A stretch of 64,000 nt of DNA from Actinomycetota bacterium (GTDB lineage Bacteria > Actinomycetota > UBA4738 > HRBIN12). Of the stretch, positions 1-64,000 are shown piece after piece. The notes beneath the pieces were generated by a model, which did not search any database, was not told the DNA's origin, and worked only from the letters and a program-made list of their open reading frames with translations. Numbering within the stretch: the first letter of the stretch is position 1; each line of letters begins with the position of its first letter. The position numbers and the translations under genes are program-made. The stretch spans positions 1 to 64,000 of the forward strand of contig DASSCU010000015.1 of NCBI GenBank assembly GCA_035697485.1. Reading direction: 5' to 3'.

Positions 1-311
1 ATGCCCGGTGGCCGGTACTGCCTTCCAGCGAAGAGGATCGGCTCGCCATCGACCTGACCTTCGTAATCGAGGAGCAGCGCGACGCTCGTGCTCGGCTGGC
101 CGTCGGCCAGCACCACTTGGCTCATCCCCGGCTTCGAGACGATCTCGAAGGTGCCGTAGGAACCGCAGTCGATCGGGAAGGTGCCGAAGCGCACCGGATC
201 CGCCGCCGCGGGTCCGGCGGCGACAAGCGACATGCCTGTCACGAGGGCGAGCGCCCCGAAACTCGCGATCATTCGCTTGGGCACGCGGTGCTCACGGGTG
301 AAACCATTCAT
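1..311 (-). CDS. secreted protein of unknown function, C-terminus beyond the window
   Basis: Read from an ATG at 311 toward the left edge, the frame stays open for 103 codons and leaves the window, so the C-terminus is missing. Residues 1-36 look like a signal peptide: charged start (MNGFTREHRVPKR), hydrophobic core rich in A, L, V and G, and an AAA|DPV-type cleavage site. The mature part begins DPVRFGTFPIDCGSYGTF and carries one visible cysteine. No family was recognised. A GGGAAAGGA ribosome site lies just upstream of the ATG, and a good promoter lies further up at 386-414. The product is probably exported. Confidence 0.72.
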   Translation of the reverse strand, partial: MNGFTREHRVPKRMIASFGALALVTGMSLVAAGPAAADPVRFGTFPIDCGSYGTFEIVSKPGMSQVVLADGQPSTSVALLLDYEGQVDGEPILFAGRQYRPPG

Positions 312-385
312 GGCGATGTCCTTTCCCTTCGTTCCATCCCTTGCCCCGCCGATCGCGGGAATTTGCCACTTCGGTTGTTCGGCCT

Positions 386-414
386 ACAGTAAATAGGGTT
401 GCTTCCTCGGTCAA
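386..414 (-). promoter_or_regulatory. SigA-type promoter of the secreted-protein gene
   Basis: Read on the minus strand there is TTGACC (409-414), a 17-nt spacer and TACTGT (386-391). It points at the secreted-protein gene whose ATG is at 311, giving a leader of about 65-70 nt. Spacing is ideal and both hexamers are near consensus. The rest of 312-569 shows no gene. Confidence 0.6.
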
Positions 415-569
415 GCGCAGGCTCAGCCGTCGCCTCAGCGCTCAACTCCGCTGGGGTTCACTGGGCGAGATGCGTGGCCGCCGCTCAACCCTGTCCCGTC
501 TCCGATACCGTGCTGCATGGCCGATGTTCGAGAAACCGGTCCTCGTCGCTCGCCTCGAAGGGCTGCTCG

Positions 570-1364
570 ATGGAGGTGAAGGGCGCCGTCGTGGTCGTCA
601 CGGGCGCCTCCTCAGGCATCGGCGAGGCGACCGCGATCGCGTTCGCGAGGCGGGGCGCCCGTGTCGTGCTGACCGCCCGACGGCTCGAGCGCCTCGAGGC
701 GCTCGCGGACCGCATCGAACGGGCCGGGGGTTCGGCGCTCGCCCTGCGGGTCGACGTGACCGAGCCGCGCGAGATCGGCGGGCTGCCGGCGGTGGTCCAC
801 GAGGTCTACGGACGCCATGCCGACGTGCTCGTGAACAACGCGGGCGTCCCGGGCGGCGGCGCGATCCAGGACCTCGCCTACGAGCGGATCCGCGAGGTCG
901 TCGAGGTCAACCTGCTCGGCGTGCTGTACGGGATGCGGGCGTTCCTGCCGGAGATGCTGCGCACGGGCCGGGGGCACGTCGTGAACGTCGCCTCGCTCGC
1001 GGGCAGGTTCGCGACTCCCGGCACCGGCCTGTACTCGGCGACCAAGCACGCCGTGGTCGCGGCGAGCGAGTCGGCGAACTACGACGCCGAGTCCCGAGGG
1101 GTACACGTGACCGCGGTGAACCCAGGGTTCGTCGCGACCGAGGGGTTCCCGCAGGACGAGCTGCCGTCGTGGGCGGTGGTGCCGGCCGACCGCGTCGCGG
1201 ACGCGATCGTGAAGGTGGTCCGCGAGGGCATCGCCCCCGAGTACGCCGTGCCTCGGTGGGTCTCGCCGTTCCAAGCCTTCCGCGTGCTCACCCCGCCCCT
1301 GTACCGTTGGGGAGTGCGCCAGGCGCGTCGGACCGGCGTGCGAGCGACCCAGGCGAAGCGATGA
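570..1364 (+). CDS. short-chain dehydrogenase/reductase (SDR)
   Basis: A 264-residue classical SDR. The NAD(P) motif TGASSGIGEA is at residues 11-20, with NNAG in the middle, and the catalytic pair is seen as VASLAG followed by YSATK. The ATG at 570 (MEVKGAVVVV) was chosen because the Rossmann strand begins there; the frame is open further upstream without homologous-looking sequence. The stop overlaps the clpS start (ATGA), so the two are probably co-transcribed. The substrate cannot be read from the sequence; family members reduce or oxidise diverse alcohols and ketones. Confidence 0.85.
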   Translation: MEVKGAVVVVTGASSGIGEATAIAFARRGARVVLTARRLERLEALADRIERAGGSALALRVDVTEPREIGGLPAVVHEVYGRHADVLVNNAGVPGGGAIQDLAYERIREVVEVNLLGVLYGMRAFLPEMLRTGRGHVVNVASLAGRFATPGTGLYSATKHAVVAASESANYDAESRGVHVTAVNPGFVATEGFPQDELPSWAVVPADRVADAIVKVVREGIAPEYAVPRWVSPFQAFRVLTPPLYRWGVRQARRTGVRATQAKR

Positions 1365-1660
1365 CGAGCGCGAGCACCGCACCGGTCGAGATCGGTCGTC
1401 CCGAGACGATCGAGAACATCGAATCCGACGTGCCGTGGATCGTGATCGTCTGGAACGACCCGATCAACCTGATGACGTACGTGACCTGGGTCTTCCAGAA
1501 GCTGTTCGGCTATCCGCGGGCGAAGGCGGAGAAGCTGATGTGGGACGTGCACACGAAGGGCAAGGCCGTGGTGTCGAACGGCACCCGGGACGAGGCCGAG
1601 CGCGATGTGGCCCGCCTGCACGCGTACGGGCTGTGGGCGACGATGCAGAAGGACCGCTAG
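1361..1660 (+). CDS. clpS: ClpS, adaptor of the Clp protease
   Basis: A 99-residue protein with the ClpS fold signature. A disordered N-terminus of about 25 residues is followed by the core VPWIVIVWNDPINLMTYV and then FGYPRAKAEKLMWDVHTKGKAVV. ClpS binds N-degron substrates and hands them to ClpA/ClpC unfoldases in the cytosol. The substrate pocket around WNDPINLM is present. The start ATG overlaps the SDR stop by 4 nt, and the next gene (DUF2017) begins directly after the stop. The clpS-DUF2017 order is common in actinobacteria. Confidence 0.92.
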   Translation: MTSASTAPVEIGRPETIENIESDVPWIVIVWNDPINLMTYVTWVFQKLFGYPRAKAEKLMWDVHTKGKAVVSNGTRDEAERDVARLHAYGLWATMQKDR

Positions 1661-2167
1661 GTGCGCCGGCGCAGGGGCCCGGTGCACCGGACGGGACCCG
1701 GCCGCTTCTCGGTGCGCCTGTCCGACCAGGAACGCGACGCGGTGCGCATGTTCACCGGACAGCTCCGGGTGCTGCTGACGTCGGAGAACCCGTCCAGCGA
1801 CCCCGCCGTCGCTCGGCTCTTCCCGCCGGCGCTGGCCGAGGAGGACGTGCTCGGCAACCTCGAGTACGAGCAGCAGCACGGCGACGAGCTCCTGCTCGGC
1901 AAGCTGGAGGCCCTCGACACCGTCGACCGCACCCTCGACCGGCGAGAGCTCACCGAGGACGAGTTGCTGGCCTGGCTCGGCTCGCTCAACTCGATCCGGC
2001 TGGTCGTCGGCACGAGGCTCGGGGTCACCGAGGCCTCGACCGAGAGGGACTTCGCGGACGACGAGCGCGAGATGTTCGCGCTCTACGGCTACCTCACGTG
2101 GCTGCAGGGCTGGGTGATCGAGGCCCTCGACCGGGACCTTCCCGCCGGTGACACGGCCGGTACGTAG
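1661..2167 (+). CDS. DUF2017 family protein
   Basis: A 168-residue acidic protein starting at a GTG immediately after the clpS stop. The sequence (FSVRLSDQERDAVRMFTGQL, then DARLFPPA-like and FALYGYLTWLQGWVIEALD stretches) matches DUF2017, an actinobacterial family of unknown function that habitually follows clpS. It is predicted cytosolic, mostly helical, with no catalytic motif visible. The conserved placement suggests a role with Clp proteolysis, but that is inference. It ends 36 bp from the pyruvate kinase stop (convergent genes); only a weak 6-bp hairpin lies between them. Confidence 0.8.
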   Translation: MRRRRGPVHRTGPGRFSVRLSDQERDAVRMFTGQLRVLLTSENPSSDPAVARLFPPALAEEDVLGNLEYEQQHGDELLLGKLEALDTVDRTLDRRELTEDELLAWLGSLNSIRLVVGTRLGVTEASTERDFADDEREMFALYGYLTWLQGWVIEALDRDLPAGDTAGT

Positions 2168-2203
2168 GTAGTCTCTTCCAGACTCGTTGAGCGGTAGAAT
2201 CGC

Positions 2204-3640
2204 TCAGCGCGCGGGCGAGCCCACCTGGTGGAGCTTCAACATGTTCGTGGTCGTGCGTCCCGCGGGAGAGGACGCGGCCATCACCACGAGCTCCCCGGGG
2301 ACCACGAGCGAGCGGCGACGGAGCCCCTCGTCCATCAACGCGATCATCGCGTCGGTGTCGTCGGGGTGATCGGCCGGGAGCGGCACCACTCCCCAGTTCA
2401 ACGTGTTCACCCGCCGCACCCGTTCGTCGGGGATGAAGGCGAAGATCGGCCTCGCCGGCCGCTCGGCCGACAGCAGCCGCGCCGTGCGGCCGGTCTCTGT
2501 GTAGCAGGTGATCGCCACCACCTCCGGCTCCGTCGTGGCCACGTCGGCGACGGCGTGGGCGACGGCGGCGGCCTCACCCGTGTGACGGCATTCCGGCTGA
2601 GCGGCGCGGTAGTCGCGACCGCGGGCCTCCATGGCCGTGGCGATCTTCGTGGCGGCCGCAGCCGCCTCGAACGGGTACTCCCCGATCGCGGTCTCGCCCG
2701 AGAGCATGATTGCGTCCGCCCCGTCGAGCACGGCGTTGGCCACGTCGGTCGCCTCCGCGCGCGTGGGCCTCGGAGCCCGGATCATCGACTCCAGCATCTG
2801 GGTCGCCACGATCACCGGGCGGCTCGCGGCGCGCGCGGCACGCAGCAGGTCCTTCTGCAGCAGCGGGATCTGCTCCATCGGCAACTCGACCCCGAGGTCG
2901 CCGCGGGCCACCATCAGCGCGTCGGTGACCTCGAGGATCGACGCGATGTGCTCGATCGCCGGCTTCGTCTCGATCTTCGCGACGATCGGCACGAGCCGGT
3001 CGCCCATCAGCGCCCGCAACTCGTGCAGGTCGTCCGCGCCCCGCACGAACGACTGTGCCACCAGGTCGACCCCGAGATCGAGCGCCCGTGCGAGCCCCTC
3101 CCGATCGCGCTCGGTCACCGCGGGCAACCCGAGCCGCTCCGCGGGCACGTTCACCCCTTGTCCCGATCGAACGGTGCCGCCCCGGACGCACTGGGTGCGC
3201 ACCGTGGCGCCGTCGATGCTCGCGACCAACAGCTCGACCGCGCCGTCGGCCAGCAGCACACGATCCCCGGGTCGCAGGTCGTCGGCCAGGCCAGGGTAGG
3301 TCGTCGAGGTGCCATGCTCGGTGCCCGAGCCGCCGGGCCGCAGCTCGAACGCCTGCCCCGGCGCGAAGCGGAACGGGTCGGGATCCAGCGTGCCGAGCCG
3401 CACCTTGGGCCCGGGCAGATCGGCGAGTACGGCGAGCGCCCGGTCGCCCTCGGACTCCGCGTCGCGTACGAGGCCCACGGCACGGGCGTGGTCGTCGGGG
3501 GTGCCGTGGGAGAAGTTCACGCGGAAGATCGACGCACCGGCAGTCACGAGGCCGCGGACGAACGCCGGTGTGTTCGTGGCCGGGCCGAGGGTGCAGACGA
3601 GCTTCGTGCGGGCGGCGAGGGACGGGCTCGCCGTGCTCAC
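2204..3640 (-). CDS. pyk: pyruvate kinase
   Basis: A 478-residue protein catalysing phosphoenolpyruvate + ADP to pyruvate + ATP, the last step of glycolysis. It begins MSTASPSLAARTKLVCTLGPA (N-terminal barrel strand) and carries the family signature around IVAKIETKPAIEHIASILE, followed by MVARGDLGVELP and MLSGETAIG-type motifs. The C-terminal alpha/beta domain is complete. The GTG at 3640 was chosen because it overlaps the acuC stop by 4 nt (GTGA). It is the last gene of the ten-gene minus-strand unit, so a glycolytic enzyme is coupled to amino-acid and CoA metabolism genes. Confidence 0.95.
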   Translation of the reverse strand: MSTASPSLAARTKLVCTLGPATNTPAFVRGLVTAGASIFRVNFSHGTPDDHARAVGLVRDAESEGDRALAVLADLPGPKVRLGTLDPDPFRFAPGQAFELRPGGSGTEHGTSTTYPGLADDLRPGDRVLLADGAVELLVASIDGATVRTQCVRGGTVRSGQGVNVPAERLGLPAVTERDREGLARALDLGVDLVAQSFVRGADDLHELRALMGDRLVPIVAKIETKPAIEHIASILEVTDALMVARGDLGVELPMEQIPLLQKDLLRAARAASRPVIVATQMLESMIRAPRPTRAEATDVANAVLDGADAIMLSGETAIGEYPFEAAAAATKIATAMEARGRDYRAAQPECRHTGEAAAVAHAVADVATTEPEVVAITCYTETGRTARLLSAERPARPIFAFIPDERVRRVNTLNWGVVPLPADHPDDTDAMIALMDEGLRRRSLVVPGELVVMAASSPAGRTTTNMLKLHQVGSPAR

Positions 3641-4815
3641 GAAGAGCTCTCCTCGTCGGAACGCAGCGGCTCGTTCCGGCCCCACGATCGGCCGCCCATT
3701 GCGGCGGCGGCCACTGCCGGCGCCTCCTCGTCCGCCGGCGACGGGCGGGCCGGTGGATCGGAGAGGGTGGTCGGCACCTCGGCGCGAAGCTCGAACTCGG
3801 CGCGCTCGATCCACCCCTCGGGGATCTCGTCGGGCGGCGTCGCCCCGGCCATCTCGGCGAAGTAGAGCGTCCACGCACGCGGCACGACCCGGGCCCACTG
3901 GTAGCCGCCGCCGCCCGTCGCGATCCAGCGTCCACCCGCGGCGTCGTGCGCGAGCTCGTGCAGCACCGACGCGGTCGTCCGGTACGCGCCGGTCGTGAGC
4001 CCGAGATGAGCCAGCGGATCGCTCGTATGCGTGTCACATCCCAGCTGGGTCACGAGCACGTCGGGGCCGAAGTCCCGCACGATCGAGGGCACCGCCGTGC
4101 GGAACGCCTCCAGCCACCCCTCGTCGCTCGTGCCCGGGGGCAGCGGCAGGTTCACGGCGGAGCCTGGTGCGTTCGGCCCGCCCCGCTCCGAGAGCCCGCC
4201 CGTGCCCGGGAAGAAGCCGATCTCGGGGGCGTACTCGTGGATCGACACCGTGAGCACGCGGGGATCGTCCCAGAAGATCGCCTGCGGACCGTCGCCGTGA
4301 TGCACGTCGACGTCGACGTAGGCGATGCGCTCCACGCCCTGGGTGAGCACCCACGCGATCGCGATCGCCGGATCGTCGTAGACGCAGAACCCCGAGGCCC
4401 GGCCGGGCATCGCGTGGTGCAGCCCGCCCGCGGCGTTGAACGCGTGGGCGACCTCGCCCGAGAGCACCGCGCGGGCGGCGGCGAGGCTCGCGCCGGCGAC
4501 GATCGCGCCCGCCTCGTGCATGCGATCGAAGATCGGGTTGTCGCCGGGCCCGTACCCGAACCGCCCCCACGAACCTTCGGCGCCGTGGCCCGCCTCGCGG
4601 GTGGCATCGATGTATTCCCGGGTGTGCACGAGCATCAACGAGTCGTCGTCGGCCGGCTCCGCGCCGAGCCGGACAACGCCGGGGGCTCGGTCGAGCTCGT
4701 ACTCCGCGATCAGGTCCCAGGTCAGCAGCACCCGTTGCGGTCGCAAGGGGTGGCCCGGGCCGTGGTCGTAGATCCTCGCCTCGGGGGCGACCACGAGACC
4801 CGCGGTGGCGCTCAC
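3637..4815 (-). CDS. acuC: AcuC-like deacetylase (histone deacetylase family)
   Basis: A 392-residue arginase/deacetylase-fold enzyme. The active-site HH (133-134, GLHHAM) and the zinc ligands in YVDVDVHHGDG (about 167-175) are visible, as is the late GGGGYQW motif. AcuC-type proteins remove acetyl groups from lysines, classically of acetyl-CoA synthetase, and so switch acetate activation. Start GTG 4815 overlaps the upstream aminotransferase stop (GTGA). The last 50 residues are low-complexity (Pro/Ala/Glu) and probably disordered. The real substrate is not determined; an AMP-forming acyl-CoA synthetase lies about 52 kb away in this window. Confidence 0.85.
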   Translation of the reverse strand: MSATAGLVVAPEARIYDHGPGHPLRPQRVLLTWDLIAEYELDRAPGVVRLGAEPADDDSLMLVHTREYIDATREAGHGAEGSWGRFGYGPGDNPIFDRMHEAGAIVAGASLAAARAVLSGEVAHAFNAAGGLHHAMPGRASGFCVYDDPAIAIAWVLTQGVERIAYVDVDVHHGDGPQAIFWDDPRVLTVSIHEYAPEIGFFPGTGGLSERGGPNAPGSAVNLPLPPGTSDEGWLEAFRTAVPSIVRDFGPDVLVTQLGCDTHTSDPLAHLGLTTGAYRTTASVLHELAHDAAGGRWIATGGGGYQWARVVPRAWTLYFAEMAGATPPDEIPEGWIERAEFELRAEVPTTLSDPPARPSPADEEAPAVAAAAMGGRSWGRNEPLRSDEESSS

Positions 4816-6122
4816 GCGACCGAACGGACCGCGGCCGCCGTGCGCGCCACCAGCTCGGCCGCGTCCTCGTCCGTGAGCACGAACGGCGGACCCAGCATCA
4901 GCAGGTCGCCGTCGCGCCCGTCGACGTGCCCGGTCGAGGAATACAGCAGGAGGCCGGCATCGCGCGCCGCGGCGACGACCCGTTCGGTCACCCGCTCGGC
5001 TCGCGCGAACGGCTCCTTGGTCTCGGGGTCGCGCACGAGCTCGATGCCGATCATCATGCCGAGCCCGCGCACGTCGCCCACGATCGGCAGGTCGGCGAGG
5101 GTCTCGGCGAGTTCCCTCCGCAGTCGCTGCCCGAGCGCCGCCGAACGCCCGACCAGGTCTCGGTCGCGCAGCTCCCGCAGCACGGCGCCGGCCGCCGCGG
5201 CCCCCAGCCCATTGTGCGACCACGTGAAGCCGTGGACGAACCCTGTGGTCGAGACCGCCTCGAAGACCTCACCGCTGGCCGCGGCGAACCCGAACGGCAC
5301 GTACCCGCTCGTCGTGCCCTTGCCCGCTGTCAGGATGTCCGGGCGCACCCCCCAGTGATCGACGCCGAACCAGCGACCGGTGCGACCCATGCCGGTCATC
5401 ACCTCGTCGGCGATCACGAGTACGCCGTGACGTCGGCACACGTCGACGACCGACGGCCAGTAGTCCTCGCAGGGCACGGCCGCGCCGAGCGTCGCGCCCG
5501 CGACAGGTTCGGCGATGAACGCCGCCACGGAGTTCGGCGGCGCCTGCGCGATCATGCGCTCGAGCTCGCCGGCGTGCCAGGCCCCGCACGCCTCGGGGTG
5601 CTGGGGGTTCTCGCACCGGTACTCGTAGGCCGCCGGCGCGTGCAGGAACCGGCCGAGCCACGGCGTGTAGGGCTTTCGGAGCGGTTCCTTGCCGCTCGCG
5701 TCGAGAGCGCCGAGGGTGTTGCCGTGGTACGCGCTGCGGCGCCCGATCACGACGAAGCGCGATCCCTCGCCGCGCGCCAGGTGATACGCGCGGGCGAGCT
5801 TCAGCGCGGTCTCGACGGCCTCGCTGCCCCCCGACACGGGGTAGAGGCGAGGCTCGTCGAGGGGCAGAAGCGGCGCGAGATCGTCGGCGTAGTCCTCGAG
5901 CACGCCCGTGGTGAACATCGTGCCGTGCACGTACTGCGTGCGGGCGAGCTGGGTCTCGATCGCGTCGATCACGGCACGTGCCCCGTGCCCGACGTTCACC
6001 ACGACCGCGCCGCCGGCCCCGTCCAGGAAGCGCCGGCCGTCGGCCGCGGTGATCCACGCGCCGTCGGCCGCGACGGCCTCCGGGAGTTCGCGGTCGAGGA
6101 CCCTCGGGAAGACGTGGCTCAC
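4812..6122 (-). CDS. class III PLP-dependent aminotransferase
   Basis: A 436-residue fold-type I aminotransferase. Features are FLDGAGGAVVVNVGHG near the N-terminus, VSGGSEAVETALKLAR (phosphate binding), ADEVMTGMGRTG, and the PLP lysine in DILTAGKGTTSGY. Class III enzymes move amino groups from omega- or alpha-amino acids to 2-oxo acids; the motif set resembles omega-amino-acid:pyruvate types, but the substrate is not fixed. Start GTG 6122 overlaps the 69-residue gene upstream by 4 nt, and the stop overlaps acuC. It is the second class III aminotransferase of the same operon. Confidence 0.87.
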   Translation of the reverse strand: MSHVFPRVLDRELPEAVAADGAWITAADGRRFLDGAGGAVVVNVGHGARAVIDAIETQLARTQYVHGTMFTTGVLEDYADDLAPLLPLDEPRLYPVSGGSEAVETALKLARAYHLARGEGSRFVVIGRRSAYHGNTLGALDASGKEPLRKPYTPWLGRFLHAPAAYEYRCENPQHPEACGAWHAGELERMIAQAPPNSVAAFIAEPVAGATLGAAVPCEDYWPSVVDVCRRHGVLVIADEVMTGMGRTGRWFGVDHWGVRPDILTAGKGTTSGYVPFGFAAASGEVFEAVSTTGFVHGFTWSHNGLGAAAAGAVLRELRDRDLVGRSAALGQRLRRELAETLADLPIVGDVRGLGMMIGIELVRDPETKEPFARAERVTERVVAAARDAGLLLYSSTGHVDGRDGDLLMLGPPFVLTDEDAAELVARTAAAVRSVA

Positions 6123-6328
6123 GAGCCCCCCTCGTCCCGGGCTCGACGAGGCGGGATCGGCCGGTGATCGTCGTCGAACGTCGCGAAGACCTCGCGGAGC
6201 CGGTCGCCCCGGGCCTTCCGGCCCTCGCGGATCGCCTCGGCCCACTCGGGCTCGGGCCCGGCATCGGGCAACCACGGCGCCTCCTGCCCGTCGGTCAGAC
6301 GCTCCTCGTCGGGGTGCATGCCGCTCAC
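6119..6328 (-). CDS. 69-residue acidic protein of unknown function
   Basis: A small gene held between two 4-nt overlaps. Its GTG (6328) overlaps the stop of the 303-residue gene, and its stop overlaps the aminotransferase start. The product is charged (EERLTDGQEAPWLP, EPEWAEAIREGRKARGDR, EVFATFDDDHRPIPP) with no membrane segment or cysteine. Both ends are tightly coupled, so it is very probably translated. No family was recognised. It could be a small partner or regulatory subunit of the aminotransferase, which is inference from context only. An internal ATG at 6319 is an alternative start. Confidence 0.68.
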   Translation of the reverse strand: MSGMHPDEERLTDGQEAPWLPDAGPEPEWAEAIREGRKARGDRLREVFATFDDDHRPIPPRRARDEGGS

Positions 6329-7236
6329 GTTACCGTCTGAACCTCGGCGAGCCACCGACGCATCGAACCGTCGTCGCGCGTTCGCAGGGCATCCATCCTT
6401 CGCTCGCTCGCCTCCAGATCGCCGAACACCCGCATCACGAGCGCCGCGATCGCGTACACGGGGTCGGCCGGGTCGGTCGCCGCCGTCCAGCGCACGCTCG
6501 CCTGCATCCGGAAGTCGCCGACCACCGGAGATCCGGCGTCGTGCGCGGCAACCAGGGCGCCGAAGAACAGCATCGCGGGGAAGGGCCGGGGGTTGCTCGT
6601 CGCCAGCGCCCCCAGCACCTCGAGCACCGCTCGCACGTCTGCCCGGCGAGCCATGACCGGGTCGGCATCGGCCGACGCGGGCAACACGCCCTCGCTCAGC
6701 CTCAGGCACGCCCGCTGGCCGCGCACGTACGCTGCCAGCGCGGCACCGGTCGGCACCGAGTACAGAGAGCTCCAAGCCGAACGGATCCCCGTCGGCGCCA
6801 GGGCGTCGGTGACGGCCCGCGGGAGCCCCCCGAGCGCCGCGCCGAGCGTGTCCTCGTCGTGCGCCCCCCGCACCACCTCGGCGACGACCTCGCCGGCCGC
6901 CTCGAGCACCTGCAGCCTGATCGACCCGCCGCCGTCGGCCACGACGGCGCTCCGGACGGTCACGGCGGCATCCGGCCGCGTCTGGGTTCCGGAGAGGGGC
7001 GACCGGCCCGCGAACGGTCTGGCGGTCGTGCCGAACCTCGCCGCCTCCGCGAGGTACACGGGGAGCCCGAGCCGCAGGTCGCGACCCGTCGCATCGACCA
7101 CCCGCTCGTCCCATGCCTCGGCGCAGAAGGCGACCGTCGGTGCTCCGTCCCTGGCAACGGGCACGAGCCACGACGGCGATCGCAGGGGGGCGTACCAGAC
7201 CGGGGGCTCGAGCAGCTCGGTTCGGCCGGGCGTCAC
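6325..7236 (-). CDS. 303-residue conserved-looking protein, function unknown
   Basis: Starts at GTG 7236 inside the CoA-transferase beta stop (GTGA). The product is soluble, without signal peptide or clear membrane helix. It is Ala/Val/Arg-rich, with a first half of beta-type segments (WLVPVARDGAPTVAFCAEAW, VTVRSAVVADGGG) and a helical second half (ADVRAVLEVLGALATSNP, AMLFFGALVAAHDAG). I see no nucleotide-binding or catalytic motif and do not recognise a family. Position between a CoA-transferase and an aminotransferase suggests an accessory role in the same catabolic route. Confidence 0.7.
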   Translation of the reverse strand: MTPGRTELLEPPVWYAPLRSPSWLVPVARDGAPTVAFCAEAWDERVVDATGRDLRLGLPVYLAEAARFGTTARPFAGRSPLSGTQTRPDAAVTVRSAVVADGGGSIRLQVLEAAGEVVAEVVRGAHDEDTLGAALGGLPRAVTDALAPTGIRSAWSSLYSVPTGAALAAYVRGQRACLRLSEGVLPASADADPVMARRADVRAVLEVLGALATSNPRPFPAMLFFGALVAAHDAGSPVVGDFRMQASVRWTAATDPADPVYAIAALVMRVFGDLEASERRMDALRTRDDGSMRRWLAEVQTVT

Positions 7237-8015
7237 TTCGTGTAGACCCCGCCCGGGTCGAGCTCCTCGCGGATCAGCCGCAGCTCTTCGTCGGTCGGCG
7301 CCGGCGTTCCGCCCAGGTCCTCCGCCACCTTCGGCTCCCAGCCCATGTTCGCCCGCACGTCATCGAGCGTGACGCCCGGGTGCAGGGTGCGCAGGGTCAT
7401 CTCCCCGCTGGCGTCGTCGAAGGTGTACGTGGCGAGATCGGTCACGACGCTCGTCGGCCCGCTTCCCCACCAGCCGCGCGCGGCGTCGTGCACGGGGTCG
7501 CCGCTGTGTCCCGGTGAGGTGCGGAAATCGATCCTGTCGACGAACGAGCGCTGCGCCTGCCGCATGATCACCAGGACCTGGCGGGCGTGGATCGCGATCT
7601 CGCATGCGCCACCCGAGCCCGGCAGCCGGACCTTCGGATGCTCGTAGTCGCCGATCACGGTCGTGTTGAGGTTCCCGTGGCGGTCGATCTGGGCGCCGCC
7701 CAGGAACGCCACATCGATCAGTCCGGCCTGCAGGTAGAAGGCGAACAGCTCGAACATGCTCGTGACCGCGGTCGAGCCCGTCGCGAGCGTCGGGTCTCCG
7801 ATCGACAGGGGAAGCCGCTCCGGTCGCGCGCCGTAGACGCCCGACTCGTACACGAGCTGGAGCTCCGGGGCGACCGTTCGCTGGGCGAGGTTGCATACGA
7901 TGTTGGGGAGCCCGACGCCGACGAAGCAGTTCGAGACGCCACCCAGCAGGCGCGCGCTGGCCGCGATCATCAGCTCGGACTTCGAGTACCCGAGGTCGGC
8001 TGCGGTGTCGCTCAC
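7233..8015 (-). CDS. CoA-transferase beta subunit (glutaconate type)
   Basis: A 260-residue subunit with the family pattern NCFVGVGLPNIVCNLAQ, YESGVYGARPERLPLSIGD, and GGAQIDRHGNLNTTVIG. Together with the alpha subunit just upstream it would form a heteromeric CoA-transferase moving CoA between an acyl-CoA donor and a carboxylate. ESG is where the CoA-carrying glutamate sits in this family, so the active-site Glu is probably E in YESGVYG. Start GTG 8015 overlaps the alpha stop (GTGA). The acyl substrate is unknown; glutaconate- and IpdAB-type enzymes are the nearest named relatives I can suggest. Confidence 0.85.
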   Translation of the reverse strand: MSDTAADLGYSKSELMIAASARLLGGVSNCFVGVGLPNIVCNLAQRTVAPELQLVYESGVYGARPERLPLSIGDPTLATGSTAVTSMFELFAFYLQAGLIDVAFLGGAQIDRHGNLNTTVIGDYEHPKVRLPGSGGACEIAIHARQVLVIMRQAQRSFVDRIDFRTSPGHSGDPVHDAARGWWGSGPTSVVTDLATYTFDDASGEMTLRTLHPGVTLDDVRANMGWEPKVAEDLGGTPAPTDEELRLIREELDPGGVYTK

Positions 8016-8929
8016 GCGTACCGCCCGTAGTCGACCTCGCCCGACGGCGCCGGCTCGGGCCGCAGGGCGTCCCAGTGCGCATCGCCGTACTTCTGCACGT
8101 ACTCGCGATGGTTCGCAAGGCCGTAGACCCACTCGTCGAGCCAGGCGTCGAGCGTCTCCTGCTCCTTCGCGATGCGATCCCACTCGAGGTAGAAGTGGTT
8201 GTCGCGGTCGTAATAGCCCTGGGCGAAGGACGGGTGGCAGGCGAACGGTTCCTCGACCACCGCGTCGACCACGGCTCCCGGGATCACCGTGCGGTTCGGG
8301 TCACGCCTGATCACCGCCTCGTCGACGACCTCCTCGACGACCACGATCACCTTGTGCGCCGCGAACGCGACCTCCTTCTGACACCCCATGAGGCCCCATA
8401 TCTGCGTATCGCCCACAGCGTCCGCGCGTTGCGCGTGCACGATCGCGATGTCCGGTTCGAGCGGAGGCACCACGTAGACCTGGTCGCCGTCGTCGTAGGG
8501 CGAGGTCATCGGCACGATCCTCGGGTTGACCTTCGGGATGTCGCTCTCGTAGTAGCTGCGGATCGGGAAGAACGGCAGGTTCGCGGCGCCCGCCATGTAC
8601 CGGCACACCATGCCGAAGTGCGAGTACTCCTCGACCTCGAGCGGCTCGGGGTCGGCCTTCTCGATGCGACGCCGTACCGCGTGCAGGTTGCCGACCCCGG
8701 GGTTGCCCATCCAGCTGAAGACCAACTTCGAGGCGACGCCTGCGCCGATCATCTGGTCGTAGACGACGTCGGGCGTCATGCGGGCGAGCGTGAGATCGCG
8801 CCGGCGTTGCCGGATGATCTCGTGTCCGGCCGCGAAGCAGATCAGGTGCGTGAAGCCCTCGATCGCCACGGTGTCACCGTCGTGCACGAGCTCGCGCACG
8901 GCGTCCTGCATCGTCGTGACCTTGCTCAT
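8012..8929 (-). CDS. CoA-transferase alpha subunit (glutaconate type)
   Basis: A 305-residue partner of the beta subunit. It begins MSKVTTMQDAVRELVHDGDT, then EGFTHLICFAAGHEIIRQ and MGNPGVGNLHAVRRRIE, as in GctA-like subunits. ATG 8929 was preferred over the ATG two codons earlier because it overlaps the VOC-protein stop (ATGA), in line with the rest of the operon. The C-terminus is unusually aromatic (WDEWVYGLANHREYVQKYG-like). Its role is CoA transfer in acid degradation; the substrate is unresolved. Confidence 0.85.
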   Translation of the reverse strand: MSKVTTMQDAVRELVHDGDTVAIEGFTHLICFAAGHEIIRQRRRDLTLARMTPDVVYDQMIGAGVASKLVFSWMGNPGVGNLHAVRRRIEKADPEPLEVEEYSHFGMVCRYMAGAANLPFFPIRSYYESDIPKVNPRIVPMTSPYDDGDQVYVVPPLEPDIAIVHAQRADAVGDTQIWGLMGCQKEVAFAAHKVIVVVEEVVDEAVIRRDPNRTVIPGAVVDAVVEEPFACHPSFAQGYYDRDNHFYLEWDRIAKEQETLDAWLDEWVYGLANHREYVQKYGDAHWDALRPEPAPSGEVDYGRYA

Positions 8930-9327
8930 CCCCATCCACCCCGGCTCGACGGCCGCTCCTTCGGGGGATCGTCCTTCGGGCCGCGGAGCACGCAGAACTC
9001 GTTGCCCTCGGGGTCGACGAGCACGGTCCAGTAGCTGCCGCCCTCTTCGACCCGGCGTACGACGCGCGCACCGGCGTCGACGAGTCGATCGACCTCCTCC
9101 CGCATCGTCGAGGGCGGGGAGAGATCGAGATGCAGGCGGTTCTTGACCGACTTTCCCTCGGGCACGATCTGGAACAGCAGCGGCCACCCGCGGCCCGACG
9201 GGTCCCGGATCCAGGCGTCTTCGTCGTCGACAGCCTCGAGCTCGTAGGCCAGCGCGGTGCACCAGAACCCGGCGATCCGCCCCGGGTCGCGGCAGTCGAT
9301 CGTGAGCGTCTCGACGAGCGAGGTCAT
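8926..9327 (-). CDS. VOC/glyoxalase-like protein
   Basis: A 133-residue single-domain protein of the vicinal-oxygen-chelate (glyoxalase/bleomycin-resistance) superfamily. It shows the paired modules starting VETLTIDCRDPGRIAGFWC and, after NRLHLDLSPPS, a second beta-alpha-beta ending TVLVDPEGNEFCVLRGP. Actinobacterial members of this subgroup are usually uncharacterised and not metal-proven. It lies 16 nt after the upstream aminotransferase stop and overlaps the CoA-transferase alpha start by 4 nt. No catalytic assignment is possible. Confidence 0.78.
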   Translation of the reverse strand: MTSLVETLTIDCRDPGRIAGFWCTALAYELEAVDDEDAWIRDPSGRGWPLLFQIVPEGKSVKNRLHLDLSPPSTMREEVDRLVDAGARVVRRVEEGGSYWTVLVDPEGNEFCVLRGPKDDPPKERPSSRGGWG

Positions 9328-9343
9328 GCCCGCGCCCCGCCCC

Positions 9344-10645
9344 TCAGGGGGCGGCTTCGACCTCGGCCACGGCTTCCTCGAAGATCTCGAGCGCAGCCCG
9401 CGCCTGGTCCTCGCGGAACACCAGCGGCGGCGAGATGCGGATCGCATCGTCGCCGCACCCGAGCACCAGCAGCCCCCTGCGGAACGACGCCTGCTCGACC
9501 GCCGTGGCCAGATCGTGGTCGGCGAACGAGAGCCCGATCCACAGCGCCCGCCCCCGTACCTCGGTGATGATCGGGTGCCGTTCGGCGATGCTGCGGAGCC
9601 CTTCGAGGAAGATCTCCCCGACCGACCTCGCGTTGTCGAGCAGCCCTTCCCGCTCGATCACCTCGAACGTCGCGAGGGCCGCGGCGCACGAGACCGGCGA
9701 GCCGCCGTAGGTCGAGCCGTGCGCACCGAGCTCCCACGTCATCAGGTCGTCACGAGCGATCATCGCGCCGAGCGGAAGGCCACTCGCGATGCCCTTGCCG
9801 GCCGTGACGATGTCGGGGGCGATGCCTTCCTGCTCGATCGCCCACATCGTGCCGCTGCGCCCCATGCCCGACTGCACCTCGTCGCAGACGAGCAGGATGC
9901 CGTGGCGGTCGCAGAGCTCCCGCAGGTGGATGAACCACCCGTCGGGCGGCAGCACGTACCCGCCCTCACCGAGCCACGACTCGACCACGATCGCGGCGAC
10001 CTCCGTCGGCGAGACGACACGCTTGAACAACACCTGCTCGAGGTAGTCGAAGTCGCCGTAGAACGAGTGGTAGACGCTCGGCATCATCGGCCCGAAGCCC
10101 GTGCGGTAGCGCGCCTTCGACGCCGTCAACGTGACCGAGCCCATCGAGCGGCCGTGGAACGACCCGTAGAAGCCGATCAGGTATTGGCGCCCGGTGGCGT
10201 ATCGCGCGAGCTTGATCGCGGCCTCCACGGCCTCGGTGCCCGAGTTCGTGAGGAACGAGCGGGCGCGCCCGCCGCCGAACGGGGCCATCGCGTCGAGACG
10301 CTCGCAGACGTCGGAGTAGATCGGCAGGAAGAAGTCCGACGCCGAGTAGTGCAGCAGCTGGGTCGCCTGTCGCTGGACGGCCTCCACCACCGTCGGATGG
10401 CAGTGCCCGGTGCTCGTCACGGCGATGCCCGCGTTGAGGTCGAGGAAGATGTTCCCATCGACGTCCTCCACGATCGAGCCAGAGCCACGCCGCGGCACGA
10501 ACGGGTAGGCGCGCGGCAGCGACGGCGACGTGACCCGGCGGTCCCGCTCGATCCGCGCCATCGCCTCCGGGCCGGGCACCTCCGTGATGAGCTTGGGCCT
10601 GGCGTGCGCCGCCAGGCCCTCGAGCTCCATGTCCTCGAGGCTCAC
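9344..10645 (-). CDS. class III aminotransferase, 4-aminobutyrate transaminase-like
   Basis: A 433-residue PLP enzyme. Motifs are FLDLNAGIAVTSTGHCHP, NSGTEAVEAAIKLARYATG, CDEVQSGMGRSG and the PLP lysine in DIVTAGKGIASGLPLGAM. The pattern fits GabT/acetylornithine-type transaminases with acidic omega-amino substrates. Start GTG 10645 overlaps the stop of the aldehyde dehydrogenase gene upstream (GTGA). Pairing an aminotransferase with a P5C/semialdehyde dehydrogenase is the usual layout for degrading GABA, ornithine or lysine-type compounds, though which one is not shown by the sequence. Confidence 0.87.
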   Translation of the reverse strand: MSLEDMELEGLAAHARPKLITEVPGPEAMARIERDRRVTSPSLPRAYPFVPRRGSGSIVEDVDGNIFLDLNAGIAVTSTGHCHPTVVEAVQRQATQLLHYSASDFFLPIYSDVCERLDAMAPFGGGRARSFLTNSGTEAVEAAIKLARYATGRQYLIGFYGSFHGRSMGSVTLTASKARYRTGFGPMMPSVYHSFYGDFDYLEQVLFKRVVSPTEVAAIVVESWLGEGGYVLPPDGWFIHLRELCDRHGILLVCDEVQSGMGRSGTMWAIEQEGIAPDIVTAGKGIASGLPLGAMIARDDLMTWELGAHGSTYGGSPVSCAAALATFEVIEREGLLDNARSVGEIFLEGLRSIAERHPIITEVRGRALWIGLSFADHDLATAVEQASFRRGLLVLGCGDDAIRISPPLVFREDQARAALEIFEEAVAEVEAAP

Positions 10646-12207
10646 TCGGAGATCACCGTCCTCGACTGCTCACGCAGGTACTGCAGCACGTAGTACGGTC
10701 CGCCGCCCGCCTTGCCGGTCGTCCCTGAGCCCTTCCAGCCGCCGAAGGGCTGCACCCCCGGCCACGCGCCGGTGGTGGAACCGGCCTGCCGGTTCACGTA
10801 GACGACCCCCGCCTGGATGCGGTCGAGCCACTCATCGACCTCGCCCTGCTCCTCGCTGAAGAGCCCGGCCGTCAGCCCGTACTCCGTGGCGTTCGCCTTC
10901 TCGATCGCGTCGTCGAGCTCGTCGAACGGCGCCACGACGACGAACGGCACGAACAGCTCCTTGTGCCAGATCCAGCTGTCCTCCGGCGCCTCGGCGATCG
11001 TCGGCTCGACGAAGAGTCCACGACCGAGGTCGCCCTCGGTGATGCGCTGGCCTCCGGTGACGATCGTGCCGTTCTTCTGGGCTTCCTCGGCGGCCTCCTC
11101 GTAGGTGTCGAGAGCGGCCTCGTTGATGATCGGCCCGAGGAACACGTCGCGCTCGATCGGGTTGCCGACCTTGATCTGCTCGGTCTTCGTCTTGAGCTGC
11201 GAGACGAAGTCGTCGTAGACCTCGCGCTCCACGTAGACCCGGCTGCACGCCGAGCACTTCTGCCCGCCGAATCCGAAAGCGCTGCGCATCACGCCGGTCG
11301 TCGCCTTGTCGAGGTCGGCGTTCTTCGTGACGATCGTCGGGTTCTTGCCCCCCATCTCGCAGATCACGGGCTTCGGCACGTTCGTCGCGAAGTTTTTGTA
11401 GATGTCCATGCCGACCGGGTAGGACCCGGTGAATGTGATGCCGTTCACGTCGGGGTGGCGCCACAGCGCCTCGCCGGCGACCGCCCCGCGCCCGGTGACC
11501 AGGTGGAACGCTCCGGCGGGAACGCCCCCGTCGCGGTAGCACTCGTAGAGCTTGAATCCGAGCAGCGCGCCCTGGTTCGACGGCTTCAACACGACGGCGT
11601 TGCCGGCGACCAGCGCGCCGCTCGACGGTCCACCCGACAGGGCCATCGGGAAGTTAAACGGGCTGATCACGGCCCAAACGCCGTGGGGGCGCAGCACGTC
11701 GTAGTAGTCGCCGGCGGCGCCCAGCCCGCTCATCGGCACCCGGAAGCCCTCGTGCTTCTCGACCTCGTCGCAGTTCCATCGGATCAGCTCCGCCGTCTCC
11801 TGCACGTCGCCGAGCGCCTCGAGGCGGCTCTTGCCGACCTCGTAGGCCATGAGCGCCGCAAGGTCGAACAGGCGCTCTTCCATGATGTCGGCGGCCTTGC
11901 GCAGGATTCGCACACGCTCCTGCCAGCCCATACGATCCCACTCGAGTTGGAACGCCTTCGCGGCCGCGACGGCGTCTTCGACGTCTTCGGGCGTCGCCTG
12001 CGAGAAGCGCCCGATCACGATCTCCTTGTCGATCGGCGACGGCTCCTCGTAGCGGTCCTCGCGCCAACGCTCCTCGCCGTTCACGATGACCGGGTAGTCC
12101 TTGCCCAGGTCGGCCTTGACCCGCTCGACGGCCTCGTCGTAGGCCCGCTGCAACTCCTCGTTGTCCGCCGACAACGTCGCGTACGTGATTCGGAACTTCT
12201 CGCTCAT
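10642..12207 (-). CDS. 1-pyrroline-5-carboxylate dehydrogenase family aldehyde dehydrogenase
   Basis: A 521-residue NAD(P)-dependent aldehyde dehydrogenase. The cofactor/active-site Glu is in VICEMGGKNP and the catalytic Cys in FGGQKCSACSRVY; the hinge SPFNFPMALSGGPSSGAL is also present. Length and the N-terminal ITYATLSADNEELQRAYDEAV segment fit the PruA/RocA group, which oxidises glutamate-5-semialdehyde (P5C) to glutamate. ATG 12207 was chosen for its AAGGGGG ribosome site; the frame extends 22 codons upstream. It is the first gene of the ten-gene unit. A proC, making proline from P5C, lies nearby on the same strand. Confidence 0.87.
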   Translation of the reverse strand: MSEKFRITYATLSADNEELQRAYDEAVERVKADLGKDYPVIVNGEERWREDRYEEPSPIDKEIVIGRFSQATPEDVEDAVAAAKAFQLEWDRMGWQERVRILRKAADIMEERLFDLAALMAYEVGKSRLEALGDVQETAELIRWNCDEVEKHEGFRVPMSGLGAAGDYYDVLRPHGVWAVISPFNFPMALSGGPSSGALVAGNAVVLKPSNQGALLGFKLYECYRDGGVPAGAFHLVTGRGAVAGEALWRHPDVNGITFTGSYPVGMDIYKNFATNVPKPVICEMGGKNPTIVTKNADLDKATTGVMRSAFGFGGQKCSACSRVYVEREVYDDFVSQLKTKTEQIKVGNPIERDVFLGPIINEAALDTYEEAAEEAQKNGTIVTGGQRITEGDLGRGLFVEPTIAEAPEDSWIWHKELFVPFVVVAPFDELDDAIEKANATEYGLTAGLFSEEQGEVDEWLDRIQAGVVYVNRQAGSTTGAWPGVQPFGGWKGSGTTGKAGGGPYYVLQYLREQSRTVISE

Positions 12208-12426
12208 CGGAAGCTCGCCCCCTTCTGGCGTTCCTATGGCTCCGGATGTGGAGAACCCTGTGACGAACGCCATCGTATCCGAGCGTCCCGAGGGCCGCCC
12301 ACGAGCCCCGCTGACCTACGATTGGGGCAACCCGCACCGTGTCTGACCTGCAGCGATGAGTGCCGGCGATCCGGCGAGCGGAAACCGGGAAATCGTCGCC
12401 GTGCAGGCGTATGCTTCGGCTCCCAC

Positions 12427-13215
12427 ATGAGGCTCGTGACCTACGACCGGGGGGGGCACCGGCGATTGGGAGCGATCCTCGAGGGCGAGGTGGTCGACCT
12501 GCCCGATGCCGTCGGGCATCCGGCCTTCCCCACCACCCTCGAGGGTCTGGTCTCGAGCAGCCGAGGCAGCGTGATGGATGCCGCCCGTGCCGCCCTGCAG
12601 CGCGACGACGCGTGGAACTGGCGCGTGCCGAAGCCGCGCATCCTCACCCCGCTGTTCCCGCACTCCCTGCTCTCACCGCGCGCGATGGACGTCGAGCGTC
12701 GGATCGTCGGTCCCGAGCAGCCGGTGCCGTGGCCCGGCGGCGCGGCCTGGCTCGACTACGAGCCGATGGTGGCCGCGGTGATCGGCAACGAGGCGTCGAA
12801 GGTGAGCGCCGACGCGGTGCGCGCCGACATCTTCGGCTACACGCTCGTGAACGATTGGCGCGCCCGCTCGGCCGACGGGGCCCCGGTCCCCTCGGCCGAG
12901 GGGGTGCCGATCTCGGTGGGCCCGTGCGTCGTCACCGCCGAGGACCTCGACCCCCAGGCGATATTCGTGCAGGTGAAGGTCGACGACCACGACGTGATGA
13001 AGGGAAATCTCAACGGCGCCGCGTCGTCGCTGTTCGAGCTGATCTCCGCGGTCTCGCAGCACGCGGTGCTCGAGCGCGGCGACGCGTTCGCGCTCGGCCC
13101 CTTCCCACCGGTCGCCGACGACGCGGACCCCGCCCGTCGGTTGTGGCCGGGTGCACTGATCGAGCTGGCCGCCGAGGGTGTCGGCACGCTGCGCAATCGC
13201 CTCGGGTCCCGCTGA
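12427..13215 (+). CDS. fumarylacetoacetate hydrolase (FAH) family protein with an altered metal site
   Basis: A 262-residue FAH-fold protein with a short N-terminal domain and the C-terminal catalytic fold from about residue 75. Family enzymes bind Mg/Mn through an E-x-E pair and a later Asp. Here the stretch reads DYEPMVAAVIGNEA, so the first Glu is kept and the second appears to be Met; the later Asp in VNDWRARS is present. It may be a hydrolase/isomerase/decarboxylase with an altered site, or a non-enzymatic relative. A TATGCT -10-like hexamer (12410-12415) lies 11 nt before the ATG, implying a very short leader. It is divergent from the ten-gene unit. Confidence 0.75.
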   Translation: MRLVTYDRGGHRRLGAILEGEVVDLPDAVGHPAFPTTLEGLVSSSRGSVMDAARAALQRDDAWNWRVPKPRILTPLFPHSLLSPRAMDVERRIVGPEQPVPWPGGAAWLDYEPMVAAVIGNEASKVSADAVRADIFGYTLVNDWRARSADGAPVPSAEGVPISVGPCVVTAEDLDPQAIFVQVKVDDHDVMKGNLNGAASSLFELISAVSQHAVLERGDAFALGPFPPVADDADPARRLWPGALIELAAEGVGTLRNRLGSR

Positions 13216-13238
13216 GGCACTCGGCCGCGAGAGGCGTC

Positions 13239-13361
13239 CTACTTCTTCTTCGCGGCCCTCCGCGCCTTGCCGGCCTCGACGGCCTTGCGTCCGTCGCGAG
13301 CCTTCTTCTTCCGCTGACGGTCCTTCGCTGACCGCACCTTCGCCAGATCGCCTCGACCCAT
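13239..13361 (-). CDS. 40-residue highly basic protein
   Basis: An ATG at 13361 opens 40 codons ending in TAG at 13239. The product starts MGRGDLAKVRSAKDRQRKKK and ends ARRAAKKK; nearly half the residues are Lys or Arg. A GAGGAG ribosome site sits 9 nt before the ATG, and the gene begins 13 nt after the proC stop, so it is probably the distal gene of a proC operon. Such peptides can be ribosomal or nucleic-acid-binding accessories; no family was recognised with certainty. Confidence 0.6.
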   Translation of the reverse strand: MGRGDLAKVRSAKDRQRKKKARDGRKAVEAGKARRAAKKK

Positions 13362-13374
13362 CGTCGTCGTCTCC

Positions 13375-14211
13375 TCAGTCCTCGTCGTCGCCACCCTGCG
13401 CCAGCTCGAGCGAGCGTTGGCGCGCGGCGTCGATCGCGTTCAGGAACGCGGCCCGAACACCGGCTTCCTCGAGGTGACGGATCGCCGCGATCGTCGTCCC
13501 GCCGGGCGACGTCACCATCTCGCGCAGCTCCACGGGGTGCGTGCCCGTGTCGCGGAGCATCTTCGCCGAGCCCAGCATCGTCTGGATGATGAGTTCGGTC
13601 GCGACGTCGCGCGACAGCCCGAGCAGGATACAGGCCTCGATCATCGCCTCGGCCAACAGGAAGAAGTAGGCAGGGCCGCTGCCGCTCGTCGCCGTGACGG
13701 CGTCGAGGTGCTGCTCGGGCAGCCGCAACACCTTGCCCACCGTGCCGAGCAGCTCCTCGGCGATCGCGAGGTGGGCTTCGTCCGCCGAGCGTCCCGCCGA
13801 GATCACCGACATCGCTTCGTCGACCATCACCGGCACGTTCGACATCACACGCACCACCGGCACCCCGTCGGGCAGCTGCTTCTGCACGAACGACGTGCGG
13901 ACGCCGGCGGCGAAGCTGATCACCGTGTCGCGGGGCCGGACGTGCTCTCGGATCTGCTGCAGCAGCACCTCGATGTCCTGGGGCTTCGTCATCAGCACGA
14001 GTACGTCGGCCCAGCGCACCGCCTCGGCGTTGTCGAGGGTCGCCGTGATGCCGTACTTGCCCGCGAGCTCCTGGGCGCGCTCCTCACGGCGGTTCGTCAC
14101 CATGATCTCGTCGACCGTGCGCCCGCCCGACCGGATCAGGCCGGAGATCAGCGCCTCGGCCATCTTGCCGCCGCCGAGGAACGCGACCCTGCGTGCACCG
14201 TCGCTGCTCAT
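13375..14211 (-). CDS. proC: pyrroline-5-carboxylate reductase
   Basis: A 278-residue enzyme reducing P5C to L-proline with NAD(P)H. The Rossmann motif VAFLGGGKMAEALISGL starts at about residue 9, and the C-terminal signature TSPGGTTIAAIRHLEEAGVRAA is complete. ATG 14211 was chosen over the GTG three codons earlier because a TAGGTT -10-like box (14219-14224) lies exactly 7 nt upstream, which would make a leaderless transcript. The small basic gene follows. P5C is shared with the P5C dehydrogenase encoded 1.2 kb away. Confidence 0.93.
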   Translation of the reverse strand: MSSDGARRVAFLGGGKMAEALISGLIRSGGRTVDEIMVTNRREERAQELAGKYGITATLDNAEAVRWADVLVLMTKPQDIEVLLQQIREHVRPRDTVISFAAGVRTSFVQKQLPDGVPVVRVMSNVPVMVDEAMSVISAGRSADEAHLAIAEELLGTVGKVLRLPEQHLDAVTATSGSGPAYFFLLAEAMIEACILLGLSRDVATELIIQTMLGSAKMLRDTGTHPVELREMVTSPGGTTIAAIRHLEEAGVRAAFLNAIDAARQRSLELAQGGDDED

Positions 14212-14247
14212 GGGGCACAACCTACCGCACGCGCCGAGACCGAAGCC

Positions 14248-14907
14248 TCACGCCTCGTCCGGCGCGGCCTGGATGCCGTGACGCAGGATCTCGACGAACT
14301 CCTTGATGCGCATCTCGCGCCGTTCCGGCCGCCTGTGGATCAGCCCGGGGTCGAGATCGGCCGAGACCAACGCATCCTGGAACCGCTCGGCGACCCAATC
14401 GAGGGTCGACGCGAGCATCTCGGGATCGACGTCGTCGCGGACCTCGCCGCTGCGCACGCCGAACTCCACGAACTCGAGCGTGCCGTACGGATCCTCGCTG
14501 CGCATGAAGCGGTCGATCGGACGTCGGACGCCCATCCCGGCGTCGTAGCGGCCGATCACCGCGATGCGGTTGGGCACCGGGTCCTGCTCCACGAAGTCCT
14601 CCGTGTGCTCGAGCCACCAGTCGAGCGTCGCCCAGAACCCCTCGGCCGTGACCTCCTCGGGAGCGTCGAGCCACGCGGGCAACATCGAGACCGCGCGCTG
14701 ATAGGCCGCCAGGAAGAGACCCTCCTTCGAGCCGAAGTCGAGGAAGACGGTGCCCTTGGCCACCCCGACGTCGGCCGCGATGTCCTCGACGCGCCCTCCA
14801 CGGTAGCCGTGCTCCGCGAAGTGACGCATCGCGGCATCGACGATGCGGTCGCGGCGCTCGGCGGCGTCGCCTCGCTTGGTCCGACCCTCGCTCACCTCCG
14901 ACGTCAT
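14248..14907 (-). CDS. TetR family transcriptional regulator
   Basis: A 219-residue protein. Residues about 15-60 form the TetR helix-turn-helix (RDRIVDAAMRHFAEHGYRGG, then EDIAADVGVAKGTVFLDFGSKEGLF), with a helical ligand-binding domain behind. ATG 14907 is preceded by TACCGT (14914-14919) with a 6-nt gap, suggesting leaderless transcription. No adjacent divergent target gene is obvious: the neighbour upstream is the candidate RNA gene and downstream is proC. The ligand is unknown. Confidence 0.87.
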   Translation of the reverse strand: MTSEVSEGRTKRGDAAERRDRIVDAAMRHFAEHGYRGGRVEDIAADVGVAKGTVFLDFGSKEGLFLAAYQRAVSMLPAWLDAPEEVTAEGFWATLDWWLEHTEDFVEQDPVPNRIAVIGRYDAGMGVRRPIDRFMRSEDPYGTLEFVEFGVRSGEVRDDVDPEMLASTLDWVAERFQDALVSADLDPGLIHRRPERREMRIKEFVEILRHGIQAAPDEA

Positions 14908-14936
14908 GCCCGCACGGTAGCGGCCGAGCGCGCCCG

Positions 14937-15013
14937 AGGAAAGAATGAGCCCGAGAGACCTTCCGGCTCGCCGAGAACCGAAGCTCCCAGCCACCGTCAG
15001 CCTCTCGGGCTCA
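14937..15013 (-). terminator. long-stem terminator-like structure ending the candidate RNA
   Basis: A perfect 12-bp inverted repeat (14946-14957 with 15002-15013, TGAGCCCGAGAG / CTCTCGGGCTCA) encloses 44 nt. On the minus strand it is followed at once by a T-rich tract (TTCTTTCCTC, 14945-14936). It lies 4 nt after the closing stem of the candidate RNA and before the tetR promoter, as expected for a transcript end. The loop is long for a simple intrinsic terminator. Confidence 0.5.
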
Positions 15014-15374
15014 GGTGCTCCAAGCAACCTCCGCCTCGTCGCGGCGGTGACCGGTCGGCCCGGCGGGTTCGGCTCGCCCGAAGGCGCTCCGATCGCCTGC
15101 CGCCCGCCGGCTCGCCTTGCGGCGCTCCCGCGGCGGCGGGGCTCCCCTGCGACCCACCCGAAGGTGTGCCGCCGGGGGCCGGACCCGGCTTCGTCCTTGC
15201 GGCGTCTGCCTGGCCCGGGAGGCTCCGCTTCCGGCCTCGCGGCCTTCGTCGGCTCCCCGGAGTCCCGCGTCTGGCCTTGCGGCCTTCGTCGGTTCTCCCG
15301 GTTCCGTCTCCGCCTTTCGGCGGCTCCGGAACCTCGTCCGGTCTCCTCGCGTCGATGCTTCGACTGCTTGGAGC
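14937..15374 (-). ncRNA. candidate structured non-coding RNA, about 0.44 kb, nine regularly spaced hairpins
   Basis: Transcription would start near 15374. The 10 nt at 15374-15365 pair perfectly with 15026-15017 (GCTCCAAGCA / TGCTTGGAGC), closing a domain of about 358 nt. Inside are nine hairpins, in RNA order 15364-15351, 15323-15310, 15284-15273, 15244-15233, 15204-15193 (imperfect), 15166-15155, 15124-15113, 15086-15075 and 15047-15031; centre spacing is 38-42 nt. Read on this strand the loops are AGCA, GAAA, GCAA, GCGA, GCAA, UUCG, GCAA, UUCG and a 7-nt loop. Both UUCG loops have the classic C-G closing pair. Hairpins 7 and 8 have symmetric AG/AG internal loops, and ACGAA/AGACG internal-loop strands recur in hairpins 3 and 5. 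No frame persists because 40 is not a multiple of 3. I saw no RNase P (GGAAAGUCCG, ACAGAAA) or tmRNA hallmark. Ms1/6S-like RNA remains possible. Confidence 0.62.
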
Positions 15375-15381
15375 GAGGCGA

Positions 15382-15410
15382 ACTGTACGGTCGGGACCAG
15401 GCACGGTCAA
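15382..15410 (-). promoter_or_regulatory. SigA-type promoter of the candidate RNA
   Basis: Minus-strand TTGACC (15405-15410), a 17-nt spacer, then TACAGT (15382-15387). Seven nt after the -10 box lies G15374, the first base of the closing stem. It has the same architecture as the promoter at 386-414. The remaining stretch up to the mshA stop (15411-15522) is less GC-rich and holds no gene I can support. Confidence 0.62.
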
Positions 15411-15522
15411 CTCGGCGTTTCCGCAGGTCAGAGCATGAATGCGCTGGTAGCAGGCACAGCAAGTAGAGTGACAAATCCCAACGGACGGTGACGAACGCTC
15501 CAGCGGACGATGAACGCGCAGG

Positions 15523-16767
15523 TCAGCGACGGTGTGCGAGCACCTCGTCGTACACCGACACCACCTGATCGGTCGTCGCATCCCAGGTGAATCGCAGCGC
15601 CTGCCGGGCCGCCTCGTCGCCGAACGTCGACTGGAGCCGAGGGTCCCGAAGGATCTCCAGCAGCCGGTCGGCGTGGTCGCCCGGGTCGTGCCCCTCGACG
15701 AGGAAGCCGCTCCGGCCGTCCTCGACGACGTACGGCAATCCGCCGACGTCGGCGGCGACCACGGGGGTGCCACAGGCTTGCGCCTCGAGGGCAACCAGGC
15801 CGAACGACTCCGACCGCGAGGGCACGAGCACCACGTCGGCGGCGGTGTAGAAGTCGACGAGCTTGGACTGCGGCTGCGGCGGGAACAGCATCACGCGCTC
15901 GCTCACGCCGAGCGCCGCGGCGAGCTCGAGCAGCCTCGCGACCTCGGCCCCCTTGTCCGGGCCGCTCGGCCCGCCCACGATCGCGAGGACGAGGTCGCCG
16001 GCGGCCTCGGGATCGCGGGCGACGGCCTCGGCGAGTGTGCGCACGGCGACGTCGGGGCCCTTGTGGGGCTGCAAGCGGCCGACGTACAGGGCGAGACGGA
16101 GCCCCGACAGATGCAGGCGCTCCCGAGCGCGGGCACGGTCGCCGGGCACGAACAGCAGATGATCGACGCCCGGCGGCACGAGCCGCACGCTGCCCGGGTC
16201 GGCTCGGTACAGGCCGACGAGCTGCGCGGCCTCGGTCGGCGTCGGGGCGAGCACGCGATCGGCCTCGTCGATCACGGCCTGCTCCGCCGCGAGCCGCACC
16301 GCGGGCTCGGGAGGCTCCCCGCGGGCCAGCGAGTAGTTCTTGACCTTGCCGAGGGTGTGGAACGACGCGACGAGCGGCGCGCCGAGCGACGATTTGACCG
16401 CCCGCCCGACCCAGCCGGAGAGCCAGTAGTGGCTATGCACGATGTCGTAGCCGCGGCCGTCCTCGTGGGCCACGCGCAGCACCCCGCCGAGGAACTCGGG
16501 CAGGTACCGGGGAAGCTCCCCCTTCGGCAGCACCTCGCAGGGTCCCGCCTTCACGCTCACCACGCGGATACCGGGGCCGAGGATCTTCACCTCGTGGTCA
16601 TCGCCCCCGCGGCATCTCGTGAAGAGGTCGACGGCCACGCCTCGGCTCGCGAGCCGTTCGGCCACCGCGCGCACGTAGACGTTCATGCCGCCGGAATCAC
16701 CGGTTCCCGGTTGGTCCATGGGCGATGTGTGCACGCTGAGGACGGCGACGCGGGCGTTGTCGTTCAT
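15523..16767 (-). CDS. mshA: D-inositol-3-phosphate glycosyltransferase MshA (mycothiol biosynthesis)
   Basis: A 414-residue GT-B, family-4 glycosyltransferase. N-terminal features are VAVLSVHTSPMDQPGTGDSGGMNVYV and IVHSHYWLSGWVG; C-terminal features are YVGRLQPHKGPDVAV and the E-x7-E region SESFGLVALEAQACGTPVV. MshA joins N-acetylglucosamine from UDP-GlcNAc to inositol-3-phosphate, the first committed step of mycothiol synthesis. ATG 16767 is preceded by TACCAT (16775-16780) with a 7-nt gap, suggesting leaderless transcription; a GTG lies one codon earlier. Other family-4 transferases look similar, but the GDSGGMNVYV pattern favours MshA. Confidence 0.85.
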   Translation of the reverse strand: MNDNARVAVLSVHTSPMDQPGTGDSGGMNVYVRAVAERLASRGVAVDLFTRCRGGDDHEVKILGPGIRVVSVKAGPCEVLPKGELPRYLPEFLGGVLRVAHEDGRGYDIVHSHYWLSGWVGRAVKSSLGAPLVASFHTLGKVKNYSLARGEPPEPAVRLAAEQAVIDEADRVLAPTPTEAAQLVGLYRADPGSVRLVPPGVDHLLFVPGDRARARERLHLSGLRLALYVGRLQPHKGPDVAVRTLAEAVARDPEAAGDLVLAIVGGPSGPDKGAEVARLLELAAALGVSERVMLFPPQPQSKLVDFYTAADVVLVPSRSESFGLVALEAQACGTPVVAADVGGLPYVVEDGRSGFLVEGHDPGDHADRLLEILRDPRLQSTFGDEAARQALRFTWDATTDQVVSVYDEVLAHRR

Positions 16768-16809
16768 CACGCCGATGGTATGCGAGGTCGCCGCGAACGA
16801 GGAGCGAGA

Positions 16810-17790
16810 TCAGTGGCGTCGGAGGGTCACGACGGGCTCGATCGCCCCGACGACCTCGCCCCCGCCGCGGACCGGAGGCCGAGCCTGCGGCGCGAGCTTC
16901 CGCCGCTGCGCCGCGTCGATCACGTCGATCTGGGTCAGCACTTCGACCATCGCCGGCCCCGCGGCTCGGAACCCGGCGTCGGCGACCTTGAGCGCCACCC
17001 CGATGCCGAGATCGGGGACGGAGACGCACAGCAGCGCCTCGGCGCCCTCTTTGGCGATCACGCCGGGAACCGCCTGCATCAGGGCGGTGTCGAATCGGTT
17101 GCGGCCGCCCACGAGGTAGGGCTCGGCGAGCATCGCCTCGGTCGCGCGTTCCACCCTGGGTTCGAGCTCGCCGAGCCGCTCAGGGACCCCGAGCCGTGCG
17201 TATAGGTTCGCGATCGCACGCAGGGGCACGCCGTGCACGGGCACGCCGCAGCCGTCGACTCCCACCGCGACGTCGTCGACGCCCGTCGCCCGTCGCACGG
17301 CCCGGAGCACCCGTCGCTGCAAGGGGTGGGCGCGCCGGGGATACGTGGCAGGGTCCCAGCCCGCCCGGGTGCTGGCGAGCAGCATGCCTGCGTGCTTGCC
17401 CGAGCAGTCGCTGAACAGCGCGTGTCGATGCTGGGCCCGCGCCATCTCGTCGTCGTCGAGCGGATACGACGGCGGCGTCCGGAGCGCCTGGGGGCCGAGC
17501 CCCGCCCGTTCGAGGAGCGCGCGGACCGCACCGAGGTGCACGGGCTCTCCGTTGTGCGAGGCGCACATCACGGCGACCTCGCGGTCCGGCAGGGGCTCGT
17601 CGCCGATCGCGGCCAGCGACACGGCCGCCTGCAGCGGCTTGGCGCAGGACCGGATGAACACGGGTCGCTCGGGGTCGCCCGCCCGCGCCAAGAGGCGACC
17701 CTCGATGTCGCAGACGGCGACGTGGCCCAAGTGCACCGATTCCTCGAGCCCGGAACGAACCACACGAGCGATCGGCACGGCGGCGACCAT
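16810..17790 (-). CDS. asparaginase of the AnsA/thermolabile family (PF06089-like)
   Basis: A 326-residue protein with the family motifs FIRSCAKPLQA, CASHNGEPVHLGAV, the catalytic-type stretch FSDCSGKHAGML and GVDGCGVPV. This family, typified by the Rhizobium etli enzyme, hydrolyses L-asparagine to aspartate and ammonia and is unrelated to E. coli-type asparaginases. ATG 17790 follows TAGGCT (17798-17803) by 7 nt, again a leaderless arrangement. It is a single gene between mshA and an HD-GYP gene. Substrate proof is lacking. Confidence 0.82.
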   Translation of the reverse strand: MVAAVPIARVVRSGLEESVHLGHVAVCDIEGRLLARAGDPERPVFIRSCAKPLQAAVSLAAIGDEPLPDREVAVMCASHNGEPVHLGAVRALLERAGLGPQALRTPPSYPLDDDEMARAQHRHALFSDCSGKHAGMLLASTRAGWDPATYPRRAHPLQRRVLRAVRRATGVDDVAVGVDGCGVPVHGVPLRAIANLYARLGVPERLGELEPRVERATEAMLAEPYLVGGRNRFDTALMQAVPGVIAKEGAEALLCVSVPDLGIGVALKVADAGFRAAGPAMVEVLTQIDVIDAAQRRKLAPQARPPVRGGGEVVGAIEPVVTLRRH

Positions 17791-17831
17791 CGATGCGAGC
17801 CTACCCCGCCCCCGGCGGGCGGCGAGCGGCG

Positions 17832-18602
17832 TTAGACCGCGGCCGCGAGCGGTGCCGCTGGTGATCCGTCGAGCAGCCCGCCCTCGTGCACGAGGTCGAG
17901 GAACGCGCTCGCCACATCGGGGTCGAACTGGGAGCCCGCCCCGGAGCGGATCTCCTCGAGCGCCTGATCGAGTCTCATCGCGGCGCGATACGGACGGTCG
18001 CTCGTCATCGCGTCGAAGGAATCGATGATCGCGAAGATGCGGGCCGCGAGCGGGATCTCCTCGCCGCGGAGTCCCCGCGGATAGCCCAGGCCGTCCCATC
18101 GTTCGTGATGGGTCCGCACGATCTCGACGGCGCCCGCGAGGAACCGGATCGGCGAGACGATCTGAGCCCCGATCGCGGGATGCTCACGCATCACGGCCCA
18201 CTCGGCTTCGTCGAGGGGACCTCGCTTGCACAGCACCGCTTCGGGGATCCCTACCTTGCCGATGTCGTGGAGGAAGAATCCGTACCCCACCTCGGGACGG
18301 GCTGCGAGTTCGGGGTCGACGCGCTCGGCGAGGGCGAGGCCGTATCTGTGCGTGCGATCGAGATGGCCACGCGTGGTGGCGTCCTTGGCCTCGACCACCT
18401 TGGCGAGCGACGTCATCGTCGCCACGTACATGTCGCGGATCCCCTCGAGCGCCTCCTCGAGCTCGAGGGTGCGGGCGCGTTCGGCCTGGTAGAGCGATCC
18501 GATCTCCCGCGCGAAGACAACGAGCTGCGCATGGAGGGCGGGAAGTTCGGTGTCGCTCGACACCGATGCCCCCGGCGCCCGTGTGATGTGCGTGACTGAC
18601 AT
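17832..18602 (-). CDS. HD-GYP domain cyclic-di-GMP phosphodiesterase
   Basis: A 256-residue protein. Residues about 35-70 form a helix, followed by an HD-GYP domain with HD at 112-113 (LHDIGK), HHE at 165-167, GYP at 173-175 and DAMTSDRPY at 197-205. All metal-binding and signature residues are kept. HD-GYP enzymes linearise or degrade c-di-GMP. There is no membrane helix or receiver domain, so it is probably cytosolic. ATG 18602 was chosen; a frame extension of 16 codons upstream is unlike the family. The next gene upstream encodes an RsiG-like c-di-GMP-binding protein candidate. The 188-nt gap between them holds no gene I recognise. Confidence 0.87.
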   Translation of the reverse strand: MSVTHITRAPGASVSSDTELPALHAQLVVFAREIGSLYQAERARTLELEEALEGIRDMYVATMTSLAKVVEAKDATTRGHLDRTHRYGLALAERVDPELAARPEVGYGFFLHDIGKVGIPEAVLCKRGPLDEAEWAVMREHPAIGAQIVSPIRFLAGAVEIVRTHHERWDGLGYPRGLRGEEIPLAARIFAIIDSFDAMTSDRPYRAAMRLDQALEEIRSGAGSQFDPDVASAFLDLVHEGGLLDGSPAAPLAAAV

Positions 18603-18790
18603 GATGTGCAAGCCCCCCGGCCCGTCGTGACGAGCACACTCTGGCGGCAATCACGCCGCGGCGCCATCGGACGCGCGAGGGGTTCTCGAGGAGGGGACGG
18701 CTGACCGCCGCATCCGCCGCTCGGAGTGGGTGTCGGGAGGAGGGGTGCTCCCCCACCCGGGGGACACGGGCGGCGAGAACGCCTGCCTCG

Positions 18791-19333
18791 CTACTGCAGG
18801 ACGAGCGTGGGATCCTCCTTGTACCGGCGCATCAGCTCCGCCTGCAGCGTGTCGAGCACCCCGATGACGTCGCGGCGCGCCTCTGACACCTCGTGCTCCT
18901 CGGCGGTGAGCAGTTCGACCGCGGCGGCGAGACGCTCGTCGTCGAGCTCGGTCGGGTCGGAGATGCCCGTGTCGGCCACGAGCCGCTCGATGCGACGGCG
19001 CGCCAGCAGCATCTCGTCTTCGGGCAGGCCGATGCGCACGGCCTCGCCTCGAGAGGCGGTCTGCGGCTCGTCGCCGGCGAGGATCGTGGACAGACGCTCG
19101 ATCAACGAGGCGCGATCGCCGTCGCTGTCCCGGCTCTCGAGCTCTGCCTGCAGGATCTCGGCCCGGCCCTGCACGAGTCGACGCAGCAGCGAGAGATACT
19201 CGCGCTCGGCGAGGCACTCGTCGCGGCGCGCGCGCAGGTCTTGCAGGCCGAGCGCGTCGAGTCCCTCGACGAAGCCGGGCTCGCGGATCCGGTCGATTCG
19301 GCGGTTGGCGGGATGATCCTGCTCGTCGGTCAC
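18791..19333 (-). CDS. RsiG/AmfC-like helical protein, putative c-di-GMP-responsive anti-sigma factor
   Basis: A 180-residue, largely helical protein resembling the 'aerial mycelium formation' family, in which RsiG binds sigma WhiG when loaded with c-di-GMP. As I recall, RsiG binds the nucleotide with E-x3-S-x2-R-x3-Q-x3-D motifs on two helices. Here helix 1 has S48-x2-R51-x3-Q55-x3-E59 (the leading position is R44), and helix 2 has E146-x3-S150-x2-R153-x3-I157-x3-D161. GTG 19333 was chosen because TAGGAT (19341-19346) lies 7 nt upstream (leaderless). The neighbouring HD-GYP gene supports a c-di-GMP link. No WhiG gene is in the window. Confidence 0.68.
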   Translation of the reverse strand: MTDEQDHPANRRIDRIREPGFVEGLDALGLQDLRARRDECLAEREYLSLLRRLVQGRAEILQAELESRDSDGDRASLIERLSTILAGDEPQTASRGEAVRIGLPEDEMLLARRRIERLVADTGISDPTELDDERLAAAVELLTAEEHEVSEARRDVIGVLDTLQAELMRRYKEDPTLVLQ

Positions 19334-19376
19334 GCGGCACATCCTACGGCGGCGGGGCGACCGTCGCCCGCCGGTC

Positions 19377-20474
19377 TCAGCAGACGCCGAGGAGCGCGGT
19401 GTAGGGGTTGATCGCAGCCCCCCCGCCCGGGTGGTACTCGAAGTGCAGGTGATAGACGGTCGTCCCCGTGTTCCCGACGTAGCCGATCGTGCTGCCCGCC
19501 GAGACGTGCGAGCCCTCGCCGTACGCGCCGTACGAGTCGAAGTGGGTGTAGAAGGTCCAGTCGGAACTGCCGTCGTGGAAGACCACGGCGCCGAGCCCGC
19601 CGATCGAGCTGCCCGTGCGGTGCACGGTGCCCGAGTGCACGGCGACCACCGGGGTGCCCTGGGCGGCGATCATGTCGATGCCGGCGTGCGAGCGACCGCC
19701 CGGCCGCGGGTCGCCGAACGAGTCGACGAACGAGTTCGGACCGTTCACGGGGCAGGTCTGGATCCAGCCGGTACCGGTCACCGGCGGAGGGGTCCCACCG
19801 CCCTCGCCGTCGGTCGAGCCGCCTCCGGCGCCCCTGGTGTTGTCGGCGGCCGCGGCGGCCGCGGCCTCTTCCTCGGCGAGTCGGTCCTCGAGCTCACCGA
19901 CGCGAGAGGCGAAGCGCTCCAGCTCCGCCTGGATCGCCTGCTGCTGGGTCGCGAGGTCGGCGGCGGCGGCTTCCTGCTCGGCGATCGCATCGGCGAGCTG
20001 CTCCTGCTGCCACGCGAGCTCCTGGGTCTCGACGCTCACCCGGTTCGCGAGGTCGCTGTCCCCTTCGGCCACCGCCGACGCGAACTCGAGGCGGTCGACC
20101 GCGTCACCGACGGAATCCGACGTGAGCAGGGCGAGGGCCTGCGGGCTGCCGCCGGCGATGAACAGCGCCGCGGCGCGACGGTTCAGCTCCCGCTGGATCG
20201 TCGCGAGCTCGGACTGCAGCGTGTCGATGCGCTGCTGCGCGGCATCGGCCGCATCCTCGGACCGGGCGAGGTCGGCCTCGGCGTCCTGCCAGCGCTGGTT
20301 GATGCGGTCGAGCTCGGCGCGAGCGGACTGCAGGTCCTGTTCCGCCGCCCCCAGCTCGGCCTCGGTGTCGGCGCTCGCCGGCATCGTCACCATGGCACCG
20401 ACGAGGGCACACGCGAGGATCAGGCTGAGGGAAGCTCGGGAACGGATCGTCGACTCCTTACGACGGGCACTCAC
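19377..20474 (-). CDS. secreted M23 family peptidoglycan endopeptidase with coiled coil
   Basis: A 365-residue protein. Signal peptide at about 12-36 (SLSLILACALVGAMVTMPASAD), a long coiled coil at 38-210, a Gly/Ser/Thr/Pro linker, then an M23 domain with zinc ligands in SHAGIDM and HLHFEYH. The layout matches EnvC/NlpD- or RipA-associated cell-wall hydrolases, whose coiled coil controls access to the active site. GTG 20474 was taken as start. It would cut peptidoglycan cross-links or activate amidases outside the membrane. Both metal motifs are present, so it is probably active. Confidence 0.87.
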   Translation of the reverse strand: MSARRKESTIRSRASLSLILACALVGAMVTMPASADTEAELGAAEQDLQSARAELDRINQRWQDAEADLARSEDAADAAQQRIDTLQSELATIQRELNRRAAALFIAGGSPQALALLTSDSVGDAVDRLEFASAVAEGDSDLANRVSVETQELAWQQEQLADAIAEQEAAAADLATQQQAIQAELERFASRVGELEDRLAEEEAAAAAAADNTRGAGGGSTDGEGGGTPPPVTGTGWIQTCPVNGPNSFVDSFGDPRPGGRSHAGIDMIAAQGTPVVAVHSGTVHRTGSSIGGLGAVVFHDGSSDWTFYTHFDSYGAYGEGSHVSAGSTIGYVGNTGTTVYHLHFEYHPGGGAAINPYTALLGVC

Positions 20475-20540
20475 GGGCCTATGACCAGGGAGGACGTTCG
20501 GTCGAGGCTACCAGTGACCCTCCGGCGCCTCAACTCGGGA

Positions 20541-21077
20541 TCACACCCCCTGCTGGGGATCGATCCCATCCGCCCGGGCACGCTCGATCTCGTCGCGCAA
20601 CGCCTCGAGGTGTGCCAGGTGGGCGATGTCCGTCGGCCGCTGGCCCGCCACCTTCATGCGCACGAGGTCGTCGAGACCTGCCACGTCGACCTGCAGGCCC
20701 TCGGCCAACTCGTACCTCGTCGCTCCCGCGATGAGGTCTTGGTAGCCCGCGGTTCCCGACGGGGTGCCGAAGATGTCGAGGGCGCCGTAGGGCGTCCTCA
20801 AGGTGAACGTGTCACCTAGGGTGAGAGCGCGGGCGTCGAGCGGGAACTCGACGTCGTCCACCTTTCGATCCACTCGCAACTCGGCTCGGAGCTCCGCGAG
20901 CGCGGCGACGAGATGGTCGAGGTTGTCCCGAGCCCGGTCGTAGCAGAGGTCGAGATCGTGGGTGACGACCGGCGTTCCGCGCAGATTCCCTGCGAGGCCG
21001 CCGATCACCACGTACCGAACCTGGTGACGGTTCAACGTCGCGAGGATGTGGTCGGGGTCGAAGCGCTCATCCTTCAT
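20541..21077 (-). CDS. nucleotidyltransferase-fold toxin candidate (AbiEii/MenA-like)
   Basis: A 178-residue protein with a minimal nucleotidyltransferase core: VVIGGLAGNLRGTP and the metal pair D41-x-D43 in THDLDLCYDR. Such proteins act as toxins that modify tRNA or other targets (AbiEii, MenA) when paired with a DNA-binding antitoxin. Its ATG overlaps the stop of the HTH gene (ATGA), the usual antitoxin-first order. Composition is like the neighbourhood. Without experiment it could also be a plain nucleotidyltransferase of unknown target. Confidence 0.75.
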   Translation of the reverse strand: MKDERFDPDHILATLNRHQVRYVVIGGLAGNLRGTPVVTHDLDLCYDRARDNLDHLVAALAELRAELRVDRKVDDVEFPLDARALTLGDTFTLRTPYGALDIFGTPSGTAGYQDLIAGATRYELAEGLQVDVAGLDDLVRMKVAGQRPTDIAHLAHLEALRDEIERARADGIDPQQGV

Positions 21078-21397
21078 GCGGACACCTCCCGCGCCCGGCG
21101 CCGCATCGCGCCGAGGCGCCGAGATGCATCGACGGAGTAGTGCCAGCGCTCGACGGGGGTGCGTCGGAGTGCGTCGCGGATCAGGGATCGATCGATCCCC
21201 GCCGTCACGTCCTCCACGGGGCGCAGCTGCATGCCGCAGGCACGGATGAGCGGGTCGAGCGTGTCGAGCGTCGGTGAGACCACGCGGTTCTCGATACGAG
21301 AGATCGTGGCCTGGGGAACACCCGCTCGGCGCGCCAGCTCACGCTGAGAGAGCTGGGCCCGCCGACGAGCCATGCGCAGCATCGCAGCAGCGTTCAC
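21074..21397 (-). CDS. XRE-type HTH protein, putative antitoxin and autorepressor
   Basis: A 107-residue protein with an XRE helix-turn-helix at about residues 8-60 (LSQRELARRAGVPQATISRIEN), followed by a basic tail of about 45 residues (DRSLIRDALRRTPVERWHYSVD) that probably contacts the toxin. It starts at GTG 21397. TATCAT (21404-21409) lies 6 nt upstream, so the transcript would be leaderless, and a double palindrome overlaps this promoter. It is translated just before the nucleotidyltransferase gene, with a 4-nt overlap. Confidence 0.78.
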   Translation of the reverse strand: MNAAAMLRMARRRAQLSQRELARRAGVPQATISRIENRVVSPTLDTLDPLIRACGMQLRPVEDVTAGIDRSLIRDALRRTPVERWHYSVDASRRLGAMRRRAREVSA

Positions 21398-21410
21398 GCT
21401 GCGATGATAT

Positions 21411-21440
21411 CAGATACGTATCGATGGCGATACGTATCTG
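21411..21440. promoter_or_regulatory. palindromic operator of the HTH/nucleotidyltransferase pair
   Basis: A perfect inverted repeat with 13-bp arms and a 4-nt centre (CAGATACGTATCG, ATGG, CGATACGTATCTG). Each arm contains the 10-bp palindrome GATACGTATC (21413-21422 and 21429-21438), with centres 16 bp apart. It sits directly upstream of the -10 box of the XRE gene, where binding would block transcription. It is strikingly AT-richer than its surroundings. Confidence 0.72.
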
Positions 21441-21460
21441 TATCGAATGTTCCGCCTTCC

Positions 21461-22636
21461 TCAGCCTTCCCGCGCCTGCATCGCTGCGATGAGGATGTCG
21501 GCGACCTCGGGCCGGGAGAACTCCTGCGGGGGTCGCTCCCCCTGACGGAGCATCTCGCGGACCTTCGTGCCCGACAGCGAGATGCGCGTCTCCTCGCCGT
21601 GGGGGCAGGTCTTCGGAGAGGCCATGCCCTCGCACGCCTCACACCAGAACGAGTGCTCGAAGTTCAGGGTCGTGATGCCCAGCTCAGCGGGCTGAAACTC
21701 GTTGAAGATCTGCTGGGCGTCGTACGTGCCGTAATAGGTACCGACCCCGGCATGGTCGCGGCCCACGATGAAGTGCGTGCAGCCGTAGTTCTTGCGGCAG
21801 ATCGCGTGCCAGATCGCCTCGCGAGGCCCCGCGTACCGCATCGCTGCCGGGAAGATCGACACCATCGCGCGGTCCTTCGGGTAGTACCCCTCGAACAGCG
21901 CCTCGTAGCAGTGCATGCGCACGTCGGGCGGCACGTCGTCGCTCTTCGTGGCACCCATCAGGGGGTGCACGAGCAACCCGTCGACGATCTCGAGGGCGCA
22001 CTTCTGGATGTACTCGTGCGCACGGTGGATCGGGTTACGGGTCTGGAACCCGACGACCGTCTTCCACCCACGCCTCGCGAACTCAGCTCGGGTTTCGGCC
22101 GGCGTGAGCCGGTAGGACTGGAAGTCCGCATGGACCGGCAGCGACAGCACCTCGATGTCGCCGGCGAGACAGTAGTCGCCCGAGTCGTAGACGGCCCTCA
22201 CGCCCGGGTGTTCGGCCTCGTCGGTGCGGTAGACCGCCACGGCCTCCTTCTGTTTATCGCGCTTGAACGACCCACTGACGCGGAGCACCGCGATCGGGTC
22301 GCCCCCCTCGGCGGGCGTCAGCGCGACGGCGCCGCCTCCGCCGAACCGGTGCGCCTGCTCCTCGGTGACCCCGAGCACGACGGGGATCGCCCAGGCGAGG
22401 CCGTTCGTGAGGTGCATCGTGTCGAGGACCGAGTAGTAGTCCGCCTCGCCCTGGAACCCGGTGAGCGGACTCAGCGCGCCGACCGCGAGCATCTCGAGAT
22501 CGGAGAGCTCGCGCTCGTTCGGCACGAGCTTGGGCAGGTTCGCGGCCTCGGTGGCGAGCGCGGAGGCGGCGTCGTTCCCGACGAGCAGGTCGACGAGCGT
22601 GCCGCCGTGGGGCGCGATGGGGTACGTATCGGACAT
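21461..22636 (-). CDS. sat: sulfate adenylyltransferase (ATP sulfurylase), single-chain
   Basis: A 391-residue enzyme making adenosine 5'-phosphosulfate (APS) from ATP and sulfate. Active-site motifs [13 protein letters not shown] and VGRDHAGVG are intact, and the C-terminal cysteine-rich stretch [18 protein letters not shown] is typical of the bacterial homodimeric (Sat) type rather than CysDN. It is divergent from cysH and shares with it an intergenic palindrome at 22697-22713. With cysH it forms the first two steps of sulfate assimilation by the APS route. Confidence 0.93.
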
Positions 22637-22696
22637 CTCTGCAGGCTCCTTCGATGGGTGGCGTCACCGGTCGCCGGGGGGTGGACGACCGCGCAC

Positions 22697-22713
22697 AGCA
22701 TACGCGGTATGCT
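22697..22713. promoter_or_regulatory. palindrome carrying mirrored -10 boxes between sat and cysH
   Basis: AGCATAC, GCG, GTATGCT: a perfect 7-bp inverted repeat. Each arm contains TATGCT on one strand, so the same element offers a -10-like hexamer in both directions, toward sat (ATG 22636) and cysH (ATG 22740). A single regulator bound here could control both genes together. Confidence 0.5.
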
Positions 22714-22739
22714 CCGCGGACCCGAGGGGGCCCGTCCGC

Positions 22740-23474
22740 ATGCGAACCCTGCTTCCCGACGACGAACTCGTCGACCTGAACATCGCCTTCGAAGACGCGC
22801 ATCCGCGCGAGATCCTCGTGTGGGCACTCGAGTCGTCGGGGCTCCGCAAGAGCGCGATCGCGTCGGCGTTCCAGGCCGAGGGCACCGCGATCATGCACAT
22901 GGCCTCGGAGATCCGCCCCGACGTGCCGGTGCTCTTCCTCGAGACAGGGTTCCAATTCGCGGAGACGCTCGCGTTCAAGGAACAGCTCGCCGAACGCCTC
23001 GGGCTGAACGTGATCGATCTGTACGGGGAGCTCACGGTCGAGCAGCAGGCGGAACGCTACGGCGATCGACTCTTCGAGCGCGACCCCGAGCGATGCTGCG
23101 ATCTCAACAAGGTGCGGCCGATGTTCGAGGCACTGCGCGGGCTCGACGGATGGATCACCGCGTTCCGGCGCGACTCGTCACCGACGCGGGCGGCGGCACC
23201 GTTCGTGGAGCAGTACGAGCTGGAACCCGGACGCACGATCGTGAAGGTGAACCCGGTGGCGGCGTGGACGCGCCGCGACACGTGGGCCTACCTGAAGCAG
23301 CACGACCTGCCGCACAACCCACTGTATGACCTCGGGTACGCGTCGATCGGATGCGCGCCGTGCACGCGCCTGCGGTTCGCGGGTGAGCCCGAACGCGCGG
23401 GCCGCTGGGCGGGACTGTCCAAGTGGGAGTGCGGCATCCACGAACGGGAAGCGGCGGACAGCCCGCGCACTTGA
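22740..23474 (+). CDS. cysH: adenylyl-sulfate (APS) reductase, assimilatory
   Basis: A 244-residue protein of the CysH family. The four iron-sulfur cysteines that mark APS (rather than PAPS) reductases are present: CC at 119-120 (RCCDLNKV) and C205/C208 (GCAPCT). The catalytic Cys231 lies in KWECGIHE. It reduces APS to sulfite and AMP using thioredoxin-type donors. It is the partner of the divergent sat gene. No CysD/CysN/CysC kinase gene is nearby, consistent with the direct APS route. Confidence 0.93.
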   Translation: MRTLLPDDELVDLNIAFEDAHPREILVWALESSGLRKSAIASAFQAEGTAIMHMASEIRPDVPVLFLETGFQFAETLAFKEQLAERLGLNVIDLYGELTVEQQAERYGDRLFERDPERCCDLNKVRPMFEALRGLDGWITAFRRDSSPTRAAAPFVEQYELEPGRTIVKVNPVAAWTRRDTWAYLKQHDLPHNPLYDLGYASIGCAPCTRLRFAGEPERAGRWAGLSKWECGIHEREAADSPRT

Positions 23475-23490
23475 GAGCTGCTCACCCACG

Positions 23491-24954
23491 TCAGTCGCGC
23501 CAGTCGTACCCGGGTGGCGGGGGGGAGCAGAGCTCCCTCGCCATCGACCTGAGGCGCTCGTGGGCGCGGTCGGCAGCGCTGAGCGAGGCGAGGTTGCGCC
23601 GCTGCAACGGGTCGTCGCGGATGTCGTAGAGATCCTCGAACCCGTCGTCCTCAGAGCGCGCTGCCGAGTACCTCGCGTACATCCAGCGCTTCGTCCGCAC
23701 CCCGCAGTACGACGGGACGGCGCCCCCGGACCCCTCGAGGTGCTCGAGCACGAACGCCCGCCGACGCCGGCCGCCGAACAGATCGAGTCCCTCGGGCGGG
23801 ACGCGCCCTCCCCGCGATTTGATGCCGGTCGGCGTGTCCGGATCGAGGCCGACCGCGCCGAGGATCGTGGGCACGATGTCGATGTTCAGGGCGAGGCGCG
23901 GATCGACATCGCGCCCGACGTGGCCCGGCCACCGGACGATCAGCGGGACCCTGATGCTCTCCTCGTACGGAACCTGCTTCGAGCGCCAGCGATGCTCACC
24001 CCACATGAAGCCGTTGTCGCTCGTGAAGATCACGAGCGTGTTCCGAGGCACGGCGCGCAGGAGCGAGCCCAGCTGACGATCGAGCGAGTACAGGCTCTCG
24101 AGCTGGCGCTGGCGGATCAGGTCGATCCGGCGATCCGCCTGGTGGCTCCACCGCCGGAGCCGCAGGTACGCCGGCATGTCCGAGACGTCGTCAGCCGCCC
24201 CGAAGGTCGGGGGTCGCCATCGAGGGAGACCATCGAACCGACCCACGTCTCGCTGGGCCGGCGTGGCGACCTTCACCCCATCGATCCTCTCGGGACCGGA
24301 GTGCGGTGCCGTCGCCATGAAGAGCATGAAGAACCGACGCCGACCCTCGTCGATGAACCGCCTGGCGGTCCGCGTCATCACACGGGCCGAGTAGTCGCGG
24401 GGGCCGTGGCCGAACGGACCGACCAACGACCCGTCGGAGGCCGCCGAGTAGCCCTGGTACGAGCCGGTCGGGACCGCGAACCAGCGATCCCAACCCGGCG
24501 GCACGTAGCTCCAGTTGTCGTAGGTCGCTCCCACGTAGCCGTTCAGGTACCTGCCGATGAAGGCGGTTCGATAGCCCTCGTCGTCGAGGACCGAGGCGAT
24601 CGAGAGCCGATCGTCGAACGCCGCGAAGCCCCCGTGTGGAGCGACGTTGTCGAACACCCCCGTCGTATGCGAATGGAGACCGGTGAGGATCGAGGCGCGG
24701 CTCGGGCAACAGAGCGAGTTCGGGACGAAGGCGTTGCGGAAGGACGTGCCCTCGGCGCGGAGCTCCTTCCGCACATGCGGCATCGCTGCGAGCGTCTCGA
24801 CTCGTTGGTCGTCGGTGACGATCACGAGGATGTTCGGGCGACCGGCGGCAGCCGCAGAGACCGTCCACGCCGAGGAGACGATCAGCGCGGCTGCGATTAC
24901 GAGGGGTGCCCTCCTCGAGCGGCGGCGAGACATCCCGAGGAAGCGCTGCAGCAT
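23491..24954 (-). CDS. secreted sulfatase (formylglycine type)
   Basis: A 487-residue arylsulfatase-family enzyme. The signal peptide covers about 1-37 (PLVIAAALIVSSAWTVSAAAA). Metal ligands appear in NILVIVTDDQ, and Cys82 of C-C-P-S-R is the expected formylglycine residue. SDNGFMWGEH and late histidines complete the site. It would release sulfate from esters, perhaps glycans, outside the cell. It is convergent with cysH, 16 nt stop to stop, next to the sulfate-assimilation genes. A formylglycine-generating enzyme is not in the window. Confidence 0.88.
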   Translation of the reverse strand: MLQRFLGMSRRRSRRAPLVIAAALIVSSAWTVSAAAAGRPNILVIVTDDQRVETLAAMPHVRKELRAEGTSFRNAFVPNSLCCPSRASILTGLHSHTTGVFDNVAPHGGFAAFDDRLSIASVLDDEGYRTAFIGRYLNGYVGATYDNWSYVPPGWDRWFAVPTGSYQGYSAASDGSLVGPFGHGPRDYSARVMTRTARRFIDEGRRRFFMLFMATAPHSGPERIDGVKVATPAQRDVGRFDGLPRWRPPTFGAADDVSDMPAYLRLRRWSHQADRRIDLIRQRQLESLYSLDRQLGSLLRAVPRNTLVIFTSDNGFMWGEHRWRSKQVPYEESIRVPLIVRWPGHVGRDVDPRLALNIDIVPTILGAVGLDPDTPTGIKSRGGRVPPEGLDLFGGRRRRAFVLEHLEGSGGAVPSYCGVRTKRWMYARYSAARSEDDGFEDLYDIRDDPLQRRNLASLSAADRAHERLRSMARELCSPPPPGYDWRD

Positions 24955-25009
24955 CGCGACATGCTAGGCGATGGGCATCGTCGGCGAGTCGTGGCGCGCC
25001 GGGCCGCCC

Positions 25010-25924
25010 TCAGGCCACGACCCAGAGCGCCTCGCGAGCGAGCTCGATCTCGAGCCGCTGGTGGTCGCCGAGCGAATCGCCGTCGACCTGCACCGGGAAC
25101 GGACGGTCCGACGTGACCACCACGTTCGACGCGTCATGGCGGTAGTCGATGTCGCGGCTCTGGACGTGGCGGGCCGAGCCGAACACCTGCGCAGCGATGC
25201 GGGGCACGTTGCGCCTCGCGAGCTTCCGAACGCTCAACACGTCGAGCCCGGTCTCGAGCGATGCCTGTGGCGTCATGCGCAGGCCCCGATCCTTGTAGTA
25301 CGTGTATGGATCGGTGCGCCCGACCATCACCGAGAGCGACGGCTCCACCGCGCCGCCGTCGATCGAGACCTCGAGGTCGGGGAGCTTGCCCGCGTAGCCC
25401 ACCATCAGCTCCCACGCGACGCTGCGGAACGCCACCCGGTCGAACTTCGCCTTCGTCTTCGGGAACTTCGCATCCATGCGGGCCATCGCCGCGGCATCGA
25501 CCCCGGCCCCGCAGTTCACGGCGAAGTACCGGCCGTCGGCCCGACCGAGGTGCAGCTTGAACGACTCGTCGTCGAGCGCCTTCCCGATCAGCACGCCCGT
25601 GGCGTCGACGGGCTCCGTCGGCAGCCCGAGCGCGCGCACCAGGATGTTCGTCGCCCCGCCGGGCAGCACCCCGAGCGCCGTCGCGGTGCCGGCGAGCGAG
25701 TTCACGACCTCGTTGATCGTGCCGTCGCCCGAGAAGACCACGACGAGGTCGACGCCTTCGTCGACCGCCTGGGTCGCGATCTCGCTCGCGTGTCCTCGTT
25801 CCTTCGTCTCGGTGACCTCGAGGCGGAAGTCGGCCGACATCGCCTTCTCGATCACGGCGAGCGTGGGCTGGGACACCGTTCTCGCCACGGGGTTGACGAT
25901 GAGCAGCACTCGTTGGAATCGCAT
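25010..25924 (-). CDS. diacylglycerol/lipid kinase catalytic-domain protein
   Basis: A 304-residue DagK-family kinase (PF00781-like). The strand LLIVNPVARTVS starts the domain; the nucleotide motif FSGDGTINEVVNSL and PGGATNILVRALGLP follow. The C-terminal beta domain ends QVDGDSLG, as in YegS/DgkB-type lipid kinases. It phosphorylates diacylglycerol or a related lipid with ATP at the membrane. ATG 25924 (MRFQRVLL) was chosen; upstream codons lack family features. It is divergent from a DUF2269 gene. Confidence 0.87.
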   Translation of the reverse strand: MRFQRVLLIVNPVARTVSQPTLAVIEKAMSADFRLEVTETKERGHASEIATQAVDEGVDLVVVFSGDGTINEVVNSLAGTATALGVLPGGATNILVRALGLPTEPVDATGVLIGKALDDESFKLHLGRADGRYFAVNCGAGVDAAAMARMDAKFPKTKAKFDRVAFRSVAWELMVGYAGKLPDLEVSIDGGAVEPSLSVMVGRTDPYTYYKDRGLRMTPQASLETGLDVLSVRKLARRNVPRIAAQVFGSARHVQSRDIDYRHDASNVVVTSDRPFPVQVDGDSLGDHQRLEIELAREALWVVA

Positions 25925-25980
25925 GGGCGGCCAGTATCGCAGGGTGTGCGCCCGAACGCGTCGACGGCTAGCCTCCACCC

Positions 25981-26451
25981 ATGCGGACCTTGCTCCTCGT
26001 CCTGCACGTGCTCGGCGCCGTGGTCGCCCTCGGGTTCTCGCTCAGCTACGGGCTCTGGGTGCGCAGGGGTGAGGCCGACGGCCCCCAGGGCAGAGCGTTC
26101 GCCTTGCGCACCGTCTCGTGGATCGACCGGCGCATCACGACCCCCGCGTTCATCGCGCAGCTGATCACCGGGCTCCTGCTCGTGGCGTCGATCGACTGGG
26201 ATCTGTTGCGGCAGGCATGGCTGGAGCTGTCGCTCGGGATCTACGTGCTGCTCACGGTCCTCGCGATCGCGGTCTACGCCCCGTCGTTCCGCAGGCAGCG
26301 GGAGATCGCCGAGGCGATCGCCGATGGCACCGCCGAGGAGTCCGAGTACACGGCCGTCGCGTCGAAGGCCACCGCGTGGGGCGTCGTCGTCGTCGGCCTC
26401 ACCCTCGTGATCGTCGTGCTGATGGTGTGGAAGCCCGTGCTCTGGAGCTAG
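25981..26451 (+). CDS. DUF2269-like membrane protein
   Basis: A 156-residue protein with four predicted membrane helices: about 2-26 (LLLVLHVLGAVVALGFSLSYGL), 51-73, 78-98 and 132-152. This is the pattern of DUF2269, an uncharacterised integral membrane family. TAGCCT (25969-25974) lies 6 nt before the ATG, so the mRNA is probably leaderless. Its stop overlaps the moaD stop on the opposite strand by 3 bp. Function unknown. Confidence 0.72.
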   Translation: MRTLLLVLHVLGAVVALGFSLSYGLWVRRGEADGPQGRAFALRTVSWIDRRITTPAFIAQLITGLLLVASIDWDLLRQAWLELSLGIYVLLTVLAIAVYAPSFRRQREIAEAIADGTAEESEYTAVASKATAWGVVVVGLTLVIVVLMVWKPVLWS

Positions 26452-26714
26452 TCCCGGTCGGACCCGGGCTCCCGGCCCTGCGAGCCGCCGCTGACCGGCG
26501 GCAGCAGCGCCACCTCGTCGCCCTCAGCGATCGGTGTATCGCGAGCGGCACGTTCACCGTTCACGACGAACGACCCCACCTCGGCGATCTGCGCGAACCG
26601 TTCCCCGTACCGTGCCGAGAGGTCGTCGATCACGTCGCCCACCGTGTGCCCGGTGGCCTCGACGTGCGAGTCCCCGGCGATCTCGCGGAGGGCGGCGAAG
26701 AGGCGGACGTTCAC
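26448..26714 (-). CDS. MoaD/ThiS-like sulfur-carrier protein with a tail beyond the GG
   Basis: An 88-residue ubiquitin-fold protein starting MNVRLFAALREIAG, with VVNGERA and LLPPVSGG. MoaD carries sulfur as a C-terminal Gly-Gly thiocarboxylate for molybdopterin synthesis. Here GG is followed by 11 more residues (SQGREPGSDRD), which should block activation unless removed. GTG 26714 overlaps the hydrolase stop by 4 nt. No moaE or moeB gene is adjacent. A molybdopterin enzyme lies at about 50-51.5 kb. Confidence 0.78.
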   Translation of the reverse strand: MNVRLFAALREIAGDSHVEATGHTVGDVIDDLSARYGERFAQIAEVGSFVVNGERAARDTPIAEGDEVALLPPVSGGSQGREPGSDRD

Positions 26715-27502
26715 GTGAGGTCCACCATCTCGCCGAGCACGTCGACGAGCTTGTGAGCGAACGCCGGCGTCAGCCCGTCCTCGGCGTGACCGAACCCTTC
26801 CCCGATCAACAGCCGCTTGGGTTCGCCGGCGGCCTCGTACAACCGGTGGGCGTGCGACGGCGGGAACAGCCGGTCGTCGGCGCCGTGCACGATCACCACC
26901 GGGGTCGGCGCGATCTTGCCGATCACGTCCTCCGGCGACTCCGGCGGGTCCCAGTGGTCGGGCATACGCACCCCGAACGCCCGAAGCGCGGCGCGCCCGG
27001 CCGGAGTACCGATGCGCGCGTGCATGTTGCGCCGGGCTCGCGGGTGCGCGTCGTCGTGCCAGTCCCAGTACGCGAGCGACGAGATGCCGACCACCGCGTC
27101 GGTGCCCCCGAGCAACGCGCCGTGGCGGATCGAGGCGATCGCGCCCATCGACGTGCCGCAGGAGATGACCCTCGCGTGCCCTTCGCCGCGGGCGAGCCGA
27201 TGGACCGCGTCGAGGTCACGGATCTCGTCGCCCCCGAAGTCGCAGACGCCGTCGCTGTGACCATGCCCTCGCATGTCCATCGCGTAGACCGTGAACCACG
27301 GGGTCAGCTGCTCGCCGAAGACGGCGAACCGCGGCTTGCGGTGCCATCCGATCATGCCGTGGGCGAGCAACACGGCGGGTCGATCCGGGTCGGCCTCGCC
27401 GAGACGGGTGCCGTGGATGTGCACGCCGTCGTCGGTGGTCACCACGAACGGCTCCGCCGGCACGCGCCAGTGGTGCGACGTGATGCCCTGGAAGGTCGTC
27501 AT
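26711..27502 (-). CDS. alpha/beta hydrolase
   Basis: A 263-residue alpha/beta-hydrolase fold protein. The oxyanion region is LLAHGMIGW, the nucleophile elbow SCGTSMGA (Ser in G-T-S-M-G), the acid is probably in VIVHGADDRLFPP, and the His in GFGHAEDG. It is intracellular, as no signal peptide is seen. ATG 27502 was chosen at MTTFQGITSHHW. It precedes the MoaD-like gene with a 4-nt overlap. The substrate cannot be predicted; esterase or lipase-like activity is typical. Confidence 0.82.
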   Translation of the reverse strand: MTTFQGITSHHWRVPAEPFVVTTDDGVHIHGTRLGEADPDRPAVLLAHGMIGWHRKPRFAVFGEQLTPWFTVYAMDMRGHGHSDGVCDFGGDEIRDLDAVHRLARGEGHARVISCGTSMGAIASIRHGALLGGTDAVVGISSLAYWDWHDDAHPRARRNMHARIGTPAGRAALRAFGVRMPDHWDPPESPEDVIGKIAPTPVVIVHGADDRLFPPSHAHRLYEAAGEPKRLLIGEGFGHAEDGLTPAFAHKLVDVLGEMVDLT

Positions 27503-27561
27503 GGCCGGTCGACCGCTCCCCGATGCCTCGTCATCGAGAGCCAGCGTACCCACGATGCAGG

Positions 27562-27595
27562 AGCCGCCAGGGCCAGAGGGCCCCGGCGGCTCCGT
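27562..27595 (-). terminator. factor-independent-type hairpin after the LigA-like membrane gene
   Basis: Fifteen-nt arms (27562-27576 with 27581-27595, GGAGCCGCC core) with one mismatch and a 4-nt loop, 13 nt past the stop of the membrane-protein gene. There is no T tract, as is common in actinobacteria. Confidence 0.6.
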
Positions 27596-27608
27596 GGAGA
27601 AGCGACCC

Positions 27609-28184
27609 TTATACCGCGGCAGTTTCCTTGACCATCGGTGCAGCTTGGACCTCTGCGGCGCGGTTCGCGTGGCGGAACCCGAAGAACGCGAGCACCGCGA
27701 AGAGGATGCCTGCAACGATCATCAGGTACCCCGCGTACACCGCGATGGTGGCTGCGGTCCACCACCCGTACGCGTTCAGCAGGATCGCCCTGAGCGTCTC
27801 ACCCTTGAACAGGGTGTCGGCCTTGCCCTGAAGCTCGGCCGCCGTGTCGGGGTCGAGGCCTTCCTCACGGGCAGCAGTGCTCGTCTCCGAGTACGTGGCT
27901 CCCTCGTTGATCTCCGCGAGGTGCCCCTGGATGTAGCGCGAGTACGCCTCGGCCTGGTCCCCGTTGACGACCTGCTGCTCGGCGAAGTCCCCGATCTCTG
28001 CTTGCTCTTCTGGAGTCATCGCGTCGTAGGGAGGGAACACGATGTTCTGCGGCTCGAGTCGGTCGGTCACGTTGGACTGCGCGAAGTTCCCGCCGTACAC
28101 GGCGAGCGCTCCGAGCACGATCAACGCGACGGCGAGAACCACGCCGGCGGTGCTGATCAGCTGGTCCCATGTCTTCCTGTTCAT
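27609..28184 (-). CDS. two-helix membrane protein, family often mislabelled 'aromatic ring-opening dioxygenase LigA'
   Basis: A 191-residue protein. One membrane helix lies near the N-terminus (about 10-30) and one or two near the C-terminus (about 148-175), with an external or lumenal middle containing VFPPYDAMTPEEQAEI, QVVNGDQAEAYSRYI and the very conserved-looking ADTLFKGETLRAILLNAYGWW. Actinobacterial homologues are commonly annotated LigA, but no dioxygenase feature is visible. Start ATG 28184 has an AAAGGGG site. A decayed second copy lies at 46420-46751. Function unknown. Confidence 0.78.
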   Translation of the reverse strand: MNRKTWDQLISTAGVVLAVALIVLGALAVYGGNFAQSNVTDRLEPQNIVFPPYDAMTPEEQAEIGDFAEQQVVNGDQAEAYSRYIQGHLAEINEGATYSETSTAAREEGLDPDTAAELQGKADTLFKGETLRAILLNAYGWWTAATIAVYAGYLMIVAGILFAVLAFFGFRHANRAAEVQAAPMVKETAAV

Positions 28185-28390
28185 GTCGTACCCCTTTCTG
28201 TTGCTCACATCTCGGTTCAGCGTGCTCCTCCTGGGATGCCGCGACCGGAGGCGGACGGCACCATCTGCTCGGGACATCTCCCACAGGCGGTGGGACCTTC
28301 GACCCCCCGCCGGCCCCGGCCGGATGGCTGCCGAGCGGGGTTCGCCGCGTATTCCGTCGACGGAGCCCAGCCGATATCGTGAGCATAGCC

Positions 28391-29065
28391 ATGAGACGCC
28401 TCGTCTTGCTCTCGGACCGCTCGCCGCAGGTGGTCTTGCCGGCGCTCGCCGAGGTGCTGCCAGACCTGAAGGTAGAACCGCTGTCGGTGGTCTCAGTCGG
28501 CCACGTGCCCGCCCTCGAACCCGAGGCGGTGCTCGTCGACGCGGCCGAGCATCCGGCCCAGGCGTGGACCGTGCTGCAGGCCCTCCGCGGACGGGACCCG
28601 CGCGTGCCGGTGATGATCGTGGTGGAGCGCGACACGATCGAGCGGTACCCCTGGCACGAGGTCGCCGACGAGTTCCTCTACCCGGGTGCTCCGGGGGCGG
28701 AGGTACGCGTGCGCCTCGGGATGCTCCGACGCCGGGCGGGAAGCGGCGACGGCTCCGTCACCCGTCTCGGCCCTCTCTCGCTCGACGTCGACACGTTCCG
28801 CGTCACGGCGAGCGGGCGTCCGCTCGATCTGACGTACAAGGAGTTCGAGTTGTTGCGGTTCCTCGCATCGAACCCCGGCCGCGTCTACACGCGTCCGGCG
28901 CTGTTGCGCGAGGTCTGGGGCTACGACTTCTACGGCGGCACGCGCACGGTCGACGTGCACGTGCGGCGTCTGCGCGCGAAGCTCGGGCCGGAGCACGAGC
29001 ACCTGATCGAGACCGTGCGCGGGGTCGGCTACCGATCGGCAGCGCCCGAGGCGGGAGCGTCGTGA
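28391..29065 (+). CDS. glnR: GlnR-like orphan response regulator of nitrogen metabolism
   Basis: A 224-residue OmpR-type protein. The receiver domain (1-115) keeps Asp50 (LVDAAEH) but lacks the usual acidic cluster at the first strand, as in GlnR, which works without a kinase. The winged helix (about 125-215) reads LDLTYKEFELLRFLASNPGR, LREVWGYDFYGGTRTVDVHV and RGVGYR, very close to Streptomyces/Amycolatopsis GlnR as I remember it. GlnR switches glnA, amtB and nitrate genes. TATCGT (28375-28380) lies 10 nt before the ATG. A GlnR-box-like site precedes glnA 3 kb downstream. Confidence 0.83.
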   Translation: MRRLVLLSDRSPQVVLPALAEVLPDLKVEPLSVVSVGHVPALEPEAVLVDAAEHPAQAWTVLQALRGRDPRVPVMIVVERDTIERYPWHEVADEFLYPGAPGAEVRVRLGMLRRRAGSGDGSVTRLGPLSLDVDTFRVTASGRPLDLTYKEFELLRFLASNPGRVYTRPALLREVWGYDFYGGTRTVDVHVRRLRAKLGPEHEHLIETVRGVGYRSAAPEAGAS

Positions 29066-29275
29066 CGAACCCCGCCGCAGACGATGGACGCCGTCGTGAT
29101 CGGAGCGCAGCTCCGGGACTACCCAACTCGGGCCATCGGGAAATGATCCATCCGGGCTCTGTGCCGAAGGTTGCTGTAGCGCCGATGTCCTCGGTGTGAA
29201 CGGCGACACGGGAGCCGCGCCACTCGTCCCCCCCGGGCGAACTCCCCTCGGTCACGCGGCTTCCGCCGCCGTTCC

Positions 29276-29385
29276 CCGGCTCGCGTCGGCGACCGCCGCG
29301 GCACCTTCGGGCGCCCGCGCCGACGCGAGCCGGCTTCCCCTCGCTCCACCCGGGTCCCGTCCGCTCCCCCTCCCGGGCGGGACCC
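29276..29385. repeat. two strong hairpins in the glnR-DUF2252 intergenic region
   Basis: Between glnR and the DUF2252 gene, 407 bp (29066-29472) contain no gene I can support. They hold a perfect 16-bp inverted repeat (29276-29291 with 29318-29333, CCGGCTCGCGTCGGCG) enclosing a smaller TTCG-looped stem, and a 12-bp near-perfect repeat (29352-29363 with 29374-29385). They may act as tandem terminators of glnR or as a structured RNA. No T tract is seen. Confidence 0.5.
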
Positions 29386-29472
29386 CTGTCGGCTCGGCCG
29401 GGACATGGCCGTCGCGCATGGTTCCGTGGTACAAGCGCGACCGTTCGAGCGGATCACCATCACCTCTGATCG

Positions 29473-30855
29473 ATGACAGACGCATCCTTCGTTCCCATCG
29501 AGGGCGCCGGCGACATCCGCCGGACGATCCCGCCTCGTGAGGAACGCGAAGCCATGGGCAAGGCGCTGCGACGGCGCGTGCCTCGAGCGACGCACGGACG
29601 ATGGCGAACCGCCGACGACCGTCCGGACCCGGTCGAGGTGGTCCGCGCCCGCAACCGCGGACGCCAGCAGCGGCTCGTGCCCATCCGCATCGGCCGCATG
29701 CTCGAGTCGCCGTTCGCGTTCTATCGTGGCTCCGCGGACCTCATGGCGATCGACCTCCGGTCGACGCCGTCGACCGGCCTCGTCGTGCAGCTCTGCGGGG
29801 ACGCCCATCTGTCCAACTTCGGCCTCTACGCCTCACCCGAGCGGCGCCTCGTGATGGACATCAACGACTTCGACGAGACCGCCCGCGGACGCTGGGAATG
29901 GGACCTGAAGCGCCTGGTCGTGAGCGTGGAGCTCTGCGGGCGGAAGAACGGGATCGACCGGGATCTCCGAGCCGAAGCGAGCGCGAGCGCGACCCGCGCC
30001 TACCGCACCCTGCTCGCGCTGACCGGACCGCTCCCACGGCTCGACGTGCACTACCTGGCCTTCGGGGAAGGTGACGGCCCGCCCGACCACTGGAGCCCCG
30101 AGACGGTGAAGCTCATTGAACGCGAGCGCAAGCGCGCCCACCGACGGACCCAGGAGCAGCTCGGCGTGCGCATGACCGACGAGGGCGGCGGGCGCTTCCA
30201 CAACGATCCGCCGGTACTGACGGCGCCCAACAGCCGCATCCGGGACTCGGTCCTGGGCTCGCTCGAGTCGTACCTGACGACCGTCTCCCCCGACATCCAC
30301 GAACTGCTGAAGGACTACGGGGTGCTCGACGTCACCCACAAGGTCGTCGGGGTGGGCAGCGTCGGCACCCGCGACTACATCGTGCTGCTCCAAGGCAATC
30401 ACGAGGGCGACCACCTGTTCCTGCAGGTCAAGGAGGCGCTGCCGTCGGTCGTGCGCGATCCGAAGCTCGCGACACACGTCCACCACGGGCAGCACGTGGT
30501 CGACGGCCAGCGTCGCATCCAATCTGTCAGTGATCCGTTCCTCGGGTGGACCGACGTCGGTACGAGGCCGTACTACGTGCGTCAGCTGCGTGACATGAAG
30601 GGGGGTGTGCACCCCGATCAGCTGCGGGGACGAACGCTGGTCGACTACGCGGAGCTGTGCGGCACGATCCTCGCCAAGGCGCACGCGCGGACCGGTTACC
30701 CGACCGTGATCGCGAGCTACTGCGGCACGAGTGACCGCTTCGACCGGGCCATGGTGTCGTTCTCGCGAGACTACGCCGACCAGGTCGAACGCGACTACGA
30801 GGTCCTCGCCGCCGCTGTCGAGGCGGGCGCGATGCCCGCCGAGGCGGGCGTCTGA
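29473..30855 (+). CDS. DUF2252 protein (kinase-like fold)
   Basis: A 460-residue member of DUF2252, a family distantly related to aminoglycoside phosphotransferases. Characteristic blocks are MLESPFAFYRGSADLMA, CGDAHLSNFGLYASPER, DINDFDETARGRWEWDLKRL and DPFLGWTDVGTRPYYVRQLRDMKG. The CGDAH..NFG and DINDFDE blocks resemble a catalytic loop and metal-binding Asp of such kinases. Substrate and role are unknown. It is cytosolic, monocistronic, starting at ATG 29473. Confidence 0.85.
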   Translation: MTDASFVPIEGAGDIRRTIPPREEREAMGKALRRRVPRATHGRWRTADDRPDPVEVVRARNRGRQQRLVPIRIGRMLESPFAFYRGSADLMAIDLRSTPSTGLVVQLCGDAHLSNFGLYASPERRLVMDINDFDETARGRWEWDLKRLVVSVELCGRKNGIDRDLRAEASASATRAYRTLLALTGPLPRLDVHYLAFGEGDGPPDHWSPETVKLIERERKRAHRRTQEQLGVRMTDEGGGRFHNDPPVLTAPNSRIRDSVLGSLESYLTTVSPDIHELLKDYGVLDVTHKVVGVGSVGTRDYIVLLQGNHEGDHLFLQVKEALPSVVRDPKLATHVHHGQHVVDGQRRIQSVSDPFLGWTDVGTRPYYVRQLRDMKGGVHPDQLRGRTLVDYAELCGTILAKAHARTGYPTVIASYCGTSDRFDRAMVSFSRDYADQVERDYEVLAAAVEAGAMPAEAGV

Positions 30856-30969
30856 ACCGGCTCAGCGGTGCAGACTCAACTCCTCGTCGACCTCGTCGCG
30901 GTCTTCGGGATCACCGAGGTCGCGACATCCGCCGGACGAGCGACGTGCTGAGTGGAGCTCGTCCAGGGC

Positions 30970-31566
30970 CTACGCCCCGGGCACCACGCTCGGCGTCGGA
31001 GGAGGCGGAGGCGGAAGCGCAGATGGCGGGGGGGTGTCCGACGGGGTCGGCGGAGGGGTATCGCTCGGGCTCGGCGGCGGGGTCTCCGTCGGGCTCGGGG
31101 TGGGTGGGGGCTCCGTGGGACTGGGCGGCGGAGGCTCCGCGTCGGTGGTCGGCGCCGGCGAGGGGACCGGCTCGGGCTCCACCTGGTCTTCCGCCGGCTC
31201 CCCAGGGGATCCGGACTCAGTGGTGCCGACGCTGGGTGCCGGACTCGCCGTTCCCGCGGTCCCGCCCGATACCGGCGGATCCGACTCCGCTGCCTTCGGC
31301 CGGGGGACGACGATCTCCGCCTCGATCACCAGCGGATCCTGCAGGACCTCGGTCAGGTTCCGATAGGCGGCACGGACGCCCAGGTCGGAATCCGACGCCA
31401 CCAGGCCGATCAGCAGCCCGGGGACCGCGACGAGCATCGCGCCCACCCACACCCGGAGCGTTCGGGGCCCCGGGCGACGGACGAGGTACGCGCATGCGAA
31501 CGCCAACCCCAGGCCGGCGGTGATGAACAGCGCGTTCGCGAGATCCGCGAGTCCCCTCCCGTGCAT
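30970..31566 (-). CDS. membrane protein with long proline-rich tail
   Basis: A 198-residue protein. Two membrane helices lie at about 8-29 (ANALFITAGLGLAFACAYLV) and 38-60 (VWVGAMLVAVPGLLIGLVAS), then a folded stretch to 95 and a tail of about 100 residues rich in P, S, T and E (PPPSPTEPPPTPSP-like repeats). The tail probably extends outside the cell or into the wall. The sequence is low-complexity at DNA level, yet the N-terminal half looks coding. Function unknown; it lies between convergent DUF2252 and divergent glnA. Confidence 0.62.
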   Translation of the reverse strand: MHGRGLADLANALFITAGLGLAFACAYLVRRPGPRTLRVWVGAMLVAVPGLLIGLVASDSDLGVRAAYRNLTEVLQDPLVIEAEIVVPRPKAAESDPPVSGGTAGTASPAPSVGTTESGSPGEPAEDQVEPEPVPSPAPTTDAEPPPPSPTEPPPTPSPTETPPPSPSDTPPPTPSDTPPPSALPPPPPPTPSVVPGA

Positions 31567-31692
31567 GCCCAGATACTACCGGCCTCCTGGGCGTGTCTTC
31601 CAGGGAGGATGCGCGACCGAGCAACCGCTGCCGTACCGCTCGCGGTCTCATCCACTGCCGAGCACACGGAGCGCGGCGGGGTCCGCGCCAGC

Positions 31693-31746
31693 GTTACCCA
31701 GAGTTAACGGCCAGGTAACAGCGCGACCCCCGACCGCCTCTAGGCT
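31693..31746 (+). promoter_or_regulatory. candidate GlnR box and promoter of glnA
   Basis: Three half-sites, GTTAC (31693), TTAAC (31704) and GTAAC (31715), are spaced exactly 11 bp apart, matching the actinobacterial GlnR-box layout (gTnAc-n6-GaAAc type repeats as I recall). A TAGGCT -10-like box (31741-31746) follows, and the glnA GTG is at 31785. Thus the sites lie just upstream of the -35 region, a position suited to activation. Confidence 0.68.
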
Positions 31747-31784
31747 CGGTGAGACCGAGCGCCGAGACGAAGGGGGAAGCGCGG

Positions 31785-33206
31785 GTGGCAACGGCGAAGG
31801 ACGTCATCGCACTGGCGAAGGAGCAGGGAGCCGAGATCGTCGACTTCCGCTTCACGGACCTACCGGGACAGGTGCAGCACCTGTCGGTCCCGGCCCACGA
31901 GCTGACCGAGACCAAGCTCACCGACGGCCAGCCGTTCGACGGCTCGTCGATCCGCGGGTTCCAGGAGATCCAGGAGTCGGACATGCTGCTGATGCCCGAC
32001 CCCGATTCCGCCTACATGGACCCGTTCACCAAGCATCCGACACTGAACATCACCTGCTTCGTGAAGGACCCAGTCACCGGCGAGGACTACACGCGTGACC
32101 CGCGCAACATCGCGAAGAAGGCCGAGCTGTACCTGAAGCAGACCGGTATCGCCGACCGCTCCTACTGGGGACCCGAAGCCGAGTTCTACATCTTCGACTC
32201 GATCCGCTATGACCAGAGCCAGTTCGAGGGCTACTACCACATCGGTTCCGTGGCGGGCGCCTGGGCGACCGGTCACGAGGAGGAAGGCGGCAACCTCGGC
32301 TACAAGCCCCGGTTCAAGGGCGGCTACTTCGCGCTTCCCCCGATGGACAAGTACCAGGACCTGCGCACCGACATGGTGCTGAACCTGGAGAAGGTCGGGC
32401 TCACGATCGAGGTGCATCACCACGAGGTGGGCACCGCCGGCCAGGCCGAGATCGACATGCGCTACGACACACTCCTGACCACGGCCGACAACGTCATGAA
32501 GTACAAGTACGTCGTCAAGAACACGGCGTACCAGGCCGGCAAGACCGTGACGTTCATGCCGAAGCCGCTGTTCATGGACAACGGCTCGGGCATGCACACG
32601 CACCAGTCGCTGTGGAGCGGCGACGACAACCTGTTCTGGGACGAGGTCGGCTATGGGGGCATCAGCGACACGGCCCGCTACTACATCGGCGGCCTGATCG
32701 CGCACGCCCCCGCGCTGCTCGCGTTCACGAACCCGACGACGAACTCGTACCGCCGGCTCGTGCCCGGCTACGAGGCCCCGATCAAGCTCGTGTACAGCCA
32801 GCGGAACCGCAGCGCGTGTGTGCGCATCCCGCTCGGGTCGAAGAGCCCGTCGGCCAAGCGGCTGGAGTTCCGCACTCCGGACCCGAGCTGCAACCCGTAC
32901 CTGGCGTTCAGCGCGATGCTGATGGCCGGCATCGACGGCATCAAGAACAAGATCGAGCCGCCCGATCCGATCGACAAGGACCTGTACGACCTGCCGCCTG
33001 AGGAGCACGCGGCCGTGAAGCAGGTGCCCGGGTCGCTGCTCGAGGTGCTGGGCGAGCTGGAAGCCGATCATCAGTGGCTGCTGGAAGGCGGTGTCTTCAC
33101 GCAGGACGTGATCGACACCTGGATCGAGTACAAGCGGCTCGAGGAGCACGACGCGGTCGCCCTGCGTCCGCACCCCTACGAGTTCGGCCTGTACTACGAC
33201 GTGTAG
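31785..33206 (+). CDS. glnA: glutamine synthetase type I
   Basis: A 473-residue GSI enzyme joining ammonia to glutamate with ATP. Visible are FDGSSIRGF (about 51-59), [39 protein letters not shown] and, at about Tyr401, [11 protein letters not shown], the adenylylation site of the GSI-beta class. GTG 31785 was chosen for the AGGGGGAAG site and family N-terminus. Control is likely twofold: GlnR at the box upstream, and GlnE (encoded at 53.7-56.4 kb) by adenylylation. Confidence 0.95.
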
Positions 33207-33214
33207 CGGAACGG

Positions 33215-33244
33215 CCGCCGCCCGGGCGTGAGCTCGGGCGGCGG
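33215..33244. terminator. bidirectional hairpin between glnA and a convergent small gene
   Basis: A perfect 10-bp stem (CCGCCGCCCG / CGGGCGGCGG) with a 10-nt loop, 8 nt after the glnA stop and 15 nt before the stop of the convergent gene. No T tract. Confidence 0.6.
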
Positions 33245-33258
33245 TGCCTCTCCGGGAG

Positions 33259-33576
33259 TCATCCTTGCTTCGGATCCTTCTGCGGCGGGTGCGGTCCTGT
33301 CGCGGAGTGTCCTAGGATCGTCCCGGGCACCGGGACGGCTCCGGAGAGACTCTCCGGCCTGTGGTCCCCGATGATCGGCAGGTCCTCGACCCCGACGGTT
33401 CCGACGGCACCACGGGAGCCGGGCGGTGCATCCGGCTTCGGGATCGCGGTGACGCGCCACACCAGCAGGGCCGCCAGCAGCACCAGCGCGATCGTCAACG
33501 CTGCCGCGATCACGGCGAAGGACCGCCGCTTCACCGGCGCTCCGAGCGAGATCCTGGCCTCGTCCGTGACATCCAT
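33259..33576 (-). CDS. single-pass membrane protein, 105 residues
   Basis: Begins MDVTDEARISLGAPVKRRS, then one membrane helix at about 20-42 (FAVIAAALTIALVLLAALLVWRV) and an extracytoplasmic Pro/Gly-rich tail. A very strong AAGGAAGGAGG site lies 6 nt before ATG 33576, which supports expression. No recognised family. It is convergent with glnA. Confidence 0.65.
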   Translation of the reverse strand: MDVTDEARISLGAPVKRRSFAVIAAALTIALVLLAALLVWRVTAIPKPDAPPGSRGAVGTVGVEDLPIIGDHRPESLSGAVPVPGTILGHSATGPHPPQKDPKQG

Positions 33577-33702
33577 CCTGCGCCTCCTTCCTTCGGATGG
33601 AGCGAACGTATGACCGCGAGGCAGGCAAGGAATCCGTGATTCGCCACATGCTTGGGCGTGCGGACCACGATGCGAGGTCGGTCAGGCGGCTCGAGACGCG
33701 CC

Positions 33703-36486
33703 TTAGCGGGAGCCTTCAGGCTCCAGCATCTCGGCCCGCAGCTCCCTCCGCGAGGCGATCCCGAGCTTCGAGTAGACCCGGGAGAGATTGGACTCGACGG
33801 TCCGCACGCTCACGAACAACGCGTCAGCGACTTCGCGGTTCGTGAGCCCCGTGGCGACGAGGCCGGCGATCTGCCGCTCGGTCGCGGTGAGATCGTGAGG
33901 CGCGGACCGACCGCTGATCCGGGCGAGCGATCTGCGTGCCTTGGCCGCCCACAGCGATGCCCCGAGGTCGTCGAACATCCGCACGGCGGTCTCGAGCGCT
34001 TCGCGGGCGGAGCGCTTCTGCTTGGCGCGCCGGCGGACGTCACCTAACGCGAGCTGCGACCGGGCCAGCTCGAACGGCTGGCCCATCCCGGCGTGCATCT
34101 CGATCGACGTCGTGATCGAGGTGGTCGCGCGATCGAAGTCGCCGTTCGCGGCGGCCATCAGCCCGCGGCACCGCGCAGACGCGGCGAGCGCCGGCGCACG
34201 GGCGAGCTCCGAGGCGTGTTGCTCGAACGGCTCGAGCACCGACCCGGCGCGGTCGAGATCGCCCATGCCCACCAGCGCCTCCACGAGATCGGGGGGGAAG
34301 GGATAGATGCCCTGCTCGACGATCCCACGGGAGGAGAGCAGCTCGGGCAGCGGTGACAGCCATCGCTCCGCCCCCTCGGGATGGCTGAGCGAGAGCTCGA
34401 GGAAGCCGAGCACGGAGCGGTTCGTGATGACGTGGAACACGTCCCCGTGCCGTTCGGCGAGGGAGAGGCCCTCGATCGCATCACCGCGGCTGCGATCAGC
34501 GATCCCGAGGTGCGCCAGCGCCAGCGCCCGGACCCACAAACCTGTCTCCCTGGCCTGCTCGTACCCGCCTTCCATCATCGTCTCGAGCAGCTCCTCGGCA
34601 TGCTCGAGCGCCTTCGAGAAGTTGCCCGCGCGAGTCTCCAGCTCGGACAGATAGATGAAGCCTTCCCACAACGGGAGGTACTGGCCTCGCTCGACGAGGT
34701 GCTGGGCATGCGCTTCGAGCTCGCTACGTGCCCGGTCGAGATCACCGGACCACATCAGCAGCGCGCCGAGCGTGTTGCGGGCACTGACGAGCGAGTACGA
34801 GACTGCCGCGGGACCCTCGGGGTCGAGCTGGAGGTCAAGGGCTCGCTCCAATAGTCCCGCAACGTCACGACCGAGCATGTACTCGGCGTAGGCGGCCGTG
34901 ACGAGGCCCAGCGACAAGGGTCCGGGATCGTCAAGCCCTTCGGCGAGCTCGATCGCTTCCCGGGCCTTCGCAGAAGCGGCTCGGAGATCGCCGCCAAGGA
35001 TCTCGACCCAACCGAGATCGGCGATCGCCGATGCGAGCAGCGCCGACGGCTCCTCGAGATCGGCGACCACGGCATCGAGCACCGGCCGGAGCCTTGTGAC
35101 GTCGTTCCAGCTGAAGACCGAGATCAGGTATCCGATCTCCGCACGTCCAGGCCCAGGCGGCGCAACTTCGAGGAGTTCCCCCGCGAGCGCGAGCGCGGCG
35201 ACAGCGTCGCCCGAGACGAACCGGTACTCCGCCGCCTTCATGGCGCGTCGCCGCGACGCCTCGACATCGTCTCCCGGCGTCATCCGGCGTGCGAGCTCGG
35301 CCAGCTCGGCGGCGGTCGCGGGAGCGCCACGGCCGCTGGCACCATGCGCGGCGTCCTCGAGCGCGTCGGCGACGTCTGCCGCAGGCTCCGCAGCGGCGAG
35401 GGCCAGGTGCCGCGCCCGCTCCTCGGGATCGTCGACGGCATCGGCGAGACGACCATGCGCATCACGCCTGCGGGCCGACGTTGCGCGGCGGTACACGGTC
35501 GAAGCGAGGAGCGGGTGCGTGAAGCTGACTTCGTCCCCACGCACGCGCACGACGTCTGCGTCTTCGGCGGGACCGAGGAGATCGGCCTGCGCGCTCGGGG
35601 TCGCGGCTCGAAGCACGTGCACTGTCGGTCGAGTCGTCGCGGCTGCAAGCAGCAACGCGTTGCGGGTCCGTGCGGGAAGGCGACGGAGGCGAGCGTGCAA
35701 CAGCCCCTCCAGATCGTCGGGCGCCGGAAGAGGCTCGCCAGGCAATAGATCGAGCCCGTCCCGACGGAGCGCCCGCACGATCTCCCGCGCGAACAGCGGA
35801 TTCCCGAGCGTGGCTTCGTGCACTCGAACGAGCGTCGGTCGCGAGAGCTCGGCGCCCGTCCACATCCGCACGATCTTCGCGATGGAGTCGACCCCCAGCG
35901 CGTCGACGACGATCCGTTCCGCGCGCGGGCCCAGGCAGCCTTCGATGGCGATCGGATCGTGCAGCCCGCCGGCGTCACGCAACGTCGCCAAGACGCCGAC
36001 ACGCTCGGTCGTCAACCGTCGGAGGGCGAACGACAGCGCCGAGGCAGACGCTCCGTCGATCCACTGCACGTCGTCGACGGCGAGGACGAGCGGTCGCTCC
36101 GCAGCGAGCAGCTTCAATGCGCCCAGCGTTGCCGTCGAGACGGCACGGCGGTCAGCGCCCCTCCCGGAACCCTCCGCCCTGAGCAGCGCGATGTCGAGGG
36201 CTCGGCGTTGTGGGTCGGGCAACGCGACGGCGAGCTCGTCAGCCACGTCGGCGAGGAGATCGCCGAGCGCCGCGTACGTGAGCGTCGCCTCAGAACCAGC
36301 CAGCCGCGATGTCGCGACACGGTACCCGCGCTGCTTCGCGAGCGGAAGCGCCGCTTGCCATACCATGCTCTTCCCGATCCCGGGCTCCCCCGCCAGGACC
36401 AGGCCGCACGCCCCGTGGGGCACCATCGACAGGAACCGCTCGAGCGCTTCGAGCTCTCGCTCTCTGCCGACGATCTCCTCGCCCAT
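33703..36486 (-). CDS. large ATP-binding LuxR family (LAL) transcriptional regulator
   Basis: A 927-residue protein. An AAA-type NTPase lies at the N-terminus with Walker A AGEPGIGKS (about 32-40) and Walker B LVLAVDDVQWIDGAS (about 131-145), followed by a long tetratricopeptide-like helical region (about 400-850) and a C-terminal LuxR HTH (about 860-920: LTATERQIAGLVATGLTNREVADALFVSVRTVESNLSRVY). LAL proteins such as MalT couple ligand and ATP binding to activation. The ligand here is unknown. The downstream neighbour is the DhaK operon on the same strand, separated by about 460 bp and a terminator. Confidence 0.88.
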   Translation of the reverse strand: MGEEIVGRERELEALERFLSMVPHGACGLVLAGEPGIGKSMVWQAALPLAKQRGYRVATSRLAGSEATLTYAALGDLLADVADELAVALPDPQRRALDIALLRAEGSGRGADRRAVSTATLGALKLLAAERPLVLAVDDVQWIDGASASALSFALRRLTTERVGVLATLRDAGGLHDPIAIEGCLGPRAERIVVDALGVDSIAKIVRMWTGAELSRPTLVRVHEATLGNPLFAREIVRALRRDGLDLLPGEPLPAPDDLEGLLHARLRRLPARTRNALLLAAATTRPTVHVLRAATPSAQADLLGPAEDADVVRVRGDEVSFTHPLLASTVYRRATSARRRDAHGRLADAVDDPEERARHLALAAAEPAADVADALEDAAHGASGRGAPATAAELAELARRMTPGDDVEASRRRAMKAAEYRFVSGDAVAALALAGELLEVAPPGPGRAEIGYLISVFSWNDVTRLRPVLDAVVADLEEPSALLASAIADLGWVEILGGDLRAASAKAREAIELAEGLDDPGPLSLGLVTAAYAEYMLGRDVAGLLERALDLQLDPEGPAAVSYSLVSARNTLGALLMWSGDLDRARSELEAHAQHLVERGQYLPLWEGFIYLSELETRAGNFSKALEHAEELLETMMEGGYEQARETGLWVRALALAHLGIADRSRGDAIEGLSLAERHGDVFHVITNRSVLGFLELSLSHPEGAERWLSPLPELLSSRGIVEQGIYPFPPDLVEALVGMGDLDRAGSVLEPFEQHASELARAPALAASARCRGLMAAANGDFDRATTSITTSIEMHAGMGQPFELARSQLALGDVRRRAKQKRSAREALETAVRMFDDLGASLWAAKARRSLARISGRSAPHDLTATERQIAGLVATGLTNREVADALFVSVRTVESNLSRVYSKLGIASRRELRAEMLEPEGSR

Positions 36487-36895
36487 CGGCCCCTCGCTGC
36501 TCGACCTTTCCCCCTCGCGGGCGGCTCTATCCTCGCAGGAACGCGTGGTCGCCAGCCACGGCCACCGGGTCGAAAGCCCGGCTCGACCGCCTGAAGTTCC
36601 GCATGCCCGACGCGCGCGACACGACCCGTCGACCGCTCCCGAGGAACACGACTGGGTGCCTGGGCGGTCGATCTACACCACGCTGAGACCGCCGAGTGCA
36701 AGGGTGCGGGGTCTGGGCACCGCCGGCTTCATCGATCGGACAGGCTGGGCCTGTGAATGCTTGCACTGGTGCTGATCGCGTCGTCGCGATCGACCGATCG
36801 ACTTGGTCCTCCGAGCCGTTCGTGGGCACGCGGAGGCGTGGATTCCCCACGATCCGACGAGGGGTAGTGAGCGTTCCGTCGTCAAGCGATGCGGA
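36487..36895. other. intergenic stretch without supported gene
   Basis: About 410 bp upstream of the LAL gene. Frames here are antisense-like or lack start signals. The minus strand offers a GAGGGG ribosome site for the LAL ATG at 36486. No convincing promoter or known RNA was identified by eye. Confidence 0.5.
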
Positions 36896-36931
36896 CGGAA
36901 CGGTGGCCCCGGCGAGGGGCGCACCGTTCCG
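36896..36931 (-). terminator. hairpin after dhaK
   Basis: Arms CGGAACGGTG (36896-36905) and CACCGTTCCG (36922-36931) pair perfectly, continued by GCCCC/GGGGC across a one-base bulge, with a GGCGA loop. It lies 15 nt beyond the dhaK stop. Confidence 0.65.
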
Positions 36932-36946
36932 TGGAGCCGGATCGGC

Positions 36947-37942
36947 TCAGAAGACCCGTGAGGCGACCTCGGCCGGCGCAGCGAACAGCGACACGAGCTC
37001 GTCGTCGAGCTTCACGAGCGTGACCGAGCACCCCGCCATGTCGAGCGATGTGCAGTACTCGCCGACGTAGCTGCGTCCGACGTTGATCCCTCGCGACGCG
37101 AGCTGATCGTGGGCCCGGCCGTAGAGCAAGTACAGCTCGCTGATCGGCGTGCCGCCGAGCCCGTTGATCATCAGTGCGACGTTGTCGCCCTTGTTGAAAG
37201 GAAGGTCCGACGCGGTCGCCTCCACGAGCTCGTCGACGATCGCGTTGGCGTCGGCGAGCTTCTCGCGGCGTCGGCCCGGTTCGCCGTGGATGCCGACGCC
37301 CATCTCCATCTCGTCTTCACCGAGGTCGAAGAGCGGCGACCCCTTCGCTGGCGGCGTGCACGACGTGAGCGCCATGCCCATCGTGCGGGTGACCGAGTTC
37401 ACCCGCTCACCCAACGCGACCAGGTCGTCGAGCTCGGCGCCCTGCTCGGACGCCGCACCCACCGCCTTGATGACGAAGAAGTTCCCCGCGACGCCGCGAC
37501 GCCCGACCGTCCAGGTCGAGTCCTTCACGGCGACGTCGTCGTCGACGATCACGGTCCCGATCCGGATGCCCTCGGCGTCCGCCATCTCGGCGCCCATCTC
37601 GAACGCCATGCGGTCACCGGTGTAGTTGTTGATCAGGTGGAGCACGCCCTTTGCGGAGTTGAGCAGCTTGGTGGTCTCGAGCACGTAGTCCATCGGCGGG
37701 GCCGCGAACACGTCGCCCGGGCACGCGGCGTCGAGCATCCCCTTGCCCACGATCATCACGTGCGCGGGCTCGTGCCCTGATCCGGACCCCTGCACGATCG
37801 AGACCTTCGCGTCGCTGGGCGCGTCGGCCCGCATGATCAGGTTGTACTCGGGCACGTACTTCAGCGTGTCCGGGTTGGCGAGCGCGATCCCCTTGAGCAT
37901 CTCGGGGACGAACTCCTTCGGGTCGTTCACGAACTTCTTCAC
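36947..37942 (-). CDS. dhaK: dihydroxyacetone kinase subunit DhaK
   Basis: A 331-residue DhaK. GSGSGHEPAH (52-61) and His219 in GVGIHGEPG, the residue that binds dihydroxyacetone covalently, are intact. With DhaL it transfers phosphate to dihydroxyacetone or a similar ketose. GTG 37942 was chosen for its GGAGGGAA site and its 4-nt overlap with the dhaL stop. No DhaM (PTS) gene is adjacent, so the phosphate donor may be ATP or a distant PTS protein. It is the last gene of an aldolase-HAD-dhaL-dhaK operon. Confidence 0.9.
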   Translation of the reverse strand: MKKFVNDPKEFVPEMLKGIALANPDTLKYVPEYNLIMRADAPSDAKVSIVQGSGSGHEPAHVMIVGKGMLDAACPGDVFAAPPMDYVLETTKLLNSAKGVLHLINNYTGDRMAFEMGAEMADAEGIRIGTVIVDDDVAVKDSTWTVGRRGVAGNFFVIKAVGAASEQGAELDDLVALGERVNSVTRTMGMALTSCTPPAKGSPLFDLGEDEMEMGVGIHGEPGRRREKLADANAIVDELVEATASDLPFNKGDNVALMINGLGGTPISELYLLYGRAHDQLASRGINVGRSYVGEYCTSLDMAGCSVTLVKLDDELVSLFAAPAEVASRVF

Positions 37943-38598
37943 GACGTTCCCTCCTTCGGCTCGTCGGCCGCCCATGCGTCGGCGACCCGCTCGAACATGA
38001 TCGCGACGGCGATCGCCCCCGCGTCCAAGGTTCCGATGCTGCGTTCTCCCGTGTAGGCGGCCCGGCCACGCTTGGCGATCATCTCCGTGGTCGCCTCGGC
38101 CCGTTCCCGCGCCGTGGTGGCCGCCTTCCGGATCGCCGCCTCCGCGTCGTCTCGCTCAGCGAGCGCCTGCTCGAGCTCGTCGACCGCCGGCTGGAGCGCA
38201 TCGAGCAGGGTCTTGTCACCCAGATCCGAGTTGCCCCGCTTCTTGATGCCCTCGATCGCCGCGCGGAGCATCGCGATCACGTCGTCGGCCGTGAGCTCGG
38301 TCTTGTCGGCGGCCACGGCCCCAGCTCGCAGGAACCCCGTGCCCCACAGCGGCCCGGAGGTTCCTCCGACGCGGCTGGTGATCACGACCGCGATCTTCTT
38401 CAGGAACGTCCCGATGTCGTCGCGGTCGAAGGCATCGAAGTCGGCCAACACCAGCTCGAAGCCGCGCGCCATCGAGTACCCGAAGTCGCCGTCGCCCACG
38501 ACCGCGTCCAGCTCGCCGAAGTACTGCTCGTTGTCGACCGCGGTCTGCGCGATCGTCCGTACAACCAGCTCGACACCCTCAAAGCTCGAGTCCGCCAT
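37939..38598 (-). CDS. dhaL: dihydroxyacetone kinase subunit DhaL
   Basis: A 219-residue helical nucleotide-binding subunit. Asp31, Asp36 and Asp38 in ELDAVVGDGDFG are the Mg-nucleotide ligands, and GGTSGPLWG (about 80-88) follows. ATG 38598 has an AGGAGG site 7 nt upstream. The stop overlaps dhaK (GTGA), and the gene lies 18 nt after the HAD gene. It works with DhaK; the kinase substrate in this operon may be a sugar-derived ketone rather than free dihydroxyacetone. Confidence 0.88.
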   Translation of the reverse strand: MADSSFEGVELVVRTIAQTAVDNEQYFGELDAVVGDGDFGYSMARGFELVLADFDAFDRDDIGTFLKKIAVVITSRVGGTSGPLWGTGFLRAGAVAADKTELTADDVIAMLRAAIEGIKKRGNSDLGDKTLLDALQPAVDELEQALAERDDAEAAIRKAATTARERAEATTEMIAKRGRAAYTGERSIGTLDAGAIAVAIMFERVADAWAADEPKEGTS

Positions 38599-38616
38599 CC
38601 ACACCTCCTCGATCGC

Positions 38617-39411
38617 TCATCGTTCGGTCACGCTTCCGGCCGCGAGACACGCCTGCAGGTCTTCGAGGTCGACGAAGCCCCCCGGCTCGGGGATGCCCCC
38701 CCGATTGGCCAACACCTTCGTGCGCTCCCCCTCCGGCTCCCCGAGCGAAGAGACGACGAGGACCGCGTCGGAGAAGTCCTCGTGCTCCGTGTAGCTGCTC
38801 GCCGTGACCACGCAGGTCAAGCCGGCGCCGGCTGCCGCGAGGAGTCCGTTGCGGGAATCCTCGATCACGAGCGTCCGCTCGCGGGCCTCGCCGAGCCGCT
38901 CCACCGCGAGCTCGTAGATGTCGGGAGCCGGCTTCTTCTCGGCGACCACGTCGCCGGCGAGTACCAACGCGAACCGCGCCGCGTGATCGGCGCCCACGAC
39001 GTGTTCGAGCACTGCCCGCACCGATGCCTCCGACGAGGTCGACGCGACCCCCAGGTCCCACCCGACATCGAGCGCTTCGGCGGTGATCCGCGCCACGCCC
39101 GGCCGTCCGGGCAGTCGGCCGGCCGCGACCATCTCGGTGTATATCTCGGTCTTGCGTCGGTGCCAGTCGGCCACCGCCGCCTTCTGGCCGTCGGGATCGG
39201 AGGGCAGGCCGGCGTCGCGGACGAAGTCGTCGGTCAGGAGGCTCATCATGCGTTCCTTGCCGCCGGCGATCGCGAGCTTCTCGCCGTACTCCTCCTCGCT
39301 CCAGCGCACGGGCAGGCCGAACTCCTCGAACATCTGGTTGAACGCCGGCAGGTGGCCGTAGCGCTCCGTATCGGCGAGCACGCCGTCGCAGTCGAAGATC
39401 AGGGAGGTCAC
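38617..39411 (-). CDS. HAD-superfamily sugar phosphatase/phosphomutase (CbbY/Gph-like)
   Basis: A 264-residue HAD protein. Motif [12 protein letters not shown] starts at about residue 5, a helical cap (about 20-100) follows, then the Thr/Ser motif VASTSSEAS, the motif III lysine (AEKKPAPD) and [12 protein letters not shown]. The C1 cap is typical of sugar phosphatases and beta-phosphoglucomutases. GTG 39411 overlaps the aldolase stop by 4 nt. The last 40 residues are unusual for the family and may be accessory. In this operon it could dephosphorylate or isomerise the aldolase product. Confidence 0.83.
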
Positions 39412-40268
39412 CAGGCCTTGCCTTCGCTCCCGAACCGACGGATGTGGTCCTGGGCCATCTCGAGAACGTCGCCCCGCACGTGCCTGAACAGCGAAGGGGG
39501 GTCCCACGTGTCGGCGGCCTCGGCCTCCCGCAGGTACTCCAAGTTGGAGCGCATGTACACACGCTTCAGCGCCGTCGAGATGTTCACCTTCGCGCATCCG
39601 CGCGCGATCAGGTCGGAGAACTGGGCGTCGGTCATGCCGCTGCCGCCGTGCAGCGCGATCGGGATCGGCTCGGCGTCCACGATGTCGGAGACCCGCTGTG
39701 CATCGAGCTTCGGCTCGGCGGCGTACATGCCGTGCGCGTTCCCGATCGCCGGTGCGAAGCAGTCGATACCGGTCGAGCGGATGAAGTCCAGCGCCACCTC
39801 GAGCGACTGACGGGCCGATTCCTCGTCGGAGCCGACGTCGTCCTCGACCCCTTTGATGCCCTCGATCTCGCCTTCCACGTGCGCGCCCTGTCGGTGCGCT
39901 TCGGCCACCACCTCTTCGGTCTGGCGTTGGTTCTCTTCCACCGGCAGGGCGGAGGCATCGAACAACACCGAGTTCCACCCAGCTTCGAGGCACGACGTGA
40001 TGACCTCGCGTTCGGGGCAGTGGTCGAGGTGCAGGGTGACCGGAACCTCGATGCCGGCCGTCATCGTGCGCCACATGCCGAAGAGCACGTCTCGGCCGAT
40101 CGACTTCACGGTCTTGACGGACGTTTGGACGATCACCGGCGCACGGAGCTCGACGGCGGCGGCGAGCACGGCCTCGAGCGTGAGATCGTTGACGATGTTG
40201 AACGCCGCCACGCCGTAGCGTTCCTCGAAGGCGCGGTCGAGCATGTCTTTGAGCGAGACGACAGGCAC
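39408..40268 (-). CDS. class II ketose-bisphosphate aldolase (Fba/GatY-like)
   Basis: A 286-residue zinc aldolase. Metal and substrate residues show in [27 protein letters not shown] and KVNISTAL. Class II enzymes cleave fructose-1,6-, tagatose-1,6- or related bisphosphates to dihydroxyacetone phosphate plus an aldehyde. Its place at the head of an operon with a HAD protein and DhaKL suggests a sugar or polyol catabolic route rather than core glycolysis; that is inference. Start GTG 40268 with an AAAGGGAG site. Confidence 0.87.
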
Positions 40269-40363
40269 GGGGGCTCCCTTTGGGGCCGGTCGATCCCAGG
40301 GTAGGGACGGGCCCTACGCCGAGGCATCGGGGAGACCACCCGTTGGGGCGATGGGGGGTTTCC

Positions 40364-42193
40364 CTACCCCGCGAGGCGCGCGCGCGCCAGGGCAACAGCC
40401 TGGGTGCGGTTCTGCGCCCCGAGCTTGCGCAGGATCGAGCCGACGTGCTTCTCGACGGTCTTCACCGAGATCGTGAGCGCCGCCGCGATCTCGCGGTCCG
40501 TCGAACCCCGCTCCAGGAGCGCGAGCACCTGGCGCTCTCGATCGGTGAGGCCGTGAGCATCGTCGGCGCCGATGAGGTGAGAATGGAGCCGCTCGACCGC
40601 GTCACCGGACAACACCAACTCGCCGCGGGATGCGGCGCGCACCGCCCTGACCAGCTCGACCTCGGACGCTTCCTTGCCGATGTAGCCGCGGGCTCCAGCG
40701 CGGAACGCCCCGGCGACAAGGTCGTCGCTGGCGAACGCGGTCAACGCCACGATGCTCGCCGTCGCATCCTCGGCCCTGATGCGCGCGATCGCGTCGATCC
40801 CGTCACCGTCGAGCATCTGCAGGTCCATGAGCACCACGTCGGGACGCAGCTTCCGCCACTCGAGGATCGCCTGCTCCCCCGATCCGGCCTCGCCGACGAC
40901 GCGCACCGTGGGATCGGATCGCGACAGGAGTCGGGCGATGCCGGCACGCGTCATCGCGTGGTCGTCGACCAGCAGGACTCGCACGGGCTGAGTGGGCCGG
41001 TCCGCATCGTCAGCCATCTCGGACGCCGACGGGATCCAGGCGCGGATCCTGGTGCCCCATCCCGGTGTCGACTCGAGCTCGAGCGTGCCGCCCAGCAACC
41101 GAGCCCGCTCGGCCATCCCGCCGAGACCGAGAGCGTGTGCCTCCCCTTCCTCGACGACCTGTGCCCGATCGAATCCGGCACCGTCGTCTTGCACGAGCAG
41201 ACTGACGCCCGTGGGCGAGTACACGAGCCCGACCCTGACCGAGGTCGCCCGCGCGTGGCGGATCGCGTTGGTCAGCGCCTCCTGGGCGATCCGGAACAAC
41301 GTGTGGGCGACGTCGTGATCGGGCACCCTCGGAGTGCCCGCCGTCACGAGGCGGGCCTCGAGCACACCCGTGCGGTTCGCCCACGCGATCTCGAGCTCGA
41401 GGGCCTCTTCCAGTGAGCGCCCTTCCAAGGGTGACGGCGCGAGCCCGAGCACGCTGCGCCTCGTCTCATCGAAGACCGCCTCCGCGGCCGTTCGCGCCTC
41501 AGCCAGCGCGCCAGTCGCCTCGTCAGGCCGGCCCGCCGCGATCGATCCTTGCGCCCCTCGGATCTGCAACAGGACCGACACGAGCCCCTGCGCGACCGTG
41601 TCGTGCACCTCGCGCGCCATGCGGTTGCGCTCGGCCGCGGCGGCCTCGGCCCGGGCCTCCGATTCCGCCGCCTCGTGCAGGCGGGCGTTCGTGATCGCGA
41701 TCGCGGCGTGCTTGGCGAACAGCTCGAGCAGCTCGGCATCCTCGTGGACGAACACGCGGTCGGGGTCGCGGGTGAACACCACACAGGAGCCGACGATCGA
41801 CCCCCGCCACCAGATCGGGACGCCGATCACGCCCTTCAGCTCTTCGCGGTCCTCCGGGCGAACGTGACCCCCGGGGACGTCGCCGTAGTTTTCGAAGATC
41901 ACCGGACCTCGACGAGCGACGACGGCGCCGGTCGTTCCCTCGGTGAGCGGGAACACCTTGCCCGACTGGCAGGCGATGCCGATGTCCGCTTCCTTGCGGT
42001 AGACGCCCACCGCTTCGTCGACGAGGCAGATCGAGCCGGCGTCGCAACCCAGGAGCTCCGTCGAACGCTTGAGGATCCGTTCGAGCAGCGGACGGAGCGA
42101 CAACTCGCCCGCGAGGTCCTCGACCACGGCGGTGAGCGCCTCGGCCCGCTCCCCTCGGCCCGCCATCTCGACGCGGGTCGAGCCGAGGTTCAT
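40364..42193 (-). CDS. fused sensor histidine kinase and NarL/LuxR response regulator
   Basis: A 609-residue single chain. A GAF domain (about 30-175) is followed by a HisKA_3 dimerisation domain with phospho-His197 (REVHDTVAQGL), a HATPase (NAIRHA at about 309-314, DDGAGFD, GLGGM), a complete receiver (DD at 410-411, Asp457 in VLMDLQM, Lys507 in GYIGKEAS) and a LuxR HTH (about 545-605). In most actinobacteria the kinase and regulator are separate genes. Here one uninterrupted frame joins WIPSASEM to VRVLLVDDH. ATG 42193 has a GGAG site. The GAF domain probably senses a small molecule or redox state. Targets are unknown. Confidence 0.87.
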   Translation of the reverse strand: MNLGSTRVEMAGRGERAEALTAVVEDLAGELSLRPLLERILKRSTELLGCDAGSICLVDEAVGVYRKEADIGIACQSGKVFPLTEGTTGAVVARRGPVIFENYGDVPGGHVRPEDREELKGVIGVPIWWRGSIVGSCVVFTRDPDRVFVHEDAELLELFAKHAAIAITNARLHEAAESEARAEAAAAERNRMAREVHDTVAQGLVSVLLQIRGAQGSIAAGRPDEATGALAEARTAAEAVFDETRRSVLGLAPSPLEGRSLEEALELEIAWANRTGVLEARLVTAGTPRVPDHDVAHTLFRIAQEALTNAIRHARATSVRVGLVYSPTGVSLLVQDDGAGFDRAQVVEEGEAHALGLGGMAERARLLGGTLELESTPGWGTRIRAWIPSASEMADDADRPTQPVRVLLVDDHAMTRAGIARLLSRSDPTVRVVGEAGSGEQAILEWRKLRPDVVLMDLQMLDGDGIDAIARIRAEDATASIVALTAFASDDLVAGAFRAGARGYIGKEASEVELVRAVRAASRGELVLSGDAVERLHSHLIGADDAHGLTDRERQVLALLERGSTDREIAAALTISVKTVEKHVGSILRKLGAQNRTQAVALARARLAG

Positions 42194-42306
42194 CGTCCGA
42201 TCTCCGACCACGCCGACGTCCGTTCGGGGGAGGGATCCTTGCCGGGCAACCCTATGGGCTTTCGGAAGATCGGGCAATCGACCGCTCGGGCGATCGCCAC
42301 ATGGGA

Positions 42307-42336
42307 GAGAGGCCCCCCGGCATCGGGGGGCCTCTC
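42307..42336. terminator. perfect 13-bp hairpin between CHRD gene and fused kinase gene
   Basis: GAGAGGCCCCCCG (42307-42319), loop GCAT, CGGGGGGCCTCTC (42324-42336). It lies about 50 nt after the CHRD stop and upstream of the kinase-regulator gene on the same strand. No T tract follows on either strand. Confidence 0.68.
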
Positions 42337-42384
42337 CACGTTGCAGCACCGTGGCGGGGTGGGTCGACGGCCCGCCGCGGGTCG

Positions 42385-42882
42385 TCAGGAAGGGATCACG
42401 TTCCCCCGCACCTCACCGGTCGGGAAGCCCTCGGTGTGCACGTTCACGTAGGCCGCGTTGCGCCTGATCGCCCTCACGAGCTCCTGGAACTCACCCGGCG
42501 CGATGCCTTGGTCCTCAGGACCGATCACGTCGGAGGCGTCGATCACGCCTTGCACGGTGCCCGACGCCGGACATGCCGGCTTGTCGCCGCCGCCGCACAG
42601 GAACGCGATCACGTCACCGTTCGTGGCGGGCCGCCCGAAGTGGATGTGGGCGAAGAGCACGTCGCCGCCCTCGAGATCGTGATAGCGCAGGGTGTAGCTC
42701 ACTTCGCTGTTCCCGATCTCGGCCTCGAAGCGTCCGCCGCCCGTGGTCGAGATCGCCGGCACTTCCTTGTACCCGTTGAGCTGGGCATCGGCGTTCGTCT
42801 TCACCGCCATCGCAACCGCGGCGCCGATCACCAGCGTCACGGAAGCCGCGATGGCCGCGATGCCCATCGTCCGTACCCTCAT
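42385..42882 (-). CDS. secreted CHRD-domain protein
   Basis: A 165-residue protein. Residues 1-27 are a signal peptide or anchor (MGIAAIAASVTLVIGAAVAMAV), followed by one CHRD domain (about 30-163): AQLNGYKEVPAISTTGGG, LRYHDLEGGDVLFAHIHFGRP and the C-terminal AAYVNVHTEGFPTGEVRGNV. CHRD domains occur in chordin and many secreted bacterial proteins; the role is unclear. GAAGGAG lies before ATG 42882. Predicted extracytoplasmic. Confidence 0.83.
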   Translation of the reverse strand: MRVRTMGIAAIAASVTLVIGAAVAMAVKTNADAQLNGYKEVPAISTTGGGRFEAEIGNSEVSYTLRYHDLEGGDVLFAHIHFGRPATNGDVIAFLCGGGDKPACPASGTVQGVIDASDVIGPEDQGIAPGEFQELVRAIRRNAAYVNVHTEGFPTGEVRGNVIPS

Positions 42883-43069
42883 GCCGAGCTCCTTCCCTCG
42901 TAGGGACGAGGCCGAGGGACGACCCTTCCCCTCGGCACGCGCGCTGCGTGACAGGGATACGGACCGAACCGGGAGAACGTTCGAGTCCGGAGGGGTTCAC
43001 ACATCACCCTGACGGGGGTCGGGCCTGGCGTTTCCCGAGCTGAGCTCGGAACGGGGCCCGTTGCTCCTC

Positions 43070-44563
43070 CTACGTCGAGTGACGTCGTCTCCGAGGCCGT
43101 TCGAGATCGGCGAGCGCCTCGGCGACCTCGTGCAACGCCGCTGACAGCGACCGGCGAGCGATCGGAGCGAGCGATCCGGGGTCGATGGAGTCGTCGACGG
43201 GCTCCCCCCGCTCGACCTGCTCGACGTGGTGGTTCAGTCTGAGGCGCCAGAGGAAGCGGAACGCCTCCTCCAGTTCATCGCGCCGTCGTTCGGGGATCAG
43301 CCCCATCGCGGCGCTCGAGTGCAGACGCTCAAGGGTTCGGTTCTGCGTGATGCCGCTCTCGATCGCGTAGCAACGAGCCAGGTTCGTGACGACCGTGATG
43401 CCGCCGTGCTTGAGGTCGAGCGTGCCCGCGCGGTCACCGTTGCGCTTGACGACGATATCGCGCACCCGTCCCACCGGAACCCGCGACTCGAGCACCGTCG
43501 ACGCGAGCCGGCCGAGGAACGCGGGGTCCTTCCCGGCCCCGCGGATCACCTCATCGAGCGTCGGCTCGATGTCGAGGGTCCCCGTCACCCTGCGGTAGTC
43601 GAACGCGATCCCGGTGATGCGAGCCGCCATGACGTCGGGGTCGGACACGTACTGCTCGAATCGAGCTCGCCACCCTGCATGGGTCCGACGCCATGCAGGG
43701 TTCTCGGACATCACGTTGCCCCGACACCGCGCGATGCCGCAGGCTTCGAGCCCGTCGGTGACCGCGGTCGCCAGGCGGGCGAAATAGGGATCCACGGCAT
43801 CGACATCTCCCTCGGCGCACCCGTACGCCAACGCGTGGTCTTGGTCGGTTCCGAGCGCCTGTTCATGGCGGGCAGCACTTCCGAGGGCGACCCAGGCGAA
43901 CGAACAGGGTGGGGGCCCCAGCTCGTCGATCGACAGCTCGACGAACCTCCTGGTCAGCTCGTCGATCGACATGCCCACCACGTGGCCGATGTCAACAGCG
44001 TCGACCCCGTCGTCGAGCAAGGAACGGATCGTCGCCGGCAGTCCACTCGAGGCCGTGACGACCTCGACGACATCACCCGCTGCCCGGATCGCATCGGCCA
44101 GATCGTCGCCCGCCTGAGCCCGACGAACGTGTCGTTCGACCGACGCCGCCTCCGTCCACCGCGCCATGCTGGCCGCGAGGTAGGCGAGGCCCTCCCTCGT
44201 CCCCAGCACGTCGGCCGCGCGATCGGCCGGGATCAGGTAGCAGCGGACCTCGTCACGCGCTCGCGCCGACAGTGCCGGGCCGAGCCCCGACAGGACGGAA
44301 AGTCCGAAGAGCTCGCCCTCGCCGAGGTGGTCGACGGCCCGCTCGTCGTCGTACAGATCGACGAAGCCTTCACGGAGCACGAAAAGCTGAGAGGCCGGCT
44401 CCGCGCCCTGTCGCAGGATCGTCGCCCCAGATGGATACGACCTCGACCGGACGTCGCGTGCAACATCCGCGACCATCGCAGCCGGCAGAACCGCGAACGG
44501 CGGGAACCGGGCGAGGAACTCAGCCACGGCCGGTGGGGAGTCCGACGCCATGCCTCCTCCCAT
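43070..44563 (-). CDS. cyclic-nucleotide-binding domain plus DUF294 nucleotidyltransferase
   Basis: A 497-residue protein. An N-terminal CNB-like beta-roll (about 20-130: GATILRQGAEPASQLFVLREGFVDLYDD) is followed by a DUF294 nucleotidyltransferase-like domain with GSAARHEQALGTDQDHALAY and a helical C-terminal domain. The GS...D-x-D pattern matches glutamine-synthetase-adenylyltransferase/GlnD-like enzymes. The usual CBS pair of this family is not evident. Start is uncertain: ATG 44563 or ATG 44551 (MASDSPP). It may be a signal-responsive protein modifier. Confidence 0.78.
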   Translation of the reverse strand: MGGGMASDSPPAVAEFLARFPPFAVLPAAMVADVARDVRSRSYPSGATILRQGAEPASQLFVLREGFVDLYDDERAVDHLGEGELFGLSVLSGLGPALSARARDEVRCYLIPADRAADVLGTREGLAYLAASMARWTEAASVERHVRRAQAGDDLADAIRAAGDVVEVVTASSGLPATIRSLLDDGVDAVDIGHVVGMSIDELTRRFVELSIDELGPPPCSFAWVALGSAARHEQALGTDQDHALAYGCAEGDVDAVDPYFARLATAVTDGLEACGIARCRGNVMSENPAWRRTHAGWRARFEQYVSDPDVMAARITGIAFDYRRVTGTLDIEPTLDEVIRGAGKDPAFLGRLASTVLESRVPVGRVRDIVVKRNGDRAGTLDLKHGGITVVTNLARCYAIESGITQNRTLERLHSSAAMGLIPERRRDELEEAFRFLWRLRLNHHVEQVERGEPVDDSIDPGSLAPIARRSLSAALHEVAEALADLERPRRRRHST

Positions 44564-44673
44564 GTAGACCCGGGCTCCGCCACGATATCCCATGCTGTGC
44601 GGGCGAGCTTGCGACGGTTGCTCTTCGAGACTGCTGAGCATGCCTACGGTGGCACCTCCCGTGGTTCGTCCTG

Positions 44674-44940
44674 ATGACCGTCATCCCCAGCGTCCAGTAC
44701 ACGAAGAACGACGCCGGGTTCACGCTCGCCTGCCAGGTCGTCGGCTCCGGGCCGCGGACATGGCGTCCCTGCCCTGGAGACCCAGAAGTCGTGGGGAACT
44801 GGTTCATCCCCGAGCACGCGCGGTTCATGGAGCGGCTCGCCTCGTTCTCGCGACTCGTGCTCACGGACCGGCGCGGCACGTGTTCCGACCGGCTCCCACC
44901 CGGGCGGGCGCCGACGCTGGATCCCAGTCGTCCAGCATGG
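44674..44940 (+). pseudogene. remnant of an alpha/beta-hydrolase linked to adenylate-cyclase-type proteins
   Basis: The start SVQYTKNDAGFTLACQVVGSGP and later PEHARFMERLASFSRLVLTDRRGTCSDRLPPG match the N-terminus of hydrolase-cyclase proteins. However, the piece ends after about 90 residues and the segment between (RTWRPCPGDPE) looks locally frame-scrambled. The frame then runs antisense over the next gene. There is no nucleophile elbow and no cyclase domain. I read it as a truncated relic. Confidence 0.58.
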
Positions 44941-44941
44941 A

Positions 44942-45124
44942 CTACTGGCTCGCGTACTCCTCGGCGTGGTCCGCGCGGTCCTTGGCCCACGTCTGATCGA
45001 TGATCGCGATCGTCTCGGCCACCGAGCGGCCGTTCTCGTCGGCCGCCGCCTTTACGTCTTCGAACCTGATGTTGTGCTCACCCATCTGCAGGTGGGCCTG
45101 CATGCATCCGCACGTCAAGCACAT
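44942..45124 (-). CDS. 60-residue cysteine-motif protein
   Basis: Starts MCLTCGCMQAHLQMGEHNIR with Cys2, Cys5 and Cys7, followed by an acidic helical body (FEDVKAAADENGRSVAETIAII). A GGAAGGAGG site sits just before ATG 45124. The Cys-rich N-terminus followed by histidines could bind a metal or be redox-active. No characterised family known to me, but the strong site and coherent sequence argue for a real gene. Confidence 0.7.
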   Translation of the reverse strand: MCLTCGCMQAHLQMGEHNIRFEDVKAAADENGRSVAETIAIIDQTWAKDRADHAEEYASQ

Positions 45125-45249
45125 GGCTGCCTCCTTCCGCAGCTTCCATCATGCTCCTCCTTGAGGGAAGCGCGAACTGGCGGGGAGTTGCGCGCGGAAA
45201 CGAAGCGTCAGATGCTCCTCGACGGACCCGATGGATCGGAGGAACGGCG

Positions 45250-45504
45250 TTGAGCCTCACGAGGTTCGCCGGTTGGAGGGGTGTCGTCCTCGGCATCGCG
45301 TTCGTCGTGCTGGGGGTCTGGGCGTTCGCCTACACCTGCAACACGGAGACCGCCGCGTGCAAGGGCGCCGAGCCCTGGCCCACGGTGCCCGGATTCCTGC
45401 ACGCGGCGGGCTGGGTCGTGGCGATCCTCGGGCTCGTGGTGGTCCTCATCGCCGTGGTCGCCTGGATCGACCGATCCGCCCGGTCACGACGACCGGACGC
45501 CTGA
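45250..45504 (+). CDS. small two-helix membrane protein
   Basis: 84 residues from a TTG start (45250) preceded by GGAGG at 8 nt. Helices lie at about 8-28 (WRGVVLGIAFVVLGVWAFAY) and 48-70 (AAGWVVAILGLVVVLIAVVAWI); a short loop has two cysteines (YTCNTETAACKG), which could form a disulfide outside. Function unknown. The 214 bp that follow, up to 45718, hold no gene I can support. Confidence 0.62.
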   Translation: MSLTRFAGWRGVVLGIAFVVLGVWAFAYTCNTETAACKGAEPWPTVPGFLHAAGWVVAILGLVVVLIAVVAWIDRSARSRRPDA

Positions 45505-45718
45505 TCGCCGAGCGTTCCGGTTGCGGAGGATCCTCGGCGGCGCTACCTTGGGTTCGGCGCCGTCCTGCGCCCAACCCCCGGTTCCGGTGCTCACGCCACC
45601 GGCCGAAGCGGGGGCAGAGGGGGCTCGAGCCCTCGGGACGCCGGTCCGTGTTGCCCTGGAACCGGCGGGGGCGTCGTGAGCGTGGGTCGCGAGGTCGCCG
45701 CCGCGAAGGGAACACGAG

Positions 45719-46390
45719 ATGACCGCACAGCGATCCTTCAAGCGCCTCGTCCGCACGCGCATGCAGAAGACGGGCGAGAGCTACACGTCGGCGCGCAGCG
45801 CGCTGCTGGCACCGGCACCCGATGGGCATGAGCCCGCGAACAAGCCGGTGCTCGCGACATCGGACGCGAACATCCGCGAGCGCACCGGACGCGGCTGGGA
45901 AGAGTGGTTCGACCTGCTCGACGAGTGGGGAGCCGCGGACTTGACCCACCGAGAGATCGCGCGTTGGGTCGCCGACCAGCTCGGCGTGGAGCCGCTGGTC
46001 TGGAACGCCCAGGCGATCACCGGAAGCTACGAGCGAGCCCGTGGCGGACGCGCGGTCGGACAGCACGTGGACGGGTTCCGCCTGAGCGCGTCGAAGACCG
46101 TCGCGGTGCCGGTGGAGCGGCTCTTCGACGCATTCGTCGAGCCGGCCAAACGCAAGCGCTGGCTTCCCGACGGCGAACTGCGGAAGCGGATATCGACGAA
46201 GCCGAAGTCGGCCCGGTTCGACTGGGCCGACGACGGCCAGCGCGTCCACGTCACGTTCGCGGCGAAGGGCCATGATCGGAGCACCGTGACCCTCTCGCAC
46301 GAACGCCTCGCCGACGCGGCCGAGCGCGACCGCATGAAGATCTACTGGCGTCAGCGGACCGCTTCGCTGAAGGAGCAGTTGGAACGTTGA
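45719..46390 (+). CDS. SRPBCC-domain protein with DUF4287-like N-terminus
   Basis: A 223-residue protein. The N-terminal part (SFKRLVRTRMQKTGESYTSARSALL) and central helical block (GWEEWFDLLDEWGAADLTHREIARWVADQLGVE) precede an SRPBCC/AHSA1-like C-terminus (SASKTVAVPVERLFDAFVEPAKRKRWL onwards). SRPBCC domains form a hydrophobic ligand cavity. It is a common but uncharacterised actinobacterial architecture. ATG 45719 with GAAGGG upstream. Confidence 0.76.
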   Translation: MTAQRSFKRLVRTRMQKTGESYTSARSALLAPAPDGHEPANKPVLATSDANIRERTGRGWEEWFDLLDEWGAADLTHREIARWVADQLGVEPLVWNAQAITGSYERARGGRAVGQHVDGFRLSASKTVAVPVERLFDAFVEPAKRKRWLPDGELRKRISTKPKSARFDWADDGQRVHVTFAAKGHDRSTVTLSHERLADAAERDRMKIYWRQRTASLKEQLER

Positions 46391-46419
46391 ACCCTGCTCG
46401 GCCCTGGCGGACCGCTCCC

Positions 46420-46751
46420 GTCCCATCCATTGGCGTTCAGCAGGATCGATCGAGAGGTCTCGCCCTTGAACAGGGTGTCGGCCCGTCCCTGCACCTCAGC
46501 GAGGTGTCCGCCGATGTAGCGGGCGACCTCCGCTTGCGGGCCTGTGTCCACGGTCTGGCCTGCGAACCCCCGAGCTGTGCCCGCTCTTCGGGTGTCATCG
46601 CGTCGAGGGGTGGGAATACGACCTTCTCCTGGGCAAGCCGATCCTGCACGTTCTGCCTGCCGAAGTTGCCGCCGTAGACGGCGGCGGACCCGATCACGAT
46701 CAGTGCGGCGGCCATGACGGCCGCGGCGCCGCTCACGACCGTGTCACACAA
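46420..46751 (-). pseudogene. decayed second copy of the LigA-like membrane protein
   Basis: The start region (VVSGAAAVMAAALIVIGSAAVYGGNF, then VFPPLDAMTPEERAQL) matches the intact protein at 27609-28184 (VYGGNF, VFPPYDAMTPEEQAEI). The later block ADTLFKGETSRSILLNANGW matches ADTLFKGETLRAILLNAYGW but lies in a different frame, and the middle and C-terminal helices are shortened or missing. So it is frameshifted, internally deleted and truncated. Confidence 0.8.
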
Positions 46752-46886
46752 CCTGCCTTGCGTACCCGCTGGACGTGCTCGATCCGCCTCGGCGTCATGG
46801 TCACATCCGGGGATGGTCAGGTGAAGACGCGTCGCGCGGCCGTGCCGATTCGTGCTTGATGAGCGCCAGGGGCGCAGTGCCCGGTG

Positions 46887-46982
46887 CTACGCCTGCCTCA
46901 GCATGACGTAGAACATCGTCACGATGCCTAGGGCGATAACGCCGATGAAGACGAGTCCGATACTCGCGTACGCAGCGATCAT
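46887..46982 (-). CDS. 31-residue single-helix membrane peptide
   Basis: ATG 46982 to TAG 46887 encodes MIAAYASIGLVFIGVIALGI followed by VTMFYVMLRQA, essentially one membrane helix. A GGGAGGAGGG ribosome site precedes it. Such small membrane peptides often modulate larger transporters or oxidases; the plus-strand neighbour at 47187 is a haem-oxidase-like membrane protein. No family recognised. Confidence 0.55.
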   Translation of the reverse strand: MIAAYASIGLVFIGVIALGIVTMFYVMLRQA

Positions 46983-47186
46983 GTCCGTCCCTCCTCCCAC
47001 AAGGCCTTCGACGATCAGGCTCACGGCGGGACGGAAGGGTGATCGGTGCCTCGTTCAAGTCTCTCACCAATCGCCGTGGCCACGACGGCGTGCGCTCCTG
47101 AGCGCGCCCGTTTCCGCCCGGGGACGCTGGAATCGCCTACCGCCTTCGGCCTAGGCTTCGGCGGCAAAAGGAAGAGGGAGGCCCGG

Positions 47187-48368
47187 TTGGACCGCACACC
47201 TGCGCGCGCCGTCGTGCCGTTGCTCGCCGCCGCGATGGCGATCTTCGTGTTCACCGTGGTGATCGGCATCCTGAACGGCACCGACGTGGTCGACTTCGGC
47301 CACGGCACGATCCTGGCGCACGTGCACTCCGGCACGCTCGGGTGGATCACGCTCTCGATCTTCGCCGCGACCGTGTGGATCTTCGGCGCCGACCGGCTGC
47401 CTCGGCTGCTGCGCGACGGCTCGATCGCGACCGTGGTCGCGTACGTGCTGGCGTTCTGGGCCGACCTCACCGACCTGCGCCCGGTCGCCGGCACCCTGAT
47501 GCTCGCCGCGATGGTGTGGTTCGCGGTCTGGACGTTCGGCGTTCGCAAAGGGCAGACGCTCACGGTACCGAGGCTGTCGATGCTGCTCTCGCAGGTCAAC
47601 CTCGTGATCGGCGGAGTGCTCGGGGTGATCCTCGGGCTGATGTTGTCGGGCGTGATCGACCTGGCCGAGGGCATGCAGGGAGCTCACCCCGCGATGATGG
47701 TCGTGGGGTACCTGATCCTCGCGGGCGTCGCGATCGACGAGCAGCTGCTCGGTGGGCCCGGCACCGAGGGGCTGACGCGGGGCGGACGCTGGCAGGCGTG
47801 GCTGTTCTTCTCGGCCGGTATCTTCCTCGCGATCGGCATCCTGTTCGAGGTGATGCCGCTCCTCGGACTGAACCTGCTCTTCGAGGTGATCGGCGTGGGC
47901 ATCGTGCTGGCACGGCACCGTTCACGCCTCGCGTCGGTGGGGTGGGGTGTACCGTCGCCGGCGAGGTTCGGCGCCGCCTCGATCCTGTTCCTGGTCCCGA
48001 CCCTCGTGGTCCTGGGGTACGTGATCGTCCGCTACAGCGAGGACATCGACGCGACACCGCAACGGCTGCTGATCGCGCTCGACCATGCGACCTTCATCGG
48101 CATCCTCACGAACGCGATCTTCGGGATGCTGTTCATCGCGGCGGCGTCGCGCCGCGACGTGTGGTCCTGGGCGGACCAAGTCGTGTTCTGGACGATCAAC
48201 CTCGGGGTCACCGGCTTCGTGATCGGTCTGCTCGCCGACTCGGCCGAGATCAAGCACCTCGCCACGCCGGTGACGGGGGCGGGCATCCTGCTCGGCCTGC
48301 TCGTGGTCGCGATGCGGCTTCGCGCCGATACGGTGGCAGCAGCACCGGCGATCGATCCGAGAGGCTGA
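47187..48368 (+). CDS. multi-spanning membrane protein, haem-copper-oxidase/NnrS-like
   Basis: A 393-residue protein with about 11-12 membrane helices. Near the N-terminus FGHGTILAHVHSGTLGWITL puts His39, His45 and His47 around the second helix, as in NnrS and subunit-I-like haem proteins; further His are sparse (AHPAMM, DHATF). TTG 47187 was chosen with GAGGGAGG upstream; the frame continues upstream without membrane character. It could bind haem or copper or be a degenerate oxidase subunit. It is monocistronic. Confidence 0.65.
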   Translation: MDRTPARAVVPLLAAAMAIFVFTVVIGILNGTDVVDFGHGTILAHVHSGTLGWITLSIFAATVWIFGADRLPRLLRDGSIATVVAYVLAFWADLTDLRPVAGTLMLAAMVWFAVWTFGVRKGQTLTVPRLSMLLSQVNLVIGGVLGVILGLMLSGVIDLAEGMQGAHPAMMVVGYLILAGVAIDEQLLGGPGTEGLTRGGRWQAWLFFSAGIFLAIGILFEVMPLLGLNLLFEVIGVGIVLARHRSRLASVGWGVPSPARFGAASILFLVPTLVVLGYVIVRYSEDIDATPQRLLIALDHATFIGILTNAIFGMLFIAAASRRDVWSWADQVVFWTINLGVTGFVIGLLADSAEIKHLATPVTGAGILLGLLVVAMRLRADTVAAAPAIDPRG

Positions 48369-48465
48369 GCAGAACCCAGAACCCGACGGCCGACGTCGGT
48401 CGACGGCGTCATGCTGTCGTCGTGGCGCGACGGGCGCTCGAGCAGCCGAAGGCGGAGCGGAGCGC

Positions 48466-49491
48466 ATGAAGTGGGTCTTCCACGTCGACATGGACGAATT
48501 CATCGCGGCGGTCGAGGTGCTGCGACACCCCGAGCTGCGCGGGAAGCCCGTGATCGTGGGCGGCGACGGCGACCCGACGAAGCGCGGCGTCGTCTCCACG
48601 GCGTCGTACGAGGCGCGGGAATTCGGTGTGCGATCGGCCATGCCGCTGCGCACCGCGTTGAAGCGATGTCCCGACGGCGTGTTCCTAGCGGTCGACGCCG
48701 AGCACTACCTCGAGGCGAGCGGGCGGGTGATGGACACGCTGCGCACGTTCCCGGGCGTGGTGCAGGTGCTCGGCTGGGACGAGGCGTTCATGTCGGTCGA
48801 GACCGACGACCCCGAGGCGATCGCTCGGGAGATCCAGTCGAAGGTGCTCGAGCGTACCGGCCTCTGGTGCTCGATCGGCCTCGGCGACTCGCGGCATCGA
48901 GCGAAGCTCGCCAGCGGATTCGCGAAGCCGCGGGGCGTGTTCCGACTCACCCGCGCGGAGTGGCCGGAGCTGATGGGTCCGAAGCCGGTCGACGCCCTCT
49001 GGGGCATCGGCAGGAAGACCTCCGACAAGCTGAACGAGCTCGGCATCCACACGGTCGACGAGCTCGCGAACGCCGATGACGAGGTCCTCGCGGCGCGCTT
49101 CGGACCGAACACCGGTCCGTGGATCCGCAGCCTCGGCACCGGCGACGACGACGCAGAGGTCACGGCCGAGCCGTACGTGCGACGAGGGCAGAGCCACGAG
49201 CGCACGTTCCAGCGGGACCTGACCGACCCCGGCCTGATCAGGCGGGAGACCGAGCGCATCACCCGAGAGCTCGTCGGCGATCTCCCCGATGACCGGCTCG
49301 TGATGCGCGTGACCGTGAAGCTCCGCACCTCGTCGTTCTTCACCTCGACCCACGGCCGCAAGCTGCCGGAGCCGACCCGAGACCCCGACGCGATCGTCGA
49401 GCACGCCCTCGATGCGCTCGCGAGGTTCGAGCTCGACCGCCCGGTTCGCCTGCTCGGCGTGCGCGCCGAGCTCGCCGACCCGAGCCCGTAG
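48466..49491 (+). CDS. Y-family DNA polymerase, DinB2-like
   Basis: A 341-residue translesion polymerase. Metal motifs HVDMDEF (Asp8, Asp10) and GWDEAFMSVE are present, followed by thumb WGIGRKTSDKLNELGI and a little-finger domain. In E. coli Pol IV the steric-gate residue is Phe13 of DMDCFF; here the site reads DMDEFI, with Ile13. DinB2 of Mycobacterium smegmatis has Leu there and accepts ribonucleotides. It lacks a C-terminal beta-clamp peptide that I can recognise. ATG 48466. Confidence 0.87.
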   Translation: MKWVFHVDMDEFIAAVEVLRHPELRGKPVIVGGDGDPTKRGVVSTASYEAREFGVRSAMPLRTALKRCPDGVFLAVDAEHYLEASGRVMDTLRTFPGVVQVLGWDEAFMSVETDDPEAIAREIQSKVLERTGLWCSIGLGDSRHRAKLASGFAKPRGVFRLTRAEWPELMGPKPVDALWGIGRKTSDKLNELGIHTVDELANADDEVLAARFGPNTGPWIRSLGTGDDDAEVTAEPYVRRGQSHERTFQRDLTDPGLIRRETERITRELVGDLPDDRLVMRVTVKLRTSSFFTSTHGRKLPEPTRDPDAIVEHALDALARFELDRPVRLLGVRAELADPSP

Positions 49492-49648
49492 CCTTCAAGG
49501 AGGCCTCGTCCGGAAGAAGCGAACTCACCCCTCGAGCAGGTATCGCCAGAGGCGACCGGACCTCCGTTTGGAGTCCCCCACGCCGGTGACGAACGCCCCG
49601 ACGTCATCGGCCGCCACCACCGACCCGTTCGCGCCCAGCACTCGGCAC

Positions 49649-49939
49649 TCAGATCACGTACGTGCAGCCGTTCCAGAGGGCTGCGACGCGCCGGCGGAAC
49701 CTTCCCTTCAGCCGCAGGTGCAGGGTCCGCGGAAGCCGCATGGCGTAGGGGACGAAGACGAGCATCCCGGGGGCCTCGAACCGACGCCATTCCAGAGCGT
49801 CGGGCGGCGGCTCGGTCGTGGTCTCGAGCGTCGCCATCCCCCCCGCGTGCACTCCGGCGGCTCTGCGGACACGCACGAAGAGCAGCCCGCCTCGCTCGAT
49901 CACGTGGGAGCGCACATCGGGGGGAGCGACGATCCGCAT
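49649..49939 (-). CDS. 96-residue hypothetical protein
   Basis: Begins MRIVAPPDVRSHVIERGGLLFVRVRR and ends RLPRTLHLRLKGRFRRRVAALW, a basic C-terminus. No signal peptide or motif. Codon pattern is plausible and nothing else competes on the other strand, but evidence is thin. It starts about 50 bp past the sulfite-oxidase-like gene on the same strand. Confidence 0.5.
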   Translation of the reverse strand: MRIVAPPDVRSHVIERGGLLFVRVRRAAGVHAGGMATLETTTEPPPDALEWRRFEAPGMLVFVPYAMRLPRTLHLRLKGRFRRRVAALWNGCTYVI

Positions 49940-49990
49940 ACCCCCATCATCGGCAGCGGCTTGAGCCTCGAAACGCGAGCCGGCGGAGCA

Positions 49991-51526
49991 TCACGCGACG
50001 TCCACGAGGATCGTGTGCCAGCCGGTCGCGCCGTCGGGGAAGGGCTCCGTTCGCGCCTCGGGCTGCGTCACGCCGTCGGCGTCGGTGGCCCTCACCTGCA
50101 GGCGCCGGGCTCCCGGCTCGACGCGGGTGATCACCTTCCACGGGCGCCAGGTGTCGATCGAGGCCACGTCGGCGAGGTCCGCATCGGCCCACGGCCCGTC
50201 GTCGACCCGCACCTCGACCCGGGAGATGCCGACGCGCTGGGCCCAGGCCACGCCGGCGACCACGATCTCCCCGGCCTTCACCGAGGAATCGTGCCGGGGC
50301 GTGTCGACACGCGACTGCGTCTTGATCGGCGCCTGCTCGGCCCATCCGCGCCGGATCCAGTACGGATCGAAGGAATCGAACGTCGTGAGCTCGAGGTCGA
50401 CGACCCACTTCGTGGCCGAGACGTACCCGTAGAGCCCGGGCACGACCATGCGCACCGGGAACCCGTGTTCGATCGGCAACGGCTCACCGTTCATCGCGAC
50501 GGCGAGCATCGCGTCGCGCCCATCGGTGACGGCCGAGACCGGCGTGCCACAGGTGAAGCCGTCGATCGACGTGCTCACGAGCTGGTCCGCGATCGGATCG
50601 ACGCCGGCCTCGGCGAGCAGGTCCCCGAGCGGCGCTCCGATCCAGCGCGCGTTCCCGATCAGGTCGCCGCCGATCTCGTTCGAGACGCAGGCGAGGGTCA
50701 CGTCCCGCTCGATCAGCGACCGGGCGTTGAGCTGCTCGAAGTCCAGGGTGAGCTCGCGCTCGACCATGCCGTGGACGTGCAGCCGCCATTCCTCGGCGGT
50801 CACCGTGGGCACGATCAAGGCGGTGTCGATGCGGTAGAAGTCGGCGTTCGGCGTGGTGAACGTGGTCAACCCGTCGATGCCGAGGTCGACTCCGCTCGGC
50901 ACGGGCGGCGCCGGCGCGACCTCGGTGGGCACAACGACCCGAGAGCGGGAGGCCACCGCCTCGGAGCGCCGCGACAGGAACTGCCCTGCGACCCCGGCGA
51001 GTGCGGCGGCGCCGAGCGCGACGGCCCCTCCGACCAGGAATCGGCGCCTCGAGACCGCATCGGGGTTCCCGACCGTGGCCGTGTCGGCCGGCTCACCTGC
51101 GCCCACGAGCTCGCGCCGCATGAGCCGCAGCGTGATCGCACCGGCGGCTGCGCCCGCCAACGCGGGGATCGCATCGATCCGCTCGGCGTTCGGCCTGGTG
51201 AGTGCCGCGAGCACCCCGATCGTCGCAAGCAGCACGAGACTCGCGTAGCCGACCTCCGGCCGTCGCAGCGAGGCGATGCCCACCGCGATCGCGACCACGC
51301 TCACGACCGCGGCCATCACGAGCACGAGCACGAGCTTGTCGGCGGTGCCGAAGGTCCCGATCGCGAACTCCTTCAGCCAGCGCGGCACTCGGTCGATCGC
51401 CGCCGAGCCGACGGCAACGATCGGTGATGCCTCGGCTCTCCCGATGAGCCCGGACACGAGGTGGGCCACGCCGAGCGCAGCCGCGGCGGAGGCCAGACCG
51501 AGCCATGCCCCCGTCCGCTTCCTCAT
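49991..51526 (-). CDS. membrane-anchored sulfite-oxidase-family molybdopterin enzyme
   Basis: A 511-residue protein. Four membrane helices occupy about 5-140; a fifth hydrophobic stretch follows SRRRFLVGG (159-167), resembling a Tat-type signal in the middle of the chain. The molybdopterin domain follows, with Mo ligand Cys280 (DVTLACVSNEIGG), GFPVRMVVPGLYGY and a C-terminal Mo-co dimerisation domain. The active domain is likely outside the membrane. Family enzymes oxidise sulfite or reduce sulfoxides or nitrate; the substrate is unknown here. Confidence 0.87.
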   Translation of the reverse strand: MRKRTGAWLGLASAAAALGVAHLVSGLIGRAEASPIVAVGSAAIDRVPRWLKEFAIGTFGTADKLVLVLVMAAVVSVVAIAVGIASLRRPEVGYASLVLLATIGVLAALTRPNAERIDAIPALAGAAAGAITLRLMRRELVGAGEPADTATVGNPDAVSRRRFLVGGAVALGAAALAGVAGQFLSRRSEAVASRSRVVVPTEVAPAPPVPSGVDLGIDGLTTFTTPNADFYRIDTALIVPTVTAEEWRLHVHGMVERELTLDFEQLNARSLIERDVTLACVSNEIGGDLIGNARWIGAPLGDLLAEAGVDPIADQLVSTSIDGFTCGTPVSAVTDGRDAMLAVAMNGEPLPIEHGFPVRMVVPGLYGYVSATKWVVDLELTTFDSFDPYWIRRGWAEQAPIKTQSRVDTPRHDSSVKAGEIVVAGVAWAQRVGISRVEVRVDDGPWADADLADVASIDTWRPWKVITRVEPGARRLQVRATDADGVTQPEARTEPFPDGATGWHTILVDVA

Positions 51527-51703
51527 ATGGGAAGGTTCGCACCTCGAGGCCGATCAGGCGTGCTCGGCGCCAACCTGAGGATCCTGTGCGACATCATCAG
51601 GGTCCCGGAACCTGGGTCCGTGGGGTGTTCGACACACCCCTCCAGGACTGTGATGCTGAGCGCCGACACCCCTGCTGACATACCCGATGAGGAGGGAACG
51701 AGC

Positions 51704-52468
51704 ATGTTCAACGGTGGCGCCGGTAGCCTGGTCTCCGGCTTCGTCGTGCTCGGCCTGTTGATGGCGATCGTCGCGGTGATCACGGGCCGACGGCTCCCCG
51801 ATGAGACCTCGATGCGCCCCCGGGCGATCTACCTCTCGGTCGCGATGCTGCCGGTGCTCGTGATCGGGGTGCTGGCCGCGACGGCCTTCCTGGGAGCCGT
51901 GGTGCTGCTGATCCTCGGGCCCGAGTCGGGCAAGGAGGAGCTGTTGAGCGGCCTGGGTGGGCTCGCCGGTGGCGGCATGCCGGGGACGGACATGGGCGGG
52001 CTCGGCGGCCTGCTCACCGGCATGGGTGACTTCGGCTTCAACGCGACCGACGCCGTGATCCGTACGCTCGTGTCCTCGGGCGTCACCGTCGTCGTCGCGT
52101 TCGCCCTGTATCGACTCCATCAGGATTGGCGCCGGCCGCTGGTCGACGACGCCGGCTTCGCCGTCTCCCCGGCCGGCCGAGTGCTCCAGGCGTTCGCCTA
52201 CACCGTCGTGCTGATCTTCGTCGTGCTGTTCGCGGTCGGCGCGGTGAAGGCCGGCTACGGCATCTTCCGCGTGGTCGCACCCGACACGAGCGCGATGATC
52301 TCGTTCAGCGAGACCGCCGAGCGCGAGCGCGGCATCGCCGACATCGTCTCGGGGCTGGCGCTCGCCGGTGCCTCATGGTGGCTCTTCCAGATGCACTGGA
52401 AGCTCGCCGCGACCTGGCGCGGCGATGGAAGGACCGGCGCGGCCGTGCCCGAGCCGCCCACCGCCTAG
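51704..52468 (+). CDS. integral membrane protein (possibly DUF5671-like)
   Basis: A 254-residue protein with about five membrane helices: 8-30, 42-70, 113-131, 150-178 and 205-225. A Gly/Met-rich cytosolic or lumenal loop (GGLAGGGMPGTDMGGLGGLL) lies between helices 2 and 3. GAGGAGGGA precedes ATG 51704. The helix pattern and WWLFQMHW end resemble DUF5671, an assignment I hold loosely. Confidence 0.6.
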   Translation: MFNGGAGSLVSGFVVLGLLMAIVAVITGRRLPDETSMRPRAIYLSVAMLPVLVIGVLAATAFLGAVVLLILGPESGKEELLSGLGGLAGGGMPGTDMGGLGGLLTGMGDFGFNATDAVIRTLVSSGVTVVVAFALYRLHQDWRRPLVDDAGFAVSPAGRVLQAFAYTVVLIFVVLFAVGAVKAGYGIFRVVAPDTSAMISFSETAERERGIADIVSGLALAGASWWLFQMHWKLAATWRGDGRTGAAVPEPPTA

Positions 52469-52481
52469 TCCGCAGCCCAGC

Positions 52482-52862
52482 TCAGTCGCTGCGGCCGCGC
52501 AGTGAGTCGCGTATCTCGGTGAGCAGCTCGACCTCGGTTGGGCCGACCTCCTCTTCCTCGATGGGCATCAACCGGTTCGCGGCCTTCACGATCAAGAACA
52601 ACACCCACGCGATGATCAGGAAGTTCGCGACCGCCGTGAGGAATGACCCGATCAGGATCCTCGTGGCATCGCGACCGTCGCCGATCGTCCACACCACGGC
52701 GTCGAAGCTGGGCTCCCCGAAGACCGCAGCGATGAGGGGCATCAGGATGCCGTCGATCAGCGCGTTGACCATGGCGGTGAACGCGAGCGCGAGCACCAGA
52801 CCGACGGCGATCTCGAGCAGGTTCCCTCTGACGGCGAACTGCTTGAACTCCTTCAGCATCAT
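52482..52862 (-). CDS. mscL: large-conductance mechanosensitive channel
   Basis: A 126-residue MscL. FKQFAVRGNLLEIAVGLVLALAFTAMVNALI is the N-terminal amphipathic segment plus pore helix TM1; TM2 is at about 65-92 (FLTAVANFLIIAWVLFLIVKAANRL), and a cytosolic helix ends the protein (EVELLTEIRDSL). It opens under membrane tension to release solutes. A GGAGGAAA site lies before ATG 52862. It is convergent with the preceding membrane-protein gene, 13 nt stop to stop. Confidence 0.93.
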   Translation of the reverse strand: MMLKEFKQFAVRGNLLEIAVGLVLALAFTAMVNALIDGILMPLIAAVFGEPSFDAVVWTIGDGRDATRILIGSFLTAVANFLIIAWVLFLIVKAANRLMPIEEEEVGPTEVELLTEIRDSLRGRSD

Positions 52863-52898
52863 GCTTTCCTCCCGTGGGTCGGGGACGTCGGCTCCGGG

Positions 52899-53702
52899 TC
52901 AGTCCTCGACGCGCCGCTGCGAACGGCCGGCGATCCGCGCAGCGGTCGTCCGCGGCAGGAAGCGCGAGCCGAACACGAACACCCTGCTGGACCCACCGGT
53001 GACGAGGTAGGGCTTCCCCGCCTTCATCGCCAGGAAACCGGCCTCGGCGACCTCACGGGCGCTCGGGAGCCCCCGATCGCGGATCAAGGCCGACTCAGCC
53101 ATGTCGGCTCGCCCCTGGAAGCCGGTCGCGGTCGGACCGGGACACAGGCACGTGACCGTGACGCCGGTGTCCCGGAGCTCCTCGGCCATGGCCAGGGAGA
53201 GCGAGAGCACGTAGGCCTTCGTCGCGGCGTAGGCCGCGGTCATCGGCGCCGGCGCGAACGAGCCGACCGAGCCGAGGTTCAGGACCCGGCCGCGGCGCCG
53301 TTCGATCATGCCGGGAACGATCAGGCGGCTGAGCTCGGTCAGCGCGACGACGTTGACGCGCAGGAGTTCGGATTGCGTCGCCGGATCGTCCCGCCAGAAC
53401 TCGCCGTAGGTGGAGAACCCTGCGTTGTTCACCAATGCCTCGACCACGACCCCGCGCTGATCGAGCGAGGCGACCAGCTCGGCGCTCGCGCCGGCTGCCG
53501 ACAAATCTCTCGGGAGCACGGTGACCTCGACACGGTCGCGTTCCTCAACCTCCTGGGCGACGGTCTCCATCGCGGCGCCGCTGCGGGCCACCATGACGAC
53601 GTCCCAGCCCTCGGCCCCGAACAACCTCGTGAACTCGACGCCGAAGCCGCTGGAGGCGCCGGTGACCAGGGCGGTGCGCCGCGGCGCGCCTGTCTCGCTC
53701 AT
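52899..53702 (-). CDS. short-chain dehydrogenase/reductase
   Basis: A 267-residue SDR of the DltE/'classical' group. TGASSGFGVEF at about 14-24 binds NAD(P); NNAGFSTYGEF, LGSVGSFAP and YAATKAYVLSLS give the catalytic Ser, Tyr and Lys. ATG 53702 overlaps the glnE stop by 4 nt, so it is co-transcribed with glnE. Its substrate is unknown, and a nitrogen role is not implied by the sequence. Confidence 0.83.
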   Translation of the reverse strand: MSETGAPRRTALVTGASSGFGVEFTRLFGAEGWDVVMVARSGAAMETVAQEVEERDRVEVTVLPRDLSAAGASAELVASLDQRGVVVEALVNNAGFSTYGEFWRDDPATQSELLRVNVVALTELSRLIVPGMIERRRGRVLNLGSVGSFAPAPMTAAYAATKAYVLSLSLAMAEELRDTGVTVTCLCPGPTATGFQGRADMAESALIRDRGLPSAREVAEAGFLAMKAGKPYLVTGGSSRVFVFGSRFLPRTTAARIAGRSQRRVED

Positions 53703-56368
53703 GCGATCTCCTCGGAGAAGACGCGCTCCATCGCGCGGCGGGCGCGGCGGGTCACGCGCAGGTAGTCGTCGATGAAGCTCTGGCGGGGGTACTCCTCGTA
53801 GCCGAGGCGACGGGCGAGCGCCGTCTGCTCAGCGGGGTTCGGCGGCACGGCCTCGGCGTGCAGCCGTCGGTCCATCTCGAGCGCGTTCTTCACGTCGGTG
53901 CAGAAGACGAACGCTTCCCCGAGATCGCGGGCCACCGATCCGCTCATCAGCTTCGCCGCGGCGAGCCGGTCGATCGCCTCCAGCGTCCGCCGCGAACGGA
54001 CCTCGGGATGCTCGCCGCCGTGGCGCATCAGCGAGAGCTCGACCGCGAACTGGACGTCGGCGAGGGACCCGATGCCGAGCTTGAAGTGGAACTTCGCCGC
54101 CTCGGGCGGTTTCACCCGCTCCCGCTCGATCCGTTCGCGCATGCGACGCATGTCGGCGATCCGGTCGATCGTGATGCCCTCGGGCGGGAACGCGGCGTCG
54201 GCGGTGTTCAGTTCGAAGCGCCGCCCGAGGTCGGGATCGCCGGCGACCGCCCGGGCCCGCAGCAGCGCCTGGAACTCCCAGGTCTCCGCGTAGCGCTGCC
54301 AGTACCCGAGGTATCCGGCGATCGATCGCGCGAGCGGCCCGTTGCGGCCCTCGGGACGGAGGTCGGAGTCGGGCTCCCAACCCGCATCGCGCACGGACCG
54401 AAGGATCCGCTCGGCGAGTTGCCCGGCGGCACGCTGTGTCTCGGAACCCTCGCCGTCGTACACGAACATCAGGTCGAGATCGCTGGCAACGTTCAGCTCG
54501 CGGGCGCCGAGCTTGCCCATGCCGATCACGGCGAACGGCAGATCGGCCGGCGGCTCGGCGGCCTCGAGCGCCTCGCCGATCACGCGCACGGCCACCGCGC
54601 TCAGTGCCTCGCCGGTCTCGCGCGGCGTGAGCTCACGCCCGGCCGTGCGCGCGACGGCGTCGACGAGGTCGCCGGCGGCATCGGTCTCTCCCCACAGGAG
54701 GGTGTCGGAGAGACCCTGGATGCGCGAGGGATCGGCCACCAGCAGGTCGGTGGCGAACGAGCTGGCCCCGGCGACGTGGGCGAGGCGGCGGGCCGCGACC
54801 GGGTCGGTCGTGAGGAGGTCGGCCACGGCACGCCCGTCTCCGACCGCCTCGGCGATGCGTTCCAGCCGCACGAGGGCCGCGTCGGGTGTCGGCGAGAGCG
54901 CGAGGGCGGGCGCCATCACCGGGAACAGGTGGCCCAGCACCTTCCCGATGCGCCTCGTCGGATCGACGAGGCGGCCCAGCACGTCGTAGGAACGGGCGGG
55001 CTCGGCGAAGCCGAGCCCGCCCAGCAGCTCCTCGGTGGCCGGTCGGTCGGTGCCGTGGCTCGGATGCAGCTGCGCTGGCCCGGCGAACGACTCGAGGAGC
55101 GGCCGGTAGAACAGGCGCTCGTGGATCGATCGAACCAGTCCGGTCGTCCGATCGTACTCGGCGGTGAGGGCGTCGGCGTCCGGGAGTTCGAGCGAGCGTG
55201 CGAGGGTCGTGCGCGCGTGCCGGCCGGCGGGCAGGTCGTGTGTCTGCAGGTCCCGCACGATCTGCAGACGGTGCTCCACGCGCCGCAGGAACCGGTAGGC
55301 GTCGGCCAGGATCTCGGCGTCCGCGTCGGCCACGTATCCCTCCAGCGCCAGCGATCTGAGAGCGGCGAGCGTGTTGGGGGTGCGCAGTCGGGCATCACGG
55401 CGCCCGTGCACGATCTGCAACAGCTGCACCGCGAACTCGACGTCGCGGATGCCGCCCCTCCCCCGCTTGACCTCGGTGAACTCCTTGCCCCGTTGTCGGA
55501 TGTACTCCTCGAGCCGCACCTTCGTCCGCCGGACGTCCTCGATCGCGGTCGGTGCGAGCTCGGGCGGGTAGACGAACGGCGTCACGCCCTCGACGAACGC
55601 GCGTCCGAGGTCCGCATCGCCTGCGACCGGCCGCGCCTTGATCATCGCTTGGCGTTCCCACATGGCGGACTCCCGGTCGTAGTAGGCGAGGGTGGCCTCG
55701 AGTGAACGGCTCAGGGCACCGGCTCGGCCTCCCGGCCGCAGAGCGACGTCGACGCGCAGGGCGATGCCCTCGGCGGTCGGCTCCGCGAGCATCGCGGTCA
55801 CGGCGGCCACCGAGCCCTCGGCAGCTTCCTGAGCCGCGGGACCGGGGTCGCGGTGCAGGAACAGCAGGTCGACGTCGCTCGCGTAGTTCAGCTCGTACCC
55901 GCCGAGCTTGCCGAGCGCGATCACGGCGAGCTCACCGGTGCCCGGCGCCAGGGCGAGCGCTTCGTTGATGCAGGCGTCTGCGATCGCGCTGATCTCGACC
56001 ACGACTTCGTCGAGCGCCGCGCCAGCGAGGTCGCGCGCCGCCACTCGCAGGATCGCCCGCCGCCGGAACCGGCGCAGGCCGTCGACCGGGCCGAGACCAT
56101 CGACGTCGGCCGCGAGCTCAGCGCGAAGGGCACCACCACCGCGTGCCGAGACGTCGGCGAGCGCATGCACCTCGTGCGGGTTCGCCACGAGGAAGTCGGC
56201 CGCGGCCCTCGAGAAGCCGAGCAGACGAGCCGCGCTCTCGGTGATCTCCGGCCGAGCCAGCGCTTTACGGGCCGTCGGATCGTCGCCGACCCTCGAGAAG
56301 GCCACCCGGGCGAGCTCGGGATCGGGTGCCGTTGCGAGCGTGCGGCCGAGCATCTCGGGGGTCAGCAC
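53699..56368 (-). CDS. glnE: glutamine synthetase adenylyltransferase/deadenylase GlnE
   Basis: An 889-residue bifunctional enzyme with two nucleotidyltransferase domains: VIALGKLGGYELNYASDVDLLFL in the N-terminal half and VIGMGKLGARELNVASDLDLMFVYDGEG in the C-terminal half. Each keeps the metal D-x-D. It adds AMP to the GlnA tyrosine (site visible near Tyr401 of the glnA product) and removes it. It is somewhat shorter than the 950-1000 residues usual in the family, mostly in linkers. GTG 56368 was taken as start. Confidence 0.93.
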   Translation of the reverse strand: MLTPEMLGRTLATAPDPELARVAFSRVGDDPTARKALARPEITESAARLLGFSRAAADFLVANPHEVHALADVSARGGGALRAELAADVDGLGPVDGLRRFRRRAILRVAARDLAGAALDEVVVEISAIADACINEALALAPGTGELAVIALGKLGGYELNYASDVDLLFLHRDPGPAAQEAAEGSVAAVTAMLAEPTAEGIALRVDVALRPGGRAGALSRSLEATLAYYDRESAMWERQAMIKARPVAGDADLGRAFVEGVTPFVYPPELAPTAIEDVRRTKVRLEEYIRQRGKEFTEVKRGRGGIRDVEFAVQLLQIVHGRRDARLRTPNTLAALRSLALEGYVADADAEILADAYRFLRRVEHRLQIVRDLQTHDLPAGRHARTTLARSLELPDADALTAEYDRTTGLVRSIHERLFYRPLLESFAGPAQLHPSHGTDRPATEELLGGLGFAEPARSYDVLGRLVDPTRRIGKVLGHLFPVMAPALALSPTPDAALVRLERIAEAVGDGRAVADLLTTDPVAARRLAHVAGASSFATDLLVADPSRIQGLSDTLLWGETDAAGDLVDAVARTAGRELTPRETGEALSAVAVRVIGEALEAAEPPADLPFAVIGMGKLGARELNVASDLDLMFVYDGEGSETQRAAGQLAERILRSVRDAGWEPDSDLRPEGRNGPLARSIAGYLGYWQRYAETWEFQALLRARAVAGDPDLGRRFELNTADAAFPPEGITIDRIADMRRMRERIERERVKPPEAAKFHFKLGIGSLADVQFAVELSLMRHGGEHPEVRSRRTLEAIDRLAAAKLMSGSVARDLGEAFVFCTDVKNALEMDRRLHAEAVPPNPAEQTALARRLGYEEYPRQSFIDDYLRVTRRARRAMERVFSEEIA

Positions 56369-56419
56369 CCCGGCATCATCGCAGGCGACCGCATGGGGAC
56401 GGCGTTCGCGAGCCGTTGG

Positions 56420-58372
56420 CTAAGGTTCGCGGGCGGCGCGGATCGCGTCGAGCACCCGAGGATCCTCGAGCGAGGAGAGGTCTCCGGCGTCGTCGCCGGT
56501 GAGCGCGGCGCGCACGGCCCGCCGGACGATCTTCGCGCTCCGTGTCTTGGGCAACCCCTCGGCGAACACCACGGTGTGCGGCGTGAACGCACCGCCCAGG
56601 CGTTCACGCACCGCACTGCGCAGCTCCGTCGCGAGCGCGCTCCCCGGCCCTTCACCGGCGCGGAGCACCACGACGCACGCGATCGTCTCGCCCTTGAGCT
56701 CGTCGGGCAGACCGACGACCGCCGACTCCGCGACGGCGGGGTGCATCGCCAGCACGGACTCGATCTCGGCCGGTCCGATCCGTTTGCCCGCGACGTTCAG
56801 CGTGTCGTCGCTGCGGCCGTGCAGGAACCAGTAGCCGTCGCCGTCGCGGCTCGCCCAGTCGCCGTGGGTCCATACCTCGGGGAACCGACGCCAGTACGAG
56901 TCGAGGTAGCGGTCGGGGTCCCGCCACACGCCGCGGGTCATCGACGGCCACGGCTGCCGGCAGACGAGCTCTCCGACGGCGCCGGGCGCGACGGGCAGCC
57001 CACCGGCGTCGACGATGTCGACGTCCATGCCCAGCGCCGGGCCGCCGAGCGACGCCACCTTGGTCGGCACGACGGGGTGCGGCGAGAGGAAGCACGCGCC
57101 GACCTCGGTGCCGCCGGACAGATTGACGATCGGACGGCCGCTCTCACCGATCTCGGAGTGCAACCAGAGGTACGAGTCGGGATCCCACGGCTCTCCCGTC
57201 GACGCAAGCACCCGCAGCGACGCCCGATCGTGGTCGCCGAGACGAGCGTCCGCGGTCGTCCGCAAGGCTCGGATCAGGGTCGGCGACACACCCAGTATCC
57301 CGATGCGATGTCGCGACACCTGCTCCAACAGGCGGGACGACGTGGGATGGAGTGGGGAACCCTCGGTAAGCACCACGGTGGCACCGAGGGCGAGCGCGCC
57401 GATGATCTCCCAGGGGCCCATGATCCAGCCGAGATCCGTCGCCCAGTGCAACCGCTCGCCGCGGTGCAGGTCGACCTGGTACGCGACCTCCTCGGCGATC
57501 TTCACGAGGAACCCACCGTGCACATGCACCGCGCCCTTCGGCCGGCCGGTCGTGCCGCTCGTATACCCGATGAACAGCGGGTGCTCGCTGTCGAGCGCGA
57601 GGGTCTCGACCGGCTCCTGCGGCCGGGCCTCCGGCCAAGGGCGATCGCGGTCGGGCTCGATCGTCGTCGGCTCGTCGGGCAGCCGCATCCAGACCACCTG
57701 GTGCCGCACTCCCCCGGCTTGTGACGCGGCACGGTCGGCGATCGCCTTCATCGGCACCACCGCACCCTTGCGGAGGGTGGCGTTGGCCGTGATCACGACC
57801 CCACATCCCGCGTCGGCGAGTCGCGCCGCGACGGCATCGGGGCCGAACCCGCTGAAGATCGGCACCCAGACGGCTCCGATCTTCGAACAGGCCATGAGGG
57901 CGGCGACCGTCTCGATCGCCATCGGCAAGAACAGCGCGACCCGGTCGCCGGGAGCCACCCCGAGACCGATCAACGTCGCCGCCACCCGGTCGGTCATGCC
58001 TTGCAGCTCGGCGTAGGTGGCCGTTCGAACGTCGCCGTCCTCTCCCTCCCAGATGACGGCGAGGGCGCCGCCATCGCGGTCGGCCCAACGGTCGAGACAC
58101 TGGTCGGCGACGTTGATCCGTCCCCCGGCGAACCACGTCGCCCACTCTGGACCACGCGAGAGGTCCAGTACCTGCCGATACGGCGTCGTGAACCGGATGT
58201 CGAGGTCGCGGACGACCGCGTCCCAGAACCATCCGACGTCGGCAACCGATCGCCGGGTCAGCTCCTCGAGCCCATCGATGCCGTGCGTGCGCATCAGGCG
58301 CGTGACGTTGGCGCGCTCGACGTCGTCGGCCGACGGGCTCCAGATGAACCGAGGGTCATCGGCCGGGTCCAC
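56420..58372 (-). CDS. AMP-forming acyl-CoA synthetase (acetyl-/acetoacetyl-CoA synthetase group)
   Basis: A 650-residue ANL-superfamily ligase. It has an ACS-type N-terminal block (WFWDAVVRDLDIRF), P-loop FIGYTSGTTGRPKGAVHVHG, SGGTEVG, HGDWASRDGDGYWFLHGRSDDTLNVAGKRIGPAEIE and the C-terminal lysine segment LPKTRSAKIVRRAVR. It activates a carboxylate with ATP and CoA. It lies 2 nt after the isovaleryl-CoA dehydrogenase stop, so acetoacetate (an end product of leucine breakdown) or a branched acid is a reasonable substrate. That lysine is the kind controlled by acetylation. Confidence 0.87.
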   Translation of the reverse strand: MDPADDPRFIWSPSADDVERANVTRLMRTHGIDGLEELTRRSVADVGWFWDAVVRDLDIRFTTPYRQVLDLSRGPEWATWFAGGRINVADQCLDRWADRDGGALAVIWEGEDGDVRTATYAELQGMTDRVAATLIGLGVAPGDRVALFLPMAIETVAALMACSKIGAVWVPIFSGFGPDAVAARLADAGCGVVITANATLRKGAVVPMKAIADRAASQAGGVRHQVVWMRLPDEPTTIEPDRDRPWPEARPQEPVETLALDSEHPLFIGYTSGTTGRPKGAVHVHGGFLVKIAEEVAYQVDLHRGERLHWATDLGWIMGPWEIIGALALGATVVLTEGSPLHPTSSRLLEQVSRHRIGILGVSPTLIRALRTTADARLGDHDRASLRVLASTGEPWDPDSYLWLHSEIGESGRPIVNLSGGTEVGACFLSPHPVVPTKVASLGGPALGMDVDIVDAGGLPVAPGAVGELVCRQPWPSMTRGVWRDPDRYLDSYWRRFPEVWTHGDWASRDGDGYWFLHGRSDDTLNVAGKRIGPAEIESVLAMHPAVAESAVVGLPDELKGETIACVVVLRAGEGPGSALATELRSAVRERLGGAFTPHTVVFAEGLPKTRSAKIVRRAVRAALTGDDAGDLSSLEDPRVLDAIRAAREP

Positions 58373-58374
58373 GG

Positions 58375-59526
58375 CTACTCGAGCTTCCCGGTCAGCGCCC
58401 GGCCGATCAGCATTCGGCGGATCTCGGCCGTGCCCGCACCGATCGTGTAGAGCTTCGCGTCGCGCACGAGCCGACCCGCGGGCACCTCACTCAGGTACCC
58501 GGCGCCGCCGAGGCTCTGGATGGCCTCGAGAGCAACCTGCACGGCCCGCTCCGAGCCGTACAGCAAGGCACCCGCACACGCAGCGGACCAACGACGATCG
58601 GGCTCACGATCGAACCGAGCCGCCACGTCGTAGGCGTAGGCCCGCGCGGACTCCAGCGACACGTACATGTCGGCGAGCTTGCCCTGCATCAGCTCGAACG
58701 ACCCGATCGGCTTGCCGAACTGACGTCGCTCGCGCACGTAGGGCAGGACGAGATCCATCGCCGCCTGCATGATGCCGAGGGGTCCGCCCGCGAGCACCAG
58801 CCGCTCCGAGTCGAGGCCGGACATCAGCACCCCTGTCCCGCCCCCCACCTCACCGAGCACGTGGTCCTCGGGGATGTGGCAGTCGGAGAAGACGATCTCG
58901 GAGGTCGACGAGCCGCGCATCCCCAGCTTGTCCATCTTCGGGGACGCCCGGAACCCGTCCATGCCCCGCTCGATCACGAACGCCGTCACCGACCGATCCC
59001 GATCGATCGCCGCCGTCCGCATGTACACGATGAGCACGTCGGCCTCAGGACCGTTCGTGATCCACATCTTCGAGCCGTTCGCGAGCCACCCCCCGGCCAC
59101 GGGCTGCGCCCGGCACGACATCGAACCGATCACATCGGACCCCGCATCGGCCTCGCTCATCGCGAGGGCGCCGACATGCTCGCCGCTCAGCAGACGGGGA
59201 AGCCACCGGGCATGCTGTTCAGGTGTGCCGTTGACCCACAGGTTGTGCACGCAAAGGTTCGAGTGCGCCGCGTAGGACATGCCGACCGACGCCGACGCGC
59301 GGGACAGCTCCTCGACGACGACCAGGTGCTCAAGGAAGCCGAGGCCGGCGCCGCCGTCGCCTTCGGCCACGGTCGGCCCGAGGACCCCGAGGTCGCCCAT
59401 GCGCGGCCACAACCACCGGGGGAAGGCATCGTCGCGGTCGATCTCATGGGCGTGCGGAGCGACCTCGCGGTCGGCGAAGACGCGGACGGTGTCCCGGAGC
59501 TCGTCGATGCCGATGCGATCGCCCAT
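58375..59526 (-). CDS. isovaleryl-CoA dehydrogenase
   Basis: A 383-residue acyl-CoA dehydrogenase. The catalytic base is Glu241 in [16 protein letters not shown], the position used by isovaleryl-CoA dehydrogenases rather than the C-terminal Glu of straight-chain enzymes. FAD contacts such as [10 protein letters not shown] and MWITNGPEA are present. It makes 3-methylcrotonyl-CoA and passes electrons to ETF. TAGCGT (59535-59540) lies 8 nt before ATG 59526, probably leaderless. It is divergent from the methylcrotonyl-CoA carboxylase operon (liuA-like). Confidence 0.9.
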
Positions 59527-59638
59527 GCGGCTACACGCTACGCCGCCGATCCGGTTCGCGTGGCCGCGTCGACCGAGTGACCGCAGTATGGTGGCACGCG
59601 ATGATCGGGGGCGCCGCGACGAACGGATCGGGTCGGGC

Positions 59639-61204
59639 GTGCCGCGACTGACGACACACGTCGACCCGTCCACCGACGCGTTCGCGGCGAACGAGGCCGC
59701 CATGCGGGCGCTCGTGGAGGACCTCGAGCGACGGCTCGCCGAGGCCCAGCTCGGAGGCGGCGAAACCGCGACCGAACGCCACCGTTCCCGGGGCAAGCTC
59801 ACGGTTCGCGAACGCATCGATCGACTGGTCGACAGGGGCACGGCATTCCTCGAGCTCTCGGCGCTCGCCGCCTGCGACCTCTACGCAGGAGAAGCGCCGG
59901 GCGCGGGCATCGTGACCGGCGTCGGAGTCGTTCGCGGCACGCCCTGCATGGTCGTGGCCAACGACGCCACCGTGAAGGGCGGCACCTACTTCCCGATGAC
60001 GGTGAAGAAGCACCTACGGGCGCAAGAGATCGCGATGGAGAACCGCCTGCCCTGCATCTATCTGGTCGACTCGGGTGGCGCCTTCCTGCCGCTGCAGGCC
60101 GACGTCTTCCCCGACAGGGAGCACTTCGGGCGCATCTTCTATCACCAGGCGCGCATGTCGGCCGCTGGCATCCCGCAGATCGCCGCGGTGATGGGGTCGT
60201 GCACGGCGGGCGGGGCCTATGTGCCGGCGATGTCCGACGAGACCGTGATCGTGCGCGGCACCGGCACGATCTTCCTCGGCGGCCCTCCCCTCGTGAAGGC
60301 CGCGACGGGTGAGGACGTGGACCCCGAGGCGCTCGGCGGCGCCGACGTGCACGCGCGCCGCAGTGGTGTTGCAGACCACGAGGCGGCCGACGACGAGCAC
60401 GCGCTCCGCGTCGTGCGCGAGATCGTCGCGAACCTGAACCTGCCCGTTCAGCGTGCCTGGTCGATCGCCGAGCCGGCCGCGCCGGCGGTCGATCCGGGCG
60501 GCCTGTACGGCGCGATCCCGACCGAGCTGTCACAGAGCTACGACGTTCGCGAGGTGATCGCCAGGATCGTCGACGGGTCGGAGCTGCACGAGTTCAAGCA
60601 GCTGTACGGCGACACGCTCGTGTGTGGCTTCGCTCGGATCCACGGGCATCCCGTCGCGATCCTCGCGAACAACGGCATCCTGTTCTCGGAGTCGGCGTTG
60701 AAGGGCACCCACTTCGTGCAGCTCGCGTGCGAGCGAGGAACGCCGCTCGTTTTCCTGCAGAACATCACGGGGTTCATGGTCGGAAGGGAGTACGAGGCCG
60801 GCGGCATCGCGAAGGACGGCGCGAAGCTCGTGACGTCCGTGGCGTGCGCGAACGTGCCGAAGTTCACGGTCGTCATCGGCGGATCGTTCGGCGCCGGGAA
60901 CTACGCGATGTGCGGACGCGCGTACGGGCCGAGGCAGCTCTGGATGTGGCCGAACGCGCGTATCTCCGTGATGGGTGGGGTGCAGGCTGCGAAGGTGCTG
61001 ACAGCGGTCGGCGGCGATCCCGCCGAGGAAGCAGCCACGATCGAACGCTACGATCGCGAAGGAAGTCCCTACTTTTCGACGGCGCGCTTGTGGGACGACG
61101 GGGTGATCGATCCGCTGGACACGCGCAAGGTGCTCGCCCTCGGGCTCGACGCCGCATCGCGGGCACCGCTCGAGCCCACGACGTTCGGGGTGTTCCGCAC
61201 GTGA
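59639..61204 (+). CDS. methylcrotonyl-CoA carboxylase beta (carboxyltransferase) subunit
   Basis: A 521-residue carboxyltransferase. Oxyanion motifs [49 protein letters not shown] and, in the C-terminal half, [18 protein letters not shown] are typical of MCC-beta/LiuB. It transfers the carboxyl from biotin to 3-methylcrotonyl-CoA. GTG 59639 ([15 protein letters not shown]) was chosen; the upstream ATG at 59588 lies inside a TATGGT -10-like box (59587-59592). The stop overlaps the hydratase GTG (GTGA). Confidence 0.9.
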
Positions 61205-61980
61205 CCGACGTCATCGTCTCGCATGACGGCCCGGTCGTGACGCTCACCCTGGACCGCCCGGAGCGACGGAACGCGCTCGACCCCGGGCTGTTGCACGATC
61301 TCTCGTCGGCGGTCGACGGTGCCGGCGCCGACGACGGCGTGCGGGTGGTCGTGCTCACCGGCGCCGGGACCGCCTTCTCGGCCGGGGCAGACCTGGAGTG
61401 GATGCGCGCCAGCGTGAACCTGTCCGTCGACGAGAACCGTCGGGAGGCCGCGACGATGGCGGCGGCGTTCGAGGCGGTGGACCGTTGCCCGAAGGCCGTG
61501 ATCGCGCGAGTCAACGGTCCCGCGATCGGCGGCGGGGCCGGACTCGTGGCGTGCAGCGACGTCGCGATCGCGGTCGAAGGCGCGCGATTCGCGTTCGCGG
61601 AGGTGCGGCTCGGCCTACTCCCCGCCACGATCGCGCCGTACGTGTTGCGCGCGATCGGCCCGGGCCACGCTCGGGAGCTGTTCACGTCCGGCCGCCCCTT
61701 CGACGCTGAGGAAGCGCGCTCGCTGGGCCTCGTGCATCACGTCGTCGCGCCCGATGCCCTCGACGCCTACGTCGCCCGGCGGATCGACGATTATCTCGCC
61801 TGCGGGCCTGAGGCCGTCGACGCGAACAAGCGGCTCGTGCGCGACGCGACCGCATCGTTGACCGCACCGGATCTGCCCGACCGGATCGCCGCGGCTCGTG
61901 CGAGCCCGGAGGGTCAGGAAGGCATCGCCGCGTTCCTCGACAAGCGCACGCCGAGATGGCTGAACTCTCGCGGGTCCTGA
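61201..61980 (+). CDS. enoyl-CoA hydratase family, probably 3-methylglutaconyl-CoA hydratase
   Basis: A 259-residue crotonase-fold protein. Oxyanion-hole residues lie in [11 protein letters not shown] and [19 protein letters not shown]; the catalytic-side Glu is in [13 protein letters not shown]. In this operon order (beta, hydratase, alpha, lyase) the liuC-type role, hydrating 3-methylglutaconyl-CoA to HMG-CoA, is expected. GTG 61201 overlaps the carboxylase beta stop, and its 3' end overlaps the alpha gene by 25 nt. Confidence 0.87.
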
Positions 61981-63674
61981 TCGCGAACCGCGGCGAGATC
62001 GCGTTGCGCATCGTGCGCGCATGCCAGGAATCCGGGATCGACGCGATCGTGGCCGTCGGTCCGGGAGAGGTCGACGGTCCGGCGTCGCAGCTCGCGGATG
62101 GGTGCGTCGAGGTCCCGTCCTACCTCGACGCCGACGCCCTGGTGCGAGCCGCCATGGAGATGGAGGTCGACGCGGTTCATCCCGGCTACGGATTCCTGGC
62201 CGAGGATCCCGGGTTCGCCGAACGGGTGGTGGCAGCGGGGCTGCGCTGGGTCGGTCCGTCGGCGGACGCGATGCGCCTGCTCGGTGACAAGGTGAAGGCG
62301 CGCTCGGTGGCTGAAGACGTGGGGGTTCCCGTCGTGCCCGGGGCGGCCGTCGGAACGGGGCCCGACGACCGGCTCGCCGAGGCGTCGGCGCTGGGGCCCC
62401 CCCTGCTCGTGAAGGCCGTGTCCGGCGGCGGCGGTCGTGGCATGCGCAGGGTCGACGACCTGGCTACCCTCGCCGACGCGGTCCTGGCCGCACGCCACGA
62501 GGCGGCGGCCAGCTTCGGCGACGGGCGCGTCTTCGTCGAACGCAGAATGGAGCGCGTGCACCACGTCGAGATCCAGGTGCTGCTGGACGAGCACGGACGG
62601 GCGACGCACCTCGGCGAGCGCGACTGCTCCGTGCAACGGCGCCATCAGAAGATCATCGAAGAGTCACCCTCACCGAGGGTCGATGCCGGGCGGCGGGCCG
62701 AGCTCGGGGAGGCCGCTCTCGCCATCGCTCGACGGGCCGGATACGTGGGCGTCGGCACGGCAGAGTTCCTCATCGGCGCCGATGGTGGATGGTGGTTCCT
62801 GGAGATGAACGCGCGTCTGCAGGTCGAGCATCCTGTCACCGAGGCGGTGACTGGGATCGACATCGTGCGGACGCAGCTCTCGATCGCCGCCGGCGAGCCG
62901 CTCGCCCTCGGGCCGGCGGAGCTCCGCGGACATGCGATCGAGGCCCGGGTGTATGCGGAGGACCCGGCCAACGGGTTCCTCCCGACGGGCGGACGTGTGG
63001 CGCGCCTGGACCTCCCGCATCGGCCTGGCGTGAGGATCGACACGGCGCTCCGGGCTGGGGACGAGGTCGGGCTCGGCTACGACCCGTTGCTCGCGAAGGT
63101 GATCGCCTTGGCAGAGGACCGCCCAAGGGCGATCGAGCGCCTACGGTTGGCGCTCGCCGAGGTGCACGTCGTCGGCGTCACCACGAACCTGGGCTTCCTG
63201 CTCGACGCGCTCGGCCGACCCGAGATCGCCGACGGATCGGTCGACACGGACTGGGTGGAGGGAACGTGGCTTCCGCAGGTGCCTGACCTGCCGGCAGGTG
63301 TGGTGGCGTCGAACGATCCCCACGACCCATGGGTGACCTATGGGTCGGACTCCAGCACCGCCGACGTCGTGGTCGCCGGCGACCATGCGCAATTCCGCGG
63401 CTGGGCGTACCGGCTGGGCGACAACGGGCTCGATGCGGTGTCGCTGTCACCACCGGGAGGCTCGCTCACCTCTCCGATGCCGGCAACCGTTGTCAGCGTC
63501 GACGCGACGCCAGGCGATCACGTGACGGCTGGTCAGGTCCTCGCGTTGCTGGAGGCGATGAAGATCCAGGTGCAGGTGACCGCGCCGATCGAAGGCACCG
63601 TCGGAGCGGTGCACGTGCGTTCGGGTGATGTGGTCGCGCGCGACCAGGTCCTGATCGAGCTGGAGGACTCATGA
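61956..63674 (+). CDS. methylcrotonyl-CoA carboxylase alpha subunit (biotin carboxylase-BCCP)
   Basis: A 572-residue protein. Biotin carboxylase covers about 1-445 ([68 protein letters not shown]); the biotin domain ends the chain, with the biotinyl Lys536 in LEAMKIQVQV. The usual sequence is EAMKM; here Ile follows the Lys. Total length is about 80-100 residues below typical MCC-alpha, the shortfall being in the linker/BT region. The stop overlaps the HMG-CoA lyase ATG (ATGA). Confidence 0.9.
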   Translation: MAELSRVLIANRGEIALRIVRACQESGIDAIVAVGPGEVDGPASQLADGCVEVPSYLDADALVRAAMEMEVDAVHPGYGFLAEDPGFAERVVAAGLRWVGPSADAMRLLGDKVKARSVAEDVGVPVVPGAAVGTGPDDRLAEASALGPPLLVKAVSGGGGRGMRRVDDLATLADAVLAARHEAAASFGDGRVFVERRMERVHHVEIQVLLDEHGRATHLGERDCSVQRRHQKIIEESPSPRVDAGRRAELGEAALAIARRAGYVGVGTAEFLIGADGGWWFLEMNARLQVEHPVTEAVTGIDIVRTQLSIAAGEPLALGPAELRGHAIEARVYAEDPANGFLPTGGRVARLDLPHRPGVRIDTALRAGDEVGLGYDPLLAKVIALAEDRPRAIERLRLALAEVHVVGVTTNLGFLLDALGRPEIADGSVDTDWVEGTWLPQVPDLPAGVVASNDPHDPWVTYGSDSSTADVVVAGDHAQFRGWAYRLGDNGLDAVSLSPPGGSLTSPMPATVVSVDATPGDHVTAGQVLALLEAMKIQVQVTAPIEGTVGAVHVRSGDVVARDQVLIELEDS

Positions 63675-64000
63675 GCCGATCCCTCGTAGACCACGGCGAT
63701 CGGCCGGATCGGGTCCGCATCGTGGAGGTCGGCCCCCGTGACGGCTTGCAGAACGAGGCGGCCGTCGTCCCGGCCGACGCGAAAGTGGCGTTCGTCGAGG
63801 CACTCGCAGACTCCGGCCTGCCGGTCGTCGAGGTGACGTCGTTCGTGAGTCCTCGGGCCGTGCCCCAACTCGCCGACGCCGACGAGGTCCTGCCCCGGGT
63901 GCGACGGCGCGGCGGGGTACGGTATCCGGTGCTCGTGCCGAACATGCGGGGCATGGAGCGGGCGGAGCGCGCCGGCGCGGACGCGGTTGCGGTGTTCACG
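63671..64000 (+). CDS. hydroxymethylglutaryl-CoA lyase, cut by the window end
   Basis: Starts MSRSLVDHGDRPDRVRIVEV and continues GPRDGLQNEAAVVPADAKV; the frame is open to the last base (110 codons). The VEVGPRDGLQNE motif, with its metal-binding Asp and catalytic Arg, defines the HMG-CoA lyase group, and VVEVTSFVSPRAVPQLADA follows as in the family. It splits HMG-CoA into acetyl-CoA and acetoacetate, completing leucine breakdown. ATG 63671 overlaps the carboxylase alpha stop. Confidence 0.88.
   Translation, partial: MSRSLVDHGDRPDRVRIVEVGPRDGLQNEAAVVPADAKVAFVEALADSGLPVVEVTSFVSPRAVPQLADADEVLPRVRRRGGVRYPVLVPNMRGMERAERAGADAVAVFT

Follow-up and report, generated by a model that had tools for sequence, protein, structure and literature searches.

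What is encoded on the minus strand between mshA and a tetR-family gene in the 64-kb stretch of DNA analysed here (the window), whose host is an uncultured soil-type actinobacterium, and does it belong to any known class of RNA? A preliminary description had placed at this location a promoter-driven structured RNA gene. The setting between the two genes was recovered with TIGR03449 and PF00440 matches, and the promoter is present as described, i.e., TTGACC (15410–15405), 17 nt, TACAGT (15387–15382) and a further 7 nt to the stem base at 15374. Transcription from this predicted promoter is inferred, in the absence of expression data. The locus comprises the following features, in which the locus counts refer to promoter-bearing loci of the same class:

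13375–14220, minus strand: proC, the next gene downstream of tetR (TIGR00112, 282 bits)
14248–14907, minus strand: tetR-family regulator, downstream neighbour (PF00440)
14938–15381, minus strand: predicted RNA gene in its array form, about 435–445 nt (from sequence, fold, homologues and loops)
15382–15387, minus strand: −10 hexamer TACAGT, after a 17-nt spacer (spacer of 16–18 nt in 20/20 loci)
15405–15410, minus strand: −35 hexamer TTGACC (from sequence; TTGAC present in 20/20 loci)
15421–15450, minus strand: two ACCTGC-like repeats (CTACCAGCGC and TGACCTGCGG) in the interval between upstream element and promoter (ACCTG/ACCAG repeats in 19/20 loci)
15463–15475, minus strand: upstream element TTTGTCACTCTAC, beginning about 62 nt upstream of the −35 hexamer (class form TTGTCACTCTTT)
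15523–16770, minus strand: mshA, conserved upstream neighbour (TIGR03449, 487 bits, above cut-off)

Folding of the minus strand over 491 nt gave a minimum free energy of −296 kcal/mol (z = −6.4), and none of 100 shuffled sequences was as stable. The predicted elements, from the 5′ end of the RNA to its 3′ end, are:

15362–15374, minus strand: 5′ strand of the closing stem, 13 bp (fold; this stem also covaries in core-form RNAs, described below)
15351–15364, minus strand: alternative local hairpin with an AGCA loop (fold; competes with a long-range inner stem)
15300–15333, minus strand: arm 1, GAAA loop (predicted fold)
15259–15298, minus strand: arm 2, GCAA loop and ACGAA/AGACG internal loop (predicted fold)
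15219–15258, minus strand: arm 3, GCGA loop (predicted fold)
15179–15218, minus strand: arm 4, GCAA loop (predicted fold)
15144–15177, minus strand: arm 5, UUCG loop (predicted fold)
15099–15137, minus strand: arm 6, GCAA loop (predicted fold)
15062–15097, minus strand: arm 7, UUCG loop (predicted fold)
15031–15047, minus strand: alternative local hairpin with a 7-nt loop (fold)
15017–15029, minus strand: 3′ strand of the closing stem, GGTTGCTTGGAGC (fold)
14946–15013, minus strand: 3′ hairpin with a UUCG loop and a conserved basal stem GAGCCCGAG/CTCGGGCTC (match to covariance model R1 at 14943–15029, E 3e-17)
14938–14945, minus strand: U-rich, terminator-like tail TTCTTTCC (sequence; in many relatives the hairpin is likewise followed by T-rich stretches)

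The perfect 10-bp stem of the preliminary description, formed by GCTCCAAGCA (15374–15365) and TGCTTGGAGC (15026–15017), is borne out and lengthens to 13 bp with two G-U pairs included. As to the nine hairpins that had been proposed between its strands, seven arms are certain, with a mean pair probability of 0.93–1.00 and loop centres (15317, 15279, 15239, 15199, 15161, 15119 and 15081) spaced 38–42 nt apart, whereas the AGCA and 7-nt-loop hairpins yield to the long-range inner stem in the best fold. The stem noticed just past the closing stem corresponds to the 3′ hairpin (15013–14946), which carries the third UUCG loop of the RNA on a basal stem of 15 bp and is followed by the U-rich tail. 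Each of the eight loops in the predicted fold is either GNRA or UUCG, for an expectation of 0.57 (dinucleotide shuffles, maximum 2 in 40), as against none of the 11 loops on the opposite strand, in agreement with the strand specificity that had been claimed. Loop identity is the strongest single sign for the window RNA, and GNRA/UUCG loops are enriched in seven other array-form loci too. The very high G+C content and the many inverted repeats could also be read as a cluster of palindromic repeats acting at the DNA level, with no RNA function. However, such a reading hardly seems tenable in view of the strand-specific loop identity and of the compensatory changes that keep pairs, and similarities elsewhere in the genome are only weak and short.

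No family of Rfam 15 was matched at curated thresholds anywhere in the whole 64-kb window, the RNA included. A permissive scan gave at best mir-584 (22 bits versus a cut-off of 80), which, like SMAD5-AS1, was dismissed as a chance match, and 6S RNA (RF00013) remained without a match even at permissive thresholds. The core-form and small-RNA relatives presented below were also compared with Rfam, which returned nothing except a 16S rRNA fragment beside one distant relative. The preliminary description had recognised no RNase P, tmRNA or SRP hallmark, and rightly so: the genome's RNase P RNA, tmRNA and SRP RNA lie above cut-off on other contigs (C43, C53 and C5), on which ground each of them was rejected as the identity of the window RNA. 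A dispersed-repeat origin of the arms was rejected as well, with merely weak and short matches elsewhere in the genome, and literature searches found no description of this RNA.

Conserved ends of the RNA were found by blastn in ten genomes of the window's family. Ten rows, one of them the window itself, went into a covariance model (R1) for the 3′ hairpin, so that the window's own match is partly by construction; note that E-values from models built in this analysis are rough. With R1, the large RNA was found in 21 of the 27 genomes of the class (E 6e-8 or better), and a model of the core (R2) added a 22nd genome (G018). The class genomes without the large RNA are mostly incomplete assemblies. 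The RNA-bearing relatives are metagenome assemblies which, judging by their isolate names, come from soils, sediments and groundwater. The promoter, the upstream element and both RNA ends are conserved in 20 class loci, with a −10 resembling TAnnnT in 18 of them and the ACCTG/ACCAG repeats located ~18–20 and ~38–40 nt upstream of the −35 in 19. The distance of 62 nt from the element to the −35 is kept in most loci of family f1, and across the class an TTGTCACTC-like element usually lies 62–75 nt upstream of the −35. In addition, mshA is found upstream in nearly all class genomes with a readable flank (the exception being G017, in which it does not occur within 1.5 kb), as well as upstream of the RNA in families f13 and f45.

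The downstream side is far more variable, since tetR is present in only a part of family f1 and is elsewhere replaced by proC without tetR or by other genes, and therefore the RNA does not serve one particular downstream gene as its leader. In the window, 38 nt separate the end of the 3′ hairpin from the start codon of tetR, which lies on the same strand; this would suit cis action on tetR, or on read-through from mshA, as a leader or attenuator. Such a role is nevertheless highly improbable, as several relatives keep the RNA without a downstream tetR and as the RNA's own promoter and regulatory sites are conserved. Altogether, the segment at 14938–15381 almost certainly encodes a structured non-coding RNA from a gene of its own, a claim of the preliminary description that receives support from homologues in which the promoter recurs at the same spacing, from conserved ends and covariation, and from the lack of an Rfam match. 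Its ‘housekeeping’ reading agrees with the class-wide distribution, while ‘abundant’ is still an inference because there are no expression data for any member.

Most members of this family are RNAs of ~280 nt with a strongly conserved core of ~200 nt, for which one long irregular rod with internal loops and one side hairpin is predicted. Covariation in homologues, the absence of which would have argued against an RNA gene according to the preliminary description, was observed: among 12 core sequences, 96.7% of cells were paired and 26 pairs (69 cells) showed double changes, when none of 500 shuffles scored as high and slid controls reached only 32–51% paired. With more divergent rows added, double changes were observed in 25 of the 58 core pairs. 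The core secondary structure remains a prediction, in which pseudoknots may be missed. Full core homologues extend to another three families of Actinomycetota (f13, f45 and f73), and the core recurs at the same mshA locus in f13 and f45, the two families with checkable flanks. Note that one core-form RNA (G333, L090:1501-2069) lies at a contig end, where the aberrant 3′ end of a 16S rRNA precedes it by ~100 nt; this reflects either an assembly chimera or a placement in an rRNA operon. A second core copy ends another contig (L096).

The window genome (G000) and six others (G004, G007, G008, G012, G014 and G016) carry the array form, in which the promoter, the closing stem and the 3′ hairpin are retained and GNRA/UUCG arms stand in place of the core. 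Since R2 has no match at E <= 1 in the whole of G000, membership of the window in the RNA family rests on locus, promoter and ends; it is recognised by the R1 score of its 3′ hairpin, the spacing of promoter and element, and mshA upstream. Phylogenies were built from mshA, TetR and proC, RpoB being missing from too many class assemblies. The array-form genomes group in one clade in the TetR tree (support 100/99), and one core-to-array change suffices in the mshA tree (support 89/93), with the core in the outgroups. Because the array genomes form one clade with core-bearing outgroups, these sequence comparisons make it very likely that the array derives from the core, which was probably replaced once in the window's clade, the support of the mshA tree for a single replacement being moderate (89/93). 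An array-like form in G017 (family f2) may represent a second replacement event. Within the array itself, three near-identical RNAs displayed 2 double and 7 single pair-preserving changes, with 8 of 160 pairs broken. This covariation is consistent with the structure but weak, and it is limited to three close sequences because the arms cannot be aligned between genera.

The regular arms of similar build, whose number varies between species, recall the row of hairpins, also variable in number, of CsrB/RsmZ, and each repeated arm could accordingly be imagined to bind one copy of a regulatory protein, as in a sponge RNA. We consider this improbable: the loops are GNRA and UUCG, typical of stabilising or docking elements, with none of the repeated GGA loop motif of CsrB/RsmZ, and the orthologous, ancestral core form has no hairpin row, so that arrays cannot be the ancestral function. 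Even less probable is an RNA-only homo-oligomeric scaffold, despite a size, compactness and number of arms, together with an unknown function, that the window RNA has in common with the ornate RNAs GOLLD, ROOL and OLE, which are likewise large and elaborately folded. Indeed, stable GNRA and UUCG tetraloops are poor candidates for loop-loop kissing, Rfam searches revealed no GOLLD or ROOL homology, and the window RNA is smaller than these non-homologous RNAs and differs from them by its stabilising tetraloops. GOLLD- and ROOL-like RNAs were found by cryo-EM to form homo-oligomers (PMC12286853).

A divergent Ms1/6S-type RNA, which would bind RNA polymerase (core or holoenzyme) and adjust transcription as growth slows, had been put forward as the main known alternative. 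Ms1 of Mycobacterium and Streptomyces is similarly an RNA of Actinomycetota with ~300 nt or more (~280 nt for the core form here), its own sigma-70-type promoter and a wide occurrence in its lineages, just as the present RNA is near-universal in the class, and it combines weak sequence conservation with a conserved structure. Its fold is a long double-stranded hairpin with a central bubble and two short terminal hairpins (PMC4191392), to which the predicted rod of the core form is broadly alike. In contrast, the window form is a seven-armed multiloop and not a rod with a bubble, the core is strongly conserved elsewhere in the family, and the neighbours are mshA/GNAT and tetR/proC, whereas the Ms1 RNA gene adjoins HAD-IB hydrolase and oxidoreductase genes (PMC9130861); the best HAD-IB match in G000 lies on contig C58 and not on the window's C15. 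We noticed a 540-nt gap beside the HAD-IB gene of that genome. As for 6S RNA (RF00013), it too is long, closed and structured, has a separate promoter and occurs in more than one copy in several species, but the window RNA has no match to it even at permissive thresholds, no Rfam match at all, no open-promoter bubble and an extra conserved 3′ hairpin. Missing similarity does not exclude Ms1, because Ms1 is weakly conserved in sequence. All in all, Ms1 as the main alternative is unsupported by the gene neighbourhood or by the predicted fold of the window member, and a 6S/Ms1-type identity appears unlikely, while an Ms1-like role for the core form, which rests on a predicted rod, stays open. Ms1 is the nearest functional analogue, although there are no data on polymerase binding by the window RNA.

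Weaker matches of R1, about one per genome, led to a small RNA of ~100 nt, preceded by a TTGACA-type promoter of its own, whose related hairpin (CCNAGAGGCUGAGUAGAGAACGC..GGCCCCAAAGGUCUCUUGG, with GAGUAGAGAACGC/CCAAAGGUC) is highly conserved and for which no Rfam match was obtained. A model of this small RNA (R3) has matches in 51 of 397 sampled Actinomycetota genomes, including 25 of the 27 of the class as well as members of families f5, f13, f18, f35, f50 and f52, with many genomes of f18; the G000 copy lies at C20:40317-40423 (L064:1317-1424). In f18 (L137, L138 and L140), a conserved TACCCCCCACCCTATTGACA promoter region and a longer closed 5′ domain lie ahead of the small RNA, unlike in the class form. 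A third RNA, of ~230 nt, is also marked by the 12-mer TTGTCACTCTTT. It repeats the promoter layout and has a closing stem GGUCCCGAGCGGCCG/GGUUGCUCGGGGCC and a 3′ hairpin of GAGUAGACAACG type, the apical loop of which, UAUGGGGAAGG, is conserved. This RNA is recognisable in 25 of the 27 class genomes (L150, L143, L144, L146 and others), in some of them as just a short hairpin stretch, and its 5′ domain is much reduced in the G000 copy (C33:32205-32306, L214). The exact 12-mer occurs only 0–3 times per genome, for no occurrence of a reversed-pattern control, and the window copy departs from it in its last bases. As the sister RNAs share the hairpin layout and this rare promoter element is common to them in many genomes, the window RNA very probably belongs to a co-regulated family of several RNAs. 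Two array-form genomes (G016:C86, L088; G014:C87, L089) additionally contain a fourth RNA, a diverged core copy with its own TTGTCACTCTTT, which in G014 is near a tRNA-like 3′ end. This core copy had suggested that core and array were reciprocally swapped between sister RNAs in G014 and G016, a reading that was rejected because the third RNA occupies a separate locus in both.

The best overall explanation, which we hold to be likely without regarding it as settled, is that the window RNA, in its derived array form, belongs to an RNA family of Actinomycetota that has not been described before, and that it works in trans within an RNA-protein particle. The layout of this family would be fixed: a promoter of sigma-70 type, under regulation, comes first; a stem of CCGAGC/GCUCGG type closes the 5′ domain; and the 3′ hairpin, itself conserved, may double as terminator. 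The strong promoter would drive the large RNA together with two smaller, co-regulated RNAs of similar build, through a common regulator whose action at TTGTCACTCTTT is inferred, and the closed, tetraloop-capped structure would stabilise the RNA, its stability also being inferred. The RNA would then act in trans inside a putative RNA-protein particle, in which closing stem and 3′ hairpin may constitute the docking site for a partner protein common to the sister RNAs, the 5′ domain serving as a replaceable scaffold or effector module. Docking is placed in these two elements because the inner domain is replaceable and the ends are not, and it is inferred from which parts are conserved because no protein partner has been identified; a trans-acting particle docking through its ends is therefore a proposal that could prove either right or wrong. 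More tentatively still, the family may amount to a so far undescribed superfamily of RNAs, present in early-branching and uncultured Actinomycetota with three or more co-regulated members in each genome, which forms a modular RNA-protein system whose large member can exchange its ancient conserved core for a wheel of tetraloop-capped arms and yet keep promoter, closing stem and 3′ hairpin.

To our knowledge, large structured bacterial RNAs beyond the known housekeeping set are few, and their roles are mostly unknown. The present family is new to Rfam 15, near-universal in the class and extends to three other Actinomycetota families, and its large RNA is joined by sisters to give at least three RNAs per genome with a common hairpin layout. 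The wholesale replacement of the core in one clade amounts to a natural domain-swap experiment, in which the common function should reside in the parts that both forms have (promoter, closing stem and 3′ hairpin) and not in the parts that differ; since the swap separates the former from the latter, function becomes directly testable. In these lineages, the family may fill the place in which 6S or Ms1 would be expected and, if the superfamily reading is true, global regulatory or scaffold RNAs would gain a new class that has no relation to 6S, Ms1 and the known ornate RNAs.

As a minor observation on the promoter element, a reversed form (AAAGAGTGACAA) precedes a promoter and a hairpin leader of ~45 nt at L148 (G000:C5:80762), L151, L154 and L156. 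The gene that follows encodes a repeat protein (MKKRVVRAGEFE...), and in two of these loci the next one, as judged by eye, encodes a thioredoxin-like protein resembling MauD.

Follow-up and report, generated by a model that had tools for sequence, protein, structure and literature searches.

A DinB2-type Y-family polymerase with an isoleucine steric gate and a threonine at the proposed polar-filter position

The dinB2 gene and its product

The window, i.e., the whole stretch of 64,000 nucleotides analysed here, carries on its forward strand an intact open reading frame, running from an ATG to a TAG codon, whose product is a Y-family DNA polymerase (Table 1); the G+C content at its three codon positions (0.71/0.47/0.92) has the pattern of a real gene. 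Directly upstream lies an open reading frame for a 440-residue protein (47046–48368, + strand), membrane-like by eye, for which neither Pfam (1e-5) nor NCBIfam (1e-10) gave a match.

Table 1. Location of the polymerase gene and of its features in the window
Feature	Position	Strand	Basis
dinB2/DinP-clade Y-family DNA polymerase gene, 341 aa	48466..49491	+	ORF, NF002883, tree, fold
DMDEFI motif, residues 8–13, from metal-binding Asp8 to gate Ile13	48487..48504	+	sequence, pairwise alignment
Steric-gate codon ATC (Ile13)	48502..48504	+	alignment
Proposed polar-filter codon ACG (Thr45), opposite Cys47 of M. smegmatis DinB2	48598..48600	+	alignment
Catalytic Asp105-Glu106	48778..48783	+	conserved residues in alignment
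Purine-rich, ribosome-binding-like stretch 5' of the ATG	48451..48462	+	by eye, unscored

Pfam profiles recognise in the product the impB/mucB/samB (IMS) domains of Y-family polymerases, and the NCBIfam model NF002883 (DNA polymerase IV, PRK03352) scores it at 512.1 bits against a cut-off of 330. The closest solved sequences are the M. smegmatis DinB2/MsDpo4 entries 6jum, 6jun, 4dez and 6juo, and in a tree computed without the gate and filter columns the protein falls inside a 128-row DinB2 clade with SH-aLRT support of 100; the preliminary description of the protein as DinB2-like is therefore upheld and its identification as Pol IV proper is rejected. The AlphaFold model (mean pLDDT 97) has the same fold as MsDpo4, with Z scores of 39.6–39.9 and rmsd values of 1.4–1.7 (341 residues) against 6jun, 6jul, 6juo and 6jum (39.8 for 6jul), so that the structural comparison with DinB2 that had been proposed, here made on a predicted model, agrees with this assignment. 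An MsDpo4-like fold is, however, not clade-specific by itself, since other Y-family structures, the similarly folded E. coli Pol IV among them (4ir1, Z 33.7), score 30–34.

The active-site residues Asp8, Tyr48, Arg51, Asp105, Glu106 and Lys154 are all present in the window protein and are invariant across 54 aligned sequences (the protein itself and 53 relatives). As judged from its sequence, the gene is a DinB2 (DinP) orthologue with intact catalytic residues and a predicted fold. A chance match is excluded by the occurrence of the gene in seven of the 17 genomes of the window's family, its own included, and by the Ile gates of the nearest relatives as well (L004, L005 and L034). That the gene is a decayed or non-expressed copy, as its patchy presence in the family and the degradation of one distant relative (L071) might suggest, is exceedingly improbable in view of the intact reading frame, the conserved catalytic residues, the normal codon pattern and the occurrence in another genome of a relative with 77% identity.

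No match to a simple clamp-binding pattern was found at the C-terminus of the protein (tail ...LADPSP), the pattern being crude enough to miss the sequence QLALPF in L002. M. smegmatis DinB2 likewise has no C-terminal clamp-binding extension, whereas E. coli Pol IV possesses a clamp-binding motif and, at the gate, Phe13 instead of Ile13. The genome of the window encodes two further Y-family polymerases (L001 and L002), both Tyr-gated; a clamp-like motif, QLALL, is detected by the pattern in L001, and the QLALPF in the tail of L002 appears clamp-like by eye.

Residues at the gate and filter positions

Pairwise alignment places DMDEFI of the window protein over DLDQFL of M. smegmatis DinB2, with Ile13 opposite Leu14, so that an isoleucine does occupy the steric-gate position, as first noticed. 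According to the parts of Ordonez et al. 2014 (PMC4176160) used here, the gate is Leu14 in DinB2 and Phe13, five residues past the metal-binding Asp8, in E. coli, and Leu14 controls ribonucleotide use by the M. smegmatis enzyme, as in the preliminary description, where mycobacterial DinB2 combines a Leu gate with ready rNTP insertion. In the same source rNTPs are polymerised by DinB2 whether its gate is Leu or Ala, but not by the L14F form, DinB1 F23L is a gain-of-function variant acting as a vigorous RNA polymerase, and all the non-aromatic forms (DinB2 Leu14 and L14A, DinB1 F23L and F23A) used rNTPs. Since the Leu, Ile and Val gates of Actinobacteria are already listed there, the Ile gate of the window enzyme, although correctly observed, is of a published kind and novelty cannot be claimed for it. 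Indeed, the DinB2-like polymerases of Amycolatopsis, Kribbella, Arthrobacter and others named by Ordonez et al. share gate residue and family with the window enzyme in another lineage; no assay of these Ile-gated enzymes was found in the parts of PMC4176160 used. Among the loci collected here, those from Arthrobacter, Pseudarthrobacter, Paenarthrobacter and Micrococcaceae (L006, L007, L009, L012 and L016–L019) all carry the Ile/Thr pair of the window.

The second residue of this pair is Thr45, which lies opposite Cys47 of M. smegmatis DinB2 (Ser44-Thr45 versus Thr46-Cys47). We take this column to be the polar-filter position reportedly defined by Johnson in 2019, an assignment that fits the engineered variants deposited in the PDB; the position is presumably Thr43 in E. 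coli Pol IV, a threonine as in the window enzyme, and Cys47 in MsDpo4. The PDB sequences form a 2×2 series of MsDpo4 gate/filter combinations, namely L/C (4dez), L/T (6jum), Y/C (6juo) and Y/T (6jun), and the change of Cys47 to Thr is said to have sharply cut rNTP use by MsDpo4. The natural M. smegmatis enzyme (4dez, 6jul), which by similarity belongs to the same clade as the window protein and also has a non-aromatic gate, differs from it at both positions (Leu14 versus Ile13; Cys47 versus Thr45). With Thr at the filter position, the natural I/T pair of the window is, at the level of sequence, closest to the engineered L/T enzyme 6jum, which likewise joins an aliphatic gate to a Thr filter but has Leu at the gate.

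The distribution of the two residues was followed in 16 loci from a genome-collection scan and in the genomes over the cut-off from a phylum sample (39 of 396), from the window's own family (seven of 17) and from a sample of the class (102 of 394), every stretch over the cut-off in the last three being fetched. Counting paralogues and outsiders, there were 150 loci, and gate and filter could be read in 149 of them, the exception being L071, where the region is missing. A quick tree of 147 rows, from which the gate and filter columns were left out, separated 128 DinB2 rows from 19 others, with the reservations that long branches meet at the root join, that the letter composition of four outgroup rows is unusual and that a few genera are densely sampled; the 128 rows correspond to 127 sequences, L013 and L064 being identical. 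Left out before tree building were L003, L039, L042 and L038, which represent the window gene itself or repeat those of L004 and L005, L071, which lacks the N-terminus, the distant paralogue L002, the partial L049 (I/T) and L146 (L/T) and, of a set of 30 Y-family paralogue loci, all except L151, L165, L171 and L172. The NF002883 cut-off is not fully specific, seven of the 39 phylum genomes over it holding F- or Y-gated outsiders; L072–L078 are Phe- or Tyr-gated polymerases of this kind, lying outside the DinB2 clade. L071 itself (G062:C1:3001717-3002568) is a degraded DinB2-like copy with two in-frame stops.

Within the clade the gate is Ile in 65 rows, Leu in 42, Gln in 11 and Val in 10, and is never aromatic (0/128). 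The gate/filter pairs are I/T (65), L/T (26), L/C (16), Q/C (11) and V/T (10). By parsimony the gate has changed at least 21 times and the filter once, from Thr to Cys, in a single clade of 27 rows that holds all 11 Gln gates; Thr is retained in the other 101 rows, i.e., everywhere outside this Cys clade. Phe12, Ala46, Tyr48 and Arg51 are fixed in all 128 rows, and 90 of the 128 genes are, by summed codon counts, one nucleotide away from a Phe codon at the gate. An open gate thus seems to be maintained, for it is never aromatic despite at least 21 changes and the proximity of so many genes to a Phe codon, while the exact residue appears to drift and the filter to be held except in one lineage.

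The 27 Cys-filter rows all come from one family (f28), which is probably mycobacterial, its sequences sharing as much as 87% identity with M. smegmatis DinB2. Since the Cys filter is confined to this one clade, the RNA-proficient founder of the family, M. smegmatis DinB2, is on its residues atypical of the family as sampled. Two other genes from f28 genomes, L063 (I/T) and L126 (L/T), branch away from the Cys clade, a placement that hints at transfer or old duplication.

The Gln gate (DLDQFQ) occurs in L027, L028, L032, L035, L044, L053, L057, L058, L060, L070 and L137, all of the Cys clade. It is absent from the residues listed in the abstract and discussion of Ordonez et al. 2014, the word "glutamine" occurring 0 times in PMC4176160, and a further search of one literature library found no paper on a Gln steric gate in mycobacterial DinB. 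At residue 11 (48496–48498), two positions before the gate, the window has Glu in place of the Gln found in 95% of the clade; Ala stands there in each of the 19 outgroup rows, and the rows with Glu, seven in number, are gated by Ile (three) or Val (four). Outside the clade, the filter position is occupied by Gly in the mycobacterial DinB1-like rows (L151–L169), by Ala in all seven rows examined from a group of Tyr-gated paralogues (L174–L180) that, at a guess, is DinB3-like, and by Ser in four other actinobacterial Y-family rows (L170–L173).

Expected sugar selectivity

From the branched aliphatic gate the preliminary description predicted weak sugar discrimination. The open gate on which this prediction relies is there (Ile13), but the argument was made from the gate alone, and Cys47 of DinB2 is replaced in the window enzyme by Thr45; weak discrimination is possible, and should be milder than in DinB2, for which published dNTP/rNTP selectivities amount to 2.7–3.8-fold (Mn) and 2.6–6-fold (Mg, kpol). 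Indeed, rNTP use by M. smegmatis DinB2 has also been attributed to the absence of a second discriminator, the "polar filter", in the consulted parts of a 2023 eLife paper, and papers citing Johnson 2019, as far as their consulted text goes, support the polar-filter model in general terms only.

The small side chain of Ile13 would leave room for the 2'-OH, while Thr45 might keep the incoming nucleotide near the fingers and so penalise rNTPs, and from the two together one would expect a selectivity between that of Pol IV (Phe/Thr) and that of M. smegmatis DinB2 (Leu/Cys). We incline, with modest confidence, to the view that the window enzyme is a gap-filling DinB2 orthologue of such intermediate selectivity; it would act as an error-prone, probably clamp-independent Y-family polymerase that fills short gaps or ends. 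In the portions of the literature examined no assay was found of a natural enzyme that pairs a Thr filter with an aliphatic gate.

It is also conceivable, if rather unlikely, that the aliphatic gate alone decides, in which case the window enzyme would use rNTPs as DinB2 does and lay down ribonucleotide patches when dNTPs are scarce. The behaviour of the DinB2 and DinB1 gate variants described above speaks for this, as does the lack of any aromatic gate in the clade. Doubts about the polar-filter model point the same way: a NAR study of Pol epsilon from 2023 found, in the sections consulted, few convincing hydrogen bonds in the underlying structures, those of the Y-family included. Rev1, which has both elements, is nevertheless poor at sugar selection (280-fold), a case that counts against the intermediate selectivity preferred here. 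On the other hand, the DinB2 and DinB1 enzymes in question lack a Thr filter: DinB2 has Cys, and Gly was read in 19 of 19 mycobacterial DinB1 orthologues, none of them identified as the M. smegmatis protein. DinB1 F23L probably also lacks a Thr filter, given the Gly of these orthologues, and for the same reason it is probably no bridge to the window enzyme. The rNTP-adept genotype combines an open gate with a residue other than Thr at the filter, and the window enzyme has Thr45. Dpo4 Y12A and gate mutants of Pol IV use rNTPs in spite of the Thr at their filter position, which favours the prediction made from the gate.

At the opposite extreme, the enzyme might be strictly dNTP-selective, with Ile13, Thr45 and other residues closing the pocket and the small gate serving lesion accommodation or slippage. 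Besides the Thr at the filter position, this would accord with the finding (eLife 2023, in the text consulted) that L14F retains the mutagenic effects of DinB2 overexpression in M. smegmatis, from which it follows that an open gate need not concern the sugar. It is nonetheless quite improbable, the non-aromatic forms reported by Ordonez et al. 2014, in the sections used, having all accepted rNTPs.

Returning to the intermediate selectivity preferred here, it may be extended tentatively to the whole clade, which would then comprise two natural selectivity classes: an ancestral and, among the rows sampled, commoner one, including the window enzyme, with an Ile, Leu or Val gate, a fixed Thr and a modest permissiveness for rNTPs, and one lineage, probably mycobacterial, in which Thr became Cys once and in which alone the Gln gate arose. 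If so, the RNA-proficient founder would be the derived exception, and the Gln-gated enzymes would represent a third kind, perhaps even able to touch the 2'-OH. The description of DinB2 as a clade with a natural aptitude for ribonucleotides is based, in the sources as consulted, on mycobacterial enzymes, and if the filter position matters this label should not be extended to the rest of the family. What can usefully be added to it is that, at the second proposed selectivity position, the mycobacterial yardstick is unlike both the window enzyme and the majority of the family as sampled; the natural pairs I/T, V/T, L/T, L/C and Q/C offer ready comparisons by which the effect of the gate can be separated from that of the filter.

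Genome context and possible role

The roles proposed for DinB2 are gap repair or the fill-in of 5' overhangs in NHEJ (Ordonez et al. 2014, PMC4176160, in the parts used), and the repair under dNTP shortage suggested for the window enzyme corresponds to a published "ribo patch" speculation. That the enzyme puts rNTPs to biological use when repairing gaps or filling in NHEJ ends is speculative. Its genome contains two Ku matches, an RNase HII, which is present also in all 14 control genomes, and three LigD-polymerase-like matches, two of them over the cut-off; one LigD-polymerase-like match (C63:52483-53223) and the best Ku match (C63:50740-51282) are separated by about 1.2 kb.

In the phylum sample Ku is found in 31 of 32 DinB2-bearing genomes compared with 157 of 364 others (Fisher p 7.5e-10, lineage and genome size uncontrolled), the 32 including the degraded copy of G062, whose gate region is missing, and the seven F/Y-gated matches being counted as lacking DinB2. 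Within one family the figures are 12 of 12 compared with 61 of 108 (p 0.003), with the gates of nine of the 12 matches unread. In the window's own family, however, Ku accompanies DinB2 in six of seven genomes and is present in all ten without it, so that no association exists there. The co-occurrence in the phylum sample is confounded by lineage, and an NHEJ link through Ku was rejected on these grounds.

An SOS-regulated Pol IV was likewise rejected: no match to the LexA-type site GAACNNNNGTTC, the one consensus tried, was found with up to one mismatch between 45911 and 49106. A tblastn comparison of nine window neighbours and dinB2 with 13 loci found flanking genes shared only by L004 and L042 (same genus) and L005, and Pfam matches revealed no repair gene among them; ten of the 13 loci extend over only about 3–4 kb, so that an absence of shared flanks in them says little. 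Nor was a repair gene found among the 26 of the 58 other open reading frames of the window that were scanned, some of them having no match at all, and an operon or repair-gene context for dinB2 was therefore rejected. Elsewhere in the window, a reading frame on the reverse strand (40364–42349) encodes a single 661-residue protein in which a sensor histidine kinase is fused to a NarL-type response regulator.
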